Origin: Roseivirga sp. E12
GTDB taxonomy: Bacteria; Bacteroidota; Bacteroidia; Cytophagales; Cyclobacteriaceae
Direction of reading: 5' to 3'
Length of the DNA stretch: 64,000 bases
Assembly (NCBI RefSeq): GCF_017592825.1
Contig: NZ_JAGFMD010000003.1
Span: forward strand, 124,001-188,000
In this document: positions 1-64,000 of the stretch, one piece after another
How positions within the stretch are numbered: position 1 is the stretch's first letter
Layout of the letters: each line of letters opens with the position of its first letter
Notes under the pieces: model-generated
Told to the model about the DNA's origin: nothing
What the model saw: the letters and a program-made list of their open reading frames with translations, nothing else
Databases searched by the model: none
Made by a program: the position numbers and the translations under genes

Positions 1-1504
1 CTTCAAACTGCTCTTCGCTTTCTATTAGAAGGAAAAGGTGTTTGTTAGGATAAAGAATTTTCAGACGCTGCCTAACATTCTCTAGCCCAATACCGCTTTC
101 TTCAGAGTTGCCTCCAATTTTTTGATGCATACTGTTTTTAATGTTAAGGTGTACTTCATCGTTTTGACATTTCAATGCTAAGTTAATCCAAGAGTATTTT
201 TCTAAACTTATGCCATGTTTAAACGCATTTTCAATCATTGGAATTAAAAGCATGGGAGCAATCTCACCCTTGCAACGATCACTAATATTAATCTCTAATT
301 GAATATTTTCCCTATCTGCTATTCGTAGCGTTTGAAAATCTATGTAGTCATTGATGTATTTGATTTCTCGCTCTAAAGGAATGTGTTCAACTGTATTTTC
401 TTGCAACATAAAGCGCATCATATCACTCAGCTTCTGAATGCCTTCTGCCGCTTTTGGGCTTTGCTCTTCTAGCGCCAAACCATATACGGTATTGAGAGAA
501 TTGAATAGAAAGTGTGGGTTGATTTGAGATTTGAGTAAAGAGAGTTCCGTTTTCTTTACTTCTAGGCCTTTTCGCAGACCTTGATCAGACTTCACGTTTG
601 ATAGGTTGAATCGAAAGGCTAAAAAGCTTACGAATGCTGGAATAGGGGATAGAAATAGAAATGAATTAATTGCTATTCTCCAGCCGGATAAAAGCCATAG
701 ATCTCCAAAACCTATGCTATGACTATATTTGAACACAACAATTCCAACCAAACCAATAGATGGCAATAGGAAATGTGTGGCCTTGGCTCCAAGACTTCTT
801 AGGTGCACCTTTGACTCGATGAGGAATGTGGAGGTGAAAACGTAAGATGAAAATGTCATTAATACGGCTATTAATGCTGCTGTTGGTGTAAAAGTTAGCA
901 GCAGACCTGATAGACCCCCAAACGCCCGTGTTGCCAAAACAAGGGAAAGGACGAAATAGATAAGTCCTAAACTGAGCCAAAATGACCAGTTTATCCGTGT
1001 GGTTTGATTTTTCTGTTGTCGAATGAAGTCTTCTACGCTCAGCAGAACCGTTGCAATACCAAAAGCATGCATTGTCCCGAGGACATTGCTTATAATCAAG
1101 TGTTCAAACATTGATATTGAGGAAGCGGCAACTTTTCCACTAAAAGGGGATAGAAAGAGTGCTGGATTAATGGCTCTGCCTATATAGGCCATGATCACTC
1201 CAATAATAATAGAGATGACCATTGTTGTTGGAAAAGCTAATGACCATTTTTTCTGAATAGTGAGTTGAGGGAATAGGGACTTATAGGCATAGATTATGAC
1301 CCCAATGTAAACTAAGTAGTTAACTATTTTTTGAATCAAAAAGTTGGTATGATGGTCTACGGCTAGTGCCTTATCTCCAAAAGCATTTAATGAGTTTAAT
1401 ATTACTTGTTGGCCGACAGAACCTGCGAAAAAATAGAGTTTCTGACCAAGGAATATCAGTATTATGAATAGATATGTAAATCGAATCAGTTTAATGTGTT
1501 TCAT
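1..1504 (-). CDS. LytS/YpdA-type sensor histidine kinase (3' end outside window)
   Basis: The gene reads leftwards from an ATG at 1504 and runs off the window edge, so about 501 residues are visible and the C-terminus is missing. The first roughly 330 residues hold many hydrophobic segments (about six to eight membrane spans). They are followed by the His_kinase motif around QINPHFLFNSLNTVYG, whose His is the predicted phosphorylation site, and an ATPase part with an N-box-like IENAFKHG and a G-box-like ESGIGLENVRQRL. This is the LytS family that usually pairs with LytTR response regulators. Its partner is not visible and would lie to the left of the window. A -7-like CACATTTA lies about 50 bp upstream of the start. 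Family call is firm; the signal sensed is unknown. Confidence 0.9.
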   Translation of the reverse strand, partial: MKHIKLIRFTYLFIILIFLGQKLYFFAGSVGQQVILNSLNAFGDKALAVDHHTNFLIQKIVNYLVYIGVIIYAYKSLFPQLTIQKKWSLAFPTTMVISIIIGVIMAYIGRAINPALFLSPFSGKVAASSISMFEHLIISNVLGTMHAFGIATVLLSVEDFIRQQKNQTTRINWSFWLSLGLIYFVLSLVLATRAFGGLSGLLLTFTPTAALIAVLMTFSSYVFTSTFLIESKVHLRSLGAKATHFLLPSIGLVGIVVFKYSHSIGFGDLWLLSGWRIAINSFLFLSPIPAFVSFLAFRFNLSNVKSDQGLRKGLEVKKTELSLLKSQINPHFLFNSLNTVYGLALEEQSPKAAEGIQKLSDMMRFMLQENTVEHIPLEREIKYINDYIDFQTLRIADRENIQLEINISDRCKGEIAPMLLIPMIENAFKHGISLEKYSWINLALKCQNDEVHLNIKNSMHQKIGGNSEESGIGLENVRQRLKILYPNKHLFLLIESEEQFE

Positions 1505-1634
1505 GCTCCAATCATAACACTCGGTTCACCAGTCAACAATTAAATGTGACCAAGTACCACAAGAATGTGATGGAATATAAAAATCGGTTGCACCCGAAAC
1601 TAGAAATGATCAATTTGTCTTAAAATTAAAGACA

Positions 1635-2051
1635 ATGACTTCTCCTTTTCATTTAGCATTTCCTATTAAGGATATCGAATCAACGCGAGAGTTCTACGGG
1701 GGACTTTTAGGTTGCGAAATTGGCCGCTCTACGGACAAGTGGATCGACTTTAACTTCTTTGGCAACCAACTCAGTGCACATGTAAAACCAGAGGAGCTTG
1801 TCGCTGCACACACAAATGCTGTGGATGGAAAGAATGTACCGGTTAGGCACTTTGGGGCTGTTTTGGAATGGGACCAATGGCATGGATTGGCAGATAAACT
1901 CAAAGAAGTAAGTACGGACTTTATTATCGAGCCTTATATTCGGTTCGAAGGGGAAGTGGGCGAACAGGCAACTATGTTTTTTCTAGACCCTAGCGGAAAT
2001 GCATTAGAATTTAAGTCGTTTAGAGACCCATCTCAAATGTTTGCCAAATGA
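1635..2051 (+). CDS. VOC (glyoxalase-fold) family protein
   Basis: A 138-residue protein with the vicinal-oxygen-chelate fold: an N-terminal [21 protein letters not shown] segment, and a C-terminal half with a [16 protein letters not shown] strand that ends in the usual E/F pattern. The likely metal ligands are the His near residue 7 and the Glu in the ALEFK strand. VOC proteins include glyoxalase I, dioxygenases and resistance proteins; the sequence does not identify the substrate. The gene overlaps the next one by 4 bases (ATGA), so it is the first gene of a tight four-gene operon with an amidohydrolase, a DJ-1-like lipoprotein and a methyltransferase. Confidence 0.85.
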
Positions 2052-3298
2052 GAAAGCCCATTTTGTTCCTGCTAATACTATGCTTACCTCTCTTTGGTCA
2101 TGCACAGGTAGACTTTTTGTTAAAACCAGATAGAGTGTTCGATGGAGTGACCATGCACGATAATTGGGTGGTGGCTGTAAAAGGAAATGAAATTACCTAT
2201 GCGGGGCCAGACAGAAATATAAAGGCAGGAGAGTCGATAAAACTCAAGGGTATGACTTTAATGCCAGGCTTAATTGAAGGTCACTCTCACATTTTACTAC
2301 ACCCTTACAACGAAACCTCTTGGAACGATCAGGTACTTAAAGAATCTTGGGCTGAAAGATCAGCCCGGGCCGTGAATCATTTAAGGGCATCACTGATGGC
2401 TGGTGTAACCACTATGCGAGATCTAGGCTCTGAAGGTGCAGGTTACACAGATGTTGGCATGAAGCAGGCCGTGCAAAAAGGAGTAATTCCTGGACCTAGA
2501 CTTCTGGTAGCCGGTAAAGCAATTGTTGCAACAGGAAGTTACGGCCCTAAAGGCTTTCATGAGGGCGTACAAGTGCCATTAGGCGCAGAAACGGCAGATG
2601 GATTTGATGACTTGATCAAAGTGACTAGAGACCAAATTGGGCACGGAGCTGACTTTATAAAGGTATATGCTGATTATCGCTGGGGACCTAATAGAACTGC
2701 TGAGGCTACTTTTACAGTGGCCGAACTCAAAACCATAGTAGAGATTGCCGAGAGTAGCGGACGTTATGTCGTTGCTCATGCCTCTTCCCCTGAAGGTATG
2801 CGCAGGGCGATAGAAGCTGGAGTTGAAACCATAGAACATGGAGATGGCGGAACTCCTGAATTATTCGCATTAATGGCTAAGGAGGGGATTGGTTTTTGTC
2901 CTACACTAGCAGCAGGTGACGCTATAACACAATATGGTGGCTGGAATAAAGATGTTGATCCGGAACCAACCAGAATTGTGAATAAGAGAAAGTCTTTCAA
3001 AATGGCTCTTGATGCAGGAGTCAAGATAGTTTTTGGAGGAGATGTTGGCGTATTTACACATGGTGATAACGTTAGGGAACTGGAGATGATGGTTGGCTAT
3101 GGGATGAGCAGCCAAGCGTCATTGGAATCAGCTACATCTCTTAATGCTGACATGTTCCACTTAGATCGTCTAGGACAAATAAAGGAAGGGTTTTTGGCTG
3201 ATATCATTGTGGTTGAAGGGAACCCCTTGAACGACATCTCTAATTTGAGAAAAGTGAACCTGGTGATGAAGAATGGAGTGATTTACAAAAGAAATTGA
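2048..3298 (+). CDS. Secreted metal-dependent amidohydrolase (imidazolonepropionase-like)
   Basis: A 416-residue protein with a signal peptide (residues 1-19, ending GHAQ). The amidohydrolase TIM barrel shows the expected metal set: HxH in GLIEGHSH, a candidate carboxylated Lys in DFIKVYADY, His in VVAHASS and IEHGD, and Asp in VFGGDVGVF. The C-terminal beta part ([17 protein letters not shown]) is typical of the imidazolonepropionase/prolidase-like subgroup, which hydrolyses cyclic amides, imides or Xaa-Pro peptides. A signal peptide argues for a periplasmic role rather than histidine breakdown. It overlaps the VOC gene by 4 bases and is followed 1 base later by the DJ-1-like gene. Substrate unknown. 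Confidence 0.88.
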
Positions 3299-3299
3299 T

Positions 3300-4028
3300 A
3301 TGAAGAAAGTTTACTTTTTAGGCTTAATAGTGTTCTTGTCGGCTTGTGGAGTTGAAAAGGATTCGAAAGAAGTTGTGCAGACAAGTTTAGAAATTCACAA
3401 ACCAGAGAATGCTCCGACAAAAGTCTTGAATGTTGGTTTTTTGGCGATTAATGGAGTTTACAACTCTGAACTGATGGCGCCTTACGATATTTTTCAACAC
3501 ACAATCTTTCACACTGACCCGGGCATGAAAACATTTATTGTTTCACCAACCCTCGAACCTATTGTCACTTTCGAGGGCATTACTGTTACTCCGCACTATA
3601 GCTTCGAGAATGTGCCAGAGATTGATGTTTTAGTAGTTCCGAGTGCGGAGCACAATATGGATTCTGATCTGGAGGATGAAGTCTTGATCTCGTTTGTCAA
3701 AGAGAAAGGCGCAAAAGCCCAGTTTGTAATGTCATTATGTGATGGTGCGTTTATCCTAGCTCAAGCAGGGCTTTTGGACAATGTGAAGTGCACGACTTTT
3801 CCGAGCGATATAGCTAAAATGAGAAAGCGTTTCCCTGATCTGGACATTTATGAAGATGTGAGCTTTGTTCATGACGGAAAGGCGATTACCTCATCTGGAG
3901 GGGCTAAATCATATGATCCTGCTCTATATCTGGTCGAGTATCTCTATGGAAAGCAAAAGGCCAAAGGGGTAGCAAAGGGCTTGGTGATTGATTGGAAGGT
4001 TGGAGAGATTAAGAGCATTTTGCCTTAA
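3300..4028 (+). CDS. DJ-1/PfpI-like lipoprotein
   Basis: A 242-residue protein starting with a lipoprotein signal (lipobox LSAC, Cys about residue 16), so it is probably anchored in the envelope. The body is a class I glutamine-amidotransferase-like/DJ-1 fold. The nucleophile elbow is VMSLCDGAFILAQAG with Cys as the expected nucleophile; an upstream Glu lies in the EHNMDSD region and a later strand reads AITSSGGAKSYDPAL. It matches the amidotransferase half of GlxA-type AraC regulators but has no DNA-binding domain and is exported. Family members include chaperones, glyoxalase III and isonitrile hydratase; the actual reaction cannot be read from the sequence. Third gene of the 1635-5155 operon. 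Confidence 0.8.
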   Translation: MKKVYFLGLIVFLSACGVEKDSKEVVQTSLEIHKPENAPTKVLNVGFLAINGVYNSELMAPYDIFQHTIFHTDPGMKTFIVSPTLEPIVTFEGITVTPHYSFENVPEIDVLVVPSAEHNMDSDLEDEVLISFVKEKGAKAQFVMSLCDGAFILAQAGLLDNVKCTTFPSDIAKMRKRFPDLDIYEDVSFVHDGKAITSSGGAKSYDPALYLVEYLYGKQKAKGVAKGLVIDWKVGEIKSILP

Positions 4029-5155
4029 TGGCGGAGACAGGGTCGATGAGTGACGAGGAAGAACAAGAGAAGCAGCGTAAGTCTCCTGCTGAGAATTGGG
4101 AACACGAGTTCGGTATTTCTCCTGAAAATATTGATGATCTCATTTCCCTAGCTGATTTATTCATAAAACAGAAAAAACCAGAGGAGGCAGAAAAAGTCTA
4201 TGAGCATATTCTTCTCTTCGAACCCGATAATTCTCAAGCGAAAAATGCGCTTGAGGAGTTAAGAAGTGAAAGTGTTCCTAGGTGGCACTTTACTATGTTG
4301 GCGGATACCAACAGGAACGATGCATTCGAGAAGGCGATAAAAAAGCACACAAACAGAAAGACAAGAATACTTGACATTGGGACGGGGTCTGGCTTGCTGT
4401 CTATGATGGCGGCTCGATGTGGTGCAAAAGAAATAATAGCCTGTGAAGAGCACGAGGGTTTATTTAGAGCAGCAAAGAGAATTGTTGACGCTAATGGGTT
4501 TGGAGACAGCATCAAAGTTATCAACAAGCGGTCGAGCCACTTAGAGCAGGGAGAGGATTATAATGAAAAGTTTGATTTAATCATCTGTGAAATTCTGGAT
4601 TCAGGTGGTTTAGGCGAAGGCGTCTTACCTACATTGAGACAGGCCAAAGAGGAAGTGGCAACCAAGAACGTCAGAATTATTCCTGCCGGAATTTCCCTTA
4701 AGGCACAGTTAATTGAAATCCCAAAGCTTCACCAAGTTAACCCTATCAAAAGTATATCGGGTTTTGATCTTTCCATCTTTGATGAGTTCAGGGTTTCGGA
4801 TACATATACCCCGTTAAATCTTGCAATTCAAGAATACAAACCCCTAAGTGAAGTGTTTGACTTGAGGGCCTATGATTTCAATGATGTCAACGATTATGAG
4901 ATCGACTTTAACAAACCGGAAATTGATACCCTTGAGCCTAAATGTATTGAAAGTGGTCAACTTCAGGCGGTAGCTTTTTGGTTCGATTTACATATGGATG
5001 AAGAAGACACTTATTCATCTGGACCGGGAGGCGAGCTAGACCATTGGCTTCAAGCTATATACTACTTTGAGCAACCAAAAGATGTCACCCAAGGTGATCG
5101 CATAAAGATAAATGCGCTCTATAGCGACTGGATGGTAAGGTTTAGGCTTCCTTAG
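4028..5155 (+). CDS. TPR-containing protein arginine methyltransferase-like protein (PRMT7/PRMT9-like)
   Basis: A 375-residue cytoplasmic protein. Residues about 33-78 form a TPR-like helical pair (LADLFIKQKKPEEAEKVYEH). Residues 85-375 resemble the PRMT catalytic core: WHFTMLADTNRNDAF at the N-terminus, SAM motif I ILDIGTGSGLLSMMA (114-128), and an acidic motif ACEEHE. The double-E loop EILDSGGLGEG has Glu188 and Glu197 in the spacing used by PRMTs to hold the substrate guanidinium, and DHW at 338-340 fits the PRMT THW-loop position. Stretches such as NGFGDSIKVINK look specifically PRMT7-like. PRMTs are common in eukaryotes and rare in bacteria. The ATG overlaps the preceding stop by one base; the 3' end overlaps the convergent ABC gene by 4 bases. 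Methyltransferase fold is certain, protein-arginine activity is inferred. Confidence 0.8.
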   Translation: MAETGSMSDEEEQEKQRKSPAENWEHEFGISPENIDDLISLADLFIKQKKPEEAEKVYEHILLFEPDNSQAKNALEELRSESVPRWHFTMLADTNRNDAFEKAIKKHTNRKTRILDIGTGSGLLSMMAARCGAKEIIACEEHEGLFRAAKRIVDANGFGDSIKVINKRSSHLEQGEDYNEKFDLIICEILDSGGLGEGVLPTLRQAKEEVATKNVRIIPAGISLKAQLIEIPKLHQVNPIKSISGFDLSIFDEFRVSDTYTPLNLAIQEYKPLSEVFDLRAYDFNDVNDYEIDFNKPEIDTLEPKCIESGQLQAVAFWFDLHMDEEDTYSSGPGGELDHWLQAIYYFEQPKDVTQGDRIKINALYSDWMVRFRLP

Positions 5156-5862
5156 TAAGTAGCGAAGTATTCTTCCAAATCAGTGAGCGTGGAAGCGCTG
5201 GTAGCGATGTCTTGTTTGATCAATCCTTTTTCTAGAAGGACAATTCTTTCACAGACTTCCGTCACATGGTTGAGATCATGACTAGAAATCAACATAGTAA
5301 GCTGGTGGTTTTCTTTCCAGTCCTTAAGTAAGTTTTTCAACCTAATTTGGGTAGTTGGATCTAGGTTAGCAAAAGGCTCATCTAGTAGAATTACTTCCGG
5401 GCTACCCATTAATGCTGCTGCAATCCCCACCTTCTTTTGATTACCCTTAGACAGGTCTCGGATATACTTTTTCTTGCCAACAATCTCGTCATTGAACAAG
5501 GCTTCGAACTGGCCTAAAAACTCTTTCATATCACCAGGAGAGTAGTTGTGAAGTGAACCTACAAACTCAAAATACTCATCTGGTGTGAGATAGTCAATTA
5601 AGAAAGACTCATCAAGAAATGAACCTGTATAAAACTTCCAATCTTCTGATGATCGAACGTCTACTCCTTTGGAGGTGACAGCTCCTTTAGTGGGCCTTAT
5701 CAAATCCAGGATCATTCTAAAGAAAGTAGTTTTTCCTGCCCCATTGTTACCCACAAGGCCAAAACTCTCCCCTTTACCAATGGACAGCTCAGGGATATTA
5801 ACCACTTCAACACCTTTGTATGTCTTCGAAAGCTCTTTAACGTCAATCATAATTGAATTCAT
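5152..5862 (-). CDS. ABC transporter ATP-binding protein
   Basis: A 236-residue ATPase with Walker A GNNGAGKTT, Q-loop region, signature LSKGNQKKV, Walker B VILLDEPFANLDP and H-loop SSHDL. The LSKGNQ signature is usual for ATPases that pair with ABC-2-type exporters. It starts directly after the stop of the DUF5687 permease gene, so the two form an export complex. ATG at 5850 (fifth residue) is an alternative start. Substrate unknown. Confidence 0.93.
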   Translation of the reverse strand: MNSIMIDVKELSKTYKGVEVVNIPELSIGKGESFGLVGNNGAGKTTFFRMILDLIRPTKGAVTSKGVDVRSSEDWKFYTGSFLDESFLIDYLTPDEYFEFVGSLHNYSPGDMKEFLGQFEALFNDEIVGKKKYIRDLSKGNQKKVGIAAALMGSPEVILLDEPFANLDPTTQIRLKNLLKDWKENHQLTMLISSHDLNHVTEVCERIVLLEKGLIKQDIATSASTLTDLEEYFATY

Positions 5863-7341
5863 TTATTGTGCACGGAAGCCCGCAGCGATTTTGTGTCTGT
5901 TTTCAGTGAACGATTTGGTAATATAATCTATCACCTTATTTCTGAGTAGGAAGCCTATCAAGCCGATAAGGGCGACCAGAAGCAAACCGTAAGTCCCATA
6001 ACCAAAGGCTAATAATGGACCATAGAACAAGTATGGTAAACCCAGCACCGGTATGGCAATAAGAAATTGTGCCGCTCCTACACCTTCATAGTTGAATGCC
6101 GCTCCTTTATTGAGGTCAATTTTCTTAGGGTTAAACATAGCGATGCGCATCACGAAAGGAATATTCACACCAATATTAAAGAGATAAGCGGCAAGGTTGA
6201 ACAAGATGATTTCGACTCCGAAATAGGCATAGCCCAAAGAGGCTACAAAGGCGATAGTGCATGCCGTCACGAACATATAGTATTTCGCCTCGAAGTATTG
6301 CCTTAAGTTCATTTTTCGAATTAGAACAAAATCGAAGTAGCCACTTTCCCAACTCAGTAAAAATTGACCGTGGTTGATAAAGAACGCACCTGTTACAAAG
6401 ATTCCTGCCAGCAGAAAGATGCCACTCATCTCTTCCATGTAGATGTCTTGGGTGTAAAAGATTAATCCATAAAAGAGGAGTAGCCCGCTCATAACCAATG
6501 TGTTTCTTGGTCTTTTGTGTCTTATAATCAGCTTAAGTTCTAGGGCGATGAGCTCACCAATTCTCCCAAACCTTTTGAGGAATGCAAAATCTCCCGAGAC
6601 TCGCGTTTTATTCTTTTTGGTAGAGATTTCTTCCGGATAAGTGTTCTTTGATAGGTAGATATAGTTCAGCCTATAGAAGAGTAACCACAGCGCAACAGGT
6701 ATTGCTGCAAAAGCTGGCTGTGCTAAAACGGCACCAAACAGCTTATCCGAGATCATTGAAAATGATACAATTTGGAAATAATCCAGAGCTCCGAGGGCTG
6801 CAAAGATGATTACCATACCCAACAAAAGGTTGGGCATATCATTGAGTTTCTTTTTGAAAAGAATGCCCAGGAAATGTATGGTAAAGACCATCCCAATGAT
6901 CATCACTAGCCATAATAAGCCTGTAAGCGCTCCGTATTCCCGACCAACTCTTACAATTGCCGTAGGGGCAAAAAGAAAAATGGCCAAAAGGTTAAATACA
7001 CTGACCTGACTTTTTCTAAGCATGAAATGCAAAAACTGACTCTTTTTGATAGGTAGATGTAAGTAAGGCTGAATACTTAATACAGGTACATTTTGTAGAA
7101 AGAATCGGATCATGAACTCAAAGAAGAAGTAATAGAGCAGCAGACTGTTGATGAGCTCAACAGGGTCCTTACCTGGGACCACTTCCTCTAAGCCAAAGGC
7201 TATTCCTACACCGGCCATGATGGCGTAGACCATTAGCATAACCCCTACAAACCCAAGAAAAATGTTGGCTAGTAGATTCTTCGCCCAAATTGGTGACCGG
7301 AAACTCTCTTTCCAAGCGTGACTAATAAAGGTTTGAATCAT
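5863..7341 (-). CDS. DUF5687 family ABC-2-type permease
   Basis: A 492-residue integral membrane protein with roughly 10-12 hydrophobic segments, an N-terminus (ISHAWKESFRSPIWAKNLL) characteristic of the Bacteroidota DUF5687 family, and a cytoplasmic middle part rich in Lys/Arg (around NKTRVSGDFAFLKRFG). DUF5687 proteins are the membrane half of two-gene ABC exporters; the ATPase follows immediately. It lies 7 bases downstream of an M28 peptidase gene and is probably cotranscribed with it. The exported substrate is unknown. Confidence 0.88.
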   Translation of the reverse strand: MIQTFISHAWKESFRSPIWAKNLLANIFLGFVGVMLMVYAIMAGVGIAFGLEEVVPGKDPVELINSLLLYYFFFEFMIRFFLQNVPVLSIQPYLHLPIKKSQFLHFMLRKSQVSVFNLLAIFLFAPTAIVRVGREYGALTGLLWLVMIIGMVFTIHFLGILFKKKLNDMPNLLLGMVIIFAALGALDYFQIVSFSMISDKLFGAVLAQPAFAAIPVALWLLFYRLNYIYLSKNTYPEEISTKKNKTRVSGDFAFLKRFGRIGELIALELKLIIRHKRPRNTLVMSGLLLFYGLIFYTQDIYMEEMSGIFLLAGIFVTGAFFINHGQFLLSWESGYFDFVLIRKMNLRQYFEAKYYMFVTACTIAFVASLGYAYFGVEIILFNLAAYLFNIGVNIPFVMRIAMFNPKKIDLNKGAAFNYEGVGAAQFLIAIPVLGLPYLFYGPLLAFGYGTYGLLLVALIGLIGFLLRNKVIDYITKSFTENRHKIAAGFRAQ

Positions 7342-7348
7342 ATTTATA

Positions 7349-8254
7349 TCAGTTGAGTGAGGTGTCTAGTGCCAAAATACAATCCAATATTGCGTGTGCT
7401 GCTCTGACATAGAATTCTTGATTTACATTCTCGAAATCATCAGTTGGTTTGTGGTAATGTTGATGATCTTCAACACCAAAGTATAGAAACGGAATGCCTT
7501 TTTTATGGAATGCTCCATGATCAGATTGACCTGTCCAGTCATCATTACCAAGGTCAGGCGAGTCATGGCCTAGTTTAAGATTCAGAGGTTGAGGGTCAAT
7601 TTTTTCAATGATGGGTTTCAGGTTAGGATAATGATGCGTTCCTGCTACATAAAGCTCATTTTTATCGTTTATGCTGATCATATCCATGTTGATATTCAAC
7701 ACAATGTTCTCCAAGGGAATACGCTCATCTTCCAGAAAGGCTTTTGCTCCTTGTAAGCCCATTTCTTCACCATCCAGCGCAGCAAAAACCAGCGTGTGGC
7801 GAGGCTTGTTCGCTCTAAAATACTCCATCATGGCAAGTAGTGCTGCGACCCCAGAGGCGTTATCATCAGCCCCATTATAAACCACGCTATCGCGTACGCC
7901 CAGATGATCGTAATGTGCTGTAATTACAAAAGCAGTTTCTTCGCGTCCTCGGACATAACCAATCACATTCACGCCTTCGATCTCTTCTCCAGCCCTATTC
8001 TTAAAGGTGAAAGGATGCAAATAGCCTTTGTTAAGACTTCTTGCTTTAACATCCTTCATTTGACCTACAATAAATCGTCTGGCAGCTTCTGCTCCGGGAG
8101 TCCCAGTTCTTCGGCCCTGAGCCGCGTCATGAGAAAGCCTTCTTAGGTCATCCAGCATATATTCAGAGTCGAGACGATCTATCTGAGCTGTGGCAGGCAG
8201 GGAAATGATCAGGGCGAGAATAAATAGGGCAATGAAATTTGAATACCTTTGCAT
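7349..8254 (-). CDS. Secreted M28 family zinc aminopeptidase
   Basis: A 301-residue protein with a signal peptide (about residues 1-23, ending ATAQ). The M28 di-zinc set is visible: AHYDH, NGADDNASG (bridging Asp), DGEEMGLQG (catalytic Glu pair), NMDM, and a C-terminal His in EDHQHYHKPTDD. The length and lack of a PA domain place it with small bacterial leucyl/glutaminyl-cyclase-like M28 enzymes. It is the first gene of the minus-strand group with the DUF5687 exporter and is divergent from the gene at 8343. Confidence 0.92.
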   Translation of the reverse strand: MQRYSNFIALFILALIISLPATAQIDRLDSEYMLDDLRRLSHDAAQGRRTGTPGAEAARRFIVGQMKDVKARSLNKGYLHPFTFKNRAGEEIEGVNVIGYVRGREETAFVITAHYDHLGVRDSVVYNGADDNASGVAALLAMMEYFRANKPRHTLVFAALDGEEMGLQGAKAFLEDERIPLENIVLNINMDMISINDKNELYVAGTHHYPNLKPIIEKIDPQPLNLKLGHDSPDLGNDDWTGQSDHGAFHKKGIPFLYFGVEDHQHYHKPTDDFENVNQEFYVRAAHAILDCILALDTSLN

Positions 8255-8342
8255 CGTTACTAGGGTTGTCGAAAGTTGATGAAATCCTTTTCGGTTGTGG
8301 TTTAATTAACTTTCATAAACTTAATCAATACGAAACGAAGTC

Positions 8343-9398
8343 TTGCGACCATTTATACAGAAGTTAGCGTACTTTTTTGTCTTCATTTGCCTTTGGCATT
8401 CTGCCAATAGTCAGTCAGAGACCAATCAAATGCTTGAAAAGCTTCAGCTTAATCAAGCCTTATATCCTCCCGAAAATATTCTAAGTACTAAGTCAATTGT
8501 GTTACTTTCTGTGCCTGAGGTCGCTGAACAGAACGAGTGGATGATTTTGGTGGATGAACTGCAGCAATTTTTGGCTGAAGAAGGAATAGATGCTGTAGCG
8601 TACATACAAGTAGAGTCACTCTTTTCCATTCCTAACAAGGTTTTAGAGATTCCGACTTATTTGAATCAACGAGAAATTCAGAATGTGATCCTTTTTGCCG
8701 CTAAGGATGAAGACTCACCCATATTTATTGCCATGGGCCCCTATAACGGAAAACCTTCCTTTTTTGATAAGAGCAGTGTTTTCTGGACTAGGTCTGCTTC
8801 AAAACTGGAAAGTGTGGCCAGCGAATTGAATACCTACTTTAAGACGGGGGCGGTATATCGCGATAACCTATTGGTTAATGAATCACCCGAGTTTTTCTTT
8901 CCCGAGGTAAGTTTGGGCATTGTTGCAAAGAGTATTCCTCCAAGGCTGGCAGAATTTAAAGTATCAGTGCAGGCGCTCGATCTCGCGCTTTTTGATCAAA
9001 TAGGTCCTGCTTCATTTCGATATGAGAATTTCTATGCTCGGGATGAATTCATTCAAGGCATTCGGGATCGTGACTACGCTATTCAAGCATTGGTAACTGA
9101 TAGTACCAACAATATTTTCTACAAGGATGCGGCAAAGACCAATCAAGCCTTGAGACAGGAAGGTTTTCAGTATGAACTGATGTTTGTTAGTGGAACCGAT
9201 GACCGTGTTTACGAGTGGTTGCCTTTTCCTGACAGACCGAAACCCACAGGTAGAATCATTCATAAGTTCTACCTCAATGACCTGAGAAATAATAACATTT
9301 ATGTGGGTAAGGAATGGGATGCTTCCACCGATTGGAGCCAAGCATTGAGCACTTTTTTGGCTCAGATGAATAAGGTTATCCAAGAAAAATCGAACTAA
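8343..9398 (+). CDS. Secreted protein of unknown function
   Basis: I do not recognise this 351-residue protein. The only start that gives a signal peptide is TTG at 8343 (MRPFIQKLAYFFVFICLWH, cleavage after about residue 23, NSQ). An in-frame stop at 8322-8324 excludes a longer form and no ATG lies between. The rest is mixed alpha/beta with no metal-binding motif, no obvious repeat and no membrane anchor. The region around ARDEFIQGIRDRDYAIQALV and a Tyr/Trp-rich C-terminus may be the most conserved part. It is likely periplasmic or secreted; function unknown. Confidence 0.75.
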   Translation: MRPFIQKLAYFFVFICLWHSANSQSETNQMLEKLQLNQALYPPENILSTKSIVLLSVPEVAEQNEWMILVDELQQFLAEEGIDAVAYIQVESLFSIPNKVLEIPTYLNQREIQNVILFAAKDEDSPIFIAMGPYNGKPSFFDKSSVFWTRSASKLESVASELNTYFKTGAVYRDNLLVNESPEFFFPEVSLGIVAKSIPPRLAEFKVSVQALDLALFDQIGPASFRYENFYARDEFIQGIRDRDYAIQALVTDSTNNIFYKDAAKTNQALRQEGFQYELMFVSGTDDRVYEWLPFPDRPKPTGRIIHKFYLNDLRNNNIYVGKEWDASTDWSQALSTFLAQMNKVIQEKSN

Positions 9399-9477
9399 TC
9401 CCACATATTCTCCACACGTCTAAATTTCTGAGCGCTTCATTCTTGTCCTTCTTATATTTAGGAAAACCAATGAAAAA

Positions 9478-11028
9478 ATGAAGAAGCTAAGTATACTTTT
9501 TGCTTGCCTATTTTTTGTGGGCACTAGCGCGATGGCCTTCCAAAACACGGAAGTCGACTACAACGCAGTTTATAAAATCAAAGATGAAGGGTTGAATAAT
9601 AGTCAGGTGATGGATATCGCCTGGAATTTGACCGATCGAATTGGGCCAAGACTTACAGGGTCTTCTGGCCTTAAGAAAGCCTACGATTGGACTTCAGCAG
9701 AAATGAAGGAATGGGGCCTTTCAAATGTTAAGGTTGAAGCATGGGGAGAGTTTGGTCCGGGTTGGGACGTAAAGAAATCGTATCTCGCGATGACTGCTCC
9801 TTACTATCAAGCGATTATCGGCATACCGAAAGCATGGACTCCAGGAACCAATGGTCAAATCCAAGCAGAAGTAGTCTACGTCAACATTCAGAATGAAGCT
9901 GATTTGACAGAGTATAAAGGTAAGCTGGCGGGTAAAGTGGTTATGCTGCCAACTAGCATTGAGGCACGAACAACTTTTGAAGCTGATGCCAAAAGATGGA
10001 CCGATGACGAGCTAGAGGGAATGACGTCCTCTAGAGTCAGCAATGCTAATGGAGACTTTACACAAAGAAGAGTCTCTGAGTTCAGAAGAAGAGCTAACCT
10101 TAGAAATGCGGCTTATCAGTTATTTAAAGATGAGGGCGTAAAAATGGTACTCAATACGCATAGAGGTGGAGGACAAGGAACTTTCTTCACATCTAATGGT
10201 GCCCGAAGAGATCCAAATGCACTTCCTGAAATGGAAATTGCACCGGAACACTATAACAGAATGGTAAGACTAGCCATTAAGGGTGAGCCTGTAATGATTG
10301 AAGCAGATACTAAGACGGAGTTTCATCGCAGTGACTTAAAGGGTTATAATGTAATTGCAGAGATTCCGGGATCAGATCCAAACCTTAAAGATGAGGTGGT
10401 AATGCTTGGTGCTCACATGGACTCTTGGTTTGCTGGTACAGGTGCAACAGATAATGCAGCAGGTTCGGCTACAATGATGGAGGCTATCAGAATTTTGAAA
10501 GAATCTGGTGTACCATTAAAGAGAACAGTTCGTATCGCACTTTGGAGTGGTGAAGAGCAAGGCCTTTACGGTTCTCGAAACTATGTTCAGAACACTTTTA
10601 TGAAAAATGGAGGTCCAAATAAAGCGCATGAGAAGTTTTCCGCTTACTACAATATGGATAATGGAACTGGTGCTATTCGCGGTATTTATTTACAGCAAAA
10701 CGAAGCGGTAAGACCAATTTTCGATAGCTGGTTCTCAGTATTTGAAGATATGGGAGCTAATACCGTAACCATTAGAAATACTGGAGGGACGGACCACCAA
10801 GCATTTGATGGTATTGGACTACCAGGGTTTCAGTTTATCCAAGACCCAATTGACTATGGTACAAGAACACACCATACCAATATGGATTTGTTCGAAAGAC
10901 TTCAAGCCGCGGACCTAAGAAAAAATGCTGTGATCATTGCTACTATGGTAATGCAAACGGCCAATATGGATCAAAAAATGCCAAGGAAGCCAAAGGTTTT
11001 TGATAACAACTTGAATAGGTCTAGATAG
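9478..11028 (+). CDS. Secreted M28 family zinc peptidase with PA domain
   Basis: A 516-residue exported peptidase (signal peptide residues 1-20, ending AMA). Residues about 120-290 form a protease-associated (PA) type insertion; the catalytic M28 core follows with GAHMDSWFAGTGATDNAAG, WSGEEQGLYGSR, YYNMDNGTG and a C-terminal metal His in THHTNMDLFER. Family members are broad aminopeptidases or carboxypeptidases. A -7-like TATATTTA lies at 9453-9460. The ATG at 9478 is preferred because it opens the signal peptide; the ATG 8 bases earlier is out of frame. A clear terminator follows. Confidence 0.93.
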   Translation: MKKLSILFACLFFVGTSAMAFQNTEVDYNAVYKIKDEGLNNSQVMDIAWNLTDRIGPRLTGSSGLKKAYDWTSAEMKEWGLSNVKVEAWGEFGPGWDVKKSYLAMTAPYYQAIIGIPKAWTPGTNGQIQAEVVYVNIQNEADLTEYKGKLAGKVVMLPTSIEARTTFEADAKRWTDDELEGMTSSRVSNANGDFTQRRVSEFRRRANLRNAAYQLFKDEGVKMVLNTHRGGGQGTFFTSNGARRDPNALPEMEIAPEHYNRMVRLAIKGEPVMIEADTKTEFHRSDLKGYNVIAEIPGSDPNLKDEVVMLGAHMDSWFAGTGATDNAAGSATMMEAIRILKESGVPLKRTVRIALWSGEEQGLYGSRNYVQNTFMKNGGPNKAHEKFSAYYNMDNGTGAIRGIYLQQNEAVRPIFDSWFSVFEDMGANTVTIRNTGGTDHQAFDGIGLPGFQFIQDPIDYGTRTHHTNMDLFERLQAADLRKNAVIIATMVMQTANMDQKMPRKPKVFDNNLNRSR

Positions 11029-11048
11029 GCCACCTAGAAGAGAATAGA

Positions 11049-11079
11049 AGCCATTCCGAGTAATCGGGATGGCTTTTTT
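11049..11079 (+). terminator. Intrinsic terminator after the M28 peptidase gene
   Basis: Arms AGCCATTCCG and CGGGATGGCT (one G-T pair) around a 6-base loop, followed by six T. It lies between convergent genes and overlaps the 3' end of yjjX, so it may serve both strands. Confidence 0.85.
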
Positions 11080-11608
11080 AATACAATTCTGAATGTAAAA
11101 ATGGGATAAGCGCCAGTACTACGGCTGGTTCGTAATAGCTTGTTCTATCAATAAGGTCGTTTGTCAAAATGCCGACTGCTCCATTTGCCTGTTTGGAGTT
11201 GCTTCGCTTAAAGACCATGTCATCGGCCACACCGAGTTCAATACCTTGTCGGACTAGCTCTTGTACCTTTGGAGGCAGCTGAAAAGTGGCCGTTCTGGCT
11301 TGCCCCTGTTGGTCTGAAGAAAGGATAGTAACCCAGGCAAAAGCTTCCATTCCCGCTTCGCTATCTTCAATACCACCTTCTATGCCCACCCAGTAATCGG
11401 CTTTTGGAAAATCTATCTTGGCCTGTTTCGTTCTGTTAAGTGCCCCGGTAAAAGTTTCCTTGTCGGACATGGGCTGATCACTAACGCCTGAAGGCACTGA
11501 TACTCCATCAACTGTCAATTTATGATTGGGAAATACCTTATCGAAGGCCTGTTGGGTGCACTTGATTTTTACAGGGTTTTTAGACCCCACAACGACTTTA
11601 ATTTCCAT
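11078..11608 (-). CDS. yjjX: Inosine/xanthosine triphosphatase (YjjX/DUF84 family)
   Basis: A 176-residue protein matching the YjjX/NTPase-THEP family: N-terminal VVVGSKNPVKIKCTQQAF, the VSVPSGVSDQPMSDKET loop, the acidic WVGIEGGIED core and AFAWVTI. The known family hydrolyses non-canonical ITP and XTP and so cleans the nucleotide pool. It overlaps the stop of the upstream TPR gene by 11 bases and is probably cotranscribed with it, though no functional link is evident. Confidence 0.88.
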   Translation of the reverse strand: MEIKVVVGSKNPVKIKCTQQAFDKVFPNHKLTVDGVSVPSGVSDQPMSDKETFTGALNRTKQAKIDFPKADYWVGIEGGIEDSEAGMEAFAWVTILSSDQQGQARTATFQLPPKVQELVRQGIELGVADDMVFKRSNSKQANGAVGILTNDLIDRTSYYEPAVVLALIPFLHSELY

Positions 11609-12770
11609 TGAGGGCAGCTAGCTTGTCGTCCATTTTAAGGCGTTTGTAAAATACGGCAAGAGCCTCCATAACCTTAGCATCACCTTGTTTTAGCTCCCAA
11701 GCCTTCTCCATATATGGCAGTGCTTTTCTGGTCCAGTCATGGCCAATTTCCTCGCTCTCTCTACCTCGAATCTCGTATTCTTCATTGCTCATGAGGTTGA
11801 TTCGTGTGTAAACCCTATTTGCCTGTTCGTTGATCATTACCGCATAGTTATAGTTTGCAGCAAAGTGTCCTGGGGTTTGGTTTAGAAAGCGTTCGTAGTT
11901 AGTGGAGGCCATCTCAAAATAACGTTCCGATCGCTCAGGCTCACCATTGATATATGCGTCCTTAAAAATGATATCGAATAAATCAGCCTGCCTTAATACC
12001 AGTCTGGCATCATTCGGATTTCTTTTAATAGCCGTGTTCAAAACTGATTCGGCAGCGTCCAGTCTGTCAAGTCGAATAAGCGTTCTCACCTCTTCAATAA
12101 CAAAAGGAACATGGTTGGGGTAATCAAATCGGGCATCGCCAACGACCTCTAGTAATTCTTGATCAGAAACCCGAAGGTTCCTTTTTGCGAGAATCAGACC
12201 ATCATAACCGTCTCTGGGTAAATCATCAATATCCTTGACAGCTGTGTAATTATCTATCGCTAATTGGTATTTACCAGCATATAGTGCGCTTACTGCTGCT
12301 GAGATATAGGCTCTAGACTCTGTTGGTTTGGTGATTTTGGCAATTTCGAAAGCCTCGATAGCCCTATCGAAAGCTTGAGCTTGAAAAAGCCTTTGACCTT
12401 CGTTGATACCGTAGGCCCATAGTATCTCTATTTGGTTTTTAGCGAGTACATTGAAGTTGCTCGTTCGTACGGATAAGGAAATGGTCTTATTGTAAGCTTC
12501 GACTATCGTTTTAATGAAGGCATTTTTGTCCTCTTTGAATTGATTCAGGTTACGATCGTTGGAAAGTAGTATTTCGTGATAGATCCTTGCCTTCATAAAC
12601 CAAGCCCCAGGATTATCAACCAATGTGCTTTTGTCGAAGGCTTCATCGATAGATGATTTTGCTTCGATGTAGTTCTTATCATTTAAGAAAGTGGAGGCAA
12701 CAGAAATTAGGTCCTGAGAAATAACCCTCTCAGAAGAAAAGAAAACCAGTATGAATACTACATATTTCAA
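11598..12770 (-). CDS. Secreted TPR-repeat protein
   Basis: A 390-residue protein with a signal peptide (MKYVVFILVFFSSERVISQ) and at least four TPR-like helical repeats, for example around FDRAIEAFEIAKITKPTES and LDAAESVLNTAIKRNPND. The start is TTG at 12770; an in-frame stop 30 bases upstream and the signal peptide leave little choice. TPR proteins of this type act as periplasmic scaffolds; partner unknown. Its 3' end overlaps yjjX. Confidence 0.82.
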   Translation of the reverse strand: MKYVVFILVFFSSERVISQDLISVASTFLNDKNYIEAKSSIDEAFDKSTLVDNPGAWFMKARIYHEILLSNDRNLNQFKEDKNAFIKTIVEAYNKTISLSVRTSNFNVLAKNQIEILWAYGINEGQRLFQAQAFDRAIEAFEIAKITKPTESRAYISAAVSALYAGKYQLAIDNYTAVKDIDDLPRDGYDGLILAKRNLRVSDQELLEVVGDARFDYPNHVPFVIEEVRTLIRLDRLDAAESVLNTAIKRNPNDARLVLRQADLFDIIFKDAYINGEPERSERYFEMASTNYERFLNQTPGHFAANYNYAVMINEQANRVYTRINLMSNEEYEIRGRESEEIGHDWTRKALPYMEKAWELKQGDAKVMEALAVFYKRLKMDDKLAALNGN

Positions 12771-12996
12771 TGATCCAACACAGCGCGCTGAGCAAATTTA
12801 AGGCTTTTGCTACTTATAACTACTAAGTCGAGGATAGAATGACTTTTAAATATACAACAGAAAATCATTCTTTTACATACAATTATCTGTCGATCACAGC
12901 AAATAAATTGTTATGCAAGTAGCAGTATATACATATATTATGAGCGTGGTCGAAGAAACCATTGGTCATCATGCACGAGGGTTGTTACTTTTAAAC

Positions 12997-13028
12997 AAAG
13001 AGGGTGACTGACTAAGTCACCCTCTTTT
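12997..13028 (-). terminator. Terminator-like 13-bp perfect hairpin after the BNR-propeller gene
   Basis: Arms AAAGAGGGTGACT (12997-13009) and AGTCACCCTCTTT (13015-13027) pair perfectly around GACTA. Read on the minus strand, where the large gene ends at 13034, the stem is followed by a GTTT/AAAA mixture rather than a pure T run. The rest of the 12771-13033 gap is AT-rich and holds only a 32-codon ORF (12913-13011) that I do not trust. Confidence 0.75.
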
Positions 13029-13033
13029 GATTA

Positions 13034-16000
13034 TTACTTTTTCCAATTCGGAAGAGCACCTGGCAGCAGTGGCAGGCCTACTTGTCTACCAAGTTTCGCA
13101 TCCATTTGCTCAAACTTAGTGTGTATTGACTTGGCTGCATTTAGTATTGCGGCAAATTCATCCGCAGCGATGCCATAGTTTCTTTCCGAAGTGCCTGTTA
13201 CGTTGGAAGTAGAGCCGAAGATGTCGAAGATAGCACTCTGAGCCCTGTTGGCAGTACTGTATTCCCCATCAATATCCAATCGGTTTGGTGTTCGATCTCC
13301 ATTCAACATTTCCCTTACTGTTCTTAACTCGTCTTCTAGCTGTCGCACTTCCGTGAACATTGTGGCAGATTCCTTGGCAGGCAAACCTTTGGCGGCTGCT
13401 TTATAGCCCTGAATCTTTGTGTTGAGCTGACCCAGTACACCCTGCGTAGCATTGATAGCATTAACAAGCTTGACAGCCTTCTTTTTAAATGCCGCCATAG
13501 TTGCCCAATCGCTGGCAGGAATTGTTCTGTTGTCAAGTTCACTCACCTTAAAGCTCACAGCATCGGTCAAGTCGATGACTTCCCCGGCCACGTTTTTGCT
13601 CATTGAGACGGTGTAGTTGCCTGGCACAACATATACATTCGAAGATGGGAGGCTTTGTGTTTGACTGGCTTGCCTGGTATTAACCTGACCAAAGCTCATA
13701 TAAGTAAGGTCCCACACTACCTCGTTCATTCCTTTACCCATTGGTTTTCTCAACTCACTCACAATATCGCCTGATTGATCTTTGATAGTGAATATTAGAA
13801 ATGACGGCTGTTCGTCTTGCTCTGTCTTGAAGGCTTCTATGGTAGGGTATGGTATAGGCTCTCCGTTTTTAAAAGCTTCTTTTTCCCTTTTCTGGCGTTC
13901 AGCCTTGAGCGTACTTGGACTGTCTTTTAGCCAGTACCTGATGACAGCCCCTGTTTTTGGGTTATTGGCAGTGTAAAACGACTCTCCCTGAAAACCCTTC
14001 TCCCTAGAGCCTAAGCTTCCCAGTGGAGTCCACGTATTAAACATGTGGGATTCTTCTATGGCGAAAATATGGGCGTCTTTTTCAGTCGCCTTTTCGGCTA
14101 GTTCTCTTAACGGGCTATAGTTATCTAGTATATAAAAGCCTCGTCCGAAAGTGGCAAGTGCTAGGTCATTTTCTCTTTCCTGAATGGCCATATCCCTAAC
14201 ATTGATTGTGGGCAATCCGGCTTTCAAAGGTGTCCAACTAGCACCTCCATTTACCGTCACATGTACGCCATACTCAGTGCCCGCAAATAAGATATTCTGA
14301 TTCACATGATCTTGCTCTAGTGCATAGACAGCTCCTTCAGGAAGGTTGGAGCTGATGTTTGTCCATGTGAGTCCTTTGTCGTTACTCACGTAAACATAAG
14401 GGGTGAAATCACCACTCTTATGATTATTGAAAGCGGCATATACTGTATTCGCATTGTGTTTTGAAGCGATTAAGTCGTAGACATAAGTGTTTTCTGGAAC
14501 TCCATCAAATCGATTGATCTGTCTCCAAGAGCTTCCATCATCCTCGCTAATACTAATCTGTCCATCATCGGAACCAACATATAAAAGCCCCTTTTGAACC
14601 CTTGACTCATCAAGCGATACGGCTGCTCCATATCTTGAAGTAGAACCATTTTTTGCGACTGCATCCATCGGCCAAATTTTGCCCATAATCGGAAGTAAGT
14701 TTCTGTCGATATCCTGGTCTAGCTCATCACTAATAACCGTCCAGGAATCACCATGGTCGGTACTTTTGAATAGCTTGTTAGCCGCATAATAAAGCGTCTT
14801 ATGATCATGTGGGCTTACCATGAGAGGAGCATCCCAATTGAAATTATAGGCTTTCTCTCCTTTTCTTGGTCTAGGTATAATCGTCACACCCTCTCCGCTT
14901 TTGCGGTCAAATCGGATCAGACCTCCGTTTTGGTATTGGGCGTATACAATATTGTCATCCACAGGATCAGGAACCGATTCGAAACCGTCACCACCCTGAG
15001 TTACAATCCAATCACTACTTACTATTCCATGTTGGCTTACTGTTTGAGAGGGTCCATGAAGACTATAATTGTCCTGTGTACCACCCATTACATTGTAGAA
15101 AGGTTTGGCATTGTCAACGGAGACTTTATAGAATTGAGTAACTGGAAGATTAGTGAAGAACTTCCAGGTTTGACCTTGGTCGAAAGACTCGTAAACTCCC
15201 CCATCACAACCTTGAAGTAAGTGTTTGTTGTTATTTGGGTCGATCCACATGGCGTGATTGTCCCAATGCTTACTTCGCTCTCCTAGATTGTTAAAGGTTT
15301 TACCGCCATCAACCGTCACTTGAGTAAATGTATTTAGCAAATAGACTCGGTCTACATCGACAGGGTCGGCTACAATTTCCTGATAGTAGTTACCGCTAGA
15401 AGATGTGCCGCTCATCTTTTGCCAAGAAGCAGCACGATTGGTACTCTTATAAAAACCTCCCTGACCAGGCTTCGCTTCAACAACAGCATAAATCACTTCT
15501 GGGTCAACTGGAGAAATCGCCAACCCAATTCTTCCTTTATCTCCACCAGGAAGTCCTTTATTAACTTTTTCCCAATTAGCTCCGGCATCGGTCGATTTGT
15601 AAATACCTGATTCAGGGCCACCGCCTAGGTAAGTCCATTGCCTCCTCCTGCGTTGGTGTGCAGTCGCATAAAGGACATCTGGATTTCTTGGGTCCATGTG
15701 TATTTCGTTAACTCCTGTATGCTCACTGATTTCCAGCACCTTTTCCCAATTTTCTCCACCATCAATGGTTTTGTAAAGACCTCGATCACCACCAGCGCTC
15801 CAAAGAGGACCTGTAGCTGCTACATAAACCACATCTGAATTTCTTGGGTCTACTTTGATCATGCCGATATGTTCGGAGTTGTCGAGGCCCACTTTTTTGA
15901 ATGAGGCTCCACCGTCAATCGACTTGTAAACACCATCACCATATGATACTGAGCGTTGGTTATTGTTTTCTCCAGTACCTACCCAAATCACATTGTGGTT

Positions 16001-16345
16001 ATTCGGGTCCATGGCGAGCGAGCCTATTGAATAGCTACCATAGTTTTCGAAGATTGGTTTAAAGGTGGTTCCAGCGTTGGTTGTTTTCCAGACACCACCA
16101 GCTGCTGCTGCAACATAAAACTCGTTGGAATTATCCGGATTAACAGCAATATCAGCGATTCGACCCGATGTCAATGCTGGCCCAATGCTTCGGAAGGCCA
16201 TGGTACCTAGAGACACTCCTTTGAGAGGGTCTTCGACCTCAGTTTTTTCGGCCTTCTTGCCTTTTCTTCGTTGTGCTTGAGTATCAAGGTTAATGGCAAC
16301 CAATAGGAGTGCTGCCAAAATGAGTGGGGAGATATACTTTTTCAT
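13034..16345 (-). CDS. Secreted BNR/Asp-box (VPS10/sortilin-like) beta-propeller protein
   Basis: A 1103-residue exported protein (signal peptide about residues 1-24). Residues about 45-760 contain many Asp-box/BNR repeats of the form S-x-D-x-G-x-x-W, such as KTIDGGENW, KSTDAGANW, ESFDQGQTW, KSTDHGDSW and ISEDDGSSW, forming one or two large propellers as in sortilin/VPS10 and xyloglucanase-like proteins. A beta-sandwich-like region and a helical C-terminus (about 960-1103) follow. Bacteroidota copies are often labelled glycosyl hydrolases, but no catalytic residues can be assigned here. No obvious T9SS C-terminal domain is visible. It is next to an S9 peptidase on the same strand, with a terminator between them. 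Confidence 0.85.
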   Translation of the reverse strand: MKKYISPLILAALLLVAINLDTQAQRRKGKKAEKTEVEDPLKGVSLGTMAFRSIGPALTSGRIADIAVNPDNSNEFYVAAAAGGVWKTTNAGTTFKPIFENYGSYSIGSLAMDPNNHNVIWVGTGENNNQRSVSYGDGVYKSIDGGASFKKVGLDNSEHIGMIKVDPRNSDVVYVAATGPLWSAGGDRGLYKTIDGGENWEKVLEISEHTGVNEIHMDPRNPDVLYATAHQRRRRQWTYLGGGPESGIYKSTDAGANWEKVNKGLPGGDKGRIGLAISPVDPEVIYAVVEAKPGQGGFYKSTNRAASWQKMSGTSSSGNYYQEIVADPVDVDRVYLLNTFTQVTVDGGKTFNNLGERSKHWDNHAMWIDPNNNKHLLQGCDGGVYESFDQGQTWKFFTNLPVTQFYKVSVDNAKPFYNVMGGTQDNYSLHGPSQTVSQHGIVSSDWIVTQGGDGFESVPDPVDDNIVYAQYQNGGLIRFDRKSGEGVTIIPRPRKGEKAYNFNWDAPLMVSPHDHKTLYYAANKLFKSTDHGDSWTVISDELDQDIDRNLLPIMGKIWPMDAVAKNGSTSRYGAAVSLDESRVQKGLLYVGSDDGQISISEDDGSSWRQINRFDGVPENTYVYDLIASKHNANTVYAAFNNHKSGDFTPYVYVSNDKGLTWTNISSNLPEGAVYALEQDHVNQNILFAGTEYGVHVTVNGGASWTPLKAGLPTINVRDMAIQERENDLALATFGRGFYILDNYSPLRELAEKATEKDAHIFAIEESHMFNTWTPLGSLGSREKGFQGESFYTANNPKTGAVIRYWLKDSPSTLKAERQKREKEAFKNGEPIPYPTIEAFKTEQDEQPSFLIFTIKDQSGDIVSELRKPMGKGMNEVVWDLTYMSFGQVNTRQASQTQSLPSSNVYVVPGNYTVSMSKNVAGEVIDLTDAVSFKVSELDNRTIPASDWATMAAFKKKAVKLVNAINATQGVLGQLNTKIQGYKAAAKGLPAKESATMFTEVRQLEDELRTVREMLNGDRTPNRLDIDGEYSTANRAQSAIFDIFGSTSNVTGTSERNYGIAADEFAAILNAAKSIHTKFEQMDAKLGRQVGLPLLPGALPNWKK

Positions 16346-16412
16346 GTTTGTTTGTTTGACTTAGGAATATAAATCAATTGGTTTGAATTTCTTATTAGAC
16401 TTTGATCAAAGG

Positions 16413-16446
16413 GCAAAAAGAAAGGGCCCGCGTTAACGAGCCCTAG
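16413..16446 (-). terminator. Intrinsic terminator after the S9 peptidase gene
   Basis: On the minus strand, an imperfect GC-rich stem (outer arms AGGGC/GCCCT with CGTTAACG in the centre) is followed by TTTCTTTTT. It lies 20-50 bases past the stop at 16467. Confidence 0.8.
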
Positions 16447-16466
16447 CAAAATGATTGTGTTTGTTA

Positions 16467-18932
16467 CTACCTTCCTTTAGAGTTTATACTCGTAGGTTCC
16501 GGTTTTGTTGCGGCATTCTTCACATATTTTTCCAGCCATGTGTCCATTTCCCAAAGCATATGAAGTATAGACTCTTTAGCTCTATATCCATGGCTTTCAT
16601 CGGGAAGCATAACAAGTCGTGCAGTGCCTCCATGCCCTTTTATGGCATTGTAATATCTTTTACTCTGAATCGGGAATGTACCCGAATTGTTGTCAGCCTC
16701 TCCGTGAATGAGTAGTAAAGGTTCGTTAACCTTGTCCGCATGCATAAACGGAGACATATAATTGTACAACTCTGGTGCTTCCCAATAAGTTCGTTGCTCT
16801 CGCTGAAAACCAAAAGGAGTCAATGTTCGGTTATAGGCCCCACTTCTTGCAATACCGGCTGCAAAAAGATCAGAGTGTGCCAGTAGGTTGGCCGTCATAA
16901 AGGCGCCATAAGAATGCCCTCCGACACCTACTCGATTTCTGTCGCCCACACCCAGTGCTGATACAGCGTCAATGGCTGCCTTTGCATTCATAACCAACTG
17001 CTCTCTAAACGTGTCATTCGGCTCATCTTCTCCCTCGCCAATAATCGGGAACTCGGTATTTGCCATAACCGCATAGCCTCTTAGTACCCAAAACAATGGT
17101 GAACCAGAACTTACTCTCGTGAATGAATAAGGGGTGCCTCGTACTTGGGCGGCAGTGGCTTTCGATTTATACTCACGAGGGTATGCCCACATGAGAACGG
17201 GTAAAGGACCATCTTTTTCTTTGTCATAACCCGATGGCGTGTAAAGCACAGCTGTTAAGTCTATACCATCCTCTCTCTGGTATTTGATGATCTCCTTGTT
17301 AACCGCCATCATATCCGGTTGAGGATGAGGAAAGTCGGTTACTTGTTTCATCGTTCCCTTCTTGATGTTTCTCACATAATAGTTAGGAGGCTCATTTTCA
17401 GACTCTCGGAGTGTGATGATCCTATCGCCTTTTGAAGAAAGAATATCGATTGGTCTTTCATAGTATGGCGCTTCGGAACGGAATAGTATTTCCTGCTTTT
17501 TAGACTTTAGGTTGAATTTGCTCAAGAATGGACGATTCCCTTCAGAAGAGCCACCAATGCTATTCATAAACAGGTTGTCCTTGTCGAACATCATGGTATA
17601 TGTTCCGTACTTGGTCTTTTTCATCATTGGTCTACCCGGATCATTATAACTATCCGTGGTACTCCGATCAATGATCACCGTACCTGCTTCTCCAGGTTTT
17701 GACGGGTTTATTAAAGTCCTTTTGTCCAGTCTCTGAGCCCACCAACCTTCATTTAGTAGTGCCCTAGAATCGTCTCCCCAGGTAATTCCTGAGTAACGCA
17801 AACTTGTTGAGGCTAATACTGTAGGAGCAGCGTTGAAAGGGGCATCAGACATGTATACCATATCTCTTTCAGTAATTTCTTTCTTAGGGTCACCACCATC
17901 TTGGGCCTCTGCCCAATAGAGTGTTGCAGGCCTATCTGCTCTCCATGTCATACTTCTGGCTCCTAACCTTGTGGCATCGAATCCCTTTGGCCGTACTTCA
18001 TCAAGGCTGATCTCTGCCATTACTTTTACCAATCGGCCGTTGGTGTCCCAAACCTCATAATTGAACGGAAACCTGGAAGCAGGGACCAAATAAGAAAACG
18101 GCTTCTGGATGGTTTGCGTAAGCATATATTTTCCATCAGGCGATAGGTTGAACCTCTTAATAATACTTGGTTTACCAATCTTGGTGGCGTTGCCATTGAG
18201 ATCTACTTTTCTGAGCTGTACGGTTGTGTAGTACTCGAATAGGTTTTCGTCATGCGAGTTCTTGAGTAAGTCTTGATAAGTTCTCGATGGCGCCTCTGCA
18301 CCTGAAGTTTCCTGCAAAACGGGGCCTTTTGGGGCACTAGGCTTCTTTGGTGCTTCCCCTCTACCATCCACAACGGTACTAACTATAAGCGTTTGATTGT
18401 CAGGCATCCAGTCATAAGCAGAAACATAGGCATTGTTGATCACCGCACCTAAAAGACGCTTTGCGGTTTTGGTTTTTACATCGGCTACCCATAGCTCTAT
18501 ACCCGTGGCTACTGTATGTGTAAATGCTATTTTGCTTTCGTCCATAGACCAACCAACATTACCGAGCTGAGGGTTGCTTGGCATGCCACTAAAGCTAAAT
18601 TCCTCTCCGGAATCCATGTTTTTCAGTTTTAGGCCAGTCATAAATGTTTGACGACTTCGGCCGTTTGTCGCAGGGTTGATTCGAGTCCCACCAATGCGAA
18701 GCTCAGGAGCCGCTACTTCAGCAATGCTTGGGTAACCTGGCCGCTCCATCAAGAGCATCCACTCCCCTTTTGAGTCTATACTTACCGAAGGTGTCGAAGG
18801 GGCATCGATCAGTTTGGCAATTACTTCAGGAGGACGTTGGTACCCTTCCTGCGCTTGCGCTGGGGCCATATATAGCCACATGGCGATAAGACAAATACCG
18901 CAGAGTTTGAAAATATTGTGCTTGAATTTCAT
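16467..18932 (-). CDS. Secreted S9 family peptidase (glutamyl-endopeptidase-like prolyl oligopeptidase)
   Basis: An 821-residue exported serine peptidase (signal peptide residues 1-27, ending APAQAQ). The N-terminal two-thirds is a beta-propeller-like region; the C-terminal third is the alpha/beta hydrolase with nucleophile elbow GVGGHSYGAF, Asp region LIHGEADNNSG and catalytic His in PDESHGYR. This arrangement, with the long KREDGID-like linker to the hydrolase, resembles the S9D group that includes chloroplast glutamyl endopeptidase. It probably degrades peptides in the periplasm. Substrate preference is inferred only. Confidence 0.92.
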   Translation of the reverse strand: MKFKHNIFKLCGICLIAMWLYMAPAQAQEGYQRPPEVIAKLIDAPSTPSVSIDSKGEWMLLMERPGYPSIAEVAAPELRIGGTRINPATNGRSRQTFMTGLKLKNMDSGEEFSFSGMPSNPQLGNVGWSMDESKIAFTHTVATGIELWVADVKTKTAKRLLGAVINNAYVSAYDWMPDNQTLIVSTVVDGRGEAPKKPSAPKGPVLQETSGAEAPSRTYQDLLKNSHDENLFEYYTTVQLRKVDLNGNATKIGKPSIIKRFNLSPDGKYMLTQTIQKPFSYLVPASRFPFNYEVWDTNGRLVKVMAEISLDEVRPKGFDATRLGARSMTWRADRPATLYWAEAQDGGDPKKEITERDMVYMSDAPFNAAPTVLASTSLRYSGITWGDDSRALLNEGWWAQRLDKRTLINPSKPGEAGTVIIDRSTTDSYNDPGRPMMKKTKYGTYTMMFDKDNLFMNSIGGSSEGNRPFLSKFNLKSKKQEILFRSEAPYYERPIDILSSKGDRIITLRESENEPPNYYVRNIKKGTMKQVTDFPHPQPDMMAVNKEIIKYQREDGIDLTAVLYTPSGYDKEKDGPLPVLMWAYPREYKSKATAAQVRGTPYSFTRVSSGSPLFWVLRGYAVMANTEFPIIGEGEDEPNDTFREQLVMNAKAAIDAVSALGVGDRNRVGVGGHSYGAFMTANLLAHSDLFAAGIARSGAYNRTLTPFGFQREQRTYWEAPELYNYMSPFMHADKVNEPLLLIHGEADNNSGTFPIQSKRYYNAIKGHGGTARLVMLPDESHGYRAKESILHMLWEMDTWLEKYVKNAATKPEPTSINSKGR

Positions 18933-19024
18933 AGCGTTGACTTTAATCAGACTATTGAAATTAACGCTGAGTCTCTCAAAATCAAGGACTAATACACTGA
19001 GGCCAAAAAAAGTGGGATGGAAGG

Positions 19025-19966
19025 TTAATTTAATTGAGCAGCCTCTGTCTCGCTAAGCTTCTCCATATCGACTAATATCTTGCCTTTTTTCGAGTCATTA
19101 TAGATTGGAGAGAACTTCTTGCCCCATTCAACCTCTTCTGCCACATAACTCATGCGATCATAAACTTGCCTTACATAAGTGTCGTCAAAGGCCTTGAACA
19201 TGATGATGATTTCCACTTTCTTTTCTTCAAAATCTTTTTGGTTCCAACCAAAGATTGGGCTCTTTTCATCTATAGGATGAACGATAGTCCAACTCATTGA
19301 AAAGAAATTGATTTTCTTCCTTTCTAGGTTGACACCTTTAAAGACCCTTCGATTTCCCTGAGGATACCAGTAGGATATCACTACATCTACTTCTGCTTCG
19401 ATTAACTGATTCTTATTGCCGTTTGCGAACCGAAACATCAAGCCGTTAATACCTTGATAAGGAGCAATGATTGCTTTCTTGCTGTAGATCAAGTTTCTAC
19501 CAGGTCTAGAAAAGCGAGCGAACATCAAACCCGTGGCTAGCGCAAACCCTAATAAGCCAATGAAAGACTCTATTGCTGCCAAAATACTAGCGGCATTTGA
19601 GTTTGGATAAAGCTTTCCAAAACCTACGGTGGTGATACTCTGTGTACTGAAATAGAATGAGTTAATAAAGTGGTCTAAGCCAGGCTTTGCCTCGTGGCCA
19701 GCAATACTGTCAATCCCCGAGATATAGTATAAGAGGGCAAATATCAGATTAGCAAAAAAGAAGGCGAGCGTAATTAGCCCTACAAAGTTCCACCACTTCA
19801 TAGAAATAAGCTCATGGTAGATATCGAGAGATTGCCAAAAATTCAATCCTCCTTTTTCGACATTGAATTCTCCATTTTGAGAGATTAACCGCGTGGTTTT
19901 GGTATATGCCTTTTGGCCAAAGCCCAGCTCTTCGCTCTTACCAGATTTCTTCTTTTTGTCAGACAT
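19025..19966 (-). CDS. Inward-rectifier-type potassium channel (KirBac-like)
   Basis: A 313-residue protein with two transmembrane helices (about 58-82 and 122-150), a pore loop with selectivity filter TTVGFG (112-117), and a C-terminal immunoglobulin-like Kir domain (about 160-300). A slide-helix-like stretch (LDIYHELISMKWW) precedes the first helix. Known KirBac proteins conduct K+ and are gated through the cytoplasmic domain. The gene has a perfect -7 box (TAGTTTTG, minus strand, 19974-19981) only 7 bases from its start, so its leader is very short or absent. It is divergent from the BlaI/BlaR1-like operon and the shared gap carries the TACGAA operators, so co-regulation is possible. Confidence 0.92.
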   Translation of the reverse strand: MSDKKKKSGKSEELGFGQKAYTKTTRLISQNGEFNVEKGGLNFWQSLDIYHELISMKWWNFVGLITLAFFFANLIFALLYYISGIDSIAGHEAKPGLDHFINSFYFSTQSITTVGFGKLYPNSNAASILAAIESFIGLLGFALATGLMFARFSRPGRNLIYSKKAIIAPYQGINGLMFRFANGNKNQLIEAEVDVVISYWYPQGNRRVFKGVNLERKKINFFSMSWTIVHPIDEKSPIFGWNQKDFEEKKVEIIIMFKAFDDTYVRQVYDRMSYVAEEVEWGKKFSPIYNDSKKGKILVDMEKLSETEAAQLN

Positions 19967-20014
19967 GATTAATCAAAACTACGATTCTTAAATAAAGTTA
20001 AAAGACAAAAGAAT

Positions 20015-20087
20015 TACGAAATACTTCGTAGTAAAATTTGGAAGTACGAAATTGTTCGTATATAATTGAAGTACGAAACAAGTCGTA
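20015..20087 (+). promoter_or_regulatory. Three TACGAA-N4-TTCGTA operators on the blaI/blaR1-like promoter
   Basis: Three copies of a 16-bp dyad lie at 20015-20030, 20045-20060 and 20072-20087; the first two have perfect arms TACGAA/TTCGTA and the third has one mismatch (GTCGTA). A candidate Bacteroidota promoter overlaps them: TTTG at 20037-20040 and TATAATTG at 20061-20068 (spacer 20 bp). Copy 2 fills the spacer and copy 3 covers the expected transcription start. The most likely binder is the BlaI-family repressor encoded at 20537, which would repress its own operon. Confidence 0.75.
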
Positions 20088-20090
20088 GTT

Positions 20091-20528
20091 ATGAAAGTTC
20101 TCTTATTCTTAATCATTTCCTGGTTCCATGTCACCCCTGTTCAAAGTGAAGCACCTAAGGATGCAATGGTCATTTTGAACGCTTGGATTGAAACCCAGAA
20201 TAAAGGTACGGATGAGGCCATTTCTTCATTTATCAAGACCTATTATGCTCCGGAAGTGTTAAATAAAATGAAGAATTTCGATGACCATCTAAAGTTCTAC
20301 AGGCAGGTCATTGATGAATTTGGCCCAATTCAAAAAGTGATTTTTGAAGAGATGGAATCGACAGAGACAAAATTGAAAGTACAACTCCTGAAGCAAGGAA
20401 CTCCATTAGTACCAACCCCTGAACCGGAGGAAATTCTTGTTGTTGAGATAGATTTAGATGCGCAGAACCCAAAGTTCATTGAAAAGGGCTTAGGTATGGG
20501 TGCGCTCATCTGTTATATAAAAAGATAA
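20091..20528 (+). CDS. Small secreted protein, first gene of the BlaI/BlaR1-like operon
   Basis: A 145-residue protein with a signal peptide (residues 1-19, ending VQS). The mature part has an NTF2-like or DUF3887-like flavour: an N-terminal helix pair (VILNAWIETQNKGTDEAISSF), then strands ending in GMGALICYIKR. Similar modules often precede serine hydrolase or S41 peptidase domains in Bacteroidota, but here the module stands alone. I cannot assign a function. The ATG is 3 bases after operator copy 3, and the BlaI-family gene follows within 8 bases, so it is probably the target under BlaI control. Confidence 0.72.
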   Translation: MKVLLFLIISWFHVTPVQSEAPKDAMVILNAWIETQNKGTDEAISSFIKTYYAPEVLNKMKNFDDHLKFYRQVIDEFGPIQKVIFEEMESTETKLKVQLLKQGTPLVPTPEPEEILVVEIDLDAQNPKFIEKGLGMGALICYIKR

Positions 20529-20536
20529 AAGTGAAT

Positions 20537-20911
20537 ATGACTAAGCCTACAGATTCAGAATTAGAAATACTCAGAGTGTTATGGTCTAATGGACCTTCCA
20601 GTGTTCGGTTAGTTAATGATAAGATTAACGAATCTAAGGAGACTGGTTATACCACAACCCTGAAGATCATGCAGATCATGGCACAAAAAGGTCTAGTTGA
20701 GAGGGATGAAACCAGTCGTACACACATTTACAGAGCTGTTGCTCAGAAAGGACAAGTGCAAGAGGCGATGGTTGACAAACTCCTTGACATGGCATTTGGA
20801 GGCTCGTCCTCTCAGTTAGTGCTCAGTGCATTGGGTAGAGGTAAGACTTCTAAAGAAGAACTTGATCAGATTAAAGAACTTATTAAAAAGCTTGAAGATG
20901 GTGATCAATAG
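20537..20911 (+). CDS. BlaI/MecI/CopY family transcriptional repressor
   Basis: A 124-residue winged-helix protein (TDSELEILRVLWSNGPSSVRLV, then TTLKIMQIMAQKGLVERDE as the recognition and wing region) with a C-terminal helical dimerisation tail. A GTG at 20531 would add two residues. BlaI-type repressors bind dyads and are inactivated through cleavage triggered by a BlaR1 membrane protease, here encoded in the overlapping next gene. The three dyads at 20015-20087 are the expected operators. Confidence 0.93.
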   Translation: MTKPTDSELEILRVLWSNGPSSVRLVNDKINESKETGYTTTLKIMQIMAQKGLVERDETSRTHIYRAVAQKGQVQEAMVDKLLDMAFGGSSSQLVLSALGRGKTSKEELDQIKELIKKLEDGDQ

Positions 20912-23540
20912 ACAATTGTTTGACGCCTTGGGAATGACGTTAATCGATTCCTTATGGCAAGGTGCTATCGTCATGTCCATAGCCTTTTTCGGGCTTTTGC
21001 TTATGAAAAAGAGCAGGGCACGGCTCAGGCATAACTTCTTACTAGTCTGTATTTTGGCCCTACCTATACTTGGAGTCTATACCTTTAATCAACGATTTGA
21101 AAGGGCAAAACCCATTGTGGAAATCTCAGGTGCAGAATTAACCATTAGCTCGTCCGTTGAATCTGCGAACTTTTATAATGAGCCCCTGTCCACACCTGCA
21201 GAAGTTCAAAACCAAGTATTTGAATTTGTAGAGATGACACCTTGGATAGGAGTCATTTGGACGATCGGACTTGCATTTGTTTTGCTAAGGTCTTTGGGCT
21301 CATACGCTTATCTAAATCGCTTGAAATCAGAAGCCTCTGAGATTCAGGAAAATGAAATAACTAGGCTTTTAGAGAAACTGAAGAACGAATTTGACTTGAA
21401 AAGAACGATTTTCCTAAAGGAGTCGTCAAAGGTTTCGAGCCCGATGGTCTATGGGTTCTTTAAACCAATAATACTCTTTCCTCTAGGGCTTATTCAGGGT
21501 TTGACGATGGATGAAGTGGAGGTAATCTTTTTACATGAACTCGCACACCTCAAGAGAAATGATTTCCTTATCAACATAGTTATCAACGGGTTAAGAGCAG
21601 TCTATTTTTACCATCCTGTCTATTGGTGGCTGCAAAGCCAGCTTGACAATGAGCGCGAATTTGCCTCAGACGAAATGGTAATGGATAGACATGCCGATGG
21701 TCTGACCTTAGTGCGTGCCCTTACCAAGGCCCAAGAATTTTCAATGCTGTCTCCATCTATCGGTTTTGCCGGGAGCTCAAAGAACCAATTACTCAAACGT
21801 GTCAATAGAATTATGAAAAAACAACAAAAACCCAACTGGACGGGCTTAATTTTGCCTTGCGTCATCTTATTGTCAGTATTTCTTTTTACCAGCCAGAGTC
21901 AAAAGAAAGCTATTGTTGAACCTGAACTGACTGAATCGAATCTTGAGAGAGACCTTAGCGATACACTTCCGAATATTCTGACATTTGATCTTGACAAACC
22001 GGGTATTATCGGTACATCTGATGATTCGATATTAAGATTTGACATATCAGACAAACAAGAAAAAAGCGATACCATAACGGTAGCTCAGGCCACCATGGAG
22101 ATCCTAGAAGACTCGAGCCTCATTGTGGTTACGACTGATTCTAATGGAAAACCTACTAGAATTACAAGGGATGACAAAAGGCTGAGAGGAAAGACGTTTG
22201 AGGTGTATTCGGAAGCTTACATGAGATTGAACAATTATTCTTCCAAAGTCGCTGAGAAAAAAATGTCGGAGTTTATGGGTAGTAACCCGCAAACAACCAA
22301 AAAAAATAAGCCTTCAAATATCAATCTCGGGAATGAAAACTTTAAGGAGTTAACTAGACTTGTGGACCTCTGGGCCCATGAAAAGGAATTAGGGGATAAA
22401 ATGGTTGTGCGCTTGAGTAACGATACCAACCCATCAAACGAGGAAACCGAGGCTGCTCGCAGTCAGATAGATAAAATTGGAAAGCTAGAGGAGAACATTG
22501 GGCTGATCATTGAAAAATTGACACCTAAACAAAAGGAGGCTTTTTATCGACATTATGAGGTGCTTGAAAGGCAGAAGCAGCTCAAAGATCAAACTCAAAT
22601 GGTAGAGCTTGATAAAGTGCAAGCTCAAAGAACCAGACTGTTGCAAAATATGCTCCTAGTAGAGCAGCAGAAATTAGATCAAATGATTCTCGAAGCTTCT
22701 ACTGACCCTGAAAGTGTAGACCCAAAAGTGCTGAATGATCAGGTCGTAAAATTGAAACAGCTCGAGAAGGAGCTTTTGGCTTTTCATGATGGGGGAAGCA
22801 ATGCTGAAAAGTATATTAATCACAAAAAAATGTTGGAAGAGACTACGGATCGACAGCAAGCTAAGCTGGATGCTATACTTCAAAAACAACAAGAGATTCT
22901 TGCTTTAAGCGATGAATTAGCGGCTAAACAACAAGAGGCTGACCTTTTCAGGTCTACGGTTTACTCTGATGACCACCAGCTTTATGAGTTTCCTAAAGGC
23001 AAAGTCGAGGAGGAGATCTGGGAGTTGGTAAGCAAACCGATTCAGAACTTGGGTAATAAGCCTGTACTCGAAGTTGATGGCAAGCTGAGACCTGACTTAA
23101 AGTTCAGTGACTTCAGACAAGAGGATATTTCTAGTATTCAGATTTTCAAGGATAGGGCTCAGCAAAAACGCTATCCAAATGGGGAAACAAAGGGTTATGA
23201 TGGCATAATTTCTATTATAACTAACCAGGGAGATGGAAAGCTCAAAGAGGAGCTGGGCACGGAGAGGGCTGGCGTATTTTCATCGAAAAACAGCCGATAT
23301 AACTTTAGTGAAAGTAAAGCTGGACAAGAAGCAGCTGGGCAAGTAATCAGGAGTTCAATGATGGTGTTTGAAAAACCAGTGTTAGTGCTCGATGGTAAGT
23401 TTATGCCAGACAATTATCTCTTAGAGTATAAGGATAGCTTTATCAAGAGCATTAACATTTATAAAGACAAGTCTCTCAAAAAGTTTCCCAAACGCAAGAT
23501 CAAGGATTATAAAACAGTCGTGGAAGTAATCACCAAATAG
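20898..23540 (+). CDS. BlaR1-like M56 membrane metallopeptidase with plug-like C-terminal repeats
   Basis: An 880-residue protein, taking the ATG that overlaps the blaI-like stop by 14 bases. N-terminal membrane helices (about 10-35, 42-60, 110-130) flank the M56 domain with zinc motif HELAH (about 213-217) and a downstream Glu in NEREFASDE; a further helix lies near 315-335. The C-terminal 540 residues are not a penicillin-binding domain. They hold a long Gln/Lys/Glu-rich coiled coil (about 510-690) and two related segments (about 710-775 and 820-880) resembling TonB-receptor plug domains: DGK, a SIQIFKD or SINIYKD strand, and a C-terminal IISIIT or VVEVIT strand. It presumably senses an envelope signal and cleaves BlaI. 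Confidence 0.9.
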   Translation: MVINRQLFDALGMTLIDSLWQGAIVMSIAFFGLLLMKKSRARLRHNFLLVCILALPILGVYTFNQRFERAKPIVEISGAELTISSSVESANFYNEPLSTPAEVQNQVFEFVEMTPWIGVIWTIGLAFVLLRSLGSYAYLNRLKSEASEIQENEITRLLEKLKNEFDLKRTIFLKESSKVSSPMVYGFFKPIILFPLGLIQGLTMDEVEVIFLHELAHLKRNDFLINIVINGLRAVYFYHPVYWWLQSQLDNEREFASDEMVMDRHADGLTLVRALTKAQEFSMLSPSIGFAGSSKNQLLKRVNRIMKKQQKPNWTGLILPCVILLSVFLFTSQSQKKAIVEPELTESNLERDLSDTLPNILTFDLDKPGIIGTSDDSILRFDISDKQEKSDTITVAQATMEILEDSSLIVVTTDSNGKPTRITRDDKRLRGKTFEVYSEAYMRLNNYSSKVAEKKMSEFMGSNPQTTKKNKPSNINLGNENFKELTRLVDLWAHEKELGDKMVVRLSNDTNPSNEETEAARSQIDKIGKLEENIGLIIEKLTPKQKEAFYRHYEVLERQKQLKDQTQMVELDKVQAQRTRLLQNMLLVEQQKLDQMILEASTDPESVDPKVLNDQVVKLKQLEKELLAFHDGGSNAEKYINHKKMLEETTDRQQAKLDAILQKQQEILALSDELAAKQQEADLFRSTVYSDDHQLYEFPKGKVEEEIWELVSKPIQNLGNKPVLEVDGKLRPDLKFSDFRQEDISSIQIFKDRAQQKRYPNGETKGYDGIISIITNQGDGKLKEELGTERAGVFSSKNSRYNFSESKAGQEAAGQVIRSSMMVFEKPVLVLDGKFMPDNYLLEYKDSFIKSINIYKDKSLKKFPKRKIKDYKTVVEVITK

Positions 23541-23557
23541 CCCTCTCTAATGCTGTT

Positions 23558-23592
23558 TAAAAGCCCCAACTGACCTCCAGTTGGGGCTTTTT
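23558..23592 (+). terminator. Strong intrinsic terminator after the BlaR1-like gene
   Basis: Perfect 13-bp arms AAAGCCCCAACTG and CAGTTGGGGCTTT around ACCTC, followed by further T. It separates the BlaI/BlaR1-like operon from the GTPase operon. Confidence 0.93.
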
Positions 23593-23687
23593 GATATTCT
23601 CAATTTATTACAAGTTCCTTCTGGACTCTTCGCTAATAAAAATGTCTTATTTTTATAAACCGAACACTATTTTTAACACGAAAGAAC

Positions 23688-24314
23688 ATGAAACGCCTCC
23701 TGACCATAGTGATCCTCTTGGGGGTCATTTCCTACATCGCGGTTCAATACCTGAAAGACAGAAGATTCAACCCTCCTTCTGCCTATGACTACCCAATTTC
23801 AGAAGCCATTGACAAAGACTACTATGACCAATTGGTGGTAAAAGAATACTATAAAACAGCGCTTGAGGTAGGTTCTTATGCCCGCTCGCTCTGGAACAAC
23901 GATGGTATTGATGTTCGCTATATGGATAAGGAGAACTTCGAGTCTACTCAAGCGACTGAATACTACGAGTTACTCCGGGCAAGTGCAATAATACTTGAGA
24001 ACAAGCTCTTGAAGTCCGCTGAGCGCAAAAAGAAAGGCTACAATAACGATGAAATTAAGATGCTCGAAAAGGGAATCACCCCGGAAGACATCGAGTTTAT
24101 GCACAAAGAGCATCTACTGGGTCTTGCCATTGGTTCCAATGGCAACGATGCTATGGAGCTACAGCGGATGCTAAATTCCAAAGGAGATAGCATTCCGGTA
24201 GATGGAATTTTTAATACAATTACTAGATATAGATTGAGGGTGTTTCAAACCGAGAACGGTTTGTTCCCTTCAGGACAAGTAGATAAAGAGACTTTAAAAG
24301 TATTATTAAAATAG
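23688..24314 (+). CDS. Membrane-anchored peptidoglycan-binding-domain protein (first gene of GTPase operon)
   Basis: A 208-residue protein with an N-terminal hydrophobic helix (residues 4-20, no clear cleavage site) and a C-terminal PG_binding_1-like domain (about 145-208: NDAMELQRMLNSKGDSIPVDG, then TRYRLRVFQTENGL). It probably sits in the inner membrane with the binding domain in the periplasm. The middle is helical and charged. It lies 3 bases ahead of the next gene and opens a five-gene operon. A -7-like TATTTTTA is at 23668-23675. In this setting it could link the cell wall to the intracellular GTPase and kinase, which is inference. Confidence 0.78.
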   Translation: MKRLLTIVILLGVISYIAVQYLKDRRFNPPSAYDYPISEAIDKDYYDQLVVKEYYKTALEVGSYARSLWNNDGIDVRYMDKENFESTQATEYYELLRASAIILENKLLKSAERKKKGYNNDEIKMLEKGITPEDIEFMHKEHLLGLAIGSNGNDAMELQRMLNSKGDSIPVDGIFNTITRYRLRVFQTENGLFPSGQVDKETLKVLLK

Positions 24315-24317
24315 ATT

Positions 24318-24704
24318 ATGGCAAAGCAGAAAGAAGAGAAGGCACCTGAAGTAGAAGCAACAGGTGTTGATCCAAAAATTGAAGCAGTAAAACAGCTCAT
24401 TTTTGGAGATAATATGCAGCAGTATGATTCAGAGTTTAATGAGATCAAAGCACTCATTAAAAAGACACGTACTGATGTCGAAAACGAAATCAATGATACC
24501 CGCGATGCGCTGAATAAGCTGATCAATCAGACTAAGGAAACATTGACCAATGAGATTTCAGACTTACGCAGTGATATGAATAAGAAAGTCACGCAACTGA
24601 GGTCTGACATGGATGATTCTGTTGCAGATTTAGACGAGAAAAAAGTCAACCGCAAACTCCTAGGGAGTATGCTTCAGGAAATGGGTAAACAAATAGCAGA
24701 ATAG
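24318..24704 (+). CDS. Coiled-coil protein of unknown function
   Basis: A 128-residue, highly charged protein without signal peptide or membrane helix. Residues about 40-110 show heptad-like spacing (INDTRDALNKLINQTKETL, ISDLRSDMNKKVTQLRSDM) typical of a long parallel coiled coil; the N-terminus is Lys/Glu-rich and disordered. No enzyme motif is visible. It sits between the peptidoglycan-binding and the roadblock-like genes (3-base and 10-base gaps), so it is probably a structural partner or scaffold of the GTPase module. Confidence 0.75.
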   Translation: MAKQKEEKAPEVEATGVDPKIEAVKQLIFGDNMQQYDSEFNEIKALIKKTRTDVENEINDTRDALNKLINQTKETLTNEISDLRSDMNKKVTQLRSDMDDSVADLDEKKVNRKLLGSMLQEMGKQIAE

Positions 24705-24714
24705 ACCATTTCGA

Positions 24715-25557
24715 ATGAGCAAGGCCGTTGGTTTTGAGAAACTAAAAGAAATCCTCTTGGAACAAGACCGAGAGGACAGAAACGAACTCGCTCAAAAATT
24801 AGAAGAACTAGATCAGCAACTCAATGATAAAGAGAAGCTTGAAGAGCGCGTAAACCCTATCCTCACCGATCAGGAGGGAGCACTCAAGAAGAACTTTTCT
24901 GGGCTTTTTGGCCCTCAGATCACCGAGTCTATCAAAAAGCAGATCAAGGAATCTCAAGATGAAGTGGTAGAAGTCCTCTACCCCATTATTGGTCGAATGA
25001 TCAAGAAGTATATCACGTCTGAAATCGAGAAACTTTCCGAAAAAGTGGATGCCCAAATGGAGCTGGCTTTTTCATGGGAAGGATGGAAGTTGAGAATTAA
25101 AGCGTGGGTTTCAGGAACACCTCAAAAGGATATGGTGCTATCCAATCTGATAGAACCGAAAATTGAAGAAATCTACGTTATAGAAAGGAATTCAGGGATT
25201 CTCATTGGGAGTTACTCTAAAAAGGAATCGCTAGATGGAGATATGGTCGCTGGTATGCTCACTGCTATTAAGGCCTTTGTAGAAGATGCTTTTTCGGCAG
25301 ATGCGCAAGAACTGGAAAGCATCGACTATGAAAACTATAAGGTAATCATCAAGAGCTTCAAGTCATTCTTTATCTCAGTAGTCTGTTCGGGCGGCATGAG
25401 CACCGCATTTAAAGATAAACTCGATGATCAGTTGCTGTCTTTTGCTGAGAAAGTACTCATCAAGGCAAAGGATGGAGAAGAGGCCGAAGCTTCCCAAGAA
25501 TTAATTTCTTCTGGTCTAGAAGAGCATTTTAATGCCTTTGACGATGTCACTGAGTAA
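24715..25557 (+). CDS. Coiled-coil protein with roadblock/longin-like domain
   Basis: A 280-residue cytoplasmic protein. Residues about 8-45 are a charged coiled coil, 75-110 an amphipathic helical stretch (YPIIGRMIKKYITSEIEKL), and residues about 148-260 have the strand-helix pattern of roadblock/longin domains: EEIYVIERNSGILIGSYS, then DMVAGMLTAIKAFVEDAF, then YKVIIKSFKSFFISVVCSG. In known systems, roadblock proteins such as MglB act as partners or GAPs of small Ras-like GTPases. The GTPase gene overlaps its 3' end by 14 bases, which fits that role. The domain call is by pattern only. Confidence 0.7.
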   Translation: MSKAVGFEKLKEILLEQDREDRNELAQKLEELDQQLNDKEKLEERVNPILTDQEGALKKNFSGLFGPQITESIKKQIKESQDEVVEVLYPIIGRMIKKYITSEIEKLSEKVDAQMELAFSWEGWKLRIKAWVSGTPQKDMVLSNLIEPKIEEIYVIERNSGILIGSYSKKESLDGDMVAGMLTAIKAFVEDAFSADAQELESIDYENYKVIIKSFKSFFISVVCSGGMSTAFKDKLDDQLLSFAEKVLIKAKDGEEAEASQELISSGLEEHFNAFDDVTE

Positions 25558-26029
25558 GAAAGTAATCCTCATTGGACATTTTGGCGTTGGCAAATCATCC
25601 TTGGTCCAACGCTTTGTACATCAGAAATTTTCGGACCAATACATCACCACCATCGGTGTTAAGATCGATAAGAAGGTTGTGCAAGTCGATGGCTTTGATG
25701 TTACCATGATTATTTGGGACATCGCAGGTGAGGACAGCCAGAAGAAAGTTCCCGTTAGCTACAGGTTAGGTGCTCACGGGGCGCTTTACGTATTTGACCT
25801 TAGTCGACCATCGACATATGAGAACCTTCAATCAGAGTTGGATTACCTCAATCAAGTCATTCCCGGAATACCCGTTCAGATATTGGCCAATAAGATGGAT
25901 TTGGTCAATGACACTGAAAGAGAAGACATTTTGGATAGCCTTTCTCTAGAAGAAGTTCTTGAAACCAGTGCCAAAACTGGATTGCATGTGGAGGAAGCGT
26001 TTCAGCGACTTGCCAAAAAGATGGTCTAA
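25544..26029 (+). CDS. Ras-superfamily small GTPase
   Basis: A 161-residue single-domain GTPase (the ATG at 25532 would add four residues). G1 is GHFGVGKSS, switch I has a Thr pair in YITTIGVKI, G3 is WDIAGED, G4 NKMD and G5 SAK, the Rab/Ras order and spacing. There is no C-terminal Cys, so no prenylation. Relative to Ras, position 12 is Phe and position 61 is Glu, changes expected to weaken intrinsic or arginine-finger hydrolysis. Prokaryotic Ras-like proteins (MglA, Rup groups) are known; MglA controls polarity with a roadblock GAP. Here the neighbours are a roadblock-like protein and a hybrid histidine kinase whose start overlaps this stop by one base. Confidence 0.92.
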   Translation: MSLSKKVILIGHFGVGKSSLVQRFVHQKFSDQYITTIGVKIDKKVVQVDGFDVTMIIWDIAGEDSQKKVPVSYRLGAHGALYVFDLSRPSTYENLQSELDYLNQVIPGIPVQILANKMDLVNDTEREDILDSLSLEEVLETSAKTGLHVEEAFQRLAKKMV

Positions 26030-27921
26030 TGTTCGAGCACATTTCAAGAATTGAGCGGATAAAATTAGAGATGATTTCCCCCTTGTCTCAGGTAGTCATT
26101 TTCCATACGAACGGTGAAGTATTAGATACCTGTGATACCTTAATAAAAGTAGAAGCAAAGAAGTCCGTTTTTGATCAATTCGACTTTCTAAAAAGTATTG
26201 AAGAGGTATTTCCAGGCTTACCTGTTGGTGAAAAGCTAGTCTTCGATGTTGTAGAGTGGAATGAAGGAGCCGAAGGTTTGTTCGCACTGGAGTTTGTGAA
26301 GTTCGATGATACTCGAATTCAATGGGTGATCCTAAACAAGACTAAGGATCAGGAACAAATCACAAAAGTTCAGCAAGAGCGCAATGACTCGGCAATCAAT
26401 GAAGAGTTTCTGGAGATACAGCGGAAGTATCTTGAAATGGAGAAGGCTTTACTGGATTATAAAAACGAAGAGTTACATCGGGTTCAAAAGTTCAAAGAGC
26501 AGTTTTTCGCAGAAGTAAGTCATGAAATGCGAACCCCTCTGAATAGTATTTCAGGCTTGATTGACCTATTAAGATCGTCTCAAAGTGAAGGTAGTACAGA
26601 CTATCTGGCTGCGCTCAAGGCAACCTCCAATCATTTAAATGCCATTATCAATGATGTGCTGGACCTTTCTAAGATAGAAGCAGGTAAGTTTAGTCTATCC
26701 CTGAGCCCATTTCATCTCAAGAAAACCATCAGAAATATTGTAGCAGGTTTTGAACATAGTGCTAGGGAAAAGGGAGTTAAACTGAACCTTGAAATAGACT
26801 CCACTATTCCAGTGCATGTCGATGGCGATTCGGTAAGGTTTTCGCAGGTCATTTACAACCTCTTGAGTAATGCTTTGAAATTCACCGATCGTGGTCATGT
26901 TAGTTTGGCTGTAACAGCAGAGCGGTCCAGTGATTCGATTCAAACTTTAGCCTTTACAATTAGAGATACCGGAAAGGGCATGTCGGATAGAGATATTGAA
27001 GGGATACTTGAGCCTTATGCCCAAGTTGAGGGACAAGATTATCATCAGTTTGGGGGAACAGGTCTAGGTCTAGGAATTGCCCAACAGTTAATTCAGTTGA
27101 TGGGAGGCCGACTTGGCATTGAAAGTGAGGAGGGAAAAGGTACAACGATGACCTTCCAACTGGAATTTCAAAGATCCACCCTAGAACCAGTCCAAGAGGA
27201 GGATAAGTCAACAACCGATTTGAGCCATTTAGAAGTTCTTTTTGTCGAAGACGATGAAATAGGAACCGTCCTTTTAAAAGGGATTGCTTCAGAGATGGGC
27301 ATTAAGGGAACGTTTGTCAAAAGTATAGAGGCTTTTGAACTAGAGGCACAAGAACGACCATTTGATTTTATCGTTACTGATGTGAACCTCCCTGATGGGG
27401 ATATGATCTCCGCAATTGAAGGGTTGAGAAGTAGATCAGGCCTTAATCAATCCACTAAGGTCATTTTCTTGTCTGGTGACGACAAAGAGATACTTGACGG
27501 GCTTCAGGAAATAGAAAACCATGACTACCTGATGAAGCCAATTGCCACGGACAGCTTAATAGCCCTGCTATGTGTTGAGGAACCTCAAGTCACAATTAAT
27601 CTCGACAACCTTAGAACCTCTACTCAGGGGGATGGCGCCTTGATGAAGGAGATTATTGAGACTATTCTTGAGACACTTCCTTTAGAATTGGTAAAACTAG
27701 AAAAAGCCCAAAAAGAAAAGGATCAAGTCTTGCTGAGAAAAGTCTTGCACAAGATTAACCCTAGTATAAGCTATTTGGGCAATGACCGACTAATCAATCA
27801 AAGGAAAGCTCTTTATACCAAAGTTCTGGATCAAGAACCTATCAACAATGAATTGCGGAACTTTTGCGATGCAGTAACTGTAGCGTTGGGCGTGCTTCAA
27901 ATAGAAAAAGGGAGGCTTTAG
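26029..27921 (+). CDS. Hybrid sensor histidine kinase with REC and HPt domains
   Basis: A 630-residue soluble kinase without membrane helices. Residues 1-110 form a PAS- or longin-like sensor; about 115-160 a signalling coiled coil; HisKA with SHEMRTPLNS (His about 165); HATPase_c with N-box NLLSNALKF, G1 DTGKGM and G2 GGTGLGLG; a receiver domain (about 402-515) with acidic pocket VEDDE, phospho-acceptor Asp in VTDVNLPDG and Lys in LMKPI; and an HPt domain with VLHKINPSISYLG (His about 573). This is a complete phosphorelay lacking only an output. It is the last gene of the GTPase operon and is soluble, so it probably reads the GTPase or its partners rather than an external ligand. Confidence 0.93.
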   Translation: MFEHISRIERIKLEMISPLSQVVIFHTNGEVLDTCDTLIKVEAKKSVFDQFDFLKSIEEVFPGLPVGEKLVFDVVEWNEGAEGLFALEFVKFDDTRIQWVILNKTKDQEQITKVQQERNDSAINEEFLEIQRKYLEMEKALLDYKNEELHRVQKFKEQFFAEVSHEMRTPLNSISGLIDLLRSSQSEGSTDYLAALKATSNHLNAIINDVLDLSKIEAGKFSLSLSPFHLKKTIRNIVAGFEHSAREKGVKLNLEIDSTIPVHVDGDSVRFSQVIYNLLSNALKFTDRGHVSLAVTAERSSDSIQTLAFTIRDTGKGMSDRDIEGILEPYAQVEGQDYHQFGGTGLGLGIAQQLIQLMGGRLGIESEEGKGTTMTFQLEFQRSTLEPVQEEDKSTTDLSHLEVLFVEDDEIGTVLLKGIASEMGIKGTFVKSIEAFELEAQERPFDFIVTDVNLPDGDMISAIEGLRSRSGLNQSTKVIFLSGDDKEILDGLQEIENHDYLMKPIATDSLIALLCVEEPQVTINLDNLRTSTQGDGALMKEIIETILETLPLELVKLEKAQKEKDQVLLRKVLHKINPSISYLGNDRLINQRKALYTKVLDQEPINNELRNFCDAVTVALGVLQIEKGRL

Positions 27922-27929
27922 CCCCCCTT
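27903..27929 (-). terminator. Intrinsic terminator of the M14 peptidase gene, inside the kinase 3' end
   Basis: On the minus strand, arms AAGGGGGGCT and AGCCTCCCTT (one G-T pair) are followed by five T in total. The hairpin lies over the stop codon of the plus-strand kinase gene; the two genes converge. Confidence 0.65.
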
Positions 27930-27953
27930 CTATGTTCTGTTAAGTTTAATAGA

Positions 27954-30485
27954 TTACTGCCCAACCATAAACAGAGAGTTGGCCATAAACATTTTTCCGT
28001 TCTCCCAGAAAGCTCTAAATAATGGGTTATCTGCAAAGTAAACAATCGCTCCACGGCCCATATTTTCTACTCCGAATACCATTGATTTGGCAAGATCTTC
28101 TTTCACTTTTGCGCCAGCTACGCCAGCAACATGAGAAGCTTCTCCTTCGATAATCCCCACGTTCCATCCATTTGGTAAGTAGGCAAGCCTAGATGTGTTT
28201 CTCTTAAGTGTAAAGTATTGATCTGAATACCCAAAGCCCAATGGATGAGTATTGTCAACCTTCAGTTTGAAGATAGCACCCGGCAGCCTGTAATCATCAA
28301 ACTTGCTTCCGCGGTCAGCATAGGAAGTCAGTGCATCCTTTTCTTTTTCTTCATCTGTTTTTTTGGCTGGTTTACTATCCTCAGCTCTTCTTTTTAATTG
28401 GAAACCGTCTTTACCAGCAAAAGTATTGATAGCACTTTCTAATGCGACAACCCTCCCTCCGCTTCTGATCCATGATTTTAAACTATTCATTCTGCTATCA
28501 TTCAGCATTCTTCCATAAGAACCAGATGGCATAACAATGACATTATAGTTGTCAAGGTCAATAGACCCGAAAGCATCTGTATCCACCATGGTAATAGGGT
28601 AGTTCAACTCCTGCTCCATGAAATACCAGAACTCACCAAAACCGAGTGAAGAAACACCATCACCACGAAGCGCGAGAATTTTTGGCTTTTGGATAAACGG
28701 AACATTATTTGACCCAAAGTCCTTTCCAGCATCAACAAAGGTTGTTGGCGTTGAATAGAGGCTACGATTGAATTTCACTGCAGTCTTCCTCACGATCTCG
28801 TCAAACTGACCCTTCATTTGCCGGTTTCCTTTTCGGGTGATAATCAATGTTCCAGGATTAAACTCTCTACCGGCAACATTAAATTTCTCTACTGCATATC
28901 TAAGCTTGATGTTGTGCTTAAGTAATTCAGCTAAAAACTTAGCGTCTTCCAACGTCTCCCATTTAGCTAAATAAGCCGGAGGCGTGGAGTTGTTAAGGAT
29001 CATTTCTGCCCCAGGAATTACGATTTCAGCAGGGTTGACATCAACTTTGACTTCTGTCGCGAAGGCATTCAAGCCTAACATATATGGTGTCGACCATGCG
29101 GTAATGTCGTATGTGGCAGAGGTACTTGTATAAGTATTTGGTTCGAAGAAGGCCTGTACCAGTACAGCTTTTGGCTGATAGGCAGAAATAACGATATCGC
29201 CATTTTGAATTGTCATGTTCTTGGTTTCTCCAGATTGAAAATCAAATGCTGAAACGGCTTTTCTTGTACTACCGGTACCATACTGGATATGATGTCTGTC
29301 TAGGAAGTCTTTAAGTTGAGACAATCTATCAGGGTGATTCGTTCCGCGAATTACATAGGTCTTATACTTCGCTTTTGGACTATTCACCGCAGTATTGAAA
29401 TAAGCAGTGAACTCATCAACCATTTTTTCAGAATTGACCGAAGCCACCTCTATCGTTGACATCCCCGTAGTGTAGTGGTGGGCGATAGCATCCTTAAGAG
29501 TTAGTGTATCGCCTTCATCTGTGAGAATGGCCAAATCGCTACTTGCTTGCTCATATGTCATACCAATGGCACCGTTGTACATTGGGTATGAGTCTCCATA
29601 ACTAGGGTAAAGGATATCGAAACTCTCTTTAGTGAAGAACAGCCATCCATTTTCATCAAAATACTTGGCGTGGTTTCTTCCGATCATTTCCTGAAGATCT
29701 CTTTGCCACTGAGTTACCTGCTCATGTACAGGCTCTGCTGCTGGAGCGAAATAATATGGACTATTGCTACCCTGCTCATGGAAATCCACATGGATGTGTG
29801 GCATTACCATATTATAAAGCTTCATGCGCTGCTGAGACTCTACTTGCTTTTGCCATGCCCAGTCTCTGTTAAGGTCAAAAAGATAGTGGTTAGCTCTGCC
29901 TCCTGGCCATGGCTCTCGGTGTTCAACTGCATCACGGCTAGGGTTTGGTGTAGTGCCAGCCACTTGGTTAATCCAATTGGAATAGCGATCCCTTCCATCA
30001 GGGTTGATACACGGATCCATGATGACTACTGTGTTTTTCAACCAGTTTTGTGCTTTGGAATTGCCAGGCCTTGCCAACTCATAAAGCGTTTTCATGGCAG
30101 TTTCAGTAGAGTTGGCCTCGTTACCATGGACATTATAGCTTAGCCAAACTATACCGATCTTTCCTCCAACCGGATCGCCCTCCATAAGACCGATTCGCTT
30201 AAGGTTATCGGTCCGGATTTGATCCCAGTTGTCGATGTTTTCTTGTGATGAGATAAGATTTGCTATTAGTGGTCTCAACTCATTTGTTTGACCATACTGA
30301 TGTGTCTTAACGTTGCTCATTTCGCCTGCTACATACTGGTAGTAGTCCACTACTTTATAGTGAGGGGTAAACCTTGTGCCCAACTCATAGCCTAAGAATT
30401 CATCCGGACTTTTGAGTTGTTGTGCCACACAGACAGAGGTGGTAAGAATTGCAATGAGAGCTGCTGTTAAGAGTTTTTTCATCAT
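27954..30485 (-). CDS. Secreted M14 family zinc carboxypeptidase
   Basis: An 843-residue exported peptidase (signal peptide residues 1-21, ending CVAQ). The M14 metal motif is HGNEA in SYNVHGNEANSTETAM (His and Glu), the Arg/Asn region is NPDGRDRY and DLNRDWAW, and the third metal ligand is His in HVDFHEQG. The C-terminal half (about 560-843) looks like a class I glutamine-amidotransferase-like or DUF4350-like module (NVIVMPSGSYGRM, then GGRVVALESA), as in other large Bacteroidota M14 proteins. Likely removes C-terminal residues from peptides in the periplasm. Confidence 0.93.
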   Translation of the reverse strand: MMKKLLTAALIAILTTSVCVAQQLKSPDEFLGYELGTRFTPHYKVVDYYQYVAGEMSNVKTHQYGQTNELRPLIANLISSQENIDNWDQIRTDNLKRIGLMEGDPVGGKIGIVWLSYNVHGNEANSTETAMKTLYELARPGNSKAQNWLKNTVVIMDPCINPDGRDRYSNWINQVAGTTPNPSRDAVEHREPWPGGRANHYLFDLNRDWAWQKQVESQQRMKLYNMVMPHIHVDFHEQGSNSPYYFAPAAEPVHEQVTQWQRDLQEMIGRNHAKYFDENGWLFFTKESFDILYPSYGDSYPMYNGAIGMTYEQASSDLAILTDEGDTLTLKDAIAHHYTTGMSTIEVASVNSEKMVDEFTAYFNTAVNSPKAKYKTYVIRGTNHPDRLSQLKDFLDRHHIQYGTGSTRKAVSAFDFQSGETKNMTIQNGDIVISAYQPKAVLVQAFFEPNTYTSTSATYDITAWSTPYMLGLNAFATEVKVDVNPAEIVIPGAEMILNNSTPPAYLAKWETLEDAKFLAELLKHNIKLRYAVEKFNVAGREFNPGTLIITRKGNRQMKGQFDEIVRKTAVKFNRSLYSTPTTFVDAGKDFGSNNVPFIQKPKILALRGDGVSSLGFGEFWYFMEQELNYPITMVDTDAFGSIDLDNYNVIVMPSGSYGRMLNDSRMNSLKSWIRSGGRVVALESAINTFAGKDGFQLKRRAEDSKPAKKTDEEKEKDALTSYADRGSKFDDYRLPGAIFKLKVDNTHPLGFGYSDQYFTLKRNTSRLAYLPNGWNVGIIEGEASHVAGVAGAKVKEDLAKSMVFGVENMGRGAIVYFADNPLFRAFWENGKMFMANSLFMVGQ

Positions 30486-30563
30486 GAGTGAGTTTTAAGA
30501 AGGCGGAATTTACAGGAATTCACTTCCCAAAACAACATGATCTTATGTAGAGAACAACTACCG

Positions 30564-31067
30564 TCAGTTGGTTTCGAAAACTACTGCTCTGCCTCTATTT
30601 TCAGAGGTGCCATTTGCAAAAACCATACGGTTAGGGCTCAATTCGATTAGTCTCATGACCCATATGACGACACTACTAAGAGATTCTTTTTGTTCAGCAA
30701 TTGAGAAGTCTAAAAACATCTCCCCTGATTCTGGATAATATGTATAGGTGGCTCCACCAAACTGTATTGATGGATCATCCCAGTAGCAGGAGTTTTCACC
30801 ATATACCACCGTTGCAACCCGATCATTGGCTGAGAAAGTATAAACATCATCGATAACACAGGGCTCTAAATCGCTTTTGAGTTTGTCGCGATATGACTCA
30901 TAGAATTCAGTCAACCTCCATTCTTTTTGATCTCCGTTGTGCACTTGGAGAATTTCAGCCTCTGAAAATGTAAACGGGTCTTGTGCATCTCCATCTTTAC
31001 GTTTATCACATGCAATTAGAAGGGTAAAAGCTAGACAGATTAAAAAGTTTCTCTTAATAAATTCCAT
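30564..31067 (-). CDS. Lipoprotein of unknown function
   Basis: A 167-residue protein starting at the ATG at 31067, which opens a lipoprotein signal (MEFIKRNFLICLAFTLLIAC). A longer frame reaches upstream but lacks sense before this Met. The mature part contains WRLTEFYESYRDKLKSDLEPC and a C-terminal strand VFANGTSENRGRAVVFET, resembling lipocalin-like small Bacteroidota lipoproteins. Two Cys (in LEPCVIDD and ENSCYWDD) may pair. Function unknown. Divergent from the gene at 31249. Confidence 0.75.
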   Translation of the reverse strand: MEFIKRNFLICLAFTLLIACDKRKDGDAQDPFTFSEAEILQVHNGDQKEWRLTEFYESYRDKLKSDLEPCVIDDVYTFSANDRVATVVYGENSCYWDDPSIQFGGATYTYYPESGEMFLDFSIAEQKESLSSVVIWVMRLIELSPNRMVFANGTSENRGRAVVFETN

Positions 31068-31248
31068 TGTTAATCGCTTGGTTGTGCGATGCAGCGTTTC
31101 AAACAATATGCCAAATCTAATGGATTGCAATAAAAACATTATGAACTGAGAAAGGACATCTGGCCGACTCCTAAGTTCTATTGTTATAGAATTGTGACAA
31201 CTGACTGACTGAGAAGTAGTTAAATTGGTATATAAAATCGACCAAGGG

Positions 31249-32001
31249 ATGGACAATATTAAAGTGTTTCGAAGAGGGTTTTTAGGGTTGACCTTTCTTC
31301 TTTCAATGAGTTTCTTTTTAAGGGGACAATCGATCAACGAAGAGTCATTGGAATCTTGTACTCATGAAGAAAGCCAGGCGCCTGGCTTAACCATATTTAA
31401 TCAGAATCTAAAGAGGAATAAATCAGCACAGACAATTGAGAGAAGCTTTGCTGGCCCTTACCTGACAGAGGAATTCGTGGGCATGGTTTTTACCAGTGCC
31501 GAAGGATCTCAACTATCATCAAAGGCAATGCGCTACAATGCAGAGTCGAATACTTTTGAAATTTTGTCAAATGGCAAAGTAGATTACATCTCGGGAGAGG
31601 CCATTAGTCAATTTGAGTTTATAGATCAAAAGGAACAAAGAAGATTGTTTGTTAATATCAAGGAATTCGCCTCAGTGGACTATTTGACTAAAGGCTTTTT
31701 TGAAGTTTTGGAGATTGGTAGAATAGGAGTGCTGGCTCACAGCAGGGTGGTTGCCAAAAAAGTATACTCGGATGATGGAGAAGGTTTACAAAGCAGCATA
31801 AGTACTGGTGTCCAAACGGATTATTTCTTTGCCAAGAATACTGAACTGATTCCTGTTACATCATTTGGAAAGAGGTCCTTAGGCGTATTCGAAATGTACT
31901 CTGATCAGTTAAGAGGCTTTATCAAAAAGAAGAAGCTCAAATTCAAACAAGAAGAAGACCTAGTGGCCTTGGCTAGGTACTATGCTGAGATAATTGAATA
32001 A
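31249..32001 (+). CDS. Secreted protein of unknown function
   Basis: A 250-residue protein; ATG at 31249 is preferred over the in-frame TTG at 31225 because it starts a signal peptide (MDNIKVFRRGFLGLTFLLSM, cleaved near RGQ). The mature part is mixed alpha/beta with a C-terminal basic stretch (FIKKKKLKFKQEEDLVALAR). I recognise no family or motif; the pattern of a beta-rich middle and a helical charged tail occurs in several uncharacterised Bacteroidota proteins. Followed after 27 bases by a 2H phosphoesterase gene. Confidence 0.72.
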   Translation: MDNIKVFRRGFLGLTFLLSMSFFLRGQSINEESLESCTHEESQAPGLTIFNQNLKRNKSAQTIERSFAGPYLTEEFVGMVFTSAEGSQLSSKAMRYNAESNTFEILSNGKVDYISGEAISQFEFIDQKEQRRLFVNIKEFASVDYLTKGFFEVLEIGRIGVLAHSRVVAKKVYSDDGEGLQSSISTGVQTDYFFAKNTELIPVTSFGKRSLGVFEMYSDQLRGFIKKKKLKFKQEEDLVALARYYAEIIE

Positions 32002-32028
32002 GCAATCTTCAATTATTAGCTTCGCGCA

Positions 32029-32574
32029 GTGAAGCGTACCGAAGCGAAATATTTTCTTGCCATAATCCCTTCTGAGCCTGTTCAATCGCAGGTTCAGGAA
32101 ATCAAAGAATACTTTCGAGATACCTATGGTAGCAAGGGTGCTTTAAGGTCTCCGGCTCATATCACTTTGCATATGCCTTTCCGATGGAAGGAAAAAAAGG
32201 AAGGAAAACTTTTTGATTTACTTGCGCAAGCAACTAAAGAATCAAAATTTGAATTAGAACTTAACGGTTATGGAGCATTTTCGCCCAAAACGATGTTCAT
32301 CAAGAATCAACAGAGTCAAGAATTAATCGATTTTCAAAAGCGATTGGCGGACTTTGCGAAGCGACATATGAACCTTTTCAATGCAACGCATAACCGTGGT
32401 TACCACCCACACATGACAGTTGCCTTTAGAGATTTAAAGAAGGATGCTTTTTTAGAAGCTTGGGATGAGTTTAAAGAAAAAGACTTTAATGAGCGACTTA
32501 TCGTAGATTCCTTCTGGTTGCTAAAGCATGATGGCACGAGGTGGAACGCCTACAAGGAATTTCAATTCTCTTGA
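32029..32574 (+). CDS. 2'-5' RNA ligase family protein (2H phosphoesterase)
   Basis: A 181-residue protein beginning at GTG 32029. The two HxT motifs that define 2H phosphoesterases are present: HITLHMP (residues about 43-49) and HPHMTVAF (about 125-132). Known relatives hydrolyse 2',3'-cyclic phosphates or ligate RNA halves (ThpR/LigT). The substrate here is not known. Its 3' end overlaps the convergent YceI gene by 13 bases. Confidence 0.88.
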   Translation: MKRTEAKYFLAIIPSEPVQSQVQEIKEYFRDTYGSKGALRSPAHITLHMPFRWKEKKEGKLFDLLAQATKESKFELELNGYGAFSPKTMFIKNQQSQELIDFQKRLADFAKRHMNLFNATHNRGYHPHMTVAFRDLKKDAFLEAWDEFKEKDFNERLIVDSFWLLKHDGTRWNAYKEFQFS

Positions 32575-33086
32575 TAGGCGACTTTGATACTGATTTTCAC
32601 TAAATCACCCAGGATCAGATGGTTTTTGCCTACTCCATAGTCTCTCCTATCAATTTCGACATAACCCATTAGGTAGCGCATACCGTCAGATTCTTCTATG
32701 GTAAAGGGGATGTCAATCGAACGCTTAGTGGCCTTAATCGTTAGGTCCCCAGATAAACTATAACCTGAATCAGTCTGAATTACTTTTGTGGATTTGAATG
32801 TGAGGTTTGGATAGTTTTCTACATCAAAGTACTTAGACTTTCGTAGGTGTTTGTCTCTGCCTTTGATATTGGTATTGATGGTCGTGGTTGGTATGGTAAG
32901 GTTAAAATATGATGCGTTTAAGTTATCTGGGTCGAATTTATAGGTAAGTGTGTTTTCTTCGAAAAACCCATCAACACCGATACCAGCATTTCTAATGACA
33001 AAGCTTATATCAGTTTCCTTAGTCTGACTAAAACCGAGGCTGGATGTTAGTAGAGCAATAAGTAAGAGACTAATTCTTGAGATCAT
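32562..33086 (-). CDS. YceI family periplasmic protein
   Basis: A 174-residue exported protein (signal peptide residues 1-20, ending GFSQ) with the YceI lipocalin-like pattern: TLTYKFDPDNLNASYFNLTI, the HLRKSKYFDVENYPNLTFKS strand pair, SGDLTIKATKRSIDIPF, and YVEIDRRDYGVGKN near the end. YceI proteins bind isoprenoid-type lipids in the periplasm. The gene overlaps its upstream neighbour (33070-33906) by 17 bases and probably shares an operon with it and the DUF6702 gene. Confidence 0.92.
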   Translation of the reverse strand: MISRISLLLIALLTSSLGFSQTKETDISFVIRNAGIGVDGFFEENTLTYKFDPDNLNASYFNLTIPTTTINTNIKGRDKHLRKSKYFDVENYPNLTFKSTKVIQTDSGYSLSGDLTIKATKRSIDIPFTIEESDGMRYLMGYVEIDRRDYGVGKNHLILGDLVKISIKVAYQEN

Positions 33087-33906
33087 TTAGAACTCCATTT
33101 TCGTTTAACAAATTGATGTAATCAGTAAGTTTTAATTCTAACTCCGTAGAACCAACTGCATAAGGAGCAATTTCATACGGGTTGAAATAGAAAATCAGAC
33201 TTTTATTTATGATGGCAAAGTTGTCGTTGAGAACAAAGGTACCCCCTTCAAAAAAGTAGCCTCTATCTTTTAACTCCTCATTTGGAGGAATTTCTTTTAG
33301 CATCCTGAACTCGATTTCTGCAGCTTGGTTCAGCTCCTCTTCAAAACCTGAAGAAAGGATGTCAGAGAGAGTGATAGCTTTACCTGTTTGCAGGTCATAG
33401 CTTCTATATACTTGATACTGATTTGGATGAGCGCCTCCGGTATAGGAATAAATGGTTGATGCTACGCTAATGAAGCTAGAGTCCTGATAAATAATGTCAG
33501 AGTTGACCTCCATTGACCATGATGCACTATAGTCAGGGTACTCCTCTAATATTGAAGTATATTCTGCCGATAGTTCGTCAATGAGTGACTGAAAACTCTC
33601 AGGTTTTTCAGTGAGAAAGGCATAGTCAAAGATTGCGGATTTGATGTTCTCATTGATTTCAGCCTTGGCTTGTTCACTGATCATCCCGGTGATTACCGGA
33701 TACTCCACAGCATAGGTAGTACATTGACTCGAAAGACTGTCTTGCTCACAAGGCCCCGACTTTTCATTCAAAACCTCTATTCTATACTCCACAAATGCTG
33801 GGATGCTATCGGGGGTTTCGACTTCTACAAAGGCTGGCTTCTTGGAGCCAAACTCACACGCGGTTATTGAAAGAATGAAGGCTATAAAGAGTAGGTGTTT
33901 TTTCAC
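33070..33906 (-). CDS. Lipoprotein with DUF4163/DUF3298 (RsiV/PdaC-like) domains
   Basis: A 278-residue protein starting at GTG 33906, which opens a lipoprotein signal (MKKHLLFIAFILSITAC). The fold matches the DUF4163 plus DUF3298 pair: YAVEYPVITG early, SYTGGAHPNQYQVYRSYDLQTGK in the middle and NKSLIFYFNPYEIAPYAVG near the end. Known homologues are the RsiV anti-sigma factor extracellular domain and the PdaC N-domain; here it stands alone on the outer face of a membrane. Start overlaps the stop of the DUF6702 gene. Confidence 0.87.
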   Translation of the reverse strand: MKKHLLFIAFILSITACEFGSKKPAFVEVETPDSIPAFVEYRIEVLNEKSGPCEQDSLSSQCTTYAVEYPVITGMISEQAKAEINENIKSAIFDYAFLTEKPESFQSLIDELSAEYTSILEEYPDYSASWSMEVNSDIIYQDSSFISVASTIYSYTGGAHPNQYQVYRSYDLQTGKAITLSDILSSGFEEELNQAAEIEFRMLKEIPPNEELKDRGYFFEGGTFVLNDNFAIINKSLIFYFNPYEIAPYAVGSTELELKLTDYINLLNENGVLNDLKN

Positions 33907-34400
33907 TAGTCGAATTTGAACTGGATAAACTTGGTGTCCTTGTCTAGTTTATAACTCTTGAGTTTACCTTTTGATTTAAAGTGGACAATATTTTGTTGAT
34001 CATCAAAGGCCTCCATCAACGCAACATTGGTTACTTCGGCTTCATCTACTTGATCTACATTCTCTATTTCATAATAGCACCAGCGGGCATCACCCTCAAG
34101 CTCAGACCCTAGATAATTGAATGTCATGGATTCACCATTGATTACAAAGAGCACCTTCTTTTTAAGGTATGAGCTGATTAAACTATCAAGCCTTTCTTGA
34201 CTTTCAGGCTCGTAAGTATCGAGTTTTTCGATGTTGTGATACTTTTTTAATCCAACCTCGAGGTCATCTAAAAAGATCCGATGACTCACTTGAATAGATT
34301 TCGCCTCAGCATCATGCTCAATATCTGTCACGCTCACATGAAAAGGGTGCCAGTACAGAACAGCACTTAAAAAAACCGACCAAATAAGCTTTTGCTGCAT
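33906..34400 (-). CDS. DUF6702 family secreted protein
   Basis: A 164-residue protein using the ATG at 34400, which opens a signal peptide ending near LYW; an ATG at 34427 would add nine residues. The mature start HPFHVSVTDIEHDAEAKSIQ and the HRIFLDDLEVGLKKY segment are typical of DUF6702, a family found beside HupE/UreJ genes and peptidases in Bacteroidota. The divergent neighbour is in fact HupE/UreJ-like, 85 bases away. Function unknown. Confidence 0.85.
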   Translation of the reverse strand: MQQKLIWSVFLSAVLYWHPFHVSVTDIEHDAEAKSIQVSHRIFLDDLEVGLKKYHNIEKLDTYEPESQERLDSLISSYLKKKVLFVINGESMTFNYLGSELEGDARWCYYEIENVDQVDEAEVTNVALMEAFDDQQNIVHFKSKGKLKSYKLDKDTKFIQFKFD

Positions 34401-34484
34401 GCTTTTAAGTTTTATAGGGGTATTCAAAATTAAACTTTATTATTGCATTCCTTACAAAATCCAGGCCTGAAATAAAGGCCGTTT

Positions 34485-35069
34485 ATGAGCCAGTTTGCAA
34501 TATATTTTGAATTAGGGCGAGAGCATATCCTAGATATTGACGGATATGATCACATACTTTTTGTAATTGCCCTTTGCGCTATCTATCTACTACAAGATTG
34601 GAAAAAGGTGTTGATCCTGATTACAGCCTTCACGCTTGGCCATTCCATCACTTTGGCCTTGAGTACCTTGGAGATAGTGAATTTCAGAAGCGATATCATT
34701 GAATTTTTGATTCCATGCACCATTTTCATTACCGCCTTCTCTAATATTTTGCGCAAGCAAAGCGCCCTAACTCCTGCCCGATTCAACACTAATTATTTCT
34801 TCGCGCTGGTTTTTGGCCTGATTCATGGATTAGGGTTCTCAAATTATTTGAAAAGCATTTTGGGTCGGGAAGATAGCATTGTAACTCCCCTACTCTCTTT
34901 TAATCTTGGTCTTGAATTGGGTCAGATTATAATTGTGGCATTCTTTATGATCATCTCCTTTGTGTTTGTCAACATATTCAATGTGGCGCGTAGAGATTGG
35001 AACTTGATCATTTCGTCAGCTGTGGCTGGAATAGCCATTACAATCATGTTAGAAACTAAATTTTGGTAA
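34485..35069 (+). CDS. HupE/UreJ-like membrane protein
   Basis: A 194-residue protein with six or so membrane helices. The N-terminal motif GYDHILFVIALCAIY and the helix LITAFTLGHSITLALSTL carry the His residues conserved in HupE/UreJ nickel/cobalt permease-like proteins; a second His motif is FGLIHGLGFSNYL. These proteins may transport metal ions, but Bacteroidota copies without hydrogenase or urease neighbours are uncharacterised. It lies 16 bases ahead of the M1 peptidase gene. Confidence 0.88.
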   Translation: MSQFAIYFELGREHILDIDGYDHILFVIALCAIYLLQDWKKVLILITAFTLGHSITLALSTLEIVNFRSDIIEFLIPCTIFITAFSNILRKQSALTPARFNTNYFFALVFGLIHGLGFSNYLKSILGREDSIVTPLLSFNLGLELGQIIIVAFFMIISFVFVNIFNVARRDWNLIISSAVAGIAITIMLETKFW

Positions 35070-35085
35070 AATAAACGATATAGGA

Positions 35086-37422
35086 ATGAAAAGACTTTGG
35101 CTTATGGCAATGGTTTTGACCTTTATGGGGTCGAGTGCTATTGCTCAAGTAGTTAACAGTAATCATGGGAAGCGCTTTGAGCAGTTGGAGCGTATGTTAA
35201 GGGACCCGAGTGTTTATAGAACGGCTTCTGGAGCTCCCGGCCCACAGTACTGGCAGCAAAAGGCTGATTATAAAATTGAAGCGACACTTGATGACGATAA
35301 TCAGCGATTAACAGGTGCCGAAACCATTACATACTTCAATAACTCACCTGATGTATTGAGCTATCTATGGTTGGCCTTAGACGAAAATGTGAGAAACCCT
35401 GAGAACGACTCTTACAAGTTCGATCCAAGCAGTATCCGCCCTAGAATGTCTTTTGGACAATTGGATGGCCTCGATGGTCATGATAATGACTGGGGATTTC
35501 ACATTATGGAAGTGAAAGACTCCAAGGGTAACAATATGAACTATACCATCAACCAGACAATGATGCGTATTGATTTGGCTACTCCATTAAAACCAGGTCA
35601 GAAGATCGCCTTCAGTATCAAATGGTGGTATAATACTACCCCGAGAGCTATTTCTGGAGCACGTGGAGGCCATGAATACTTTCCGGAAGATGGCAACTAC
35701 ATCTATACGATCACAGGTTGGTTCCCAAGAATGGCTGTCTACTCTGATTTCCAAGGCTGGAACAACAAACAGTTCACCGGACGTGGAGAGTTTGCATTGA
35801 CCTTCGGTAACTACGATGTGAAAATGACTGTACCTTCAGATCATGTGGTAGGTTCAACGGGAGTATTACAAAACGCAAAATCAATTCTTACTTCTGAGCA
35901 GCAGAAAAGATGGAATCAGGCACAAAAGGAATTTGTTGAGCCTGTTAAAATTGTGACACTGGACGAGGCTAAGGAAAATGAAAAGACTAAAGCTTCTGGA
36001 ACCAAGACTTGGCACTACAAAGCCGAAGATGTACGTGACTTTGCCTGGACTTCTTCGAGAAAGTTTGTGTGGGATGCAATGGCTGTAGACATCGAAGGAA
36101 GATCTGATCATCCAATGGCAATGTCTTACTATGCTAAGGAAGCCTATGGTATTTATGAGCGATATTCTACTAAGGCTGTTGCACATACCCTAAAGACATA
36201 TTCGAACTTTACTATTCCTTACCCATACCCAGTAGCGATTTCGGTTGAAGCTTCTAACGGTATGGAGTATCCAATGATTTGCTTCAACTATGGAAGAACA
36301 CTAGCTGACGGAACCTATGCTGAATCGACTAAGTATGGAGCTATTGGCGTAATCATCCATGAGGTTGGACATAACTTCTTCCCGATGATTGTGAACTCTG
36401 ATGAGAGACAATGGACTTGGATGGACGAAGGCTTAAACACTTTTGTGCAATACCTGACGGAGCAAGAGTTCGATCCTAACTACCCTCACAGAAGAGGGCC
36501 AGCTCATAAAATTGCGCCTTATATGGCCTTGCCAAAATCGCAGTTGGAACCAATCATGACTAATTCCGAGAATATCATTGGCTTTGGCAATAATGCTTAC
36601 GCGAAAGCGGCAACCGGATTGAATATTCTTCGAGAAACAATCATGGGTCGCGAACTTTTCGACTTCGCCTTTAAAGAGTATGCGAAACGATGGGCTTTTA
36701 AGCACCCAACCCCTGACGATTTATTCAGAACTTTAGAAGATGCTTCTGCTGTAGACATTGACTGGTTTATCCGCGGATGGTACTTCACTATCGACAATGT
36801 TGACATTGCAATCGATGATGTGAAATGGTATCAGTTGAGCACAAAGAACCCTGAGATAGAGTACCCTATTCTTAGCGAGCAAGCTAAAAACACTCAGAGT
36901 GATCTAGCTGCAAAGCGAAATAGAGCAGAGGGTAGAAAGTTTTATGTGGAAGAAGACGAAAGACTACAGGACTTCTACTACTCTTATGATCAGTTTGAAG
37001 TAACGGATGCTGCAAAGGCGGCATATCAACGTTTTGATGCTACGCTTTCAGATGAAGAAAGAGCTATTCTTGGTGATAAAGCCAACTTCTATGAAATAGA
37101 TTTCAGCAACGTTGGTGGTTTGGTAATGCCATTGATCATTGAATGGACTTTCGTGGATGGAACAAAAGAGATAGACAGAATTCCTGCCTATATCTGGAGA
37201 AAGAATGAAGATAAGGTGACTAAAGCCTTTATGAAGAAGAAGCAAGTAGCTCAGATCAGATTAGACCCTGACAGAGAGACTGCTGATACAGATGAAGCCA
37301 ATAACTATTTCCCAAGAAGCGCAAAGCCTAACCGCTTTGAGTTATTCAAGAGTAGAGGAGGCTCAGCAAGAGGACAGTCTTCAGGCTCTAACCCAATGCA
37401 AAGAGCAGGCGGAGGAAACTAG
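35086..37422 (+). CDS. Secreted M1 family zinc metallopeptidase
   Basis: A 778-residue exported peptidase (signal peptide residues 1-20, ending SAIAQ). The gluzincin motif HEVGHNFFP followed 18 residues later by WMDEGLNTF gives the zinc ligands and catalytic Glu; EASNGMEYPMICF is the GxMEN-like exopeptidase region with the substitution GMEYP. It therefore belongs to the Bacteroidota M1 group with a degenerate GAMEN motif. The C-terminal part ends in a Gly/Ser/Arg-rich tail. A terminator follows. Confidence 0.94.
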   Translation: MKRLWLMAMVLTFMGSSAIAQVVNSNHGKRFEQLERMLRDPSVYRTASGAPGPQYWQQKADYKIEATLDDDNQRLTGAETITYFNNSPDVLSYLWLALDENVRNPENDSYKFDPSSIRPRMSFGQLDGLDGHDNDWGFHIMEVKDSKGNNMNYTINQTMMRIDLATPLKPGQKIAFSIKWWYNTTPRAISGARGGHEYFPEDGNYIYTITGWFPRMAVYSDFQGWNNKQFTGRGEFALTFGNYDVKMTVPSDHVVGSTGVLQNAKSILTSEQQKRWNQAQKEFVEPVKIVTLDEAKENEKTKASGTKTWHYKAEDVRDFAWTSSRKFVWDAMAVDIEGRSDHPMAMSYYAKEAYGIYERYSTKAVAHTLKTYSNFTIPYPYPVAISVEASNGMEYPMICFNYGRTLADGTYAESTKYGAIGVIIHEVGHNFFPMIVNSDERQWTWMDEGLNTFVQYLTEQEFDPNYPHRRGPAHKIAPYMALPKSQLEPIMTNSENIIGFGNNAYAKAATGLNILRETIMGRELFDFAFKEYAKRWAFKHPTPDDLFRTLEDASAVDIDWFIRGWYFTIDNVDIAIDDVKWYQLSTKNPEIEYPILSEQAKNTQSDLAAKRNRAEGRKFYVEEDERLQDFYYSYDQFEVTDAAKAAYQRFDATLSDEERAILGDKANFYEIDFSNVGGLVMPLIIEWTFVDGTKEIDRIPAYIWRKNEDKVTKAFMKKKQVAQIRLDPDRETADTDEANNYFPRSAKPNRFELFKSRGGSARGQSSGSNPMQRAGGGN

Positions 37423-37444
37423 GCCTTACCTTAAATGATTTATC

Positions 37445-37476
37445 AAAAGCCCGAGATGAAAATCTTGGGCTTTTTT
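37445..37476 (+). terminator. Intrinsic terminator between convergent M1 peptidase and YkgJ genes
   Basis: Arms AAAAGCCCGAGAT and ATCTTGGGCTTTT (one G-T pair) around GAAA, ending in six T. It covers the stop codon of the minus-strand gene, so it may act on both strands. Confidence 0.88.
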
Positions 37477-38083
37477 ATGCGCTTAACATTCCCGGAGCTG
37501 GCGGTGGTTGTCTATAGGCATAATAACCCATAACTGCCTCCATCGCTTGTCGAATGGCTTGGTTAATGGGAAGCAGGTTATTGCCTAAGTCAGGGTCAAT
37601 GCTTCTAATTTGAAAGTAGTAGTCGTTCATCATAGGAACATTTCCCCCATTGCCTATTGCGGTATTGATGGCGTTGACTTTTTCAGGGCTTTGGGTTTTC
37701 AAGGGAGCACAGGTGACAAAGCTGGTTTTTCCATATTTATTTCTGACAGCTGAGTAACCAAACAATCGACAAATTAAGCCCCGGAATTTATACTCAGAGC
37801 AACTTCCATTAACCAATGAACTTTGTTGTGGCTCGAAAATCGTGCAGGTGCTAGATTCCCTTTCTAGCAGTAGGTCATATTTTTCTTCTATGCGATTGGT
37901 GAGGTAGAGATGGAAAGCAAATGGAAGAAACTCTAACGGGGTGGCTTCGATATCGGGTTTAAAACAGCATTTTCCACACCCCGAAATGCAATGAAGTCCA
38001 CTGGTGGCTTGAAGGGCTGAGATTTCTTTATCGAGGGAAGCAAAAATCTTTTCAACCGCCTTCACTTTGCTGATTATGGACAT
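37475..38083 (-). CDS. YkgJ family cysteine-cluster protein
   Basis: A 202-residue soluble protein with the Cys cluster CISGCGKCC near residue 28-36, then further Cys in STCTIF, GSCSEY and LICRLFGYSAV, the arrangement of the YkgJ (UPF0153) family proposed to chelate zinc or iron. The C-terminal 60 residues are helical with a Pro-rich end (RQPPPAPGML). No operon partner. Function unknown beyond the metal-cluster inference. Confidence 0.87.
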   Translation of the reverse strand: MSIISKVKAVEKIFASLDKEISALQATSGLHCISGCGKCCFKPDIEATPLEFLPFAFHLYLTNRIEEKYDLLLERESSTCTIFEPQQSSLVNGSCSEYKFRGLICRLFGYSAVRNKYGKTSFVTCAPLKTQSPEKVNAINTAIGNGGNVPMMNDYYFQIRSIDPDLGNNLLPINQAIRQAMEAVMGYYAYRQPPPAPGMLSA

Positions 38084-38142
38084 CTATCTCTAGACAAGGT
38101 AGATGACTTACATGGAAATCAACCATGGACGATCATTAATTT

Positions 38143-38994
38143 TCAGATTACCAGAGATTTATAGATTGCCGAAAAGTCTAATTCTCCAAGGTCTTTGTCC
38201 AAGGCATCTCTATAGAGTATCTCCGTTTGATTGAGGCTTGGCATTGGGACACCTACTTCCTCAGCCGTTTCTAAAGCGAGTAGAATATCCTTATGAATCC
38301 ATTTTAGCGGGAAGTTGACATCAAAGTTTTCGGCAACGAGCCTGTCTTTAAGCAAGCCCATAACAGGTGAGACGACAGGCGTAGCAGTCATAATGTTCAA
38401 GAGAAGCTCTTGGTGTAATCCCATACCTTTCCCTAAAGCAATTGCCTCTGAAAAGGTGGCCATTGATTGGGCGAGCATAAGATTGATCAGCATTTTCATA
38501 TTAGCACCATTTCCTATTTCATTAAGAAAAATCGTCTTTTTGCCCATTGAGTCTAAATAGGGAGATATAGGCTTTAGGTTTTTTTCTAGTCCTCCGGCCA
38601 AAAATAGCAACTCGCCATTCTCTGCTGGGGCCTTGCTACCCGCAACTGGAGCATCTATAAAGTTCACACCATGTGTTTTCGATAGCTGTGCCATTTCTCT
38701 TGAAAAAGAAGGGTTCACAGTACTACAGTCAACCCACCAGCTGTCAGGTCTTAGGTTGGGGAGCAGTTCTGCTGCTGTTTTTCTGACTACTGTGGGTGTC
38801 GACAGCATCGTGAAAACTAAGTCAACTTGGGTTGCAAGGTCTTTGACATTTTTGGCAACTGAGGCTCCTTGGTCCACTAGTAATTGAGCTTTGTCAATTG
38901 AACGATTGTAGACAACGAGCTCATGCCCCTCCTTCAAGAGGTTGGCTGCCATTCTACTTCCCATTATACCAAGCCCGACAAATCCGATTTTCAT
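38143..38994 (-). CDS. NAD(P)-dependent 3-hydroxyisobutyrate dehydrogenase-like oxidoreductase
   Basis: A 283-residue enzyme starting MKIGFVGLGIMGSRMAANLL, the Rossmann motif at the very N-terminus. I use ATG 38994: the longer form from 39009 would begin only a few bases after the -7 box TACTTTTG (minus strand, 39014-39021). The substrate loop reads DAPVAGSKAPAENGELLFLAGG and the catalytic Lys is in GNGANMKMLINLM. The family reduces or oxidises beta-hydroxyacids and glyoxylate/succinic-semialdehyde-type substrates. An 18-bp element upstream is shared with the neighbouring araC-type gene. Confidence 0.9.
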   Translation of the reverse strand: MKIGFVGLGIMGSRMAANLLKEGHELVVYNRSIDKAQLLVDQGASVAKNVKDLATQVDLVFTMLSTPTVVRKTAAELLPNLRPDSWWVDCSTVNPSFSREMAQLSKTHGVNFIDAPVAGSKAPAENGELLFLAGGLEKNLKPISPYLDSMGKKTIFLNEIGNGANMKMLINLMLAQSMATFSEAIALGKGMGLHQELLLNIMTATPVVSPVMGLLKDRLVAENFDVNFPLKWIHKDILLALETAEEVGVPMPSLNQTEILYRDALDKDLGELDFSAIYKSLVI

Positions 38995-39036
38995 TTTTCT
39001 TGTGTTCATTTGGCAAAAGTATTTGAGGTGTGCGCT

Positions 39037-39054
39037 TGAAAATTGTGTTTTTCG
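39037..39054 (-). promoter_or_regulatory. Shared 18-bp element upstream of the dehydrogenase gene
   Basis: TGAAAATTGTGTTTTTCG (plus-strand reading) lies 15 bases upstream of the dehydrogenase -7 box. An identical copy lies at 39981-39998 upstream of the AraC-type gene. Probable binding site of that regulator. Confidence 0.65.
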
Positions 39055-39063
39055 ACCAAGGCA

Positions 39064-39942
39064 CTAGTTTGATTGATTTTTGTCCCGTTTTGATAACAAA
39101 TATTGCTTTGGCGTATTAAGGAACTGTTTGTTGAATGACCTTATAAAATGAGGAATATCGGTAAAACCTGAGCTTAGAGCGGCATCGGTAACAGTGATTC
39201 TTTCTTGAATCAAAAGAATCTCTGCCTTGTTGAGCCTCTGATGGATGAGCCACTTTTTTGGTGAAACCTTGAAAGATTGTCGAAAGTCTCGTCTAAAAGA
39301 AGAGATACTTCTGCCACTGAGCTGAGCGAACTGTTCTACACTCAAGGGTTTATCAAAGTGAAGCTTCATAAACCTTAGTAGTTCTTTCTTTGGATTAGTT
39401 TTTAGGGCTAAAACCTTGTCTATGAAAGCACCATTTGAGTTTGTGTCACAAATCATGTGAAGCGCTTCGAGTATTTTATTCCTGACTATTGATGGACCTG
39501 GCTTCATATGCTCATATAATGAAATAGTTTGATCAATGAATGCCCGGAAGGAGCTATTTACATCAAATTTTGAGGGAGTGCTTTCAGGTTTTACCTCTGA
39601 GATATCATTGGTTTTTTGCTCTAGAAACTCTTTGACTATGTTATCATTAAAGAAGATGACGGTGGCCTCAAAAGGGTTGTCATCAGGTATAAGGTCTGTG
39701 ATGGCATAGAGCCCTTTTGGAAGAAGAACCATCTCACCAGAATTAATTTTGACGGGAATACCTTCATCTCTGTGGACCATTAATGCCCCACTTGATACTA
39801 TGGTCAAAGCATGCGCTGAAAGCAACCTTTGGTTATCGAGGTCCATTTTGTATGCCTGCTTGTGGATAATTGAACAGTCTCCGTCAACCATTATTTTCTT
39901 AATAGCTGGAGATAGATAGAAGGCTTGGGGTACAATTTTCAT
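39064..39942 (-). CDS. AraC family transcriptional regulator
   Basis: A 292-residue regulator. Residues about 1-130 form a cupin-like sensor (SGALMVHRDEGIPVKINSGEM, VLLPKGLYAITDLI); the C-terminal 100 residues hold the two AraC helix-turn-helix motifs (LSVEQFAQLSGRSISSFRRD and TVTDAALSSGFTDIPHFIRS). It lies just upstream of the dehydrogenase gene on the same strand, and both start regions carry the same 18-bp element, so it probably controls the dehydrogenase and itself. Effector unknown. Confidence 0.92.
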   Translation of the reverse strand: MKIVPQAFYLSPAIKKIMVDGDCSIIHKQAYKMDLDNQRLLSAHALTIVSSGALMVHRDEGIPVKINSGEMVLLPKGLYAITDLIPDDNPFEATVIFFNDNIVKEFLEQKTNDISEVKPESTPSKFDVNSSFRAFIDQTISLYEHMKPGPSIVRNKILEALHMICDTNSNGAFIDKVLALKTNPKKELLRFMKLHFDKPLSVEQFAQLSGRSISSFRRDFRQSFKVSPKKWLIHQRLNKAEILLIQERITVTDAALSSGFTDIPHFIRSFNKQFLNTPKQYLLSKRDKNQSN

Positions 39943-39980
39943 GACTAATCTCTACCGCGAAGATTGAAAGATTAAATTAA

Positions 39981-39998
39981 TGAAAATTGTGTTTTTCG
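39981..39998 (-). promoter_or_regulatory. Shared 18-bp element upstream of the AraC-type gene
   Basis: Second exact copy of TGAAAATTGTGTTTTTCG, 38 bases upstream of the araC-type start codon and directly past the stop of the next gene. See the copy at 39037-39054. Confidence 0.65.
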
Positions 39999-39999
39999 G

Positions 40000-40746
40000 T
40001 CAGTTGTCAATTCGAAGAAGTGTAAGCTCACTTCGGATTGGTATAGAAACACCATCAGTAACAGGATAGAAGACTCCTTTGATCGTTTTTCTTCTTGTTT
40101 TGAATAGGTAGATAGTACCCAGCTCATTGTCTTTACTCTCTATTGTTTTTGGAGGGAAATCGTATTCTATACCCTTTATCTTCTCCATATCATACGTAAA
40201 GTAAACTTTACTTTCAAGACTCTTGCCTGTAGTGATCTGAAAAGTGCTATCCTCTGAAAAACTTATTTGAAGATCTTTAAGGAGTCGATTTGAAGAGTCA
40301 ATCTGCCATTTTCCCTCTAATATTGCTGGTGTGGATATCTTCTTCTCCTTAAGTGGAGTGAAATGATAATATGTTGGCCGATCGTCAAGCGTAGAACGCA
40401 GAATAATTTCTTCCGTGTTGTAGCTGCCATAGAGGGTGTCTCTTTTACCGTAAAGGAAAATCTCGTTATCCTTCAGGTCCATTTCCCATTGTTCCTTGCC
40501 ATCCCATGCATGACTTACTGGCTTTTGTCTTTTGCTGAATTCGAGAGTCATTAGGCCTGAGTTGTATAGAAAAGTGGAGTCCTGTGGGTCCTCGTCCACC
40601 ATTTCATATTGGCCGTCAATTTGTACCATTGTAAAAACAGGTTGAAGGGCTTTTACATACTTAAGCACCCATAAGCCAGACGGTTTTTGTGCAATAAGCA
40701 TATTGCCAGAACACAGCAAAAGCAATAGAACGAATCTCTTGAGCAT
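40000..40746 (-). CDS. Secreted protein of unknown function (lipocalin-like strands)
   Basis: A 248-residue protein starting at ATG 40746 (a TTG six bases upstream is less likely). The signal peptide MLKRFVLLLLLCSGNMLIAQ is followed by KPSGLWVLKYVKA and later EGKWQIDSSNRLLKDLQISF, a duplicated small beta-barrel-like pattern reminiscent of lipocalin-like Bacteroidota proteins (each half begins W-x-L/W-x-I after a Gly). I do not recognise a named family. Stop codon abuts the shared AraC-site. Confidence 0.72.
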   Translation of the reverse strand: MLKRFVLLLLLCSGNMLIAQKPSGLWVLKYVKALQPVFTMVQIDGQYEMVDEDPQDSTFLYNSGLMTLEFSKRQKPVSHAWDGKEQWEMDLKDNEIFLYGKRDTLYGSYNTEEIILRSTLDDRPTYYHFTPLKEKKISTPAILEGKWQIDSSNRLLKDLQISFSEDSTFQITTGKSLESKVYFTYDMEKIKGIEYDFPPKTIESKDNELGTIYLFKTRRKTIKGVFYPVTDGVSIPIRSELTLLRIDN

Positions 40747-40776
40747 GTCCAAATATAAACGAAAAGACTGCTTCGG

Positions 40777-41265
40777 CTAGTCTTTCACATATTTTGAGAA
40801 CTGCTCATTCCAGCGTTTTTGATATCGGATGAAGAATCTTGCGCCCAAGAGCATTATCACTCCAGTCGCTATACCTACCATTCCGAAAAAGGGAGTCTCT
40901 GGTATCCTGGTAAATGTTTCGGATGCAAAAGCAGCATAAAGGCCAATGACCGACCAATACATAAAGCCCAAGTGGCGGTAAATCCACCTTTTGCTTTTCC
41001 TTCTTATCGCAGGAATCATCCCAGCCAAAAGTGTTAACAGACTGCCAATTGCACCGTAGTGAAAGATACCGAAAGTGCCAAAGAGCCGATAGGTCATGAA
41101 GGCAGTAAGGTTTAGAATAAGCATGGATATGGCATAGACATAGCCAACTTGTTTGTGGAACTTTGTTCCCTTTCGCGCTCCTATCACTATAGTGCCTGCA
41201 ACGGTAGCTACCAATGAGGCAATTAAGTGTACGAGGCCAATTTCACTTCCTACTAAGTTGTTCAT
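40777..41265 (-). CDS. DUF2306-like integral membrane protein
   Basis: A 162-residue protein with four to five membrane helices. The first helix pair (LVHLIASLVATVAGTIVIGA, then KGTKFHKQVGYVYA) holds the conserved His residues of DUF2306-type proteins; RHLGFMYWSVIGLYAAF resembles the matching region of the 43075-43749 protein. It is the last gene of the LytTR operon, 4 bases past the response regulator. Related paralogues flank both sides of the kinase pair, suggesting a linked role, perhaps sensing. Confidence 0.78.
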   Translation of the reverse strand: MNNLVGSEIGLVHLIASLVATVAGTIVIGARKGTKFHKQVGYVYAISMLILNLTAFMTYRLFGTFGIFHYGAIGSLLTLLAGMIPAIRRKSKRWIYRHLGFMYWSVIGLYAAFASETFTRIPETPFFGMVGIATGVIMLLGARFFIRYQKRWNEQFSKYVKD

Positions 41266-41269
41266 GCAA

Positions 41270-42028
41270 CTATCTGTCTAACCATTTTTTAAACTCCTGT
41301 ACTTTGTCTCGACTGACTATAGCATCCATATCATCTGAATGCTTTAGAATAAGCCTTAATCGACTGTTTGAATACGTCACTATGTCTTTGACGGCATCGA
41401 GAGAAACAAGATATTTTCTATTAATTCTAAAGAATTGCTCCGGACTGACCAGTTGCTCTACCTGTTCTAAGGTATAATCTATAATGAACCTGTTCTTCTC
41501 GATGGTTTGCAGATAGGTGGCTTTTTCTTGACTGAAGAAATAGGCTGTATCGTTAGTGGCAATTGTGTGAATATGCTCTCCTATTTTGACCACAAATCGT
41601 TCTTTGTACTTCTTTGTCATCATCTGCATGGCCTGCTCGATAAGTGCCATATTCATTGAAGGAACCTCTCTTTTGGCAAACAAATCCTCGTACTTCTTGA
41701 GCGCATTGCCTAACTCTTCCGGATCGATCGGCTTTAATAGGTAGTCGATGCTATTCAATTTGAAGGCTTGAATAGCATACTCATCAAAAGCCGTTGTAAA
41801 AATGATCGGAGCACTCACTTGGACTTGCTCTAGAATTTCAAAGCTGAGTCCATCGGCAAGTTGTATATCAAAGAATAATAGATCGGCCTCGTTTTCATTT
41901 AGCCACTTCACAGCTCTCTTGACAGAGTCTAGCTGAGCAAGGATCTCTATGCTGGGGTTCAAATCATGTAGAAGCCTTGTTAGCCTTTTCGCGGCCATCG
42001 ACTCATCTTCGACTAATAGTACTTTCAT
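41270..42028 (-). CDS. LytTR family response regulator (module 1)
   Basis: A 252-residue regulator: receiver domain (residues 1-115) with acidic pocket VEDES, phospho-acceptor Asp in LFFDIQLADG and Lys in YLLKPIDPEE, then a LytTR DNA-binding domain (about 145-250; RFVVKIGEHIHTI, FFRINRKYLVSLDAV, RDKVQEFKKWL). Its ATG overlaps the end of the kinase gene by 4 bases, so kinase and regulator are a translationally coupled pair. LytTR proteins bind two direct repeats about 21 bp apart, and such repeats precede the TPR and TonB-receptor genes nearby. Confidence 0.94.
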   Translation of the reverse strand: MKVLLVEDESMAAKRLTRLLHDLNPSIEILAQLDSVKRAVKWLNENEADLLFFDIQLADGLSFEILEQVQVSAPIIFTTAFDEYAIQAFKLNSIDYLLKPIDPEELGNALKKYEDLFAKREVPSMNMALIEQAMQMMTKKYKERFVVKIGEHIHTIATNDTAYFFSQEKATYLQTIEKNRFIIDYTLEQVEQLVSPEQFFRINRKYLVSLDAVKDIVTYSNSRLRLILKHSDDMDAIVSRDKVQEFKKWLDR

Positions 42029-43059
42029 TCGGAAAAAGACAACAATGGGAGTTTGACAATAAATTCTGAATCAGTTTCCTGAATTTCAACCTTCGTTGGG
42101 CTAAGAAATTCGTAGCGAGCCTTTATATTCTTTAGGCCAACACCAGAAGATTCTTCAATTGGAATGTTCTTCTTTTGAAGATTATTCTTGATGACCAATA
42201 GCTCACCATTTTCGATGTGTACGTCAATATATAGAGGCTCTTCTTCGGCAATGGTGTTGTGTTTAATCGCATTTTCAAAGAGCATTTGCAGCGCGATTGG
42301 CGGAATCATTCTGTTCTCGTACCCGCTAATGTCAATCTTGACTTTCAGCTTGTCGTCAAATCGAATCCTTTGAAGAAAAAGGTAGGAGTTCACAAAGGCA
42401 AGTTCCGTTTCCAGCGGTACAACTTCCTTCGATTGATTATCCAAAACGTAGCGATACACCTTGGATAATTTTCGAATAAAGTCTGCTGCCATGTCTTGGT
42501 CTTCATACACAAGATTGGTCAAGGCATTGAGGCTATTGAACAGAAAATGAGGGTTGACCTGATTTTTTAGCGACTCATACTTTGTTGACATCTGCTCCCT
42601 CTTGATACGTTCTGTATCTAAGGAGGCTTTTCTCCAATTGTCCAAGAAGGTCTTCGCGAACATAAAAAAGGTGATGAAAAAGGTAATTCCGATGGAGATC
42701 AGAACATCGACTCCGCCCCAATTTGTGCTTACCCCTGGCAGTAGATTGTATGAGGTATTAAGTCCCACAATAACCAGAGGGGTGTAGACGAGCACTGTAA
42801 TGACTCCGATGATAAACCTCTTGCCTGGTTGCTCTAGCCAAGAGATTCTTTTGTTCCAGAAATCGACCAGATATGAGTTTCCTTTCCAAAAGAAAAGCCA
42901 CATAAAGCCGGAGTAAGTCATGCTTAAGCGAATGTTGATCCATGGCTTATTAAAAAGGCTGGTATCAAAGACAAAAGCCATTGCACAGCCTAGGGCAAAT
43001 ATGAGAATGAAATGCACCAGCTCCCTTTGCCAAACTTTCTTGAACGTATAAATCGCCAT
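42025..43059 (-). CDS. LytS-type sensor histidine kinase (module 1)
   Basis: A 344-residue kinase with four membrane helices in residues 1-145, then the His_kinase motif QVNPHFLFNSLNALTN, and an ATPase part with QMLFENAIKHN and SGVGLKNIKARYEF. No periplasmic sensor domain is visible, so it senses within the membrane or through the adjacent membrane proteins. Partner is the LytTR regulator overlapping its 3' end. Confidence 0.94.
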   Translation of the reverse strand: MAIYTFKKVWQRELVHFILIFALGCAMAFVFDTSLFNKPWINIRLSMTYSGFMWLFFWKGNSYLVDFWNKRISWLEQPGKRFIIGVITVLVYTPLVIVGLNTSYNLLPGVSTNWGGVDVLISIGITFFITFFMFAKTFLDNWRKASLDTERIKREQMSTKYESLKNQVNPHFLFNSLNALTNLVYEDQDMAADFIRKLSKVYRYVLDNQSKEVVPLETELAFVNSYLFLQRIRFDDKLKVKIDISGYENRMIPPIALQMLFENAIKHNTIAEEEPLYIDVHIENGELLVIKNNLQKKNIPIEESSGVGLKNIKARYEFLSPTKVEIQETDSEFIVKLPLLSFSE

Positions 43060-43074
43060 GATTAAAGATAATAT

Positions 43075-43749
43075 TTAAACAGCCTTTGTATTGAACTGTG
43101 CTTTGTATTTTCTGGCCCAATAACTCACAATTGGAAACCCAACAAAAGTAGGTAAGACCCACAGGGCCCAGCTGTATGAATTAGGAAAGTTAAAGATCTC
43201 ACCATTTTGGACTAGAAATGCTGTAACCGAAGCGATAAGGCTTCCTGACATAGAGTTCATGTGAGCAAACCACCACCACATCTTATCGGCCGACTCGAGT
43301 TTGCGATACATTTGTATGTTATCCCAAGCGGTTTTTGCAGTGAAGAAACCAAAAAACAGACATAAGTAACCAATGACTGAGGAGAAGGATGTTGGTACTA
43401 GATAGTTGACACCCATGCCGATCATTCCTAAACCAAATAGAAGGGTTGTAATGGCTGCGATCCAGTCAATTTGTTCTGCCTTTCTTGTCTTCTTCATTTT
43501 CAAAGCACGGTACCCTGAAAAGGCCATATAGAAGCTGAAAACTGCGATTACCATTAAAAAGGCATTGAAATGAATTAAGCTTATTATGAGAATGGCACTT
43601 ACAAAAACCCAGAACATGCACCAGAAAAACATTTTACCTACTTGTCTGTGCAACTTTCCTCCTTTTCGACCGAAAAATCCAGCAATAATTCCACTTATTA
43701 GGGAGGTGATTCCTGCGATAACATGTGATAAGATGAGCGCCTGTTCCAT
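43075..43749 (-). CDS. DUF2306-related integral membrane protein
   Basis: A 224-residue protein with seven or so membrane helices. It opens with MEQALILSHVIAGITSLISG and GRKGGKLHRQVGKMFFWCMF, closely like the first half of the 40777-41265 protein, and later has WWWFAHMNSMSGSLIASV with a conserved His. It is 15 bases ahead of the kinase gene. I read it as a possible sensory or transport partner of the LytS/LytTR pair. Function not established. Confidence 0.78.
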   Translation of the reverse strand: MEQALILSHVIAGITSLISGIIAGFFGRKGGKLHRQVGKMFFWCMFWVFVSAILIISLIHFNAFLMVIAVFSFYMAFSGYRALKMKKTRKAEQIDWIAAITTLLFGLGMIGMGVNYLVPTSFSSVIGYLCLFFGFFTAKTAWDNIQMYRKLESADKMWWWFAHMNSMSGSLIASVTAFLVQNGEIFNFPNSYSWALWVLPTFVGFPIVSYWARKYKAQFNTKAV

Positions 43750-43774
43750 TGGGAGTTGATGTTTTAGTTATTAG

Positions 43775-43809
43775 GCTGAAAGCACCACGCGAATGTGAGT
43801 GCTTTCAGC
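43775..43809. repeat. Perfect 11-bp inverted repeat between the TPR and DUF2306-type genes
   Basis: Arms GCTGAAAGCAC (43775-43785) and GTGCTTTCAGC (43799-43809) with a 13-base loop. Neither strand has a clean T run after it, so it is not a classic terminator. In the minus-strand transcript it lies 26 bases ahead of the 43749 start codon and 11 bases past the TPR stop. It could be an attenuator, a processing or stability hairpin, or a weak terminator. Confidence 0.7.
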
Positions 43810-43820
43810 AAAAACTTCTT

Positions 43821-44465
43821 TTATTGACCACATTGTTTGATGATGCCTTCTGCCATCGCTTTCCCCCAGTTTGGTTCTAGCGTCACATTGGCCTCTTCTG
43901 CCTCAAAGGCTGGAATAGTTTGCTTGACCTTTGCGCATGGCTGGTCAGTTGGCGACCCAAAGAATTGTGCCATACCAAGCTGCATCTGTCCTAATAACAT
44001 GTTAGCACGTGGGTTTTCAGGGGCTATTCTTACTGCCATGCTAAATTGTTGCATAGCCTTACCAGACATCATTTGACCTCTAGAATTAGGGTCTGCCGCT
44101 AACTGAGTCATGTAGTTGAAACCCTGAAGGGCCACTACTTCCGCATTATTGGGCTCGAGAGCGATTGCTTTGTCTATAAACTCTTGTGCTTTTGTAGTGT
44201 ACTTGTCTTTAGTGCTGATGCCTTCAGCCATGTAAGACATATTGATATAGTTAAGTGCAACGTAGTAGCTAGGTAACCATTCTTCATCAACCTTAGCTGC
44301 AATTCTTTCAAACTGACTGGCCACAGCCTGTCTGTCTTCAATGGTCTTTACAGTAGACATTTGAGTTAATGCCTTTGACATTGCTTTAGTGTAAGCTTCC
44401 TTACCTTGCCCGTGAAGCGCGAATCCTGCGACTAATAATCCGATTAATAAAAATATCTTTTTCAT
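43821..44465 (-). CDS. Secreted TPR-repeat protein, predicted LytTR target
   Basis: A 214-residue protein, using the ATG at 44465 that opens a signal peptide (MKKIFLLIGLLVAGFALHGQ). Three to four TPR-like repeats follow, for example KAQEFIDKAIALEPNNAEVV and MQQFSMAVRIAPENPRANML. Similar proteins occur next to LytTR pairs in Bacteroidota. Upstream lie the 9-bp direct repeats (44534-44563) and -7 box TACATTTA (44493-44500) shared with the TonB-receptor promoter. It is the first gene of the run that continues into the DUF2306, kinase and regulator genes. Confidence 0.82.
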   Translation of the reverse strand: MKKIFLLIGLLVAGFALHGQGKEAYTKAMSKALTQMSTVKTIEDRQAVASQFERIAAKVDEEWLPSYYVALNYINMSYMAEGISTKDKYTTKAQEFIDKAIALEPNNAEVVALQGFNYMTQLAADPNSRGQMMSGKAMQQFSMAVRIAPENPRANMLLGQMQLGMAQFFGSPTDQPCAKVKQTIPAFEAEEANVTLEPNWGKAMAEGIIKQCGQ

Positions 44466-44492
44466 GATCCTGTGTTTTCGTTTTTGATAAGT

Positions 44493-44563
44493 TAAATGTA
44501 GTTCGAACCTGCGAAGCGGCATAAAAGGATTGACCGAACCGTAGAATAAGCCAGATGAATCGT
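44493..44563 (-). promoter_or_regulatory. Predicted LytTR-controlled promoter of the TPR gene
   Basis: Plus-strand reading: CCGAACCGT at 44534-44542 and ATGAATCGT at 44555-44563, 21 bp apart. Minus-strand -7 box TACATTTA at 44493-44500, with a 33-bp gap from the nearer repeat. No TTTG -33 element at the normal distance, as expected for an activated promoter. The layout repeats exactly before the TonB-receptor gene. Confidence 0.72.
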
Positions 44564-44602
44564 AGAAGAAGAAAGACTAGTTTTGGTTTACCTTTCTCAA
44601 AA

Positions 44603-44636
44603 CAAAAAATCCCCGGCAAGCCGAGGATTTAAAAAG
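44603..44636 (-). terminator. Intrinsic terminator after the DUF2141 gene
   Basis: On the minus strand, arms AAATCCTCGGC and GCCGGGGATTT around TT are followed by a T run. It closes the TonB-receptor/DUF2141 operon. Confidence 0.85.
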
Positions 44637-44649
44637 AGTTTTTAGGATT

Positions 44650-45096
44650 CTAGAAACCACCTAGATACATTAAATCAACATAAGCGTCAGTATCTTCATC
44701 TACATCAAAAGCAGCATCTTCAAAATCTGGAGGGCCTTGCTCACCCATGGCTTCATTTGAAAATCCATAGCCTTCTAATGGCATTCCGTAGCTGTTGAAA
44801 TCCATTTCTTCATTACCATTTTCATCGTGCAGTACTGCCAAAGCATATTCTCCGACCGGTACATTCTTGAATACTACTTCCACAGATCCTCCATCAGCTT
44901 CCACGTACTTGGTCATAAATGCATCGTCTCCAGGAAACTCGGTTTCTCCATTGTGAAGAGCGATAGCGATATAGCCGTTTTCATTTCTTAGGCTACCAAC
45001 GGTTACCGTTACCGTTACGCCTTCTACTTCTTTTTTTGTAGGAACCATGCCTATCATTAGTCCCATTACGATGATTATTGTTGTGATTGTTTTCAT
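44650..45096 (-). CDS. DUF2141 domain-containing secreted protein
   Basis: A 148-residue protein with a signal peptide (about residues 1-20). The mature part carries the DUF2141 pattern: VTVTVGSLRNENGYIAIALH, VEVVFKNVPVGEYALAVLHD, ENGNEEMDFNSYGMPLEGYG. The N-terminal helix is followed by a very acidic tail. DUF2141 proteins are small envelope proteins common in Bacteroidota, of unknown function. It starts 10 bases after the TonB-receptor stop and shares its operon. Confidence 0.88.
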   Translation of the reverse strand: MKTITTIIIVMGLMIGMVPTKKEVEGVTVTVTVGSLRNENGYIAIALHNGETEFPGDDAFMTKYVEADGGSVEVVFKNVPVGEYALAVLHDENGNEEMDFNSYGMPLEGYGFSNEAMGEQGPPDFEDAAFDVDEDTDAYVDLMYLGGF

Positions 45097-45106
45097 GATT
45101 TTTGAC

Positions 45107-47275
45107 TTATAAATTTTCTAATTGATTTTCCTGTCCGTCTTTGGTAAGCGTGATAAACAAGCCAAGAAAGATAAACCTCTTAGCGCCTTGTCTTACAGGC
45201 TGTCTGTCATAAATACCATCGATGTTTGGCTGAGCTGCGTACTCATAGCCGAATATGTTGTCCCTTCCAAAAATATTGGAAGAAGACATATAAATGATAA
45301 TGTTTTGCTTGAGCAGAATGGCTGCATTCAGACTTAAATCGTGATAATCTGGCGTGCGATCGTTTTGAAAACCAGGCCTGTTTGGGTTGTGAAAAGGCCT
45401 GCTTGATCCATAATTGTAAGTCGCTCCAAATTGTGTCCTTAATGGTTGTACCATGTGCTTCAATACAAATGAAAAGTTGTGCTTAGATAAGAAGGAGGGA
45501 GTCGCCAGCGTGTTGAAGTCTTGATAGTTACGTTCAGAGTCTACAAATGAGTAAGAAACCCAGTAGTCCGTTCCCTTAAAAGTCTTGCCATCTCTCCAGA
45601 ATACATCCACACCCTTGGCTTCACCGAAACCAGTGTTGTTGTAGTTCAATGGATTGAAGTCATTAGGGCTCTGAAACTTTACTAAATCATCATACTTCTT
45701 CCAATAGGTTTCTACTCTGAATACTCTGTTTTCACGGATGTATTGATAGTTGAAAATATGATGTGTTGCCTGCTCAGGAGCCAACTGTCGGTTTACAAAA
45801 GCGTAGTCATTCTGTGCAGATTGCAAAAACTTGCCGTAGGCCAAAGAGAACTGTCCGTAGTCATTTACTTTATAAGACATTGCCAATCGAGGGCTTACCC
45901 AATTTTGATTGACCAATGTTGAATGCTCATAACGAACGCCTGTGCGGAAGACGAGCTTGTTAGATGCGAAGTAGTCTGCTTCGACAAAGCTTCCAATCAT
46001 ATTGTCTTCGAAGCCAAAACTGTCTAAAGGACCATCCGAAAGACCGAAAGATCGATCGAAACGCTTGTGGAAAAATTCACCCCCCATATTGACGGTGATT
46101 TTATCACTTGCATCCCAATTGAGGGCAACTTTACCATGGGCTCCCTTCTCTACTTCATCAATTTTATCGTTGTTGAAGCCTACCTTTTCTTTATTGTAAG
46201 TAGTAGAAAGACCACCACGAATTGACCACTTCTTGTTGAGGATGTCTTTATAACTTGCGTTTACATAAGCATAGTTATTATCTACGCTAATGGTGTCTTT
46301 GATCCCATCTCTATTGATATTAGGGAAGCGGATTCTGAAGTTGGAAACATCAATATTCGTATAGACTTTCAATAGCCCATTCTTGCTGACTTTATGCCTG
46401 AAAACCAGTTCTCCCACTTTGCCGACAGGCGCTTGCTCCCAATCAAAAAATTGACGAACCAAATCTTGATATGGCCTTAAGTCGGTATACTGAATTTTAC
46501 CCGAGACAGAGGTCTTATCCCATTTTTTGGTGTAAGCGAGGTCTCCGCCAACAGACATGAGTGAAATGTCGCCTTGTGTTTTTTCTGCAATGTCATTTGA
46601 ATTTAATACCAAAGCTGAGGACAAGGCCTGTCCATACTCAGCAGAATATCCTCCGGTGCTGAAGGTGACTCCTTTAAATAGGAAAGGACTGAAACGACCA
46701 CGTGTGGGTACATTGGGAGCAGTAGCACCAAAAGCATTTCGGACTTCAAGCCCATCAATAAATACTTTGGTTTCGTAGCCCTCACCACCTCGTACAAAAA
46801 GACGACCTGACTCACCCACGGTGGCTGTTCCTGGAAGTGTATTGATGGCTCCCATAATATCGCCAGCTGCGCTGGCTGTGGTTACAATATCAAGAGGTTT
46901 TAAGACTGTGATTTTTTTAACATCACTGGCTTCATAAGCACCAGCTGTAATGGTTACACCATCAAGCTTATTGATCTCTTCTTGCAAGATTAGATCCAGT
47001 ACCAATGGCTTTCCCGTGAGCTCAATAGGCTTTTCGATATCCTTAAAGCCAATAAAACTGACCACCAGAATATGACTACCAGACTCCTCAGTTTCAAAGA
47101 CGAACGACCCATCCGCTTGAGAGTTGACTCCATCAAAAGTGTCTTTGATGTAAATGTTGGCACCAGGAATGCTGCCTCCCTTGGCATCTTTAACGGTGCC
47201 TTTAATGACCGTTTGCCCAAGAGCACTAACTGTGCTCAGGGCAAAAATTGTTAGGATGAGTTTTAGACGTTGCAT
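45107..47275 (-). CDS. TonB-dependent outer-membrane receptor with carboxypeptidase-regulatory-like domain
   Basis: A 722-residue outer-membrane protein. A signal peptide (residues 1-20, ending ALGQ) is followed by a carboxypeptidase-regulatory-like beta domain (about 22-105: TVIKGTVKDAKGGSIPGANIYI), a plug (about 115-225, with LPGTATVGESGRLFVRGGEG), and a beta-barrel ending in FIFLGLFITLT. There is no SusD partner. It probably imports a siderophore, metal complex or small oligomer. Its promoter carries the 21-bp-spaced LytTR-type repeats, so expression is predicted to follow the module 1 LytTR regulator. Confidence 0.93.
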   Translation of the reverse strand: MQRLKLILTIFALSTVSALGQTVIKGTVKDAKGGSIPGANIYIKDTFDGVNSQADGSFVFETEESGSHILVVSFIGFKDIEKPIELTGKPLVLDLILQEEINKLDGVTITAGAYEASDVKKITVLKPLDIVTTASAAGDIMGAINTLPGTATVGESGRLFVRGGEGYETKVFIDGLEVRNAFGATAPNVPTRGRFSPFLFKGVTFSTGGYSAEYGQALSSALVLNSNDIAEKTQGDISLMSVGGDLAYTKKWDKTSVSGKIQYTDLRPYQDLVRQFFDWEQAPVGKVGELVFRHKVSKNGLLKVYTNIDVSNFRIRFPNINRDGIKDTISVDNNYAYVNASYKDILNKKWSIRGGLSTTYNKEKVGFNNDKIDEVEKGAHGKVALNWDASDKITVNMGGEFFHKRFDRSFGLSDGPLDSFGFEDNMIGSFVEADYFASNKLVFRTGVRYEHSTLVNQNWVSPRLAMSYKVNDYGQFSLAYGKFLQSAQNDYAFVNRQLAPEQATHHIFNYQYIRENRVFRVETYWKKYDDLVKFQSPNDFNPLNYNNTGFGEAKGVDVFWRDGKTFKGTDYWVSYSFVDSERNYQDFNTLATPSFLSKHNFSFVLKHMVQPLRTQFGATYNYGSSRPFHNPNRPGFQNDRTPDYHDLSLNAAILLKQNIIIYMSSSNIFGRDNIFGYEYAAQPNIDGIYDRQPVRQGAKRFIFLGLFITLTKDGQENQLENL

Positions 47276-47297
47276 TGCTTTTGAGTGTTTGATAGCT

Positions 47298-47368
47298 CAA
47301 ATGTGCAATGGTCATAGGACTCCTATAAATAAGTCTTACCGAATCGTAGGATTGACAGGATGAATCGT
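47298..47368 (-). promoter_or_regulatory. Predicted LytTR-controlled promoter of the TonB-receptor operon
   Basis: Plus-strand reading: CCGAATCGT at 47339-47347 and ATGAATCGT at 47360-47368, 21 bp apart. Minus-strand -7-like CACATTTG at 47298-47305, with a 33-bp gap from the nearer repeat. Same arrangement and spacing as at 44493-44563, and the bases after the -7 box (CTATCAAA here, TTATCAAA there) also agree. Confidence 0.74.
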
Positions 47369-47380
47369 CATGAATTGATT

Positions 47381-49990
47381 TTATTCGTTTCTCAGCGCTT
47401 CCGTTGGATTGATTCTATTCGATTGCCAAGTCTTAAGGGCAGCGATTAGGTAGATGATAGTAAAGGTCATCAGTATGGCGGTCAGGAAGGTGAAGACTCC
47501 AAGATCAATTCTATAATTAAAATTATTCAACCACTCACTGAGCATATACCAAGTGACAGGAATTGCAATCACGTTCGCAATAATCATCAGGCGCACGTAG
47601 GTGTTTGATAGTAATAGTAACACCTGCTGAGTTTTTACACCCAGTACTTTTCTGATGGCCAACTCACGAGTGCGCTCCTGAACAGCGAAAGTCAAAAGGG
47701 CATAAAGACCCAATACCGCCAAAAGGATAGCTACAAATGTTAGTACACCCACAATTTTGCTTGTTCTCGTCTCCGCCTCGTAGAGCTTAGCAAAGCTTTG
47801 ATCCATAAACGAAAACTCGAACTGCATCTCGGGTAATACCTCAGAATATGCAGCGCCTAGAGAGGATATTAATGCCGGAACATTGCTTCCGTCTAATTTT
47901 ACTGCCAATTGGTTATGATTTCTATTGGCTCTGATTACCAATACACAGGGGTCAACATTGTGATGTAAAGACCTGAAGTTGTAATTTTTTACGACCCCGG
48001 AAATGGGGACGGCACTCGCTTGACCGAAGGCGCTGAAAGACTTACCCAGGGCACTTTCCCAGCCAATTTGCTTTAGGGCCGCTTCGTTCAAAATGTACTG
48101 GGTGTTTTGATTGCTTCTGATAGACGCCAAATCTCCTTCGATCAGCTCCATGTCTACGGTTTCTACGAAGTTCTCATCCGCTCCAATCAAAAACATGCTA
48201 ATTGGCTCTTGCTGTCCTTCCCACCATACGGTCTGGTTCCAGTTAGCACCTCCTGGTCTAAAGTCTGTGGCAGATACATTTTTTACTCCTGAGATCTGTT
48301 CGAATCTCGAAGCCAGCAGGTCACCATTCTCTTGAGCAGTTGTATTGCTCAGGGCCACATTGACGATTTGATCTTTGGACATTCCCAAATCCTTGTTTCC
48401 AAGAAAATTGAGCTGTTTGTATATGAAAATGCTTGATAGGATGAGTACTGTTGAGATACAGAATTGGAGGCCGAGCAGTATATTTTTGAAGGTATTTCCT
48501 TTGTTTCCTGTTTTCAGTCCACCTTTTAGAGCACTTATAGGCTGGGAGGAGATAATGAAAAATGCAATATAAGAACCTGAACTTAAGGCAATCAAAAGCA
48601 CTAAGCTCGCTACGACTGAAAGCATAAATGGATCAGTCAGATTCAAGGTGATTTGGCTATTCATAAGATCATTCACAGCGGGAATGAATAAATAACTTGA
48701 CAGAAGGATCGAAGCGACCGAAGCAAAAAATGCGATCAAGAACGACTCGGCTATAAACTGTATGATCAACTGGCCTCGGCTGGCGCCAACTACTTTTCTG
48801 ATGCCAACCTCTTTCAGTCTTTTGGTTGAACCCGCAATGCTAAGGTTTACAAAGTTGATAAAGGAGATAAACAGTATAGCCAAAGCAATGGCTCCATAGA
48901 TATAGATGTATTTGAAGTTGTAGGCCTGCTTAAGGTTTCCTCTATTATCAACAAAGTGGATCTCTGATAGAGGCTGAATACCGATTTGGCTGAGGTCAAA
49001 ATTTCTATTATCACCAATATTAACTTCTGTACTTTGAATTTTAGCTTGTACGCTAGCGGGATCGCTACCCTTTGCCAATTCCAGATAGGCGAAGTAATTG
49101 AATTGGCCCCAGTTTGCAGTCAGGCTGGTTCCGGGAAGAATCGTTTCTAAGTTTAAAAATGAGCTTAGAAAGTCGAACTCAAAATGAGCGTTGAAGGGGA
49201 TGTCTTCAAAAACTCCAGAAACTAGAAAATCATGCTGATCATCAACCCGTATGGTTTTGCCCATAGGATCCTCATTGCCAAAGTATTTTTTGGCAGAAGA
49301 AGCTGATAGAATAACATTGTTGAGACCAGCCAGAGCAGATGACTTTTCTCCTCTGATCATATTGATGCTGAATATTTCTAGAATGTCAGGATCAGCAAGG
49401 AAGAATTTACTTTCGCTAAAAATGGTGTTGTTGTACTCAACGGTCACCTGAGGGTCGCGTGTGATATTCGTCAGCCTGGTATAACGCTCTATTTCAGGAA
49501 TATTTCGTTTAAGTGTCGGAGGCATGGGAGCAGAAACCTTGACCCAACCATTGCCGCCTTTTACATCACCCGTAATGAGCCTATGAACTTGATCTACCTT
49601 AGTATTATACTGGTCATAGCTCAACTCATAATTGATATGAAGGTAGCAGAGCAGGCAGGCTGCGATGCCAATTGATAGGCCAAACACATTGAGAAAGAAG
49701 TAAAACTTCTGCTTCAAAAGTGCGCGAACCGAGGTTAAAAAATAGTTTCTGAACATGGCGGTAATGTTTGATTTATGTCTGGTGTCTTTTCTTTTTAAAA
49801 TGCCATACCGAAGAAATCGGAAGGTGTTATAAATGAACAGGCCATTAGCTTTGAACCTACTCTTGGCCTGAAGATTAAATTCATATTGTTCCAATAGGTC
49901 TCCAATAATGCCTTCTTGCAGTTGCTCCGGACAAAGAGACTTGAATAAACGTAAGGCCCATTTTGGGGGAGATTCGCTCCGCTTTTTCAT
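47381..49990 (-). CDS. MacB/FtsX-type ABC transporter permease with N-terminal prefix domain
   Basis: An 869-residue permease. Residues 1-85 form the soluble permease-prefix domain (PPKWALRLFKSLCPEQLQEGIIGDLLEQYEF) found when such permeases pair with PadR; then MacB_PCD periplasmic domains and two FtsX membrane blocks (residues about 370-560 and 760-865; EVGIRKVVGASRGQL and ELAIRKVLGVKTQQVL are the conserved cytoplasmic loops). There is no ATPase in the neighbourhood. It lies 2 bases past the PadR gene. It likely exports or handles an envelope-active compound in a stress response. Confidence 0.92.
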   Translation of the reverse strand: MKKRSESPPKWALRLFKSLCPEQLQEGIIGDLLEQYEFNLQAKSRFKANGLFIYNTFRFLRYGILKRKDTRHKSNITAMFRNYFLTSVRALLKQKFYFFLNVFGLSIGIAACLLCYLHINYELSYDQYNTKVDQVHRLITGDVKGGNGWVKVSAPMPPTLKRNIPEIERYTRLTNITRDPQVTVEYNNTIFSESKFFLADPDILEIFSINMIRGEKSSALAGLNNVILSASSAKKYFGNEDPMGKTIRVDDQHDFLVSGVFEDIPFNAHFEFDFLSSFLNLETILPGTSLTANWGQFNYFAYLELAKGSDPASVQAKIQSTEVNIGDNRNFDLSQIGIQPLSEIHFVDNRGNLKQAYNFKYIYIYGAIALAILFISFINFVNLSIAGSTKRLKEVGIRKVVGASRGQLIIQFIAESFLIAFFASVASILLSSYLFIPAVNDLMNSQITLNLTDPFMLSVVASLVLLIALSSGSYIAFFIISSQPISALKGGLKTGNKGNTFKNILLGLQFCISTVLILSSIFIYKQLNFLGNKDLGMSKDQIVNVALSNTTAQENGDLLASRFEQISGVKNVSATDFRPGGANWNQTVWWEGQQEPISMFLIGADENFVETVDMELIEGDLASIRSNQNTQYILNEAALKQIGWESALGKSFSAFGQASAVPISGVVKNYNFRSLHHNVDPCVLVIRANRNHNQLAVKLDGSNVPALISSLGAAYSEVLPEMQFEFSFMDQSFAKLYEAETRTSKIVGVLTFVAILLAVLGLYALLTFAVQERTRELAIRKVLGVKTQQVLLLLSNTYVRLMIIANVIAIPVTWYMLSEWLNNFNYRIDLGVFTFLTAILMTFTIIYLIAALKTWQSNRINPTEALRNE

Positions 49991-49992
49991 TG

Positions 49993-50319
49993 CTATAGCG
50001 GCTTTAGTTCAGGAAGTTGATCCCATAAGTTTTGGCGCTTCTCATTTACTTGTTGAAGTAATTTTACCCCTAAAGAGGTAAGCTGAAAAATACGCTTTCT
50101 TCGGCCACCCCTTTGCGATGTTGCACCCCCATAAAAAGACCTGACAAAACCTTTGTCTTCCAATCTATAGAGCGTGACATGAACAGCGCTGAGATTAACC
50201 GACCGATCCATTCTCGCCTTTATTTCCTGCACTATGTTGATGCCATATGCTTCGTCTTTAAGAATGGCGCAAGTCAGCATGACCAATTCCTCAAATTCAC
50301 CCAGATAGTTACCTTTCAT
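49993..50319 (-). CDS. PadR family transcriptional regulator
   Basis: A 108-residue winged-helix protein: LVMLTCAILKDEAYGINIVQEI, the recognition region LSAVHVTLYRLEDKGFVRSF, then the wing QRGGRRKRIFQLTSLG. Small PadR proteins of this type lie directly ahead of MacB-type permease genes in Bacteroidota and repress them. The perfect palindrome at 50346-50357 in its upstream region may be its operator. Confidence 0.93.
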   Translation of the reverse strand: MKGNYLGEFEELVMLTCAILKDEAYGINIVQEIKARMDRSVNLSAVHVTLYRLEDKGFVRSFYGGATSQRGGRRKRIFQLTSLGVKLLQQVNEKRQNLWDQLPELKPL

Positions 50320-50345
50320 TTATATATATTTTGTCAAACTAATAT

Positions 50346-50357
50346 AAGTATATACTT
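50346..50357. promoter_or_regulatory. Palindrome AAGTATATACTT upstream of the PadR gene
   Basis: A perfect 12-bp palindrome 27 bases upstream of the padR-type start codon, in the AT-rich gap with the LytTR gene. PadR proteins often bind short AT-rich dyads upstream of their own gene. Could also occur by chance in such AT-rich sequence. Confidence 0.4.
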
Positions 50358-50410
50358 TGTAAAAGAAATGAACTTACCTAATGGACAGCTAAAGTGGCGG
50401 AGGGTTGCAC

Positions 50411-51157
50411 CTAGTATTTCAAAACTTCCTTGAGCTTGCCATGACCGCTTCTACTTACGGGTAATTGGCTTCCTGTCTTGAGAGAGAGGAGGTAGGAATC
50501 TTTTTCGTAGAGCTCCAGCTTCTCGATTTGCTTGACGTTGACAATGTGAGACCTGTGAATACGAACAAATTCGCCTTTAGGCAATCGGTTCTCTAAATGC
50601 TTCATGCGAAGAAGCTTCAGATACTTGCCTTGTTCCGAATGGATGGCAACATAATCATCCTGCGCCTCAAAGTGAGAGATGCTTTCTAATGGAAGAATCT
50701 GGATTTTGTTGCCGGTTTTGACAACAATTCTATCGAGAGACTCATCACTTTCTGACCTAGTCTCTTGAAGAGTTTCCAATTCAGCCTTAGCGGCTCCTTT
50801 GGTACCTACCTTGGTCTTAGCCTTTTCTATAGCCTCGTTAAAACGCTCTTCAGCATAGGGTTTCAATAAGTAGTCTGTCGCATTTAGTTCGAATGCCTTG
50901 ATTGCATATTGGTCAAAAGCAGTACTGAATATGACTACTGGAGGCTCATCCAAAAGCTCTAGCATCTCAAAGCCGGTAATTTTGGGCATTTGAACATCCA
51001 GAAAAATCAGATCAGGGTTGTGTTCCTGAATGGCCTTTAAACCTTGAAAGCCATCTCCACATTCAGCGATCACTTCGATTTCACTAAATTTTTGTAGGTA
51101 GGCCTTGATCAGGTCTCTTGCTAAACTTTCATCATCGATGATAATGGCTCGGATCAT
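50411..51157 (-). CDS. LytTR family response regulator (module 2)
   Basis: A 248-residue regulator: receiver domain with IIDDES, phospho-acceptor Asp in LIFLDVQMPKITG and Lys in YLLKPYAEERF; LytTR DNA-binding domain in the C-terminal half (RIVVKTGNKIQIL, FVRIHRSHIVNVKQI, ending LPVSRSGHGKLKEV). ATG overlaps the kinase gene by 4 bases. Target candidates are the nearby LiaF-like gene, whose promoter has a 21-bp-spaced repeat, and perhaps the padR/permease genes that follow. Confidence 0.94.
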   Translation of the reverse strand: MIRAIIIDDESLARDLIKAYLQKFSEIEVIAECGDGFQGLKAIQEHNPDLIFLDVQMPKITGFEMLELLDEPPVVIFSTAFDQYAIKAFELNATDYLLKPYAEERFNEAIEKAKTKVGTKGAAKAELETLQETRSESDESLDRIVVKTGNKIQILPLESISHFEAQDDYVAIHSEQGKYLKLLRMKHLENRLPKGEFVRIHRSHIVNVKQIEKLELYEKDSYLLSLKTGSQLPVSRSGHGKLKEVLKY

Positions 51158-52209
51158 AAGTCAGTGGCGATTTGAGGAATATCTAATCGAACGGTGAATA
51201 AGTTATCAGTCTTCTCAGTAAATACCAATTGAGGGACCCCATAAATCAAGTGGAGTCGTTCTCCCACGTTTTTTAAGCCTATTCCTTTTCCCTTTTTACC
51301 TGTAGCTTCAGGATCAAATTGATTAGTGACTTCAACCCTAAGGATGTTTTGATCTTGCCATGCCTTGAGACTGACAGTGACCTTTTCCAGACTTTCATAA
51401 ATACCATGTTTAATGGCATTTTCGAATAAAGGTTGAAGAATCAGGTTGGGGAGTTTAAGTTGAAGAGACTCTTTACTAATTTCTGTTTCCACGGAAAGCC
51501 GATCCCCAAAACGGACTTTTTCAATATCAAGATAGAGGATGATGTTGTTCAACTCATCCTTCATGGTATTCATTTGGTCGTTTTCCTTACCGAGGGAGTA
51601 TCTAAGAAATTCGGAAAGCTTGATGACCATATCACGAGCCTTTTCAGGAGAGACAATGGTAAGCGAAGCTATAGAGTTAAGACTATTGAAAATAAAGTGC
51701 GGGTTGATCTGGGATTTCAACATCTCCAACTCAGAACTCTTAAGCATGGTCTCTAACTGGGAGCGCTCATTGTTCTTTTGAGTAAGATCATCATAGTACA
51801 GAATAAGGTAATACACCAAAATGATGATAGAGTAATACATTAAGCCTAATGCCGAACGCCAAGGAATGGATTGATTTAAAAAGATCAGATATTCCTCATC
51901 TGCTGAGACCCTTACTAGAATACTCTTAGATAGAAATATTGCCAAGGCAATGGAAATCACCAAAGCTGCCACATGACTCATGGCAAGGTTTAGCAGTTGT
52001 GACTTTTCAAAGGAGTTGTATCGGACATTAAACCAGTAGGCGAGGCCTAAGCCAAAGAAAATACCATTGAATACCAAGCTATCAAGGGCAGCGATTTTGG
52101 CTTCAAAATCATAGAAATAGTATAGGGCAAAGGCAAATAACCCTCCGATCACCAACCAGATGATGGAATAAATGATGATACTTCTATTTCGGATAAAGGG
52201 GTGGTCCAT
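51154..52209 (-). CDS. LytS-type sensor histidine kinase (module 2)
   Basis: A 351-residue kinase with four membrane helices (residues 12-145), His_kinase motif QINPHFIFNSLNSIAS and ATPase motifs LILQPLFENAIKHG and GKGIGLKNVGERLHL. Partner is the LytTR regulator overlapping its 3' end. Its start codon lies one hairpin away from the LiaF-like gene; see the terminator-like structure at 52210-52231. Confidence 0.94.
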   Translation of the reverse strand: MDHPFIRNRSIIIYSIIWLVIGGLFAFALYYFYDFEAKIAALDSLVFNGIFFGLGLAYWFNVRYNSFEKSQLLNLAMSHVAALVISIALAIFLSKSILVRVSADEEYLIFLNQSIPWRSALGLMYYSIIILVYYLILYYDDLTQKNNERSQLETMLKSSELEMLKSQINPHFIFNSLNSIASLTIVSPEKARDMVIKLSEFLRYSLGKENDQMNTMKDELNNIILYLDIEKVRFGDRLSVETEISKESLQLKLPNLILQPLFENAIKHGIYESLEKVTVSLKAWQDQNILRVEVTNQFDPEATGKKGKGIGLKNVGERLHLIYGVPQLVFTEKTDNLFTVRLDIPQIATDL

Positions 52210-52231
52210 AAAAAAATCCGCGCTAAGCGGA
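52210..52231 (-). terminator. Terminator-like hairpin abutting the module 2 kinase start codon
   Basis: On the minus strand, arms TCCGC and GCGGA around TTAGC are followed by seven T, and the T run ends directly at the kinase ATG (52209). The stem is only 5 bp (TTCCGC adds no pair). If formed it could stop read-through or mask the start site. Confidence 0.55.
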
Positions 52232-52249
52232 AATTACGAAATCTTTGAG

Positions 52250-52284
52250 CAAAAAAACGGGAGCTTCAATTTGAAACTCCCGTA
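52250..52284 (-). terminator. Intrinsic terminator after the LiaF-like gene
   Basis: On the minus strand, arms ACGGGAG and CTCCCGT with an inner TTCAA/TTGAA stem are followed by seven T. Lies 13-47 bases past the stop at 52297. Confidence 0.88.
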
Positions 52285-52296
52285 AATCCAAATCTA

Positions 52297-53004
52297 TTAT
52301 TTAACCTCTCCGCCTCCGAAAAGAACCAATCCCTTTATGATCAATTCTTTACCATCGTTGGCTTCATTTTCGTTGATGACTTTTCTTTCATCTGAAAAGG
52401 CTCCAAAAATTGCAGTTACTTTCACTTTGACATTCATGTCAGAAGGAACTCTAATATCGCAACCACCGAACAAAACAAATACATCCAATACGTTCGTGCC
52501 CCAAGCTAAATCAGCGTTTACTAAGTTTAAATCTGTTCCTCCAAATATCGAAGTGAGTTTACCTCCCTTGAATTCTTTTGAATAAACCTTACGTTCTGCC
52601 CCTGAGAAAATTCCGATCTCATCGACATGATCGTTGTCGTTTTCAATATTTTTTTTTTCGTAGTCGTTATTACTTTTTCTCTTCAAAATCAGAGATAAAC
52701 CAATTCCTACGAAAGCCAAAGGCCATAATCTAAAGATGTCTTCGATATAAAAATCCCAGTAATAATAGTCCGACATCCGATCTACCAGAAATATTGAACC
52801 AATGATGATCAATGTAATTCCGGCACCTACTTTTTCTCTAACAGTGGCCAAGAACACACCAAGAATAATTAAGAAGGTATACCAACGAAAGACATAATCA
52901 GGTAAGTCGAAGTTGAAGACATCTAGGTTGTCGAAAGTGAGAAGTAGACCTATTACAAGGAAGGCTGCTCCTACAAAAATTCGTCTATTCATTTTATTTT
53001 CCAT
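52297..53004 (-). CDS. LiaF-like / DUF5668 membrane protein
   Basis: A 235-residue protein starting at ATG 53004 (MENKMNRRIFVGAAFLVIGL); the frame extends upstream but the promoter elements lie there. Four membrane helices (residues 8-125, the DUF5668-like pattern) are followed by the C-terminal LiaF-like beta-solenoid domain (KGGKLTSIFGGTDLNLVNAD, FVLFGGCDIRVPSDMNVKVK, VTAIFGAFSDERKV), in which short Phe-Gly-Gly strands repeat. LiaF proteins repress Lia-type cell-envelope stress responses; Bacteroidota copies lie near LytS/LytTR pairs. Perhaps an accessory or sensor of module 2. Confidence 0.87.
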   Translation of the reverse strand: MENKMNRRIFVGAAFLVIGLLLTFDNLDVFNFDLPDYVFRWYTFLIILGVFLATVREKVGAGITLIIIGSIFLVDRMSDYYYWDFYIEDIFRLWPLAFVGIGLSLILKRKSNNDYEKKNIENDNDHVDEIGIFSGAERKVYSKEFKGGKLTSIFGGTDLNLVNADLAWGTNVLDVFVLFGGCDIRVPSDMNVKVKVTAIFGAFSDERKVINENEANDGKELIIKGLVLFGGGEVK

Positions 53005-53103
53005 GACTGTTAGTTTTAAGCGTTGTTGTATTTTGAGTTTTGACTTTGGGCTAATCGAGGGACCAACCTCTAGACCAAATGTTGTTTGTTGTTTTTGACT
53101 ACT

Positions 53104-53171
53104 CAAATGTACGGGGTCTTTAGGCCTTGCGGGTTCGTGAAATCGGTAAACGCACGCCAGCACTCGGTAAA
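53104..53171 (-). promoter_or_regulatory. Predicted LytTR-type promoter of the LiaF-like gene
   Basis: Plus-strand TCGGTAAA at 53143-53150 and again at 53164-53171 (exact 21-bp period); a related TCGGTGAA lies at 53215-53222. Minus-strand -7 box TACATTTG at 53104-53111 matches TAnnTTTG perfectly, 31 bp from the nearer repeat. This is the same layout as the module 1 promoters but with a different half-site. Confidence 0.6.
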
Positions 53172-53237
53172 TGGTCGGGCGGTTCGACAGAAGTTTTTGG
53201 TTTGTAGGCACCAATCGGTGAATAACCTTGTTTTTCT

Positions 53238-53268
53238 TTTAGTATAAAGGCTTCAATGCCTAATTTTG
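53238..53268 (+). promoter_or_regulatory. Promoter of fumC
   Basis: TTTA at 53238-53241 and TAATTTTG at 53261-53268 (spacer 19 bp), a good fit to the Bacteroidota -33/-7 pattern, 24 bases upstream of the fumarase start codon. Confidence 0.55.
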
Positions 53269-53292
53269 GCCTGCTGAAAACATCTCATTCAC

Positions 53293-54693
53293 ATGGAATA
53301 TAGAATTGAAAAGGATACAATGGGTGACGTTAAAGTCCCTGCTGATAAGTACTGGGGAGCCCAAACCCAACGATCTAGAAATAACTTTAAAATAGGCCCT
53401 GAGGGTAGCATGCCACTAGAAGTAGTGTATGGCTTCGCTTATTTGAAAAAGGCTGCAGCCCATACGAACTGTGATCTAGGTGTTTTATCTGCTGAGAAGA
53501 GAGACTTAATCTCCGCTGTTTGTGATGAGATTTTAGAAGGTAAGCTCGATGATCAGTTTCCCCTTGTAGTATGGCAAACCGGTTCTGGAACACAATCTAA
53601 CATGAATGTTAATGAAGTGGTTGCCAATCGAGCACACGTCATTGCGGGAAATAAGTTAGGAGAAGGGGAGAGATTCATTCACCCTAATGACGATGTGAAT
53701 AAATCGCAGTCATCAAATGACACTTATCCAACTGGGATGCACATAGCTGCCTATAAAATGGTGTTGGAAACGACTATTCCGGGTATTGAGCAGCTCAGAG
53801 ACACTTTAAAGGCGAAATCTGAAGCCTTCATGCAAGTGGTAAAAATCGGACGTACGCATTTAATGGATGCTACTCCTCTTACTTTAGGGCAAGAGTTTTC
53901 GGGTTATGTATCGCAACTTAACCATGGATTAAAAGCAATAAGAAATACACTCGATCACCTGTCTGAGTTAGCCTTAGGAGGTACTGCTGTCGGTACGGGC
54001 ATCAACACTCCAGAAGGCTATGCCGAGCATGTAGCACAGAAGATTGCTGATTTTACAGGGCTTCCATTCATTACTGCGGAGAATAAATTCGAGGCGTTGG
54101 CAGCCCATGATGCTCTGGTAGAAACCCATGGTGCATTAAAACAAATAGCTGTCTCCTTGAATAAGATTGCTAACGACATTAGAATGTTGGCATCTGGACC
54201 TAGGTCAGGCATTGGTGAAATCATTATTCCATCAAACGAACCAGGGTCTTCCATTATGCCTGGTAAGGTAAACCCTACCCAATGTGAAGCAATGACCATG
54301 GTCTGTGCTCAAGTAATGGGTAATGATGTGGCAATTTCTATTGGTGGTGCGCAAGGACATTATGAACTGAATGTTTTCAAGCCGGTAATGGCCTATAATG
54401 TCTTGCAGTCTGCACGTTTGATCGGAGATGCTTGCGTATCCTTCGAAGAGAATTGCGCGATCGGCATAGAACCGAATACAAAAAGTATACAGCAACACCT
54501 CAATAACTCGTTAATGCTGGTAACCGCCTTGAATACCAAGATCGGATATGAAAAAGCTGCCAAAATCGCCAAAACAGCCCATGAAAATGGTACAACCTTG
54601 AAGGAAGAGGCTGTTAATTTAGGCTATCTGACGGCAGATGAGTTCGATGAGTGGGTAAGGCCGGAGGATATGATAGGTAGTTTGAAAAGCTGA
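53293..54693 (+). CDS. fumC: Class II fumarate hydratase
   Basis: A 466-residue enzyme that converts fumarate to malate in the TCA cycle without an iron-sulfur cluster. The class II signature [17 protein letters not shown] is present, with [19 protein letters not shown] and [19 protein letters not shown] as the other conserved regions; the catalytic Ser and His lie in these. Length matches the family (about 460). It is monocistronic, with its own promoter. Confidence 0.97.
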
Positions 54694-54734
54694 CCTTATT
54701 GTCCTAAATTGTACTTAGAATTAATAATTACTCG

Positions 54735-55388
54735 ATGAAATCTCAGAAAGTATTTTTAACGCTCATACTCGGAATTTTCGTGGCTTCGGTTGCTTTGGCA
54801 CAAACCACAGAAGGCCGCCCCCTAACAAAGAAAGAATTGAAAGAGTGGGCAAAGCGTAAGAAAAAGATGTCTATTGAAGACTTCAAGCTGCTTTATGATG
54901 AGAATGTAAAGCAGAAAGCTCAAATCGCGAGTATTGAAGGGGAGATTCAAAACTTGGAACGACAGGTGTCTACCAAAGATGATAGGGTTAGTGACCTACA
55001 GAAACAGGTGACAAGAATGCAGGCGGCATATCAAGCGGCACAAAGAGAAATAGAGAACCTTAAAGACCAATCCATTACTCCAGTCTATAACCCTGAACTG
55101 ATCAACGGTGAGGATTTTAGTGTAGGTGTTGTGTTCAAAGTTCAAGTAGGAGCCTTCCGCAAGATTGATTTAGCTAAGTATGCCGAAACAGCCAAGGACT
55201 TCGATCAAGAGGGCAACGAATTGAGAAAGTATATAATCGGAAACTTCAGAAACTACGATGACGCCAATATTCTTAAACGCTATTTGAGGGAAATGGGTGT
55301 GGAAGACGCTTGGATAGTACCTTACCGCGATGGTAAGAGAGTTCCTTTGAAAGAGGTTATCGCAATAGAGAAAGTGTCTAACAACTAA
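54735..55388 (+). CDS. Secreted coiled-coil protein with SPOR-like C-terminal domain
   Basis: A 217-residue exported protein (signal peptide residues 1-22, ending ALAQ). Residues about 55-110 are a coiled coil (LERQVSTKDDRVSDLQKQV). The C-terminal part, VGVVFKVQVGAFRKIDLAKY to GVEDAWIVPYRDGKRVPL, follows the SPOR pattern (FxVQVGAF, then NFRNYDDANILKRYLREMG), a domain that binds denuded glycan strands at division or stress sites. A terminator with a UUCG loop follows. Confidence 0.83.
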   Translation: MKSQKVFLTLILGIFVASVALAQTTEGRPLTKKELKEWAKRKKKMSIEDFKLLYDENVKQKAQIASIEGEIQNLERQVSTKDDRVSDLQKQVTRMQAAYQAAQREIENLKDQSITPVYNPELINGEDFSVGVVFKVQVGAFRKIDLAKYAETAKDFDQEGNELRKYIIGNFRNYDDANILKRYLREMGVEDAWIVPYRDGKRVPLKEVIAIEKVSNN

Positions 55389-55409
55389 GTTGTGAACATA
55401 TTATTGAGG

Positions 55410-55438
55410 GCAGTGCCTTTCGAGGTACTGCTTTTTTT
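55410..55438 (+). terminator. Intrinsic terminator after the SPOR-like gene
   Basis: 9-bp stem GCAGTGCCT/AGGTACTGC (one G-T pair) with a TTCG tetraloop, followed by seven T. Confidence 0.92.
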
Positions 55439-55474
55439 ATGCCTTATAAGACAAGTATTTTTTAATTTTATCTA

Positions 55475-57175
55475 ATGCAGAAGCGGTGGTTATTTGAGGG
55501 TGAATATGATAATGCGATTGTCGATCTCTTGCAAGATGAACTCCAGATTAGTTCAACCATTGCTAAGCTTCTTTCTCAGAGAGGAGTGGCTTCCTTCGAT
55601 GAGGCTCGCTCATTTTTCAGGCCATCATTAGATCAACTACACGATCCATTCCTTATGAAGGATATGGACAAGGCTGTAAATCGCCTGACCGAAGCCATTG
55701 GGAATGGAGAGAAAATACTGGTTTATGGAGACTACGATGTTGATGGTACCACTTCAGTAGCGATTTTCTACGGCTTCCTTAATGCCTTTTACGATCAACT
55801 CGGCTACTATATTCCCGATCGCTATAAAGAAGGTTACGGTGTGTCGGCCGAGGGTGTCCAATATGCTAAAGACAATGGGTATTCATTGATTGTAACGCTG
55901 GATTGCGGTATTAAGGCTATGGATAAGGTTGAAATGGCCAATGGTCTAGGCATAGATGTAATCATTTGCGATCACCATATGCCAGGGGATGAGCTACCAG
56001 CGGCTTACGCTGTGCTCGATCCCAAACGCAAAGACTGTACCTATCCATACAAAGAGCTGTCTGGCTGTGGCGTGGGCTTCAAACTGCTACAAGGGTTCAG
56101 CATTCAATCGGGCATTGAGCCAGAAGTGGCCTATGAATTCTTAGATCTACTAGCCGTCAGTATTGCTTCTGATATTGTTCCAATAACAGGGGAGAACCGG
56201 GTTATGGCATACTTCGGCCTTAAAAAGCTTAATAGTGCGCCTCGGCCAGGTTTGAAAGCATTGATTGCCTTGAACAAGGTTCAGAAAAACCTGACCATTT
56301 CGAGTGTAGTCTTCGGTATTGGACCAAGAATAAACGCCTCTGGTAGAATGGGGCATGCGGGCTCGGCCGTGGAGTTGCTTCTTGCCGAAACTGAAGAGGC
56401 CGCGGTAGCACTTGCCAATACTGTCAATGATACCAATGATGCGAGAAGAGACTTTGATAGCTCGATTACTGAAGAGGCCATCGCGATGATTCACTCCGAT
56501 GAAGGCTTTGAGCAAGCTAAGTCGACAGTGTTATATAAGCATGATTGGCATAAAGGAGTTATCGGTATCGTTGCCTCTCGGTGCATTGATAAATTCTATA
56601 AGCCCACAGTTATTCTTACTGAATCAAATGACATGGTGACAGGCTCAGCCCGATCGGTTATGGGTTTTGATGTTTACGAAGCCATTTGTGAATGTTCTGA
56701 TTTGTTGGAGCAATACGGAGGACATATGTATGCTGCTGGTGTGACTATGCCTATCGAGAATGTTGAAGCCTTCAAAGTGAGGTTTGAGGAAGCCGTTGCA
56801 AGGAAGATCACCGATGATCAGTTGATTCCTTGCCTTAAGATCGATTCGCTTATGAGGCTTGAGGAGATTGACCAGAAGTTTTACAACATCATCTCACAAA
56901 TGGCACCGTTCGGCCCTCAAAATATGCAGCCGGTATTTGTCTCTGAAAATGTTTATGCCACAAATGTTAAAGTTTTAAAAGAACAGCATTTGAAGTTCAG
57001 TGTAAGGCAGGAAGGTACGAATGTTGCTTATGATGTAATCGGCTTTGGTTTTGGAGAATATTCCGATTTGATCGACAGTGGCATGCGTTTTAATATTGCA
57101 TACACTATCGAGGAGAATGAATTTAGAGGACATAAATCCCTCCAACTCTTTATCAAAGACATCAAATTTGATTGA
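55475..57175 (+). CDS. recJ: Single-stranded-DNA-specific 5'-3' exonuclease RecJ
   Basis: A 566-residue enzyme for recombination repair and mismatch or base-excision processing. DHH-family motifs are present: GDYDVDGTTS (motif I), TLDCGIK, and CDHHMPGDELP (DHH motif III), followed by DHHA1 region GRMGHAGSAVELL and a C-terminal OB-fold part. Length is right for RecJ. Start at ATG 55475. Followed after 19 bases by lptB. Confidence 0.95.
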   Translation: MQKRWLFEGEYDNAIVDLLQDELQISSTIAKLLSQRGVASFDEARSFFRPSLDQLHDPFLMKDMDKAVNRLTEAIGNGEKILVYGDYDVDGTTSVAIFYGFLNAFYDQLGYYIPDRYKEGYGVSAEGVQYAKDNGYSLIVTLDCGIKAMDKVEMANGLGIDVIICDHHMPGDELPAAYAVLDPKRKDCTYPYKELSGCGVGFKLLQGFSIQSGIEPEVAYEFLDLLAVSIASDIVPITGENRVMAYFGLKKLNSAPRPGLKALIALNKVQKNLTISSVVFGIGPRINASGRMGHAGSAVELLLAETEEAAVALANTVNDTNDARRDFDSSITEEAIAMIHSDEGFEQAKSTVLYKHDWHKGVIGIVASRCIDKFYKPTVILTESNDMVTGSARSVMGFDVYEAICECSDLLEQYGGHMYAAGVTMPIENVEAFKVRFEEAVARKITDDQLIPCLKIDSLMRLEEIDQKFYNIISQMAPFGPQNMQPVFVSENVYATNVKVLKEQHLKFSVRQEGTNVAYDVIGFGFGEYSDLIDSGMRFNIAYTIEENEFRGHKSLQLFIKDIKFD

Positions 57176-57194
57176 TTAAACTATTTTTGCCTCA

Positions 57195-57926
57195 ATGAAA
57201 TTATCTGCAGATAACCTGATAAAGACTTACAAGAAGAGAAAAGTTGTAAACGAAGTCTCTGTTGAAGTGAATCAAGGAGAGATTGTGGGTCTTTTAGGCC
57301 CAAATGGAGCAGGTAAAACCACCACCTTCTATATGATTGTTGGCTTAGTAAGGCCAAATGAAGGGACGGTGAAGCTGGAAGGAGAGGACATCACACCTTT
57401 GCCAATGTTCAAGCGAGCGCAATTAGGCATTGGTTACCTGGCACAGGAACCATCGGTGTTCAGAAAGCTCACAGTAGAACAAAACATTCTTGCGGTGCTA
57501 GAAATGACTAAGCTTTCTAAGCAGGCTCAACGCGAGAAGATGGAGTCTCTTTTAGAAGAGTTCAGTTTGACGCATGTGAGAAAGAACTTGGGTAGAGTGC
57601 TTTCAGGTGGAGAGCGTAGAAGAACTGAAATTGCCAGAGCACTGTCTGTCGACCCGAAATTCGTTTTGCTCGATGAGCCTTTTGCAGGGGTAGACCCCAT
57701 CGCAGTAGAAGAAATTCAATCCATCGTGGCCAAGCTAAAAAACAGAAATATTGGTATCTTAATCACAGATCATAATGTGCAAGAGACACTTTCTATTACC
57801 GATCGTGCTTATTTGATGTTTGAAGGCAAGCTATTAAAGGCGGGCACAGCAGAAGAATTGGCAGCTGACGAGCAAGTAAGGAAAGTATATCTTGGAAAGC
57901 ATTTTGAGCTGAAACGAAAAATCTAG
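57195..57926 (+). CDS. lptB: LPS export ABC transporter ATP-binding protein LptB
   Basis: A 243-residue ATPase. Walker [11 protein letters not shown]-loop [12 protein letters not shown], signature [15 protein letters not shown], Walker [14 protein letters not shown] and H-loop [10 protein letters not shown] match LptB, which powers lipopolysaccharide transport with LptF/LptG. Similar Bacteroidota LptB genes commonly lie beside GH3-family genes; the next gene begins 4 bases later. Confidence 0.95.
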
Positions 57927-57930
57927 TCCA

Positions 57931-59457
57931 TTGGCTATCCTGAATTCCATACTCACCTGGGTCATGAAAAAACGCATGCACCAGATCGATCTATTCATGA
58001 AATACCCTCATGAAGTTCAGGAAGAGTTATTCAAAAGATTAATTACCACTGGTAGAAACACTGAATTCGGTAGAACACATGGCTTTGCTGATGTGCATAC
58101 TGAAGAGCAATTCAGAAGATTAATTCCTGTCTCCTCCTACGAAGACATCTGCCCGTATATTGAGCGAAATATGGCGGGTGAACAAAATTTGCTCTGGCCC
58201 TCAGATGTCAAATGGTTCGCCAAATCTTCCGGTACCACAAATGCCCGGAGTAAGTTTATACCTGTCTCTTATGAAGCACTGGAAGAATGCCACTTCAAAG
58301 GAGGCAAGGACATGCTGTCCATCTATTGCAATAATTTTCCAGAGACAAAGATGTTCGATGGAAAGGGGTTGACCATTGGAGGAAGCCAGCAAATCAATCA
58401 ATTCGATAGTAATAGCGAGTCCTTTTATGGTGACGTATCAGCTGTTATCATGTCTAACCTTCCATACTGGACCAAGTTTGTTAGAACGCCAACGCTGGAC
58501 ATCGCCTTGATGGAAGAGTGGGAGTCCAAAATTGACAAGATGGCGGAGTATACCATGCAGGAAAATGTCACGAGCATTTCCGGTGTTCCCACTTGGACCA
58601 TTATCCTCTTGCAGAAAGTTCTTGAACTTAAGGGAGCTAGCCATATTCATGAGGTGTGGCCGAATCTCGAAGTGTTTTTTCATGGAGCTGTGGCATTTGG
58701 TCCTTATAAGAGCCTTTTCAAGAGCCTCATTCCATCTGATCAAATGCGTTATATGGAGACCTATAATGCATCAGAGGGCTTTTTTGGGATTCAATATGAC
58801 CCTTCGGCCGATGATATGCTACTGATGCTGGACTATGGAATCTATTACGAGTTCATTCCTTTTGCAGAAATTCACAATGAATCACCCAAGGTTATAGGGC
58901 TTAATGAGGTGGTAATTGGAGAACAATACGCTCTATTGATTACAACCAATGCTGGTTTGTGGCGCTATAAGATTGGCGATACTGTGCAGTTTACTTCTAT
59001 CGACCCATTCAGAATCAAGATATCGGGAAGAACAAAACATTTCATCAATGCTTTTGGTGAAGAAGTCGTTGTTGAGAATGCCGAAAGAGCTATTGCGGAG
59101 GCATGTGAAAAGACTGGAGCCCAAATCAATAACTTTACGGCAGCCCCGAAATATTTCGATAAAGAGGAGAATGCCGCTCATGAATGGATTGTGGAGTTTG
59201 AAAGAGATCCAGATGATCTCGCGCGGTTTGCGATGGCGCTCGATGAGACGCTGAGAAGCATCAACTCTGACTATGATGCCAAGCGCTATAAGGATATGGC
59301 ATTGTCTCCTCCCATAGTTCATAAGGCGGCACCAGGTACCTTCTACCAATGGATGCGAAAAAGAGGTAAGCTTGGAGGGCAACATAAAGTACCTCGACTA
59401 TCAAATACCCGTGAGTACCTCGATGAGATTCTGAGCCTTTTACAGGTCAAATCATAG
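57931..59457 (+). CDS. GH3 auxin-responsive-promoter family protein (acyl-adenylating enzyme)
   Basis: A 508-residue protein of the GH3 fold, known in plants for joining amino acids to auxin or jasmonate through acyl-adenylates. The ATP/AMP motif SSGTTNARSKFIPVS is present, then YNASEGFFGIQ and a C-terminal TTNAGLWRYKIGDTVQF with ISGRTKHFINAFGEE. The start is TTG at 57931 (MAILNSILTWVMKKRMHQI), typical of the family; ATG 57964 would drop 11 residues. Bacterial GH3 substrates are unknown. It is translationally close to lptB (4-base gap), hinting at an envelope role. Confidence 0.92.
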   Translation: MAILNSILTWVMKKRMHQIDLFMKYPHEVQEELFKRLITTGRNTEFGRTHGFADVHTEEQFRRLIPVSSYEDICPYIERNMAGEQNLLWPSDVKWFAKSSGTTNARSKFIPVSYEALEECHFKGGKDMLSIYCNNFPETKMFDGKGLTIGGSQQINQFDSNSESFYGDVSAVIMSNLPYWTKFVRTPTLDIALMEEWESKIDKMAEYTMQENVTSISGVPTWTIILLQKVLELKGASHIHEVWPNLEVFFHGAVAFGPYKSLFKSLIPSDQMRYMETYNASEGFFGIQYDPSADDMLLMLDYGIYYEFIPFAEIHNESPKVIGLNEVVIGEQYALLITTNAGLWRYKIGDTVQFTSIDPFRIKISGRTKHFINAFGEEVVVENAERAIAEACEKTGAQINNFTAAPKYFDKEENAAHEWIVEFERDPDDLARFAMALDETLRSINSDYDAKRYKDMALSPPIVHKAAPGTFYQWMRKRGKLGGQHKVPRLSNTREYLDEILSLLQVKS

Positions 59458-60006
59458 CCTCATTAGGAGGCTTGATGCTGAAGGGGTGTTTTCCTAAATT
59501 TTGTATTACATACACAAAATCTTCCTTTTCAACACTTTCGAGAAAATTGTACTTTTCTAATACGGCTGAGTTCATTGAATCAACTAATGAACTTAGTATT
59601 AAAATAGAGTTAACGTAGTATTAGTATAGTTAGGCATTAGGTAATAATTATGTAACAGCTTATATATCTGACTTTAATGGTTTTTTAACCTTGCCGTTGG
59701 TCGCTCTCGAACACATTTTTGCCATTAGTTTAGTGAAGGATTTCTTAGCAAAAAATTAAACAATTTCTTTAAGGCATTAGAGTCACTCATAAGTGATTTT
59801 TAGACAAAAAAAAGAATCAATTTTTTAGGAGATTTTTTTTCCACAATTTTCAATGTTTATCCACAGGGACAACCGAACTACACATAAGTAACTGATCTAT
59901 AGATGATTAAGCATCAAATCTTATTGTTGATTTTTGTTGATAACTATTTTCACTTTAAGTAGAAAGTGAATTATTGAAATCTTTTAGAACATGCCTCTGG
60001 GCTCAA
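59458..60006. other. Long AT-rich intergenic region with DnaA-box-like sequences
   Basis: About 550 bp without a credible ORF between convergent genes. DnaA-box-like 9-mers: TTTTCCACA at 59837-59845, consensus TTATCCACA at 59857-59865 (20 bp apart, same orientation), and TGTTGATAA at 59935-59943 (one mismatch, opposite orientation). A very AT-rich stretch including runs of T lies at 59755-59840. TAGTATTA occurs at 59594 and 59616. It could be a replication-origin-like or DnaA-binding region, or just a long untranslated gap. Confidence 0.4.
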
Positions 60007-60031
60007 AAATGGGCGATTTAGGAGCCCATTT
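60007..60031 (-). terminator. Bidirectional-type hairpin at the 3' end of the ClC gene
   Basis: 8-bp perfect arms AAATGGGC and GCCCATTT around a 9-base loop that contains the ClC stop codon. T-rich sequence follows on both strands. Confidence 0.55.
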
Positions 60032-61793
60032 CTTTCTGTTGACGTTTTAGCTTAGTTCGATAGGTATTGAAGATTCGTGATTTTGAAACTATACCTAAAT
60101 ATTGGCCATCTTTTATAACGGGTAAGTTCCATGCACCCGTTTTTTCAAATTTTGACATCACTTCCTGCATATGATCATCTGGAGAGACCGTTTCTGGAGG
60201 TCTATGCATCAATGTTTCAACAATTACACTTTTTTGAGATTCTGGATCAAACATGATCTCTCGGATGTCATCAAGTGTAATTATGCCTTTTAAGACGTTT
60301 TCTTCATCGACAACTGGAAAAATGTTTCGATTTGACTTTTTAACCAATGCGACTAATTCTTCTAATTTCTGTTGCGGCTGAATGGTCATCAAATCCTTTT
60401 CAAGAAGCTTAGAAATGTTCATGAGACTGAGAAGCTGTTTGTCCTTATCATGTTGTATAAGATCGCCTGACTCAATCAATTTGGCAGTGTAAAAGGAATG
60501 CTTCTGAAAGTAACTATTGGTACTGAATGCTACGGCTGAAACAAGCATCAATGGCAAGAATAGTGTATAGCCACTGGTGATTTCAGCAATTAAAAATATT
60601 GCCGTCAGAGGGGCATGCAATACGCCACTCATTACCCCGCACATTCCTACCAAAGTGAAATTGCTGACTGATAGCGTTCTTCCAAAATCTAGTAGATTGT
60701 TAACCTGTGCAAATAGAAATCCTGTAATGCCTCCTATAAAGAGAGAAGGGGCAAAGATTCCTCCATTGCCACCTGCCCCGATGGTTAGCCCTGTCGCGAT
60801 TGGTTTCAAAAGCAGGACCAGAAAAGCTAAACCCACTAAAATCCATTCGTTAGACACATCAGCAAAGAATTGACTATTGCTTAGCACTTCGGAAGCCTGA
60901 CCATTGAGGATCAGCTTGATGGTATCATAGCCCTCACCATATAGAGGGTTGAAAAATAACATTAACACACCTAAGCCCAGACCACCGACAATCGCTTTGA
61001 TAATCGGCTGTTTTATGTTTGACATCAGCTTCTCTGCAAACTGGGTGGTGTTTGAGAAATAGTAAGAAATGAGTCCACAGAAGACACCTAAAATCAAGTA
61101 GAAAATGAAATCTCCGGCCAAAAATGGATCTGTTAGATCAAATGAAAAGAGCACATCATCTCCAAGCAATAGCATTGAAATCAAGGAACCAATTACCGAA
61201 GCTATCAGCAATGGGATGAAAGCGGCAATCGTTACATCCGTTAAGATCACTTCGATACTAAAAATCACACCAGCAACAGGCGAATTAAATATGCCCGATA
61301 TAGCTGCAGCCGCTCCACAGCCTATCATTAAGGTGCGTTGCTTATAGTTCAAATGCATCAAACGACCAATGTTGGAGCCAATCGCAGAACCTGTTACAAC
61401 AATTGGAGCCTCGAGCCCGACAGAACCCCCGAAGCCCACAGTAAGCCCAGAGGTGAGCATACGACTGTACATCTTTGTCCGGCTGATGATGCTTGATTTC
61501 TTCGAAATAGCGTACAGAATTGTAGTGATTCCATGGCCCAACCTCTCTTTTAGGACATAATTGGCCAGTAGGGCGGTGATGAGAATACCTACGACAGGGA
61601 AGAAGATGTAAATAAAGGAATCACTAAGCCCGGATAATGAAATTTGTATAAAATGAACGAGACTCTTTAGGGTAACTGCAGCGATGCCACCAATAACACC
61701 GATAAGCCCACCCAGAATAATTACGAAATTCTTGGTACGGATATGGCGAATACGCCAAATCAAAAACTTACCTAAGAGCTTTTTGAAATTCAT
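60018..61793 (-). CDS. ClC family chloride channel/transporter with CBS pair
   Basis: A 591-residue membrane protein. Ten or more helices carry the ClC signatures: GFGGSVGLEAPIVVTGSAIGS (the Glu in GLEAP is the gating Glu), PVAGVIFSIEVIL (the inner proton Glu is present, favouring H+/Cl- exchange), and GAGGNGGIFAPSLFIGG. The C-terminal 140 residues form two CBS domains (FPVVDEENVLKGIITLDDIR; LPVIKDGQYLGIVSKSRI), which may bind adenine nucleotides. It overlaps mazG by 4 bases. Confidence 0.94.
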   Translation of the reverse strand: MNFKKLLGKFLIWRIRHIRTKNFVIILGGLIGVIGGIAAVTLKSLVHFIQISLSGLSDSFIYIFFPVVGILITALLANYVLKERLGHGITTILYAISKKSSIISRTKMYSRMLTSGLTVGFGGSVGLEAPIVVTGSAIGSNIGRLMHLNYKQRTLMIGCGAAAAISGIFNSPVAGVIFSIEVILTDVTIAAFIPLLIASVIGSLISMLLLGDDVLFSFDLTDPFLAGDFIFYLILGVFCGLISYYFSNTTQFAEKLMSNIKQPIIKAIVGGLGLGVLMLFFNPLYGEGYDTIKLILNGQASEVLSNSQFFADVSNEWILVGLAFLVLLLKPIATGLTIGAGGNGGIFAPSLFIGGITGFLFAQVNNLLDFGRTLSVSNFTLVGMCGVMSGVLHAPLTAIFLIAEITSGYTLFLPLMLVSAVAFSTNSYFQKHSFYTAKLIESGDLIQHDKDKQLLSLMNISKLLEKDLMTIQPQQKLEELVALVKKSNRNIFPVVDEENVLKGIITLDDIREIMFDPESQKSVIVETLMHRPPETVSPDDHMQEVMSKFEKTGAWNLPVIKDGQYLGIVSKSRIFNTYRTKLKRQQKEMGS

Positions 61794-62602
61794 TTTAGTT
61801 TTTTGGCCTTTTCCCAGTACTGGTCCATTTCTTCAAGACTCATTTCACTGATATTTTTACCATCTTTTTTAGATTCCGTTTCCAAGTATTGAAATCTCTT
61901 TATGAATTTGAGGTTTGTTCTTTCGAGTGCTTCTTCCGGGTCAATATCGATAAATCGAGAATAGTTGACCAATGAAAAAAGAAGATCTCCGAACTCGCCT
62001 AAAGCTTTTTGTTTGTCGATTGTGCCGTTTTTGGCTACGTTGAATTCATTTTTGAATTCTTGCATCTCTTCTTCCACCTTCTCCCAAACCTGCTCTTTCT
62101 TTTCCCAGTCAAAGCCAATGCCTCGAGCTTTGTCTTGAATTCTGATCGCTTTTACAAGGGCCGGTAATGAATTCGGTACTCCTCCCAAAACAGACTTGTT
62201 GCCTTTTTCTTTAAGCTTGATCTTTTCCCAATTAGCTTTTACAGCTTCTTCATCATTTGCTTCAACATCTCCATAGATGTGAGGATGTCTATTCACTAGC
62301 TTATCACTAATAGAATTCAAAGCGTCTGCTACATCAAAGGCCTTTTTTTCATCTGCAATTTTTGAGTAAAAGACCATATGGAGCATAAGGTCACCAATCT
62401 CCTTTTTAACCTCATCCAGGTTTTCTGTCAGAATGGCGTCTGACAACTCGTAAGTCTCTTCAATGGTCAGGTGACGAATGCTTTCCAATGTTTGCTTCTT
62501 GTCCCATGGACAGTTCAATCGCAATTCATCCATAATCGTCAAAAGCCGATCGAAGGCTTCGAGTTTTTCCTTTCTACGTAAATCTTTTGGGGGTTGAATC
62601 AT
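61790..62602 (-). CDS. mazG: Nucleoside triphosphate pyrophosphohydrolase MazG
   Basis: A 270-residue enzyme hydrolysing NTPs to NMP and pyrophosphate. The two MazG helical domains are visible: CPWDKKQTLESI, then EETYELSDAI and EIGDLMLHMVFYSKI, and later GEFGDLLFSLVNYSRF in the C-terminal copy. Length is right (about 260-270). Start at ATG 62602; the ClC gene overlaps its 3' end. Confidence 0.95.
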   Translation of the reverse strand: MIQPPKDLRRKEKLEAFDRLLTIMDELRLNCPWDKKQTLESIRHLTIEETYELSDAILTENLDEVKKEIGDLMLHMVFYSKIADEKKAFDVADALNSISDKLVNRHPHIYGDVEANDEEAVKANWEKIKLKEKGNKSVLGGVPNSLPALVKAIRIQDKARGIGFDWEKKEQVWEKVEEEMQEFKNEFNVAKNGTIDKQKALGEFGDLLFSLVNYSRFIDIDPEEALERTNLKFIKRFQYLETESKKDGKNISEMSLEEMDQYWEKAKKLK

Positions 62603-62685
62603 CAGTTTTTCCTTTCCAGAAACTTATGAGGCAAAGGTAGCGTTATGAAATCAAGTATGTTAAATTTGCCACAAATTAGTCTGTC

Positions 62686-62916
62686 ATGACCACATTAATA
62701 TTGACATTAGTTTTAGTAGGGTTGTTTTTCGTAGGGATGTCTGTGAGGTTGATCCTATTGAAAAATGGTGAATTCAAGGGTACTTGTGCTTCTCAAAGCC
62801 CATTTCTAAACAAAGAAGGCGTTCGCTGTGGCTTCTGTGGCAAAGACATGAAAGAAGGTGAGGCCTGCGGAAACCCTGACAATGAGGTGGATAAGGTGCT
62901 TGCTCAGTTCAAATAA
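62686..62916 (+). CDS. Small Cys-rich membrane protein (NqrM-like?)
   Basis: A 76-residue protein: one membrane helix (residues 3-23, LILTLVLVGLFFVGMSVRLI), then GEFKGTCASQSPFLNKEGV and four further Cys residues (CGFCGKDMKEGEACG). This single-helix plus KGxC and CxxC pattern recalls NqrM/DUF539, which helps insert iron into the sodium-pumping NADH dehydrogenase, but the Cys arrangement differs and no nqr genes are in the window. Otherwise known only as a Bacteroidota membrane or secreted protein. Confidence 0.75.
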   Translation: MTTLILTLVLVGLFFVGMSVRLILLKNGEFKGTCASQSPFLNKEGVRCGFCGKDMKEGEACGNPDNEVDKVLAQFK

Positions 62917-62977
62917 CCCCTCACTTTTTACAAACTTTTCAAAGCATTTTATTAAAGTGTTTCTACACTTGTTTTGC

Positions 62978-62985
62978 TACTTTTG
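62978..62985 (+). promoter_or_regulatory. -7 box of the glmM promoter
   Basis: TACTTTTG matches the Bacteroidota TAnnTTTG consensus perfectly, 25 bases upstream of the GTG start. No good TTTG -33 element is visible. Confidence 0.5.
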
Positions 62986-63010
62986 CAATTGAATTAACAT
63001 AGGCTAGCTG

Positions 63011-64000
63011 GTGACATTAATTAAATCAATTTCAGGTATTCGAGGAACAATTGGAGGCAAAGTCGATGAGGCCTTAACTCCTATAGACGCTGTAAAATTT
63101 GCAGCTGCGTTTGGTACTTGGGTAAAAGAGAAATCGGGTAAATCGAAGATTATAATAGGCAGAGATGCCCGCCCATCGGGAGAGATGATCTCTAATTTGG
63201 TGACTTCTACGCTTGTAGGTTTGGGCATTGATGTAGTGGACTTGGGCTTATCTACAACTCCAACGGTTGAGGTAGCAGTCCCTGCTGAAGGAGCCGGAGG
63301 AGGAATAATCCTCACTGCGAGCCATAATCCTGTTCAATGGAATGCCCTTAAGCTATTGAACGAAAAAGGTGAGTTTATCAGCGGAGCTGATGGACAAGAA
63401 GTTTTGGAGCTGGCAGCGAATGACTCTTTTTCTTTCGCTGAAGTTAAAGACTTGGGAAAGGTTTCTTTTGATGATACGTATATAGCGAAGCATATCGATA
63501 TGGTCCTGGCCCTGCCTTTGGTGGATATTGAGGCCATTAAGACGGCTAATTTCAAAGTAGTGATTGACTGTGTCAACTCTACTGGAGGCATTTCACTTCC
63601 CCCGCTACTTAGGGCACTTGGGGTCAGTCATGTGGAAGAGCTATACTGTGAACCTAATGGGCAGTTTCCGCATAATCCAGAACCATTACCAGAGCATTTG
63701 ACCAAAATATCCTCTACGCTTGAGAACGGGAGTTATGACTTGGGTATAGTGGTAGACCCTGATGTAGATAGGTTGGCGCTAATTTCGGAGGATGGAACAC
63801 CGTTTGGAGAGGAGTATACTTTAGTTGCGGTAGCAGACTATGTATTATCTCAAACAAAAGGCAATACTGTTTCTAACCTTTCATCCACGCGAGCGCTAAG
63901 AGATGTAACAGAGAAGCATGGAGCGACCTATGAAGCTGCTGCTGTTGGTGAAGTTAACGTAGTCACCAAAATGAAGGAAACTGATGCTGTGATTGGTGGT
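63011..64000 (+). CDS. glmM: Phosphoglucosamine mutase (5' part, truncated by window end)
   Basis: 330 codons are visible before the window ends. The frame starts at GTG 63011 just after an in-frame stop (63005-63007). Hallmarks: SGIRGTIGGKVD at the N-terminus, phospho-Ser loop GIILTASHNPVQWNALK, and metal loop IVVDPDVDRLAL. This is the phosphohexomutase family in the phosphoglucosamine mutase (GlmM) branch, converting glucosamine-6-P to glucosamine-1-P for peptidoglycan and LPS; a phosphomannomutase-type specificity cannot be excluded from this part alone. Confidence 0.87.
   Translation, partial: MTLIKSISGIRGTIGGKVDEALTPIDAVKFAAAFGTWVKEKSGKSKIIIGRDARPSGEMISNLVTSTLVGLGIDVVDLGLSTTPTVEVAVPAEGAGGGIILTASHNPVQWNALKLLNEKGEFISGADGQEVLELAANDSFSFAEVKDLGKVSFDDTYIAKHIDMVLALPLVDIEAIKTANFKVVIDCVNSTGGISLPPLLRALGVSHVEELYCEPNGQFPHNPEPLPEHLTKISSTLENGSYDLGIVVDPDVDRLALISEDGTPFGEEYTLVAVADYVLSQTKGNTVSNLSSTRALRDVTEKHGATYEAAAVGEVNVVTKMKETDAVIGG

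Follow-up and report, generated by a model that had tools for sequence, protein, structure and literature searches.

Genes and repeat sites of the locus

The window, which is the whole 64-kb stretch of DNA that was analysed, carries on its minus strand the genes for a TonB-dependent receptor and a DUF2141 protein and, after a terminator-like hairpin, those for a short TPR-like protein, a membrane protein (TM), a kinase (HK1) and a response regulator (RR1) (Table 1). RR1 scored above the cut-offs for both a receiver domain (PF00072, 58.4 bits) and a LytTR domain (PF04397, 70.6 bits), and HK1 scored 92.3 bits against PF06580, the two genes overlapping by 4 bp. Same-strand neighbours (the membrane protein at 43075, the DUF2306 protein at 40777 and ORF 40000) follow at gaps of 4 to 71 bp. 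The hairpin is suggestive only, with 18 terminator-like sites in the 12.5-kb region vs 9.8 expected. RR1 scored 105 bits against the BtsR model (cut-off 246), NCBIfam gave no match for HK1 or the DUF2141 protein and just weak matches for the TPR protein, and a search of solved structures with the receptor returned nothing at E 0.001; with the RR1 alignment, the best 60 of 227 matches were nearly all receiver proteins. The earlier note had placed a LytTR HK/RR pair in the TPR operon, which is where HK1 and RR1 lie, but had overlooked a second LytTR pair nearer to the receptor gene (RR2/HK2, 50411-52209).

Table 1. Features of the locus and of the second LytTR pair
Feature	Position	Strand	Basis or remark
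DUF2306 membrane protein	40777..41265	-	Pfam; 4 bp past RR1
RR1, receiver + LytTR domains	41270..42028	-	Pfam; proposed regulator of both sites
HK1, LytS-type kinase	42025..43059	-	His_kinase PF06580; hydrophobic N-terminal segments
Membrane protein (TM), 224 aa	43075..43749	-	YtpI-like match below cut-off
Short TPR-like protein, 214 aa	43821..44465	-	TPR match below Pfam cut-off; hydrophobic signal-like N-terminus
-7-like box TACATTTA, TPR promoter	44493..44500	-	33 bp after site 1
T-rich tract near -33 slot, TPR promoter	44520..44527	-	sequence
Candidate LytTR direct-repeat site 1	44534..44563	-	before TPR/TM/HK1/RR1; repeat 1 ACGATTCAT 44563-44555, repeat 2 ACGGTTCGG 44542-44534
Terminator-like hairpin	44607..44630	-	DUF2141/TPR-unit boundary; suggestive only
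DUF2141 protein, 148 aa	44650..45096	-	Pfam; 10 bp past receptor gene
TonB-dependent receptor, 722 aa	45107..47275	-	Pfam; CarboxypepD_reg + Plug domains
-7-like box CACATTTG, receptor promoter	47298..47305	-	33 bp after site 2
T-rich tract at -33 slot, receptor promoter	47325..47332	-	sequence
Candidate LytTR direct-repeat site 2	47339..47368	-	before TonB receptor/DUF2141; repeat 1 ACGATTCAT 47368-47360, repeat 2 ACGATTCGG 47347-47339
RR2, second LytTR response regulator	50411..51157	-	scores 201 bits on the BtsR model (cut-off 246)
HK2, kinase partner of RR2	51154..52209	-	Pfam
Different 21-bp-spaced repeat TTTACCGA-N13-TTTACCGA	53143..53171	-	before 52297-HK2-RR2 genes

Two pairs of 9-bp repeats had been reported in the earlier note, CCGAACCGT (44534-44542) with ATGAATCGT (44555-44563) before the TPR gene and CCGAATCGT (47339-47347) with ATGAATCGT (47360-47368) before the receptor gene, and both were recovered letter for letter with a periodicity of 21 bp start to start. 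Since the genes are on the minus strand, the functional reading is that of the minus strand, ACGATTCAT-N12-ACGGTTCGG on the TPR side and ACGATTCAT-N12-ACGATTCGG on the TonB-receptor side, or ACGATTCAT-N12-ACGRTTCGG for both. At the two promoters alike, a gap of 33 bp (10 + 4 + 19 bp) separates the repeat from a TAnnTTTG-like octamer in the -7 position, YTATCAAA follows the octamer directly, and the -33 slot is without TTTG, although T-rich. These parts of the proposed layout are as described. A sigma-70 consensus scan was uninformative here (24 found vs 27.2 expected).

The reading of the repeats as LytTR sites matches the published architecture. In published work, LytTR sites are 9-bp direct repeats separated by 12 bp and strongly biased to a position 10 bp upstream of the -35 element (PMC6193735), and nearly all of them have repeats of 9-11 bp with spacers of 11-13 bp (PMC4847170). 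Both sites here are 9-12-9 bp and lie about 10 bp upstream of the -35/-33 position, the -33 element itself being just a T-tract.

Repeats of fixed geometry, unique in the genome and conserved beside RR1-type genes

Allowing up to 3 mismatches, the window contained just the two sites, both with 0 mismatches; shuffled windows gave a mean of 0.25 matches, and 3 of 100 shuffles reached 2. The genome scan proposed in the earlier note returned these two sites as the only exact matches in 4.70 Mb. Four further places, each at 3 mismatches, are at chance level, because the reversed-pattern control gave 10 matches within 3 mismatches across the whole genome. The regulon put forward there (TPR, HK/RR, TonB receptor and DUF2141), for which binding is predicted, agrees with the two genome-wide sites.

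Within the genus, the TPR-gene site was present in 14 of 15 Roseivirga-group loci holding a TPR gene and weak in the 15th, and 10 of 12 Roseivirga loci had the generic repeat ahead of the receptor gene. A degenerate pattern matched with 0 mismatches at 37 places across 19 genus genomes; it was derived from these same Roseivirga loci, so the real test is its low rate elsewhere. Thirty-four of these places precede receptor, DUF2141 or TPR genes, two precede an ABC operon, and one lies on a contig in which receptor and RR1 were not found (G017, a genome 80% complete). The ABC operon occurs in 3 of the 19 genomes (E <= 1e-100) and carries the site in all three, with one mismatch in one. Separate units in Roseivirga mostly bear their own copy of the site.

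Among 80 named relatives, Roseivirga loci included, the order receptor, TPR, HK, RR on one strand, with the RR1-type gene last, was kept in 76. A usable receptor start and enough upstream DNA were available in 73 of the 80 loci, and the generic repeat stood upstream of the receptor in 51 of these (41/61 outside Roseivirga; 0.0012 expected per window). Absence of the repeats upstream of orthologous operons, named in the earlier note as a refuting observation, was accordingly seen in the minority, 22 of 73 named loci being without the strict form. Outside Roseivirga there is usually one site per locus. Of the 51 related sites in receptor promoters, 48 had a gap of 33 bp to the -7 box, and all 51 had T at position 11 after repeat 2. 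In a motif-free scan, 34 of 61 non-Roseivirga upstream regions held a pair of 9-mers at 21 bp that were at least 8/9 identical; the controls gave 0-9 at other spacings from 10 to 40 and 1 at 21 in shuffled sequence.

The strict generic repeat was missing in 20 of the 61 non-Roseivirga loci. A weight matrix found a site of at least 12 bits in 10 of these, 3 of which fall within background, since the best of 80 resampled backgrounds reached 16.3 bits; neither the strict repeat nor the matrix found a site in loci such as L134, L137 and L175. The matrix background and the shuffles of the spacing scan were made by first-order resampling and not by exact dinucleotide shuffling. A phylum-wide sample showed a looser repeat at 14 of the 18 loci whose stretch holds an RR1-like gene vs 3 of the 14 whose stretch holds none (Fisher p = 0.004, rows not independent). 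RR1-like meant 39% identity or more, a limit set by the analyst, and 32 of 37 fetched loci were counted, those without a TPR match (L224, L227) or a receptor match (L199, L200, L211) being left out. Three class-level loci with the repeat and no RR1-like gene in the stretch have such genes elsewhere in their genomes. An RR1-like gene somewhere in the genome does not predict the site, however, because four genomes (G091, G148, G183, G206) also have one and their loci are without the repeat. Several rows are near copies and the samples overlap (named loci L108-L187 with other genome samples, e.g. L193/L194/L192 with L176/L146/L161, and G013 contig 1 with Roseivirga spongicola NZ_LRPC01000001.1), so that these counts are not independent events.

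Motif position 4 (C vs A/G) covaries with RR1 residues such as 152, 208 and 231. This covariation was dropped as independent support, only 2 label changes being needed on a tree of 49 RR1 proteins.

Regulator of the two promoters

Both repeats are most likely binding sites of RR1, which would activate its own TPR-TM-HK1-RR1 unit together with the TonB receptor and DUF2141 genes. A site lies before the regulator's own unit and is conserved in orthologues, as in autoregulation, the transcription units being drawn from gene order only. Three other readings were weighed.

It is unlikely that a different LytTR protein, or a cross-reacting pool of paralogues, binds the sites, with no dedicated RR1 circuit. 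The genome holds 44 LytTR domains, two paralogues are 48% identical to RR1, and some genomes have the repeat with the RR1-like gene elsewhere; against this, the site is nearly confined to the RR1-encoding locus, whose gene order is so widely kept. A search for the repeat plus -7 box at 33 loci of the same genome, most of them LytTR neighbourhoods (30 out of 44, with flanks of about 1.5 kb), found none. The 8/9 rule used also misses both RR1 sites, and within the window it detects just the RR2 site, so this search is no evidence about other LytTR operons. Among the 44 LytTR domains, RR2 was the rival checked by the motif of its own operon.

Control of the receptor promoter, and perhaps of both promoters, by RR2/HK2 is a slightly poorer candidate still. 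The pair shares its strand with the receptor gene and is some 3 kb upstream of it, and in two loci (L040, L051) it stands directly before the receptor gene with a ACGATTCAT-type site between. The RR2 operon, however, bears its own, different repeat in 8 of 26 sources scanned. Ten of the 26 hold the operon. Two of these gave no match to the TTTACCGA repeat: the L045 sequence starts within the operon's first gene, and in L054 the promoter region is present and the repeat is absent. Of the 80 named loci, 5 had RR2-like genes (at least 55% identity), each of them a Roseivirga locus, as counted from 8-kb flanks outside which some Roseivirga copies fall, and the receptor repeat persists without them. 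RR2 was judged less likely as the regulator of sites 1 and 2 on two grounds: the repeat of its own operon is another one, and the 8-kb flanks fetched for the non-Roseivirga loci contain no close relative of RR2.

That the shared layout is a chance likeness or a recent promoter copy of no regulatory meaning is very improbable. In its favour, what lies downstream of the repeats looks like any Bacteroidota promoter, and the YTATCAAA element is not specific, because a similar start region (TAGTCAAA) occurs at the RR2 promoter. It is contradicted by the 21-bp spacing scan and by the conservation of the generic repeat, whose spacing stays fixed in several families and in other orders of the class. 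Nor are the two promoters one long duplication, because just 23 of 30 letters in the site and 12 of 33 in the gap to the -7 box are common to the two copies.

With RR1 as the regulator, HK1 may sense an envelope or cargo signal and phosphorylate RR1. Two RR1 molecules would then occupy the repeats from the same face of the helix, with two turns between them, and cover about -75 to -46. RR1 would sit 10 bp upstream of the -33 slot, which holds a T-tract instead of TTTG, and could help the Bacteroidota sigma-A polymerase to use the TAnnTTTG-like -7 box. The expected outcome is positive feedback on RR1's own unit and co-activation of the TonB receptor and DUF2141 genes; activation rather than repression is suggested by one feature, the position of the sites. 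Outside Roseivirga, one site usually stands before the receptor-TPR-HK-RR locus, while in Roseivirga the locus appears to have split, with most of the separate units bearing a copy.

Comparison with known LytTR systems and meaning

Tandem repeats also serve as the regulator sites of AgrA, PlnC-PlnD and ComE, regulators that serve peptide quorum sensing; no peptide gene was noticed in the present locus. LRS of the S. mutans type consist of a LytTR regulator without a receiver, paired with a membrane inhibitor, whereas RR1 does contain a receiver and is partnered by a kinase. The layout resembles that of HdrRM and BrsRM, where 9-bp direct repeats 12 bp apart lie about 10 bp before the -35 slot ahead of the regulator's own operon, and where positive feedback was demonstrated for HdrRM; in those systems the LytTR regulator is coupled to a membrane protein, without a kinase, while here HK and receiver-LytTR genes lie beside a TonB receptor gene (PMC6193735). 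An example from Bacteroides thetaiotaomicron in the same text, with 11-bp repeats that are spaced by 11 bp and lie 11 bp ahead of TGTA-19 bp-TATCTTTG, differs in geometry from the 9-12-9 bp sites (PMC6193735). In combining a LytS-type kinase with a receiver-LytTR regulator, the pair resembles E. coli BtsS/BtsR and YpdA/YpdB. YpdB is reported to bind GGCATTTCAT, directly repeated in the yhjX promoter (PMC4847170), and BtsS/BtsR activates a pyruvate transporter gene (PMC10653868); the predicted target here is instead an outer-membrane TonB receptor, and the HK and RR genes lie inside the controlled locus. A study of coevolution in F. johnsoniae reports mutation of a LytTR regulator, the effect of which is not known (PMC10197871). 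Searches of an open-access library showed no study of the TonB receptor/TPR/HK/LytTR locus or its promoter.

As read from its sequence, the locus would be an autoregulated LytTR regulon, a type already known, and the paired repeat very probably allows a two-component regulator to turn on both the genes that encode it and a neighbouring gene for import across the outer membrane. A wider reading is put forward tentatively, as possible but somewhat doubtful: the locus may represent a widespread, unnamed transport-signalling system of Bacteroidota, in which a dedicated LytS/LytTR pair mainly controls its own TonB receptor/TPR/DUF2141 locus, the 21-bp repeats and 33-bp gap outlast divergence into other orders, the kinase senses receptor cargo or the state of an envelope complex, and the Roseivirga regulon grows as copies of the site come to precede units that separate from it or are added to it, e.g. 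the ABC operon. Bacteroidota can carry many LytTR regulators, and a site definition that holds across families would allow a concrete assignment of regulator to target. The promoter rule (repeat, 33 bp, TAnnTTTG) may be used for scanning other genomes, and the site definition would also offer a short, testable route to the cargo of an uncharacterised TonB receptor.

Repeat pairs and promoters at the locus

The two repeat sites proposed by an earlier note were recovered with exactly the coordinates and letters it gave (table below), and its 33-bp gap from the repeat to a -7-like octamer (TACATTTA or CACATTTG) was the same at both, with YTATCAAA directly 3′ of the octamer. TTTG was absent from the -33 slot of both promoters, as that note had said; the slot was rich in T. 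Published LytTR promoters have 9-bp repeats with spacers mostly of 12 bp and a strong bias to 10 bp upstream of -35 (PMC6193735), nearly all LytTR sites have 9–11-bp repeats with 11–13-bp spacers (PMC4847170), and the Flavobacterium sigma-A -7 consensus is TAnnTTTG, at -12 to -5 (PMC9723704). Both sites fit this geometry: a 10-bp interval leads from the repeat to the -33 slot, here occupied by a T-tract, and repeat and -7 box are 33 bp apart. Terminator-like hairpins numbered 18 in the region searched, versus 9.8 expected.

Features of the locus (all on the minus, coding strand where a strand is given)
Feature	Position	Strand	Description
RR1	41270–42028	minus	receiver and LytTR domains
HK1	42025–43059	minus	PF06580 kinase
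Site 1, ACGATTCAT-N12-ACGGTTCGG	44563–44534	minus	before TPR gene (start 44465)
Terminator-like hairpin	44630–44607	minus	between DUF2141 and TPR unit
DUF2141 gene		minus	10 bp downstream of receptor gene
TonB receptor		minus	CarboxypepD_reg and Plug domains
Site 2, ACGATTCAT-N12-ACGATTCGG	47368–47339	minus	before TonB receptor gene (start 47275)
PadR regulator, ADOP-type ABC permease gene	47381–50319		separate RR2 from receptor
RR2/HK2, second LytTR pair	50411–52209	minus	upstream of receptor unit
RR2-operon repeat, TTTACCGA-N13-TTTACCGA	53143–53171	minus	before 52297-HK2-RR2 genes; LytTR-like

The source genome (4.70 Mb, 35 contigs; 44 LytTR domains) was scanned for the pair pattern, as the earlier note had suggested. 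Matches without mismatch were found in 2 places and the next best, at 3 mismatches, in 4; the reversed-pattern control gave 10 places within 3 mismatches. When a degenerate pattern with ≤1 mismatch was applied to 19 genus genomes, 60 places were found versus 8 for the reversed control. Thirty-seven had no mismatch: 34 precede receptor, DUF2141 or TPR genes, 2 precede an ABC-transporter operon, and 1 lies in a contig in which the receptor and RR1 were not found. A single mismatch was present in the other 23: 6 of these are more receptor, DUF2141 or ABC sites, 7 are a form of another recurrent site and 10 fall outside these groups.

Conservation of the repeat and its gene partner

Genome contigs were scanned with a TPR alignment and 80 named loci, the best of 545, were kept, 76 of which have receptor, TPR, HK and RR in that order on one strand. 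In a motif-free scan upstream of the receptor (9-mer pairs at least 8/9 identical, spacings 10 to 40), 21-bp pairs were found at 34 of the 61 non-Roseivirga loci, any other spacing at 0–9, and the 21-bp spacing in shuffled sequence at 1. The generic repeat ACNNYTCR-N13-ACNNYTCR, sought at -200 to -40 relative to the receptor, was present at 10/12 Roseivirga and 41/61 non-Roseivirga loci; the remaining sequence of those loci, 2.32 Mb, had 17 matches. The rows are related, and some loci stand under both a name and a genome handle, so the counts are not of independent events. Repeat and best -7-like octamer were 33 bp apart in 48 of 51 loci (gaps of 22 to 45 searched), and position 11 after the repeat was T in all 51. 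The generic repeat was not found upstream of the receptor in 22 of the 73 loci; a few, L134, L137 and L175 for example, had no clear site there. A weight matrix built from Roseivirga sites scored at least 12 bits in 10 of 20 non-Roseivirga misses, against a background maximum of 16.3 bits.

In a phylum-wide sample, the TPR gene was detected at E ≤ 1e-15 in 38 of 198 genomes. A looser repeat (32 of 37 fetched loci countable; background 0.0075 per window searched) was present at 14/18 loci whose fetched stretch includes an RR1-like gene (10/11 of those at class level) and at 3/14 whose stretch does not. Four genomes whose loci have no repeat hold RR1-like genes elsewhere, so gene and site are linked by neighbourhood, not by mere presence.

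RR1 is the constant partner. RR2 lies closer to the receptor but was judged the less likely regulator: the RR2 operon carries its own repeat, followed (reading 53171–53143) by GTACATTTG, and RR2-like genes (≥55%), sought in 8-kb flanks, were found at 5 of the 80 named loci, in Roseivirga only. The strict RR2-operon repeat was present in 8 of 26 scanned sources, 10 of which hold the operon; upstream of RR2 operons, a 21-bp pair at least 8/9 identical was present in 8/9 regions (9/10 raw; the region of locus L045, mis-cut and with an RR1-type pair, was excluded). The two adjacent two-component systems thus appear to have a layout in common and unlike letters. A second exact TTTACCGA-N13-TTTACCGA copy lies in the same genome at G000:C22:136464–136492. 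Relatives of the PadR and permease genes occur in only part of the fetched Roseivirga stretches.

Spread and further sites

Outside Roseivirga, the usual layout is a single receptor-TPR-HK-RR locus with one site found; unlike these, L157, L164 and L168 have two. In L157 and L164 (Ohtaekwangia koreensis and a close relative) the extra repeat (L157:4676, L164:4674) precedes a gene that directly adjoins the receptor on its upstream side and, judged by eye, resembles an alpha/beta-hydrolase gene. In Roseivirga, receptor and TPR units have one site each, separate units usually hold a copy, and DUF2141 can be a separate unit with a site of its own. At position 4 of the motif, Algoriphagus-like groups have C, and Roseivirga and others have A/G, a difference that corresponds to roughly a single deep split in the RR1 tree.

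Only 3 of 19 genus genomes (L097, L098, L107) have an ABC ATPase/permease operon detected at E ≤ 1e-100. Each copy carries an RR1-type site, in one case with a mismatch, and the operon is probably an extra regulon member; the window's own genome had no match at that threshold. The site ACGGTTCATCCG-N8-ACCGRTTGRG or similar recurs in 7/19 genus genomes. In the five loci read (L065 at G000:C1:29545, L103, L104, L105, L106) the gene on one side of it resembles, by eye, that of a PLP-dependent sulfur enzyme; on the other side is a gene for a small protein and then one for a ~1060-aa protein. In the L102 stretch (G017:C58), RR2 is followed by a promoter of the receptor type, site included, but no receptor, TPR, HK1 or RR1 gene was found there; because the genome is 80% complete, this may reflect an assembly fault or a deletion.

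Proposed control

No published account of this TonB receptor/TPR/HK/LytTR locus was found in searches of an open-access library. As the likeliest mechanism, RR1, presumably phosphorylated in response to a signal, would bind the candidate sites and activate the two promoters, whose -33 element is poor. The outcome would be positive feedback on the RR1 unit together with co-expression of the receptor.
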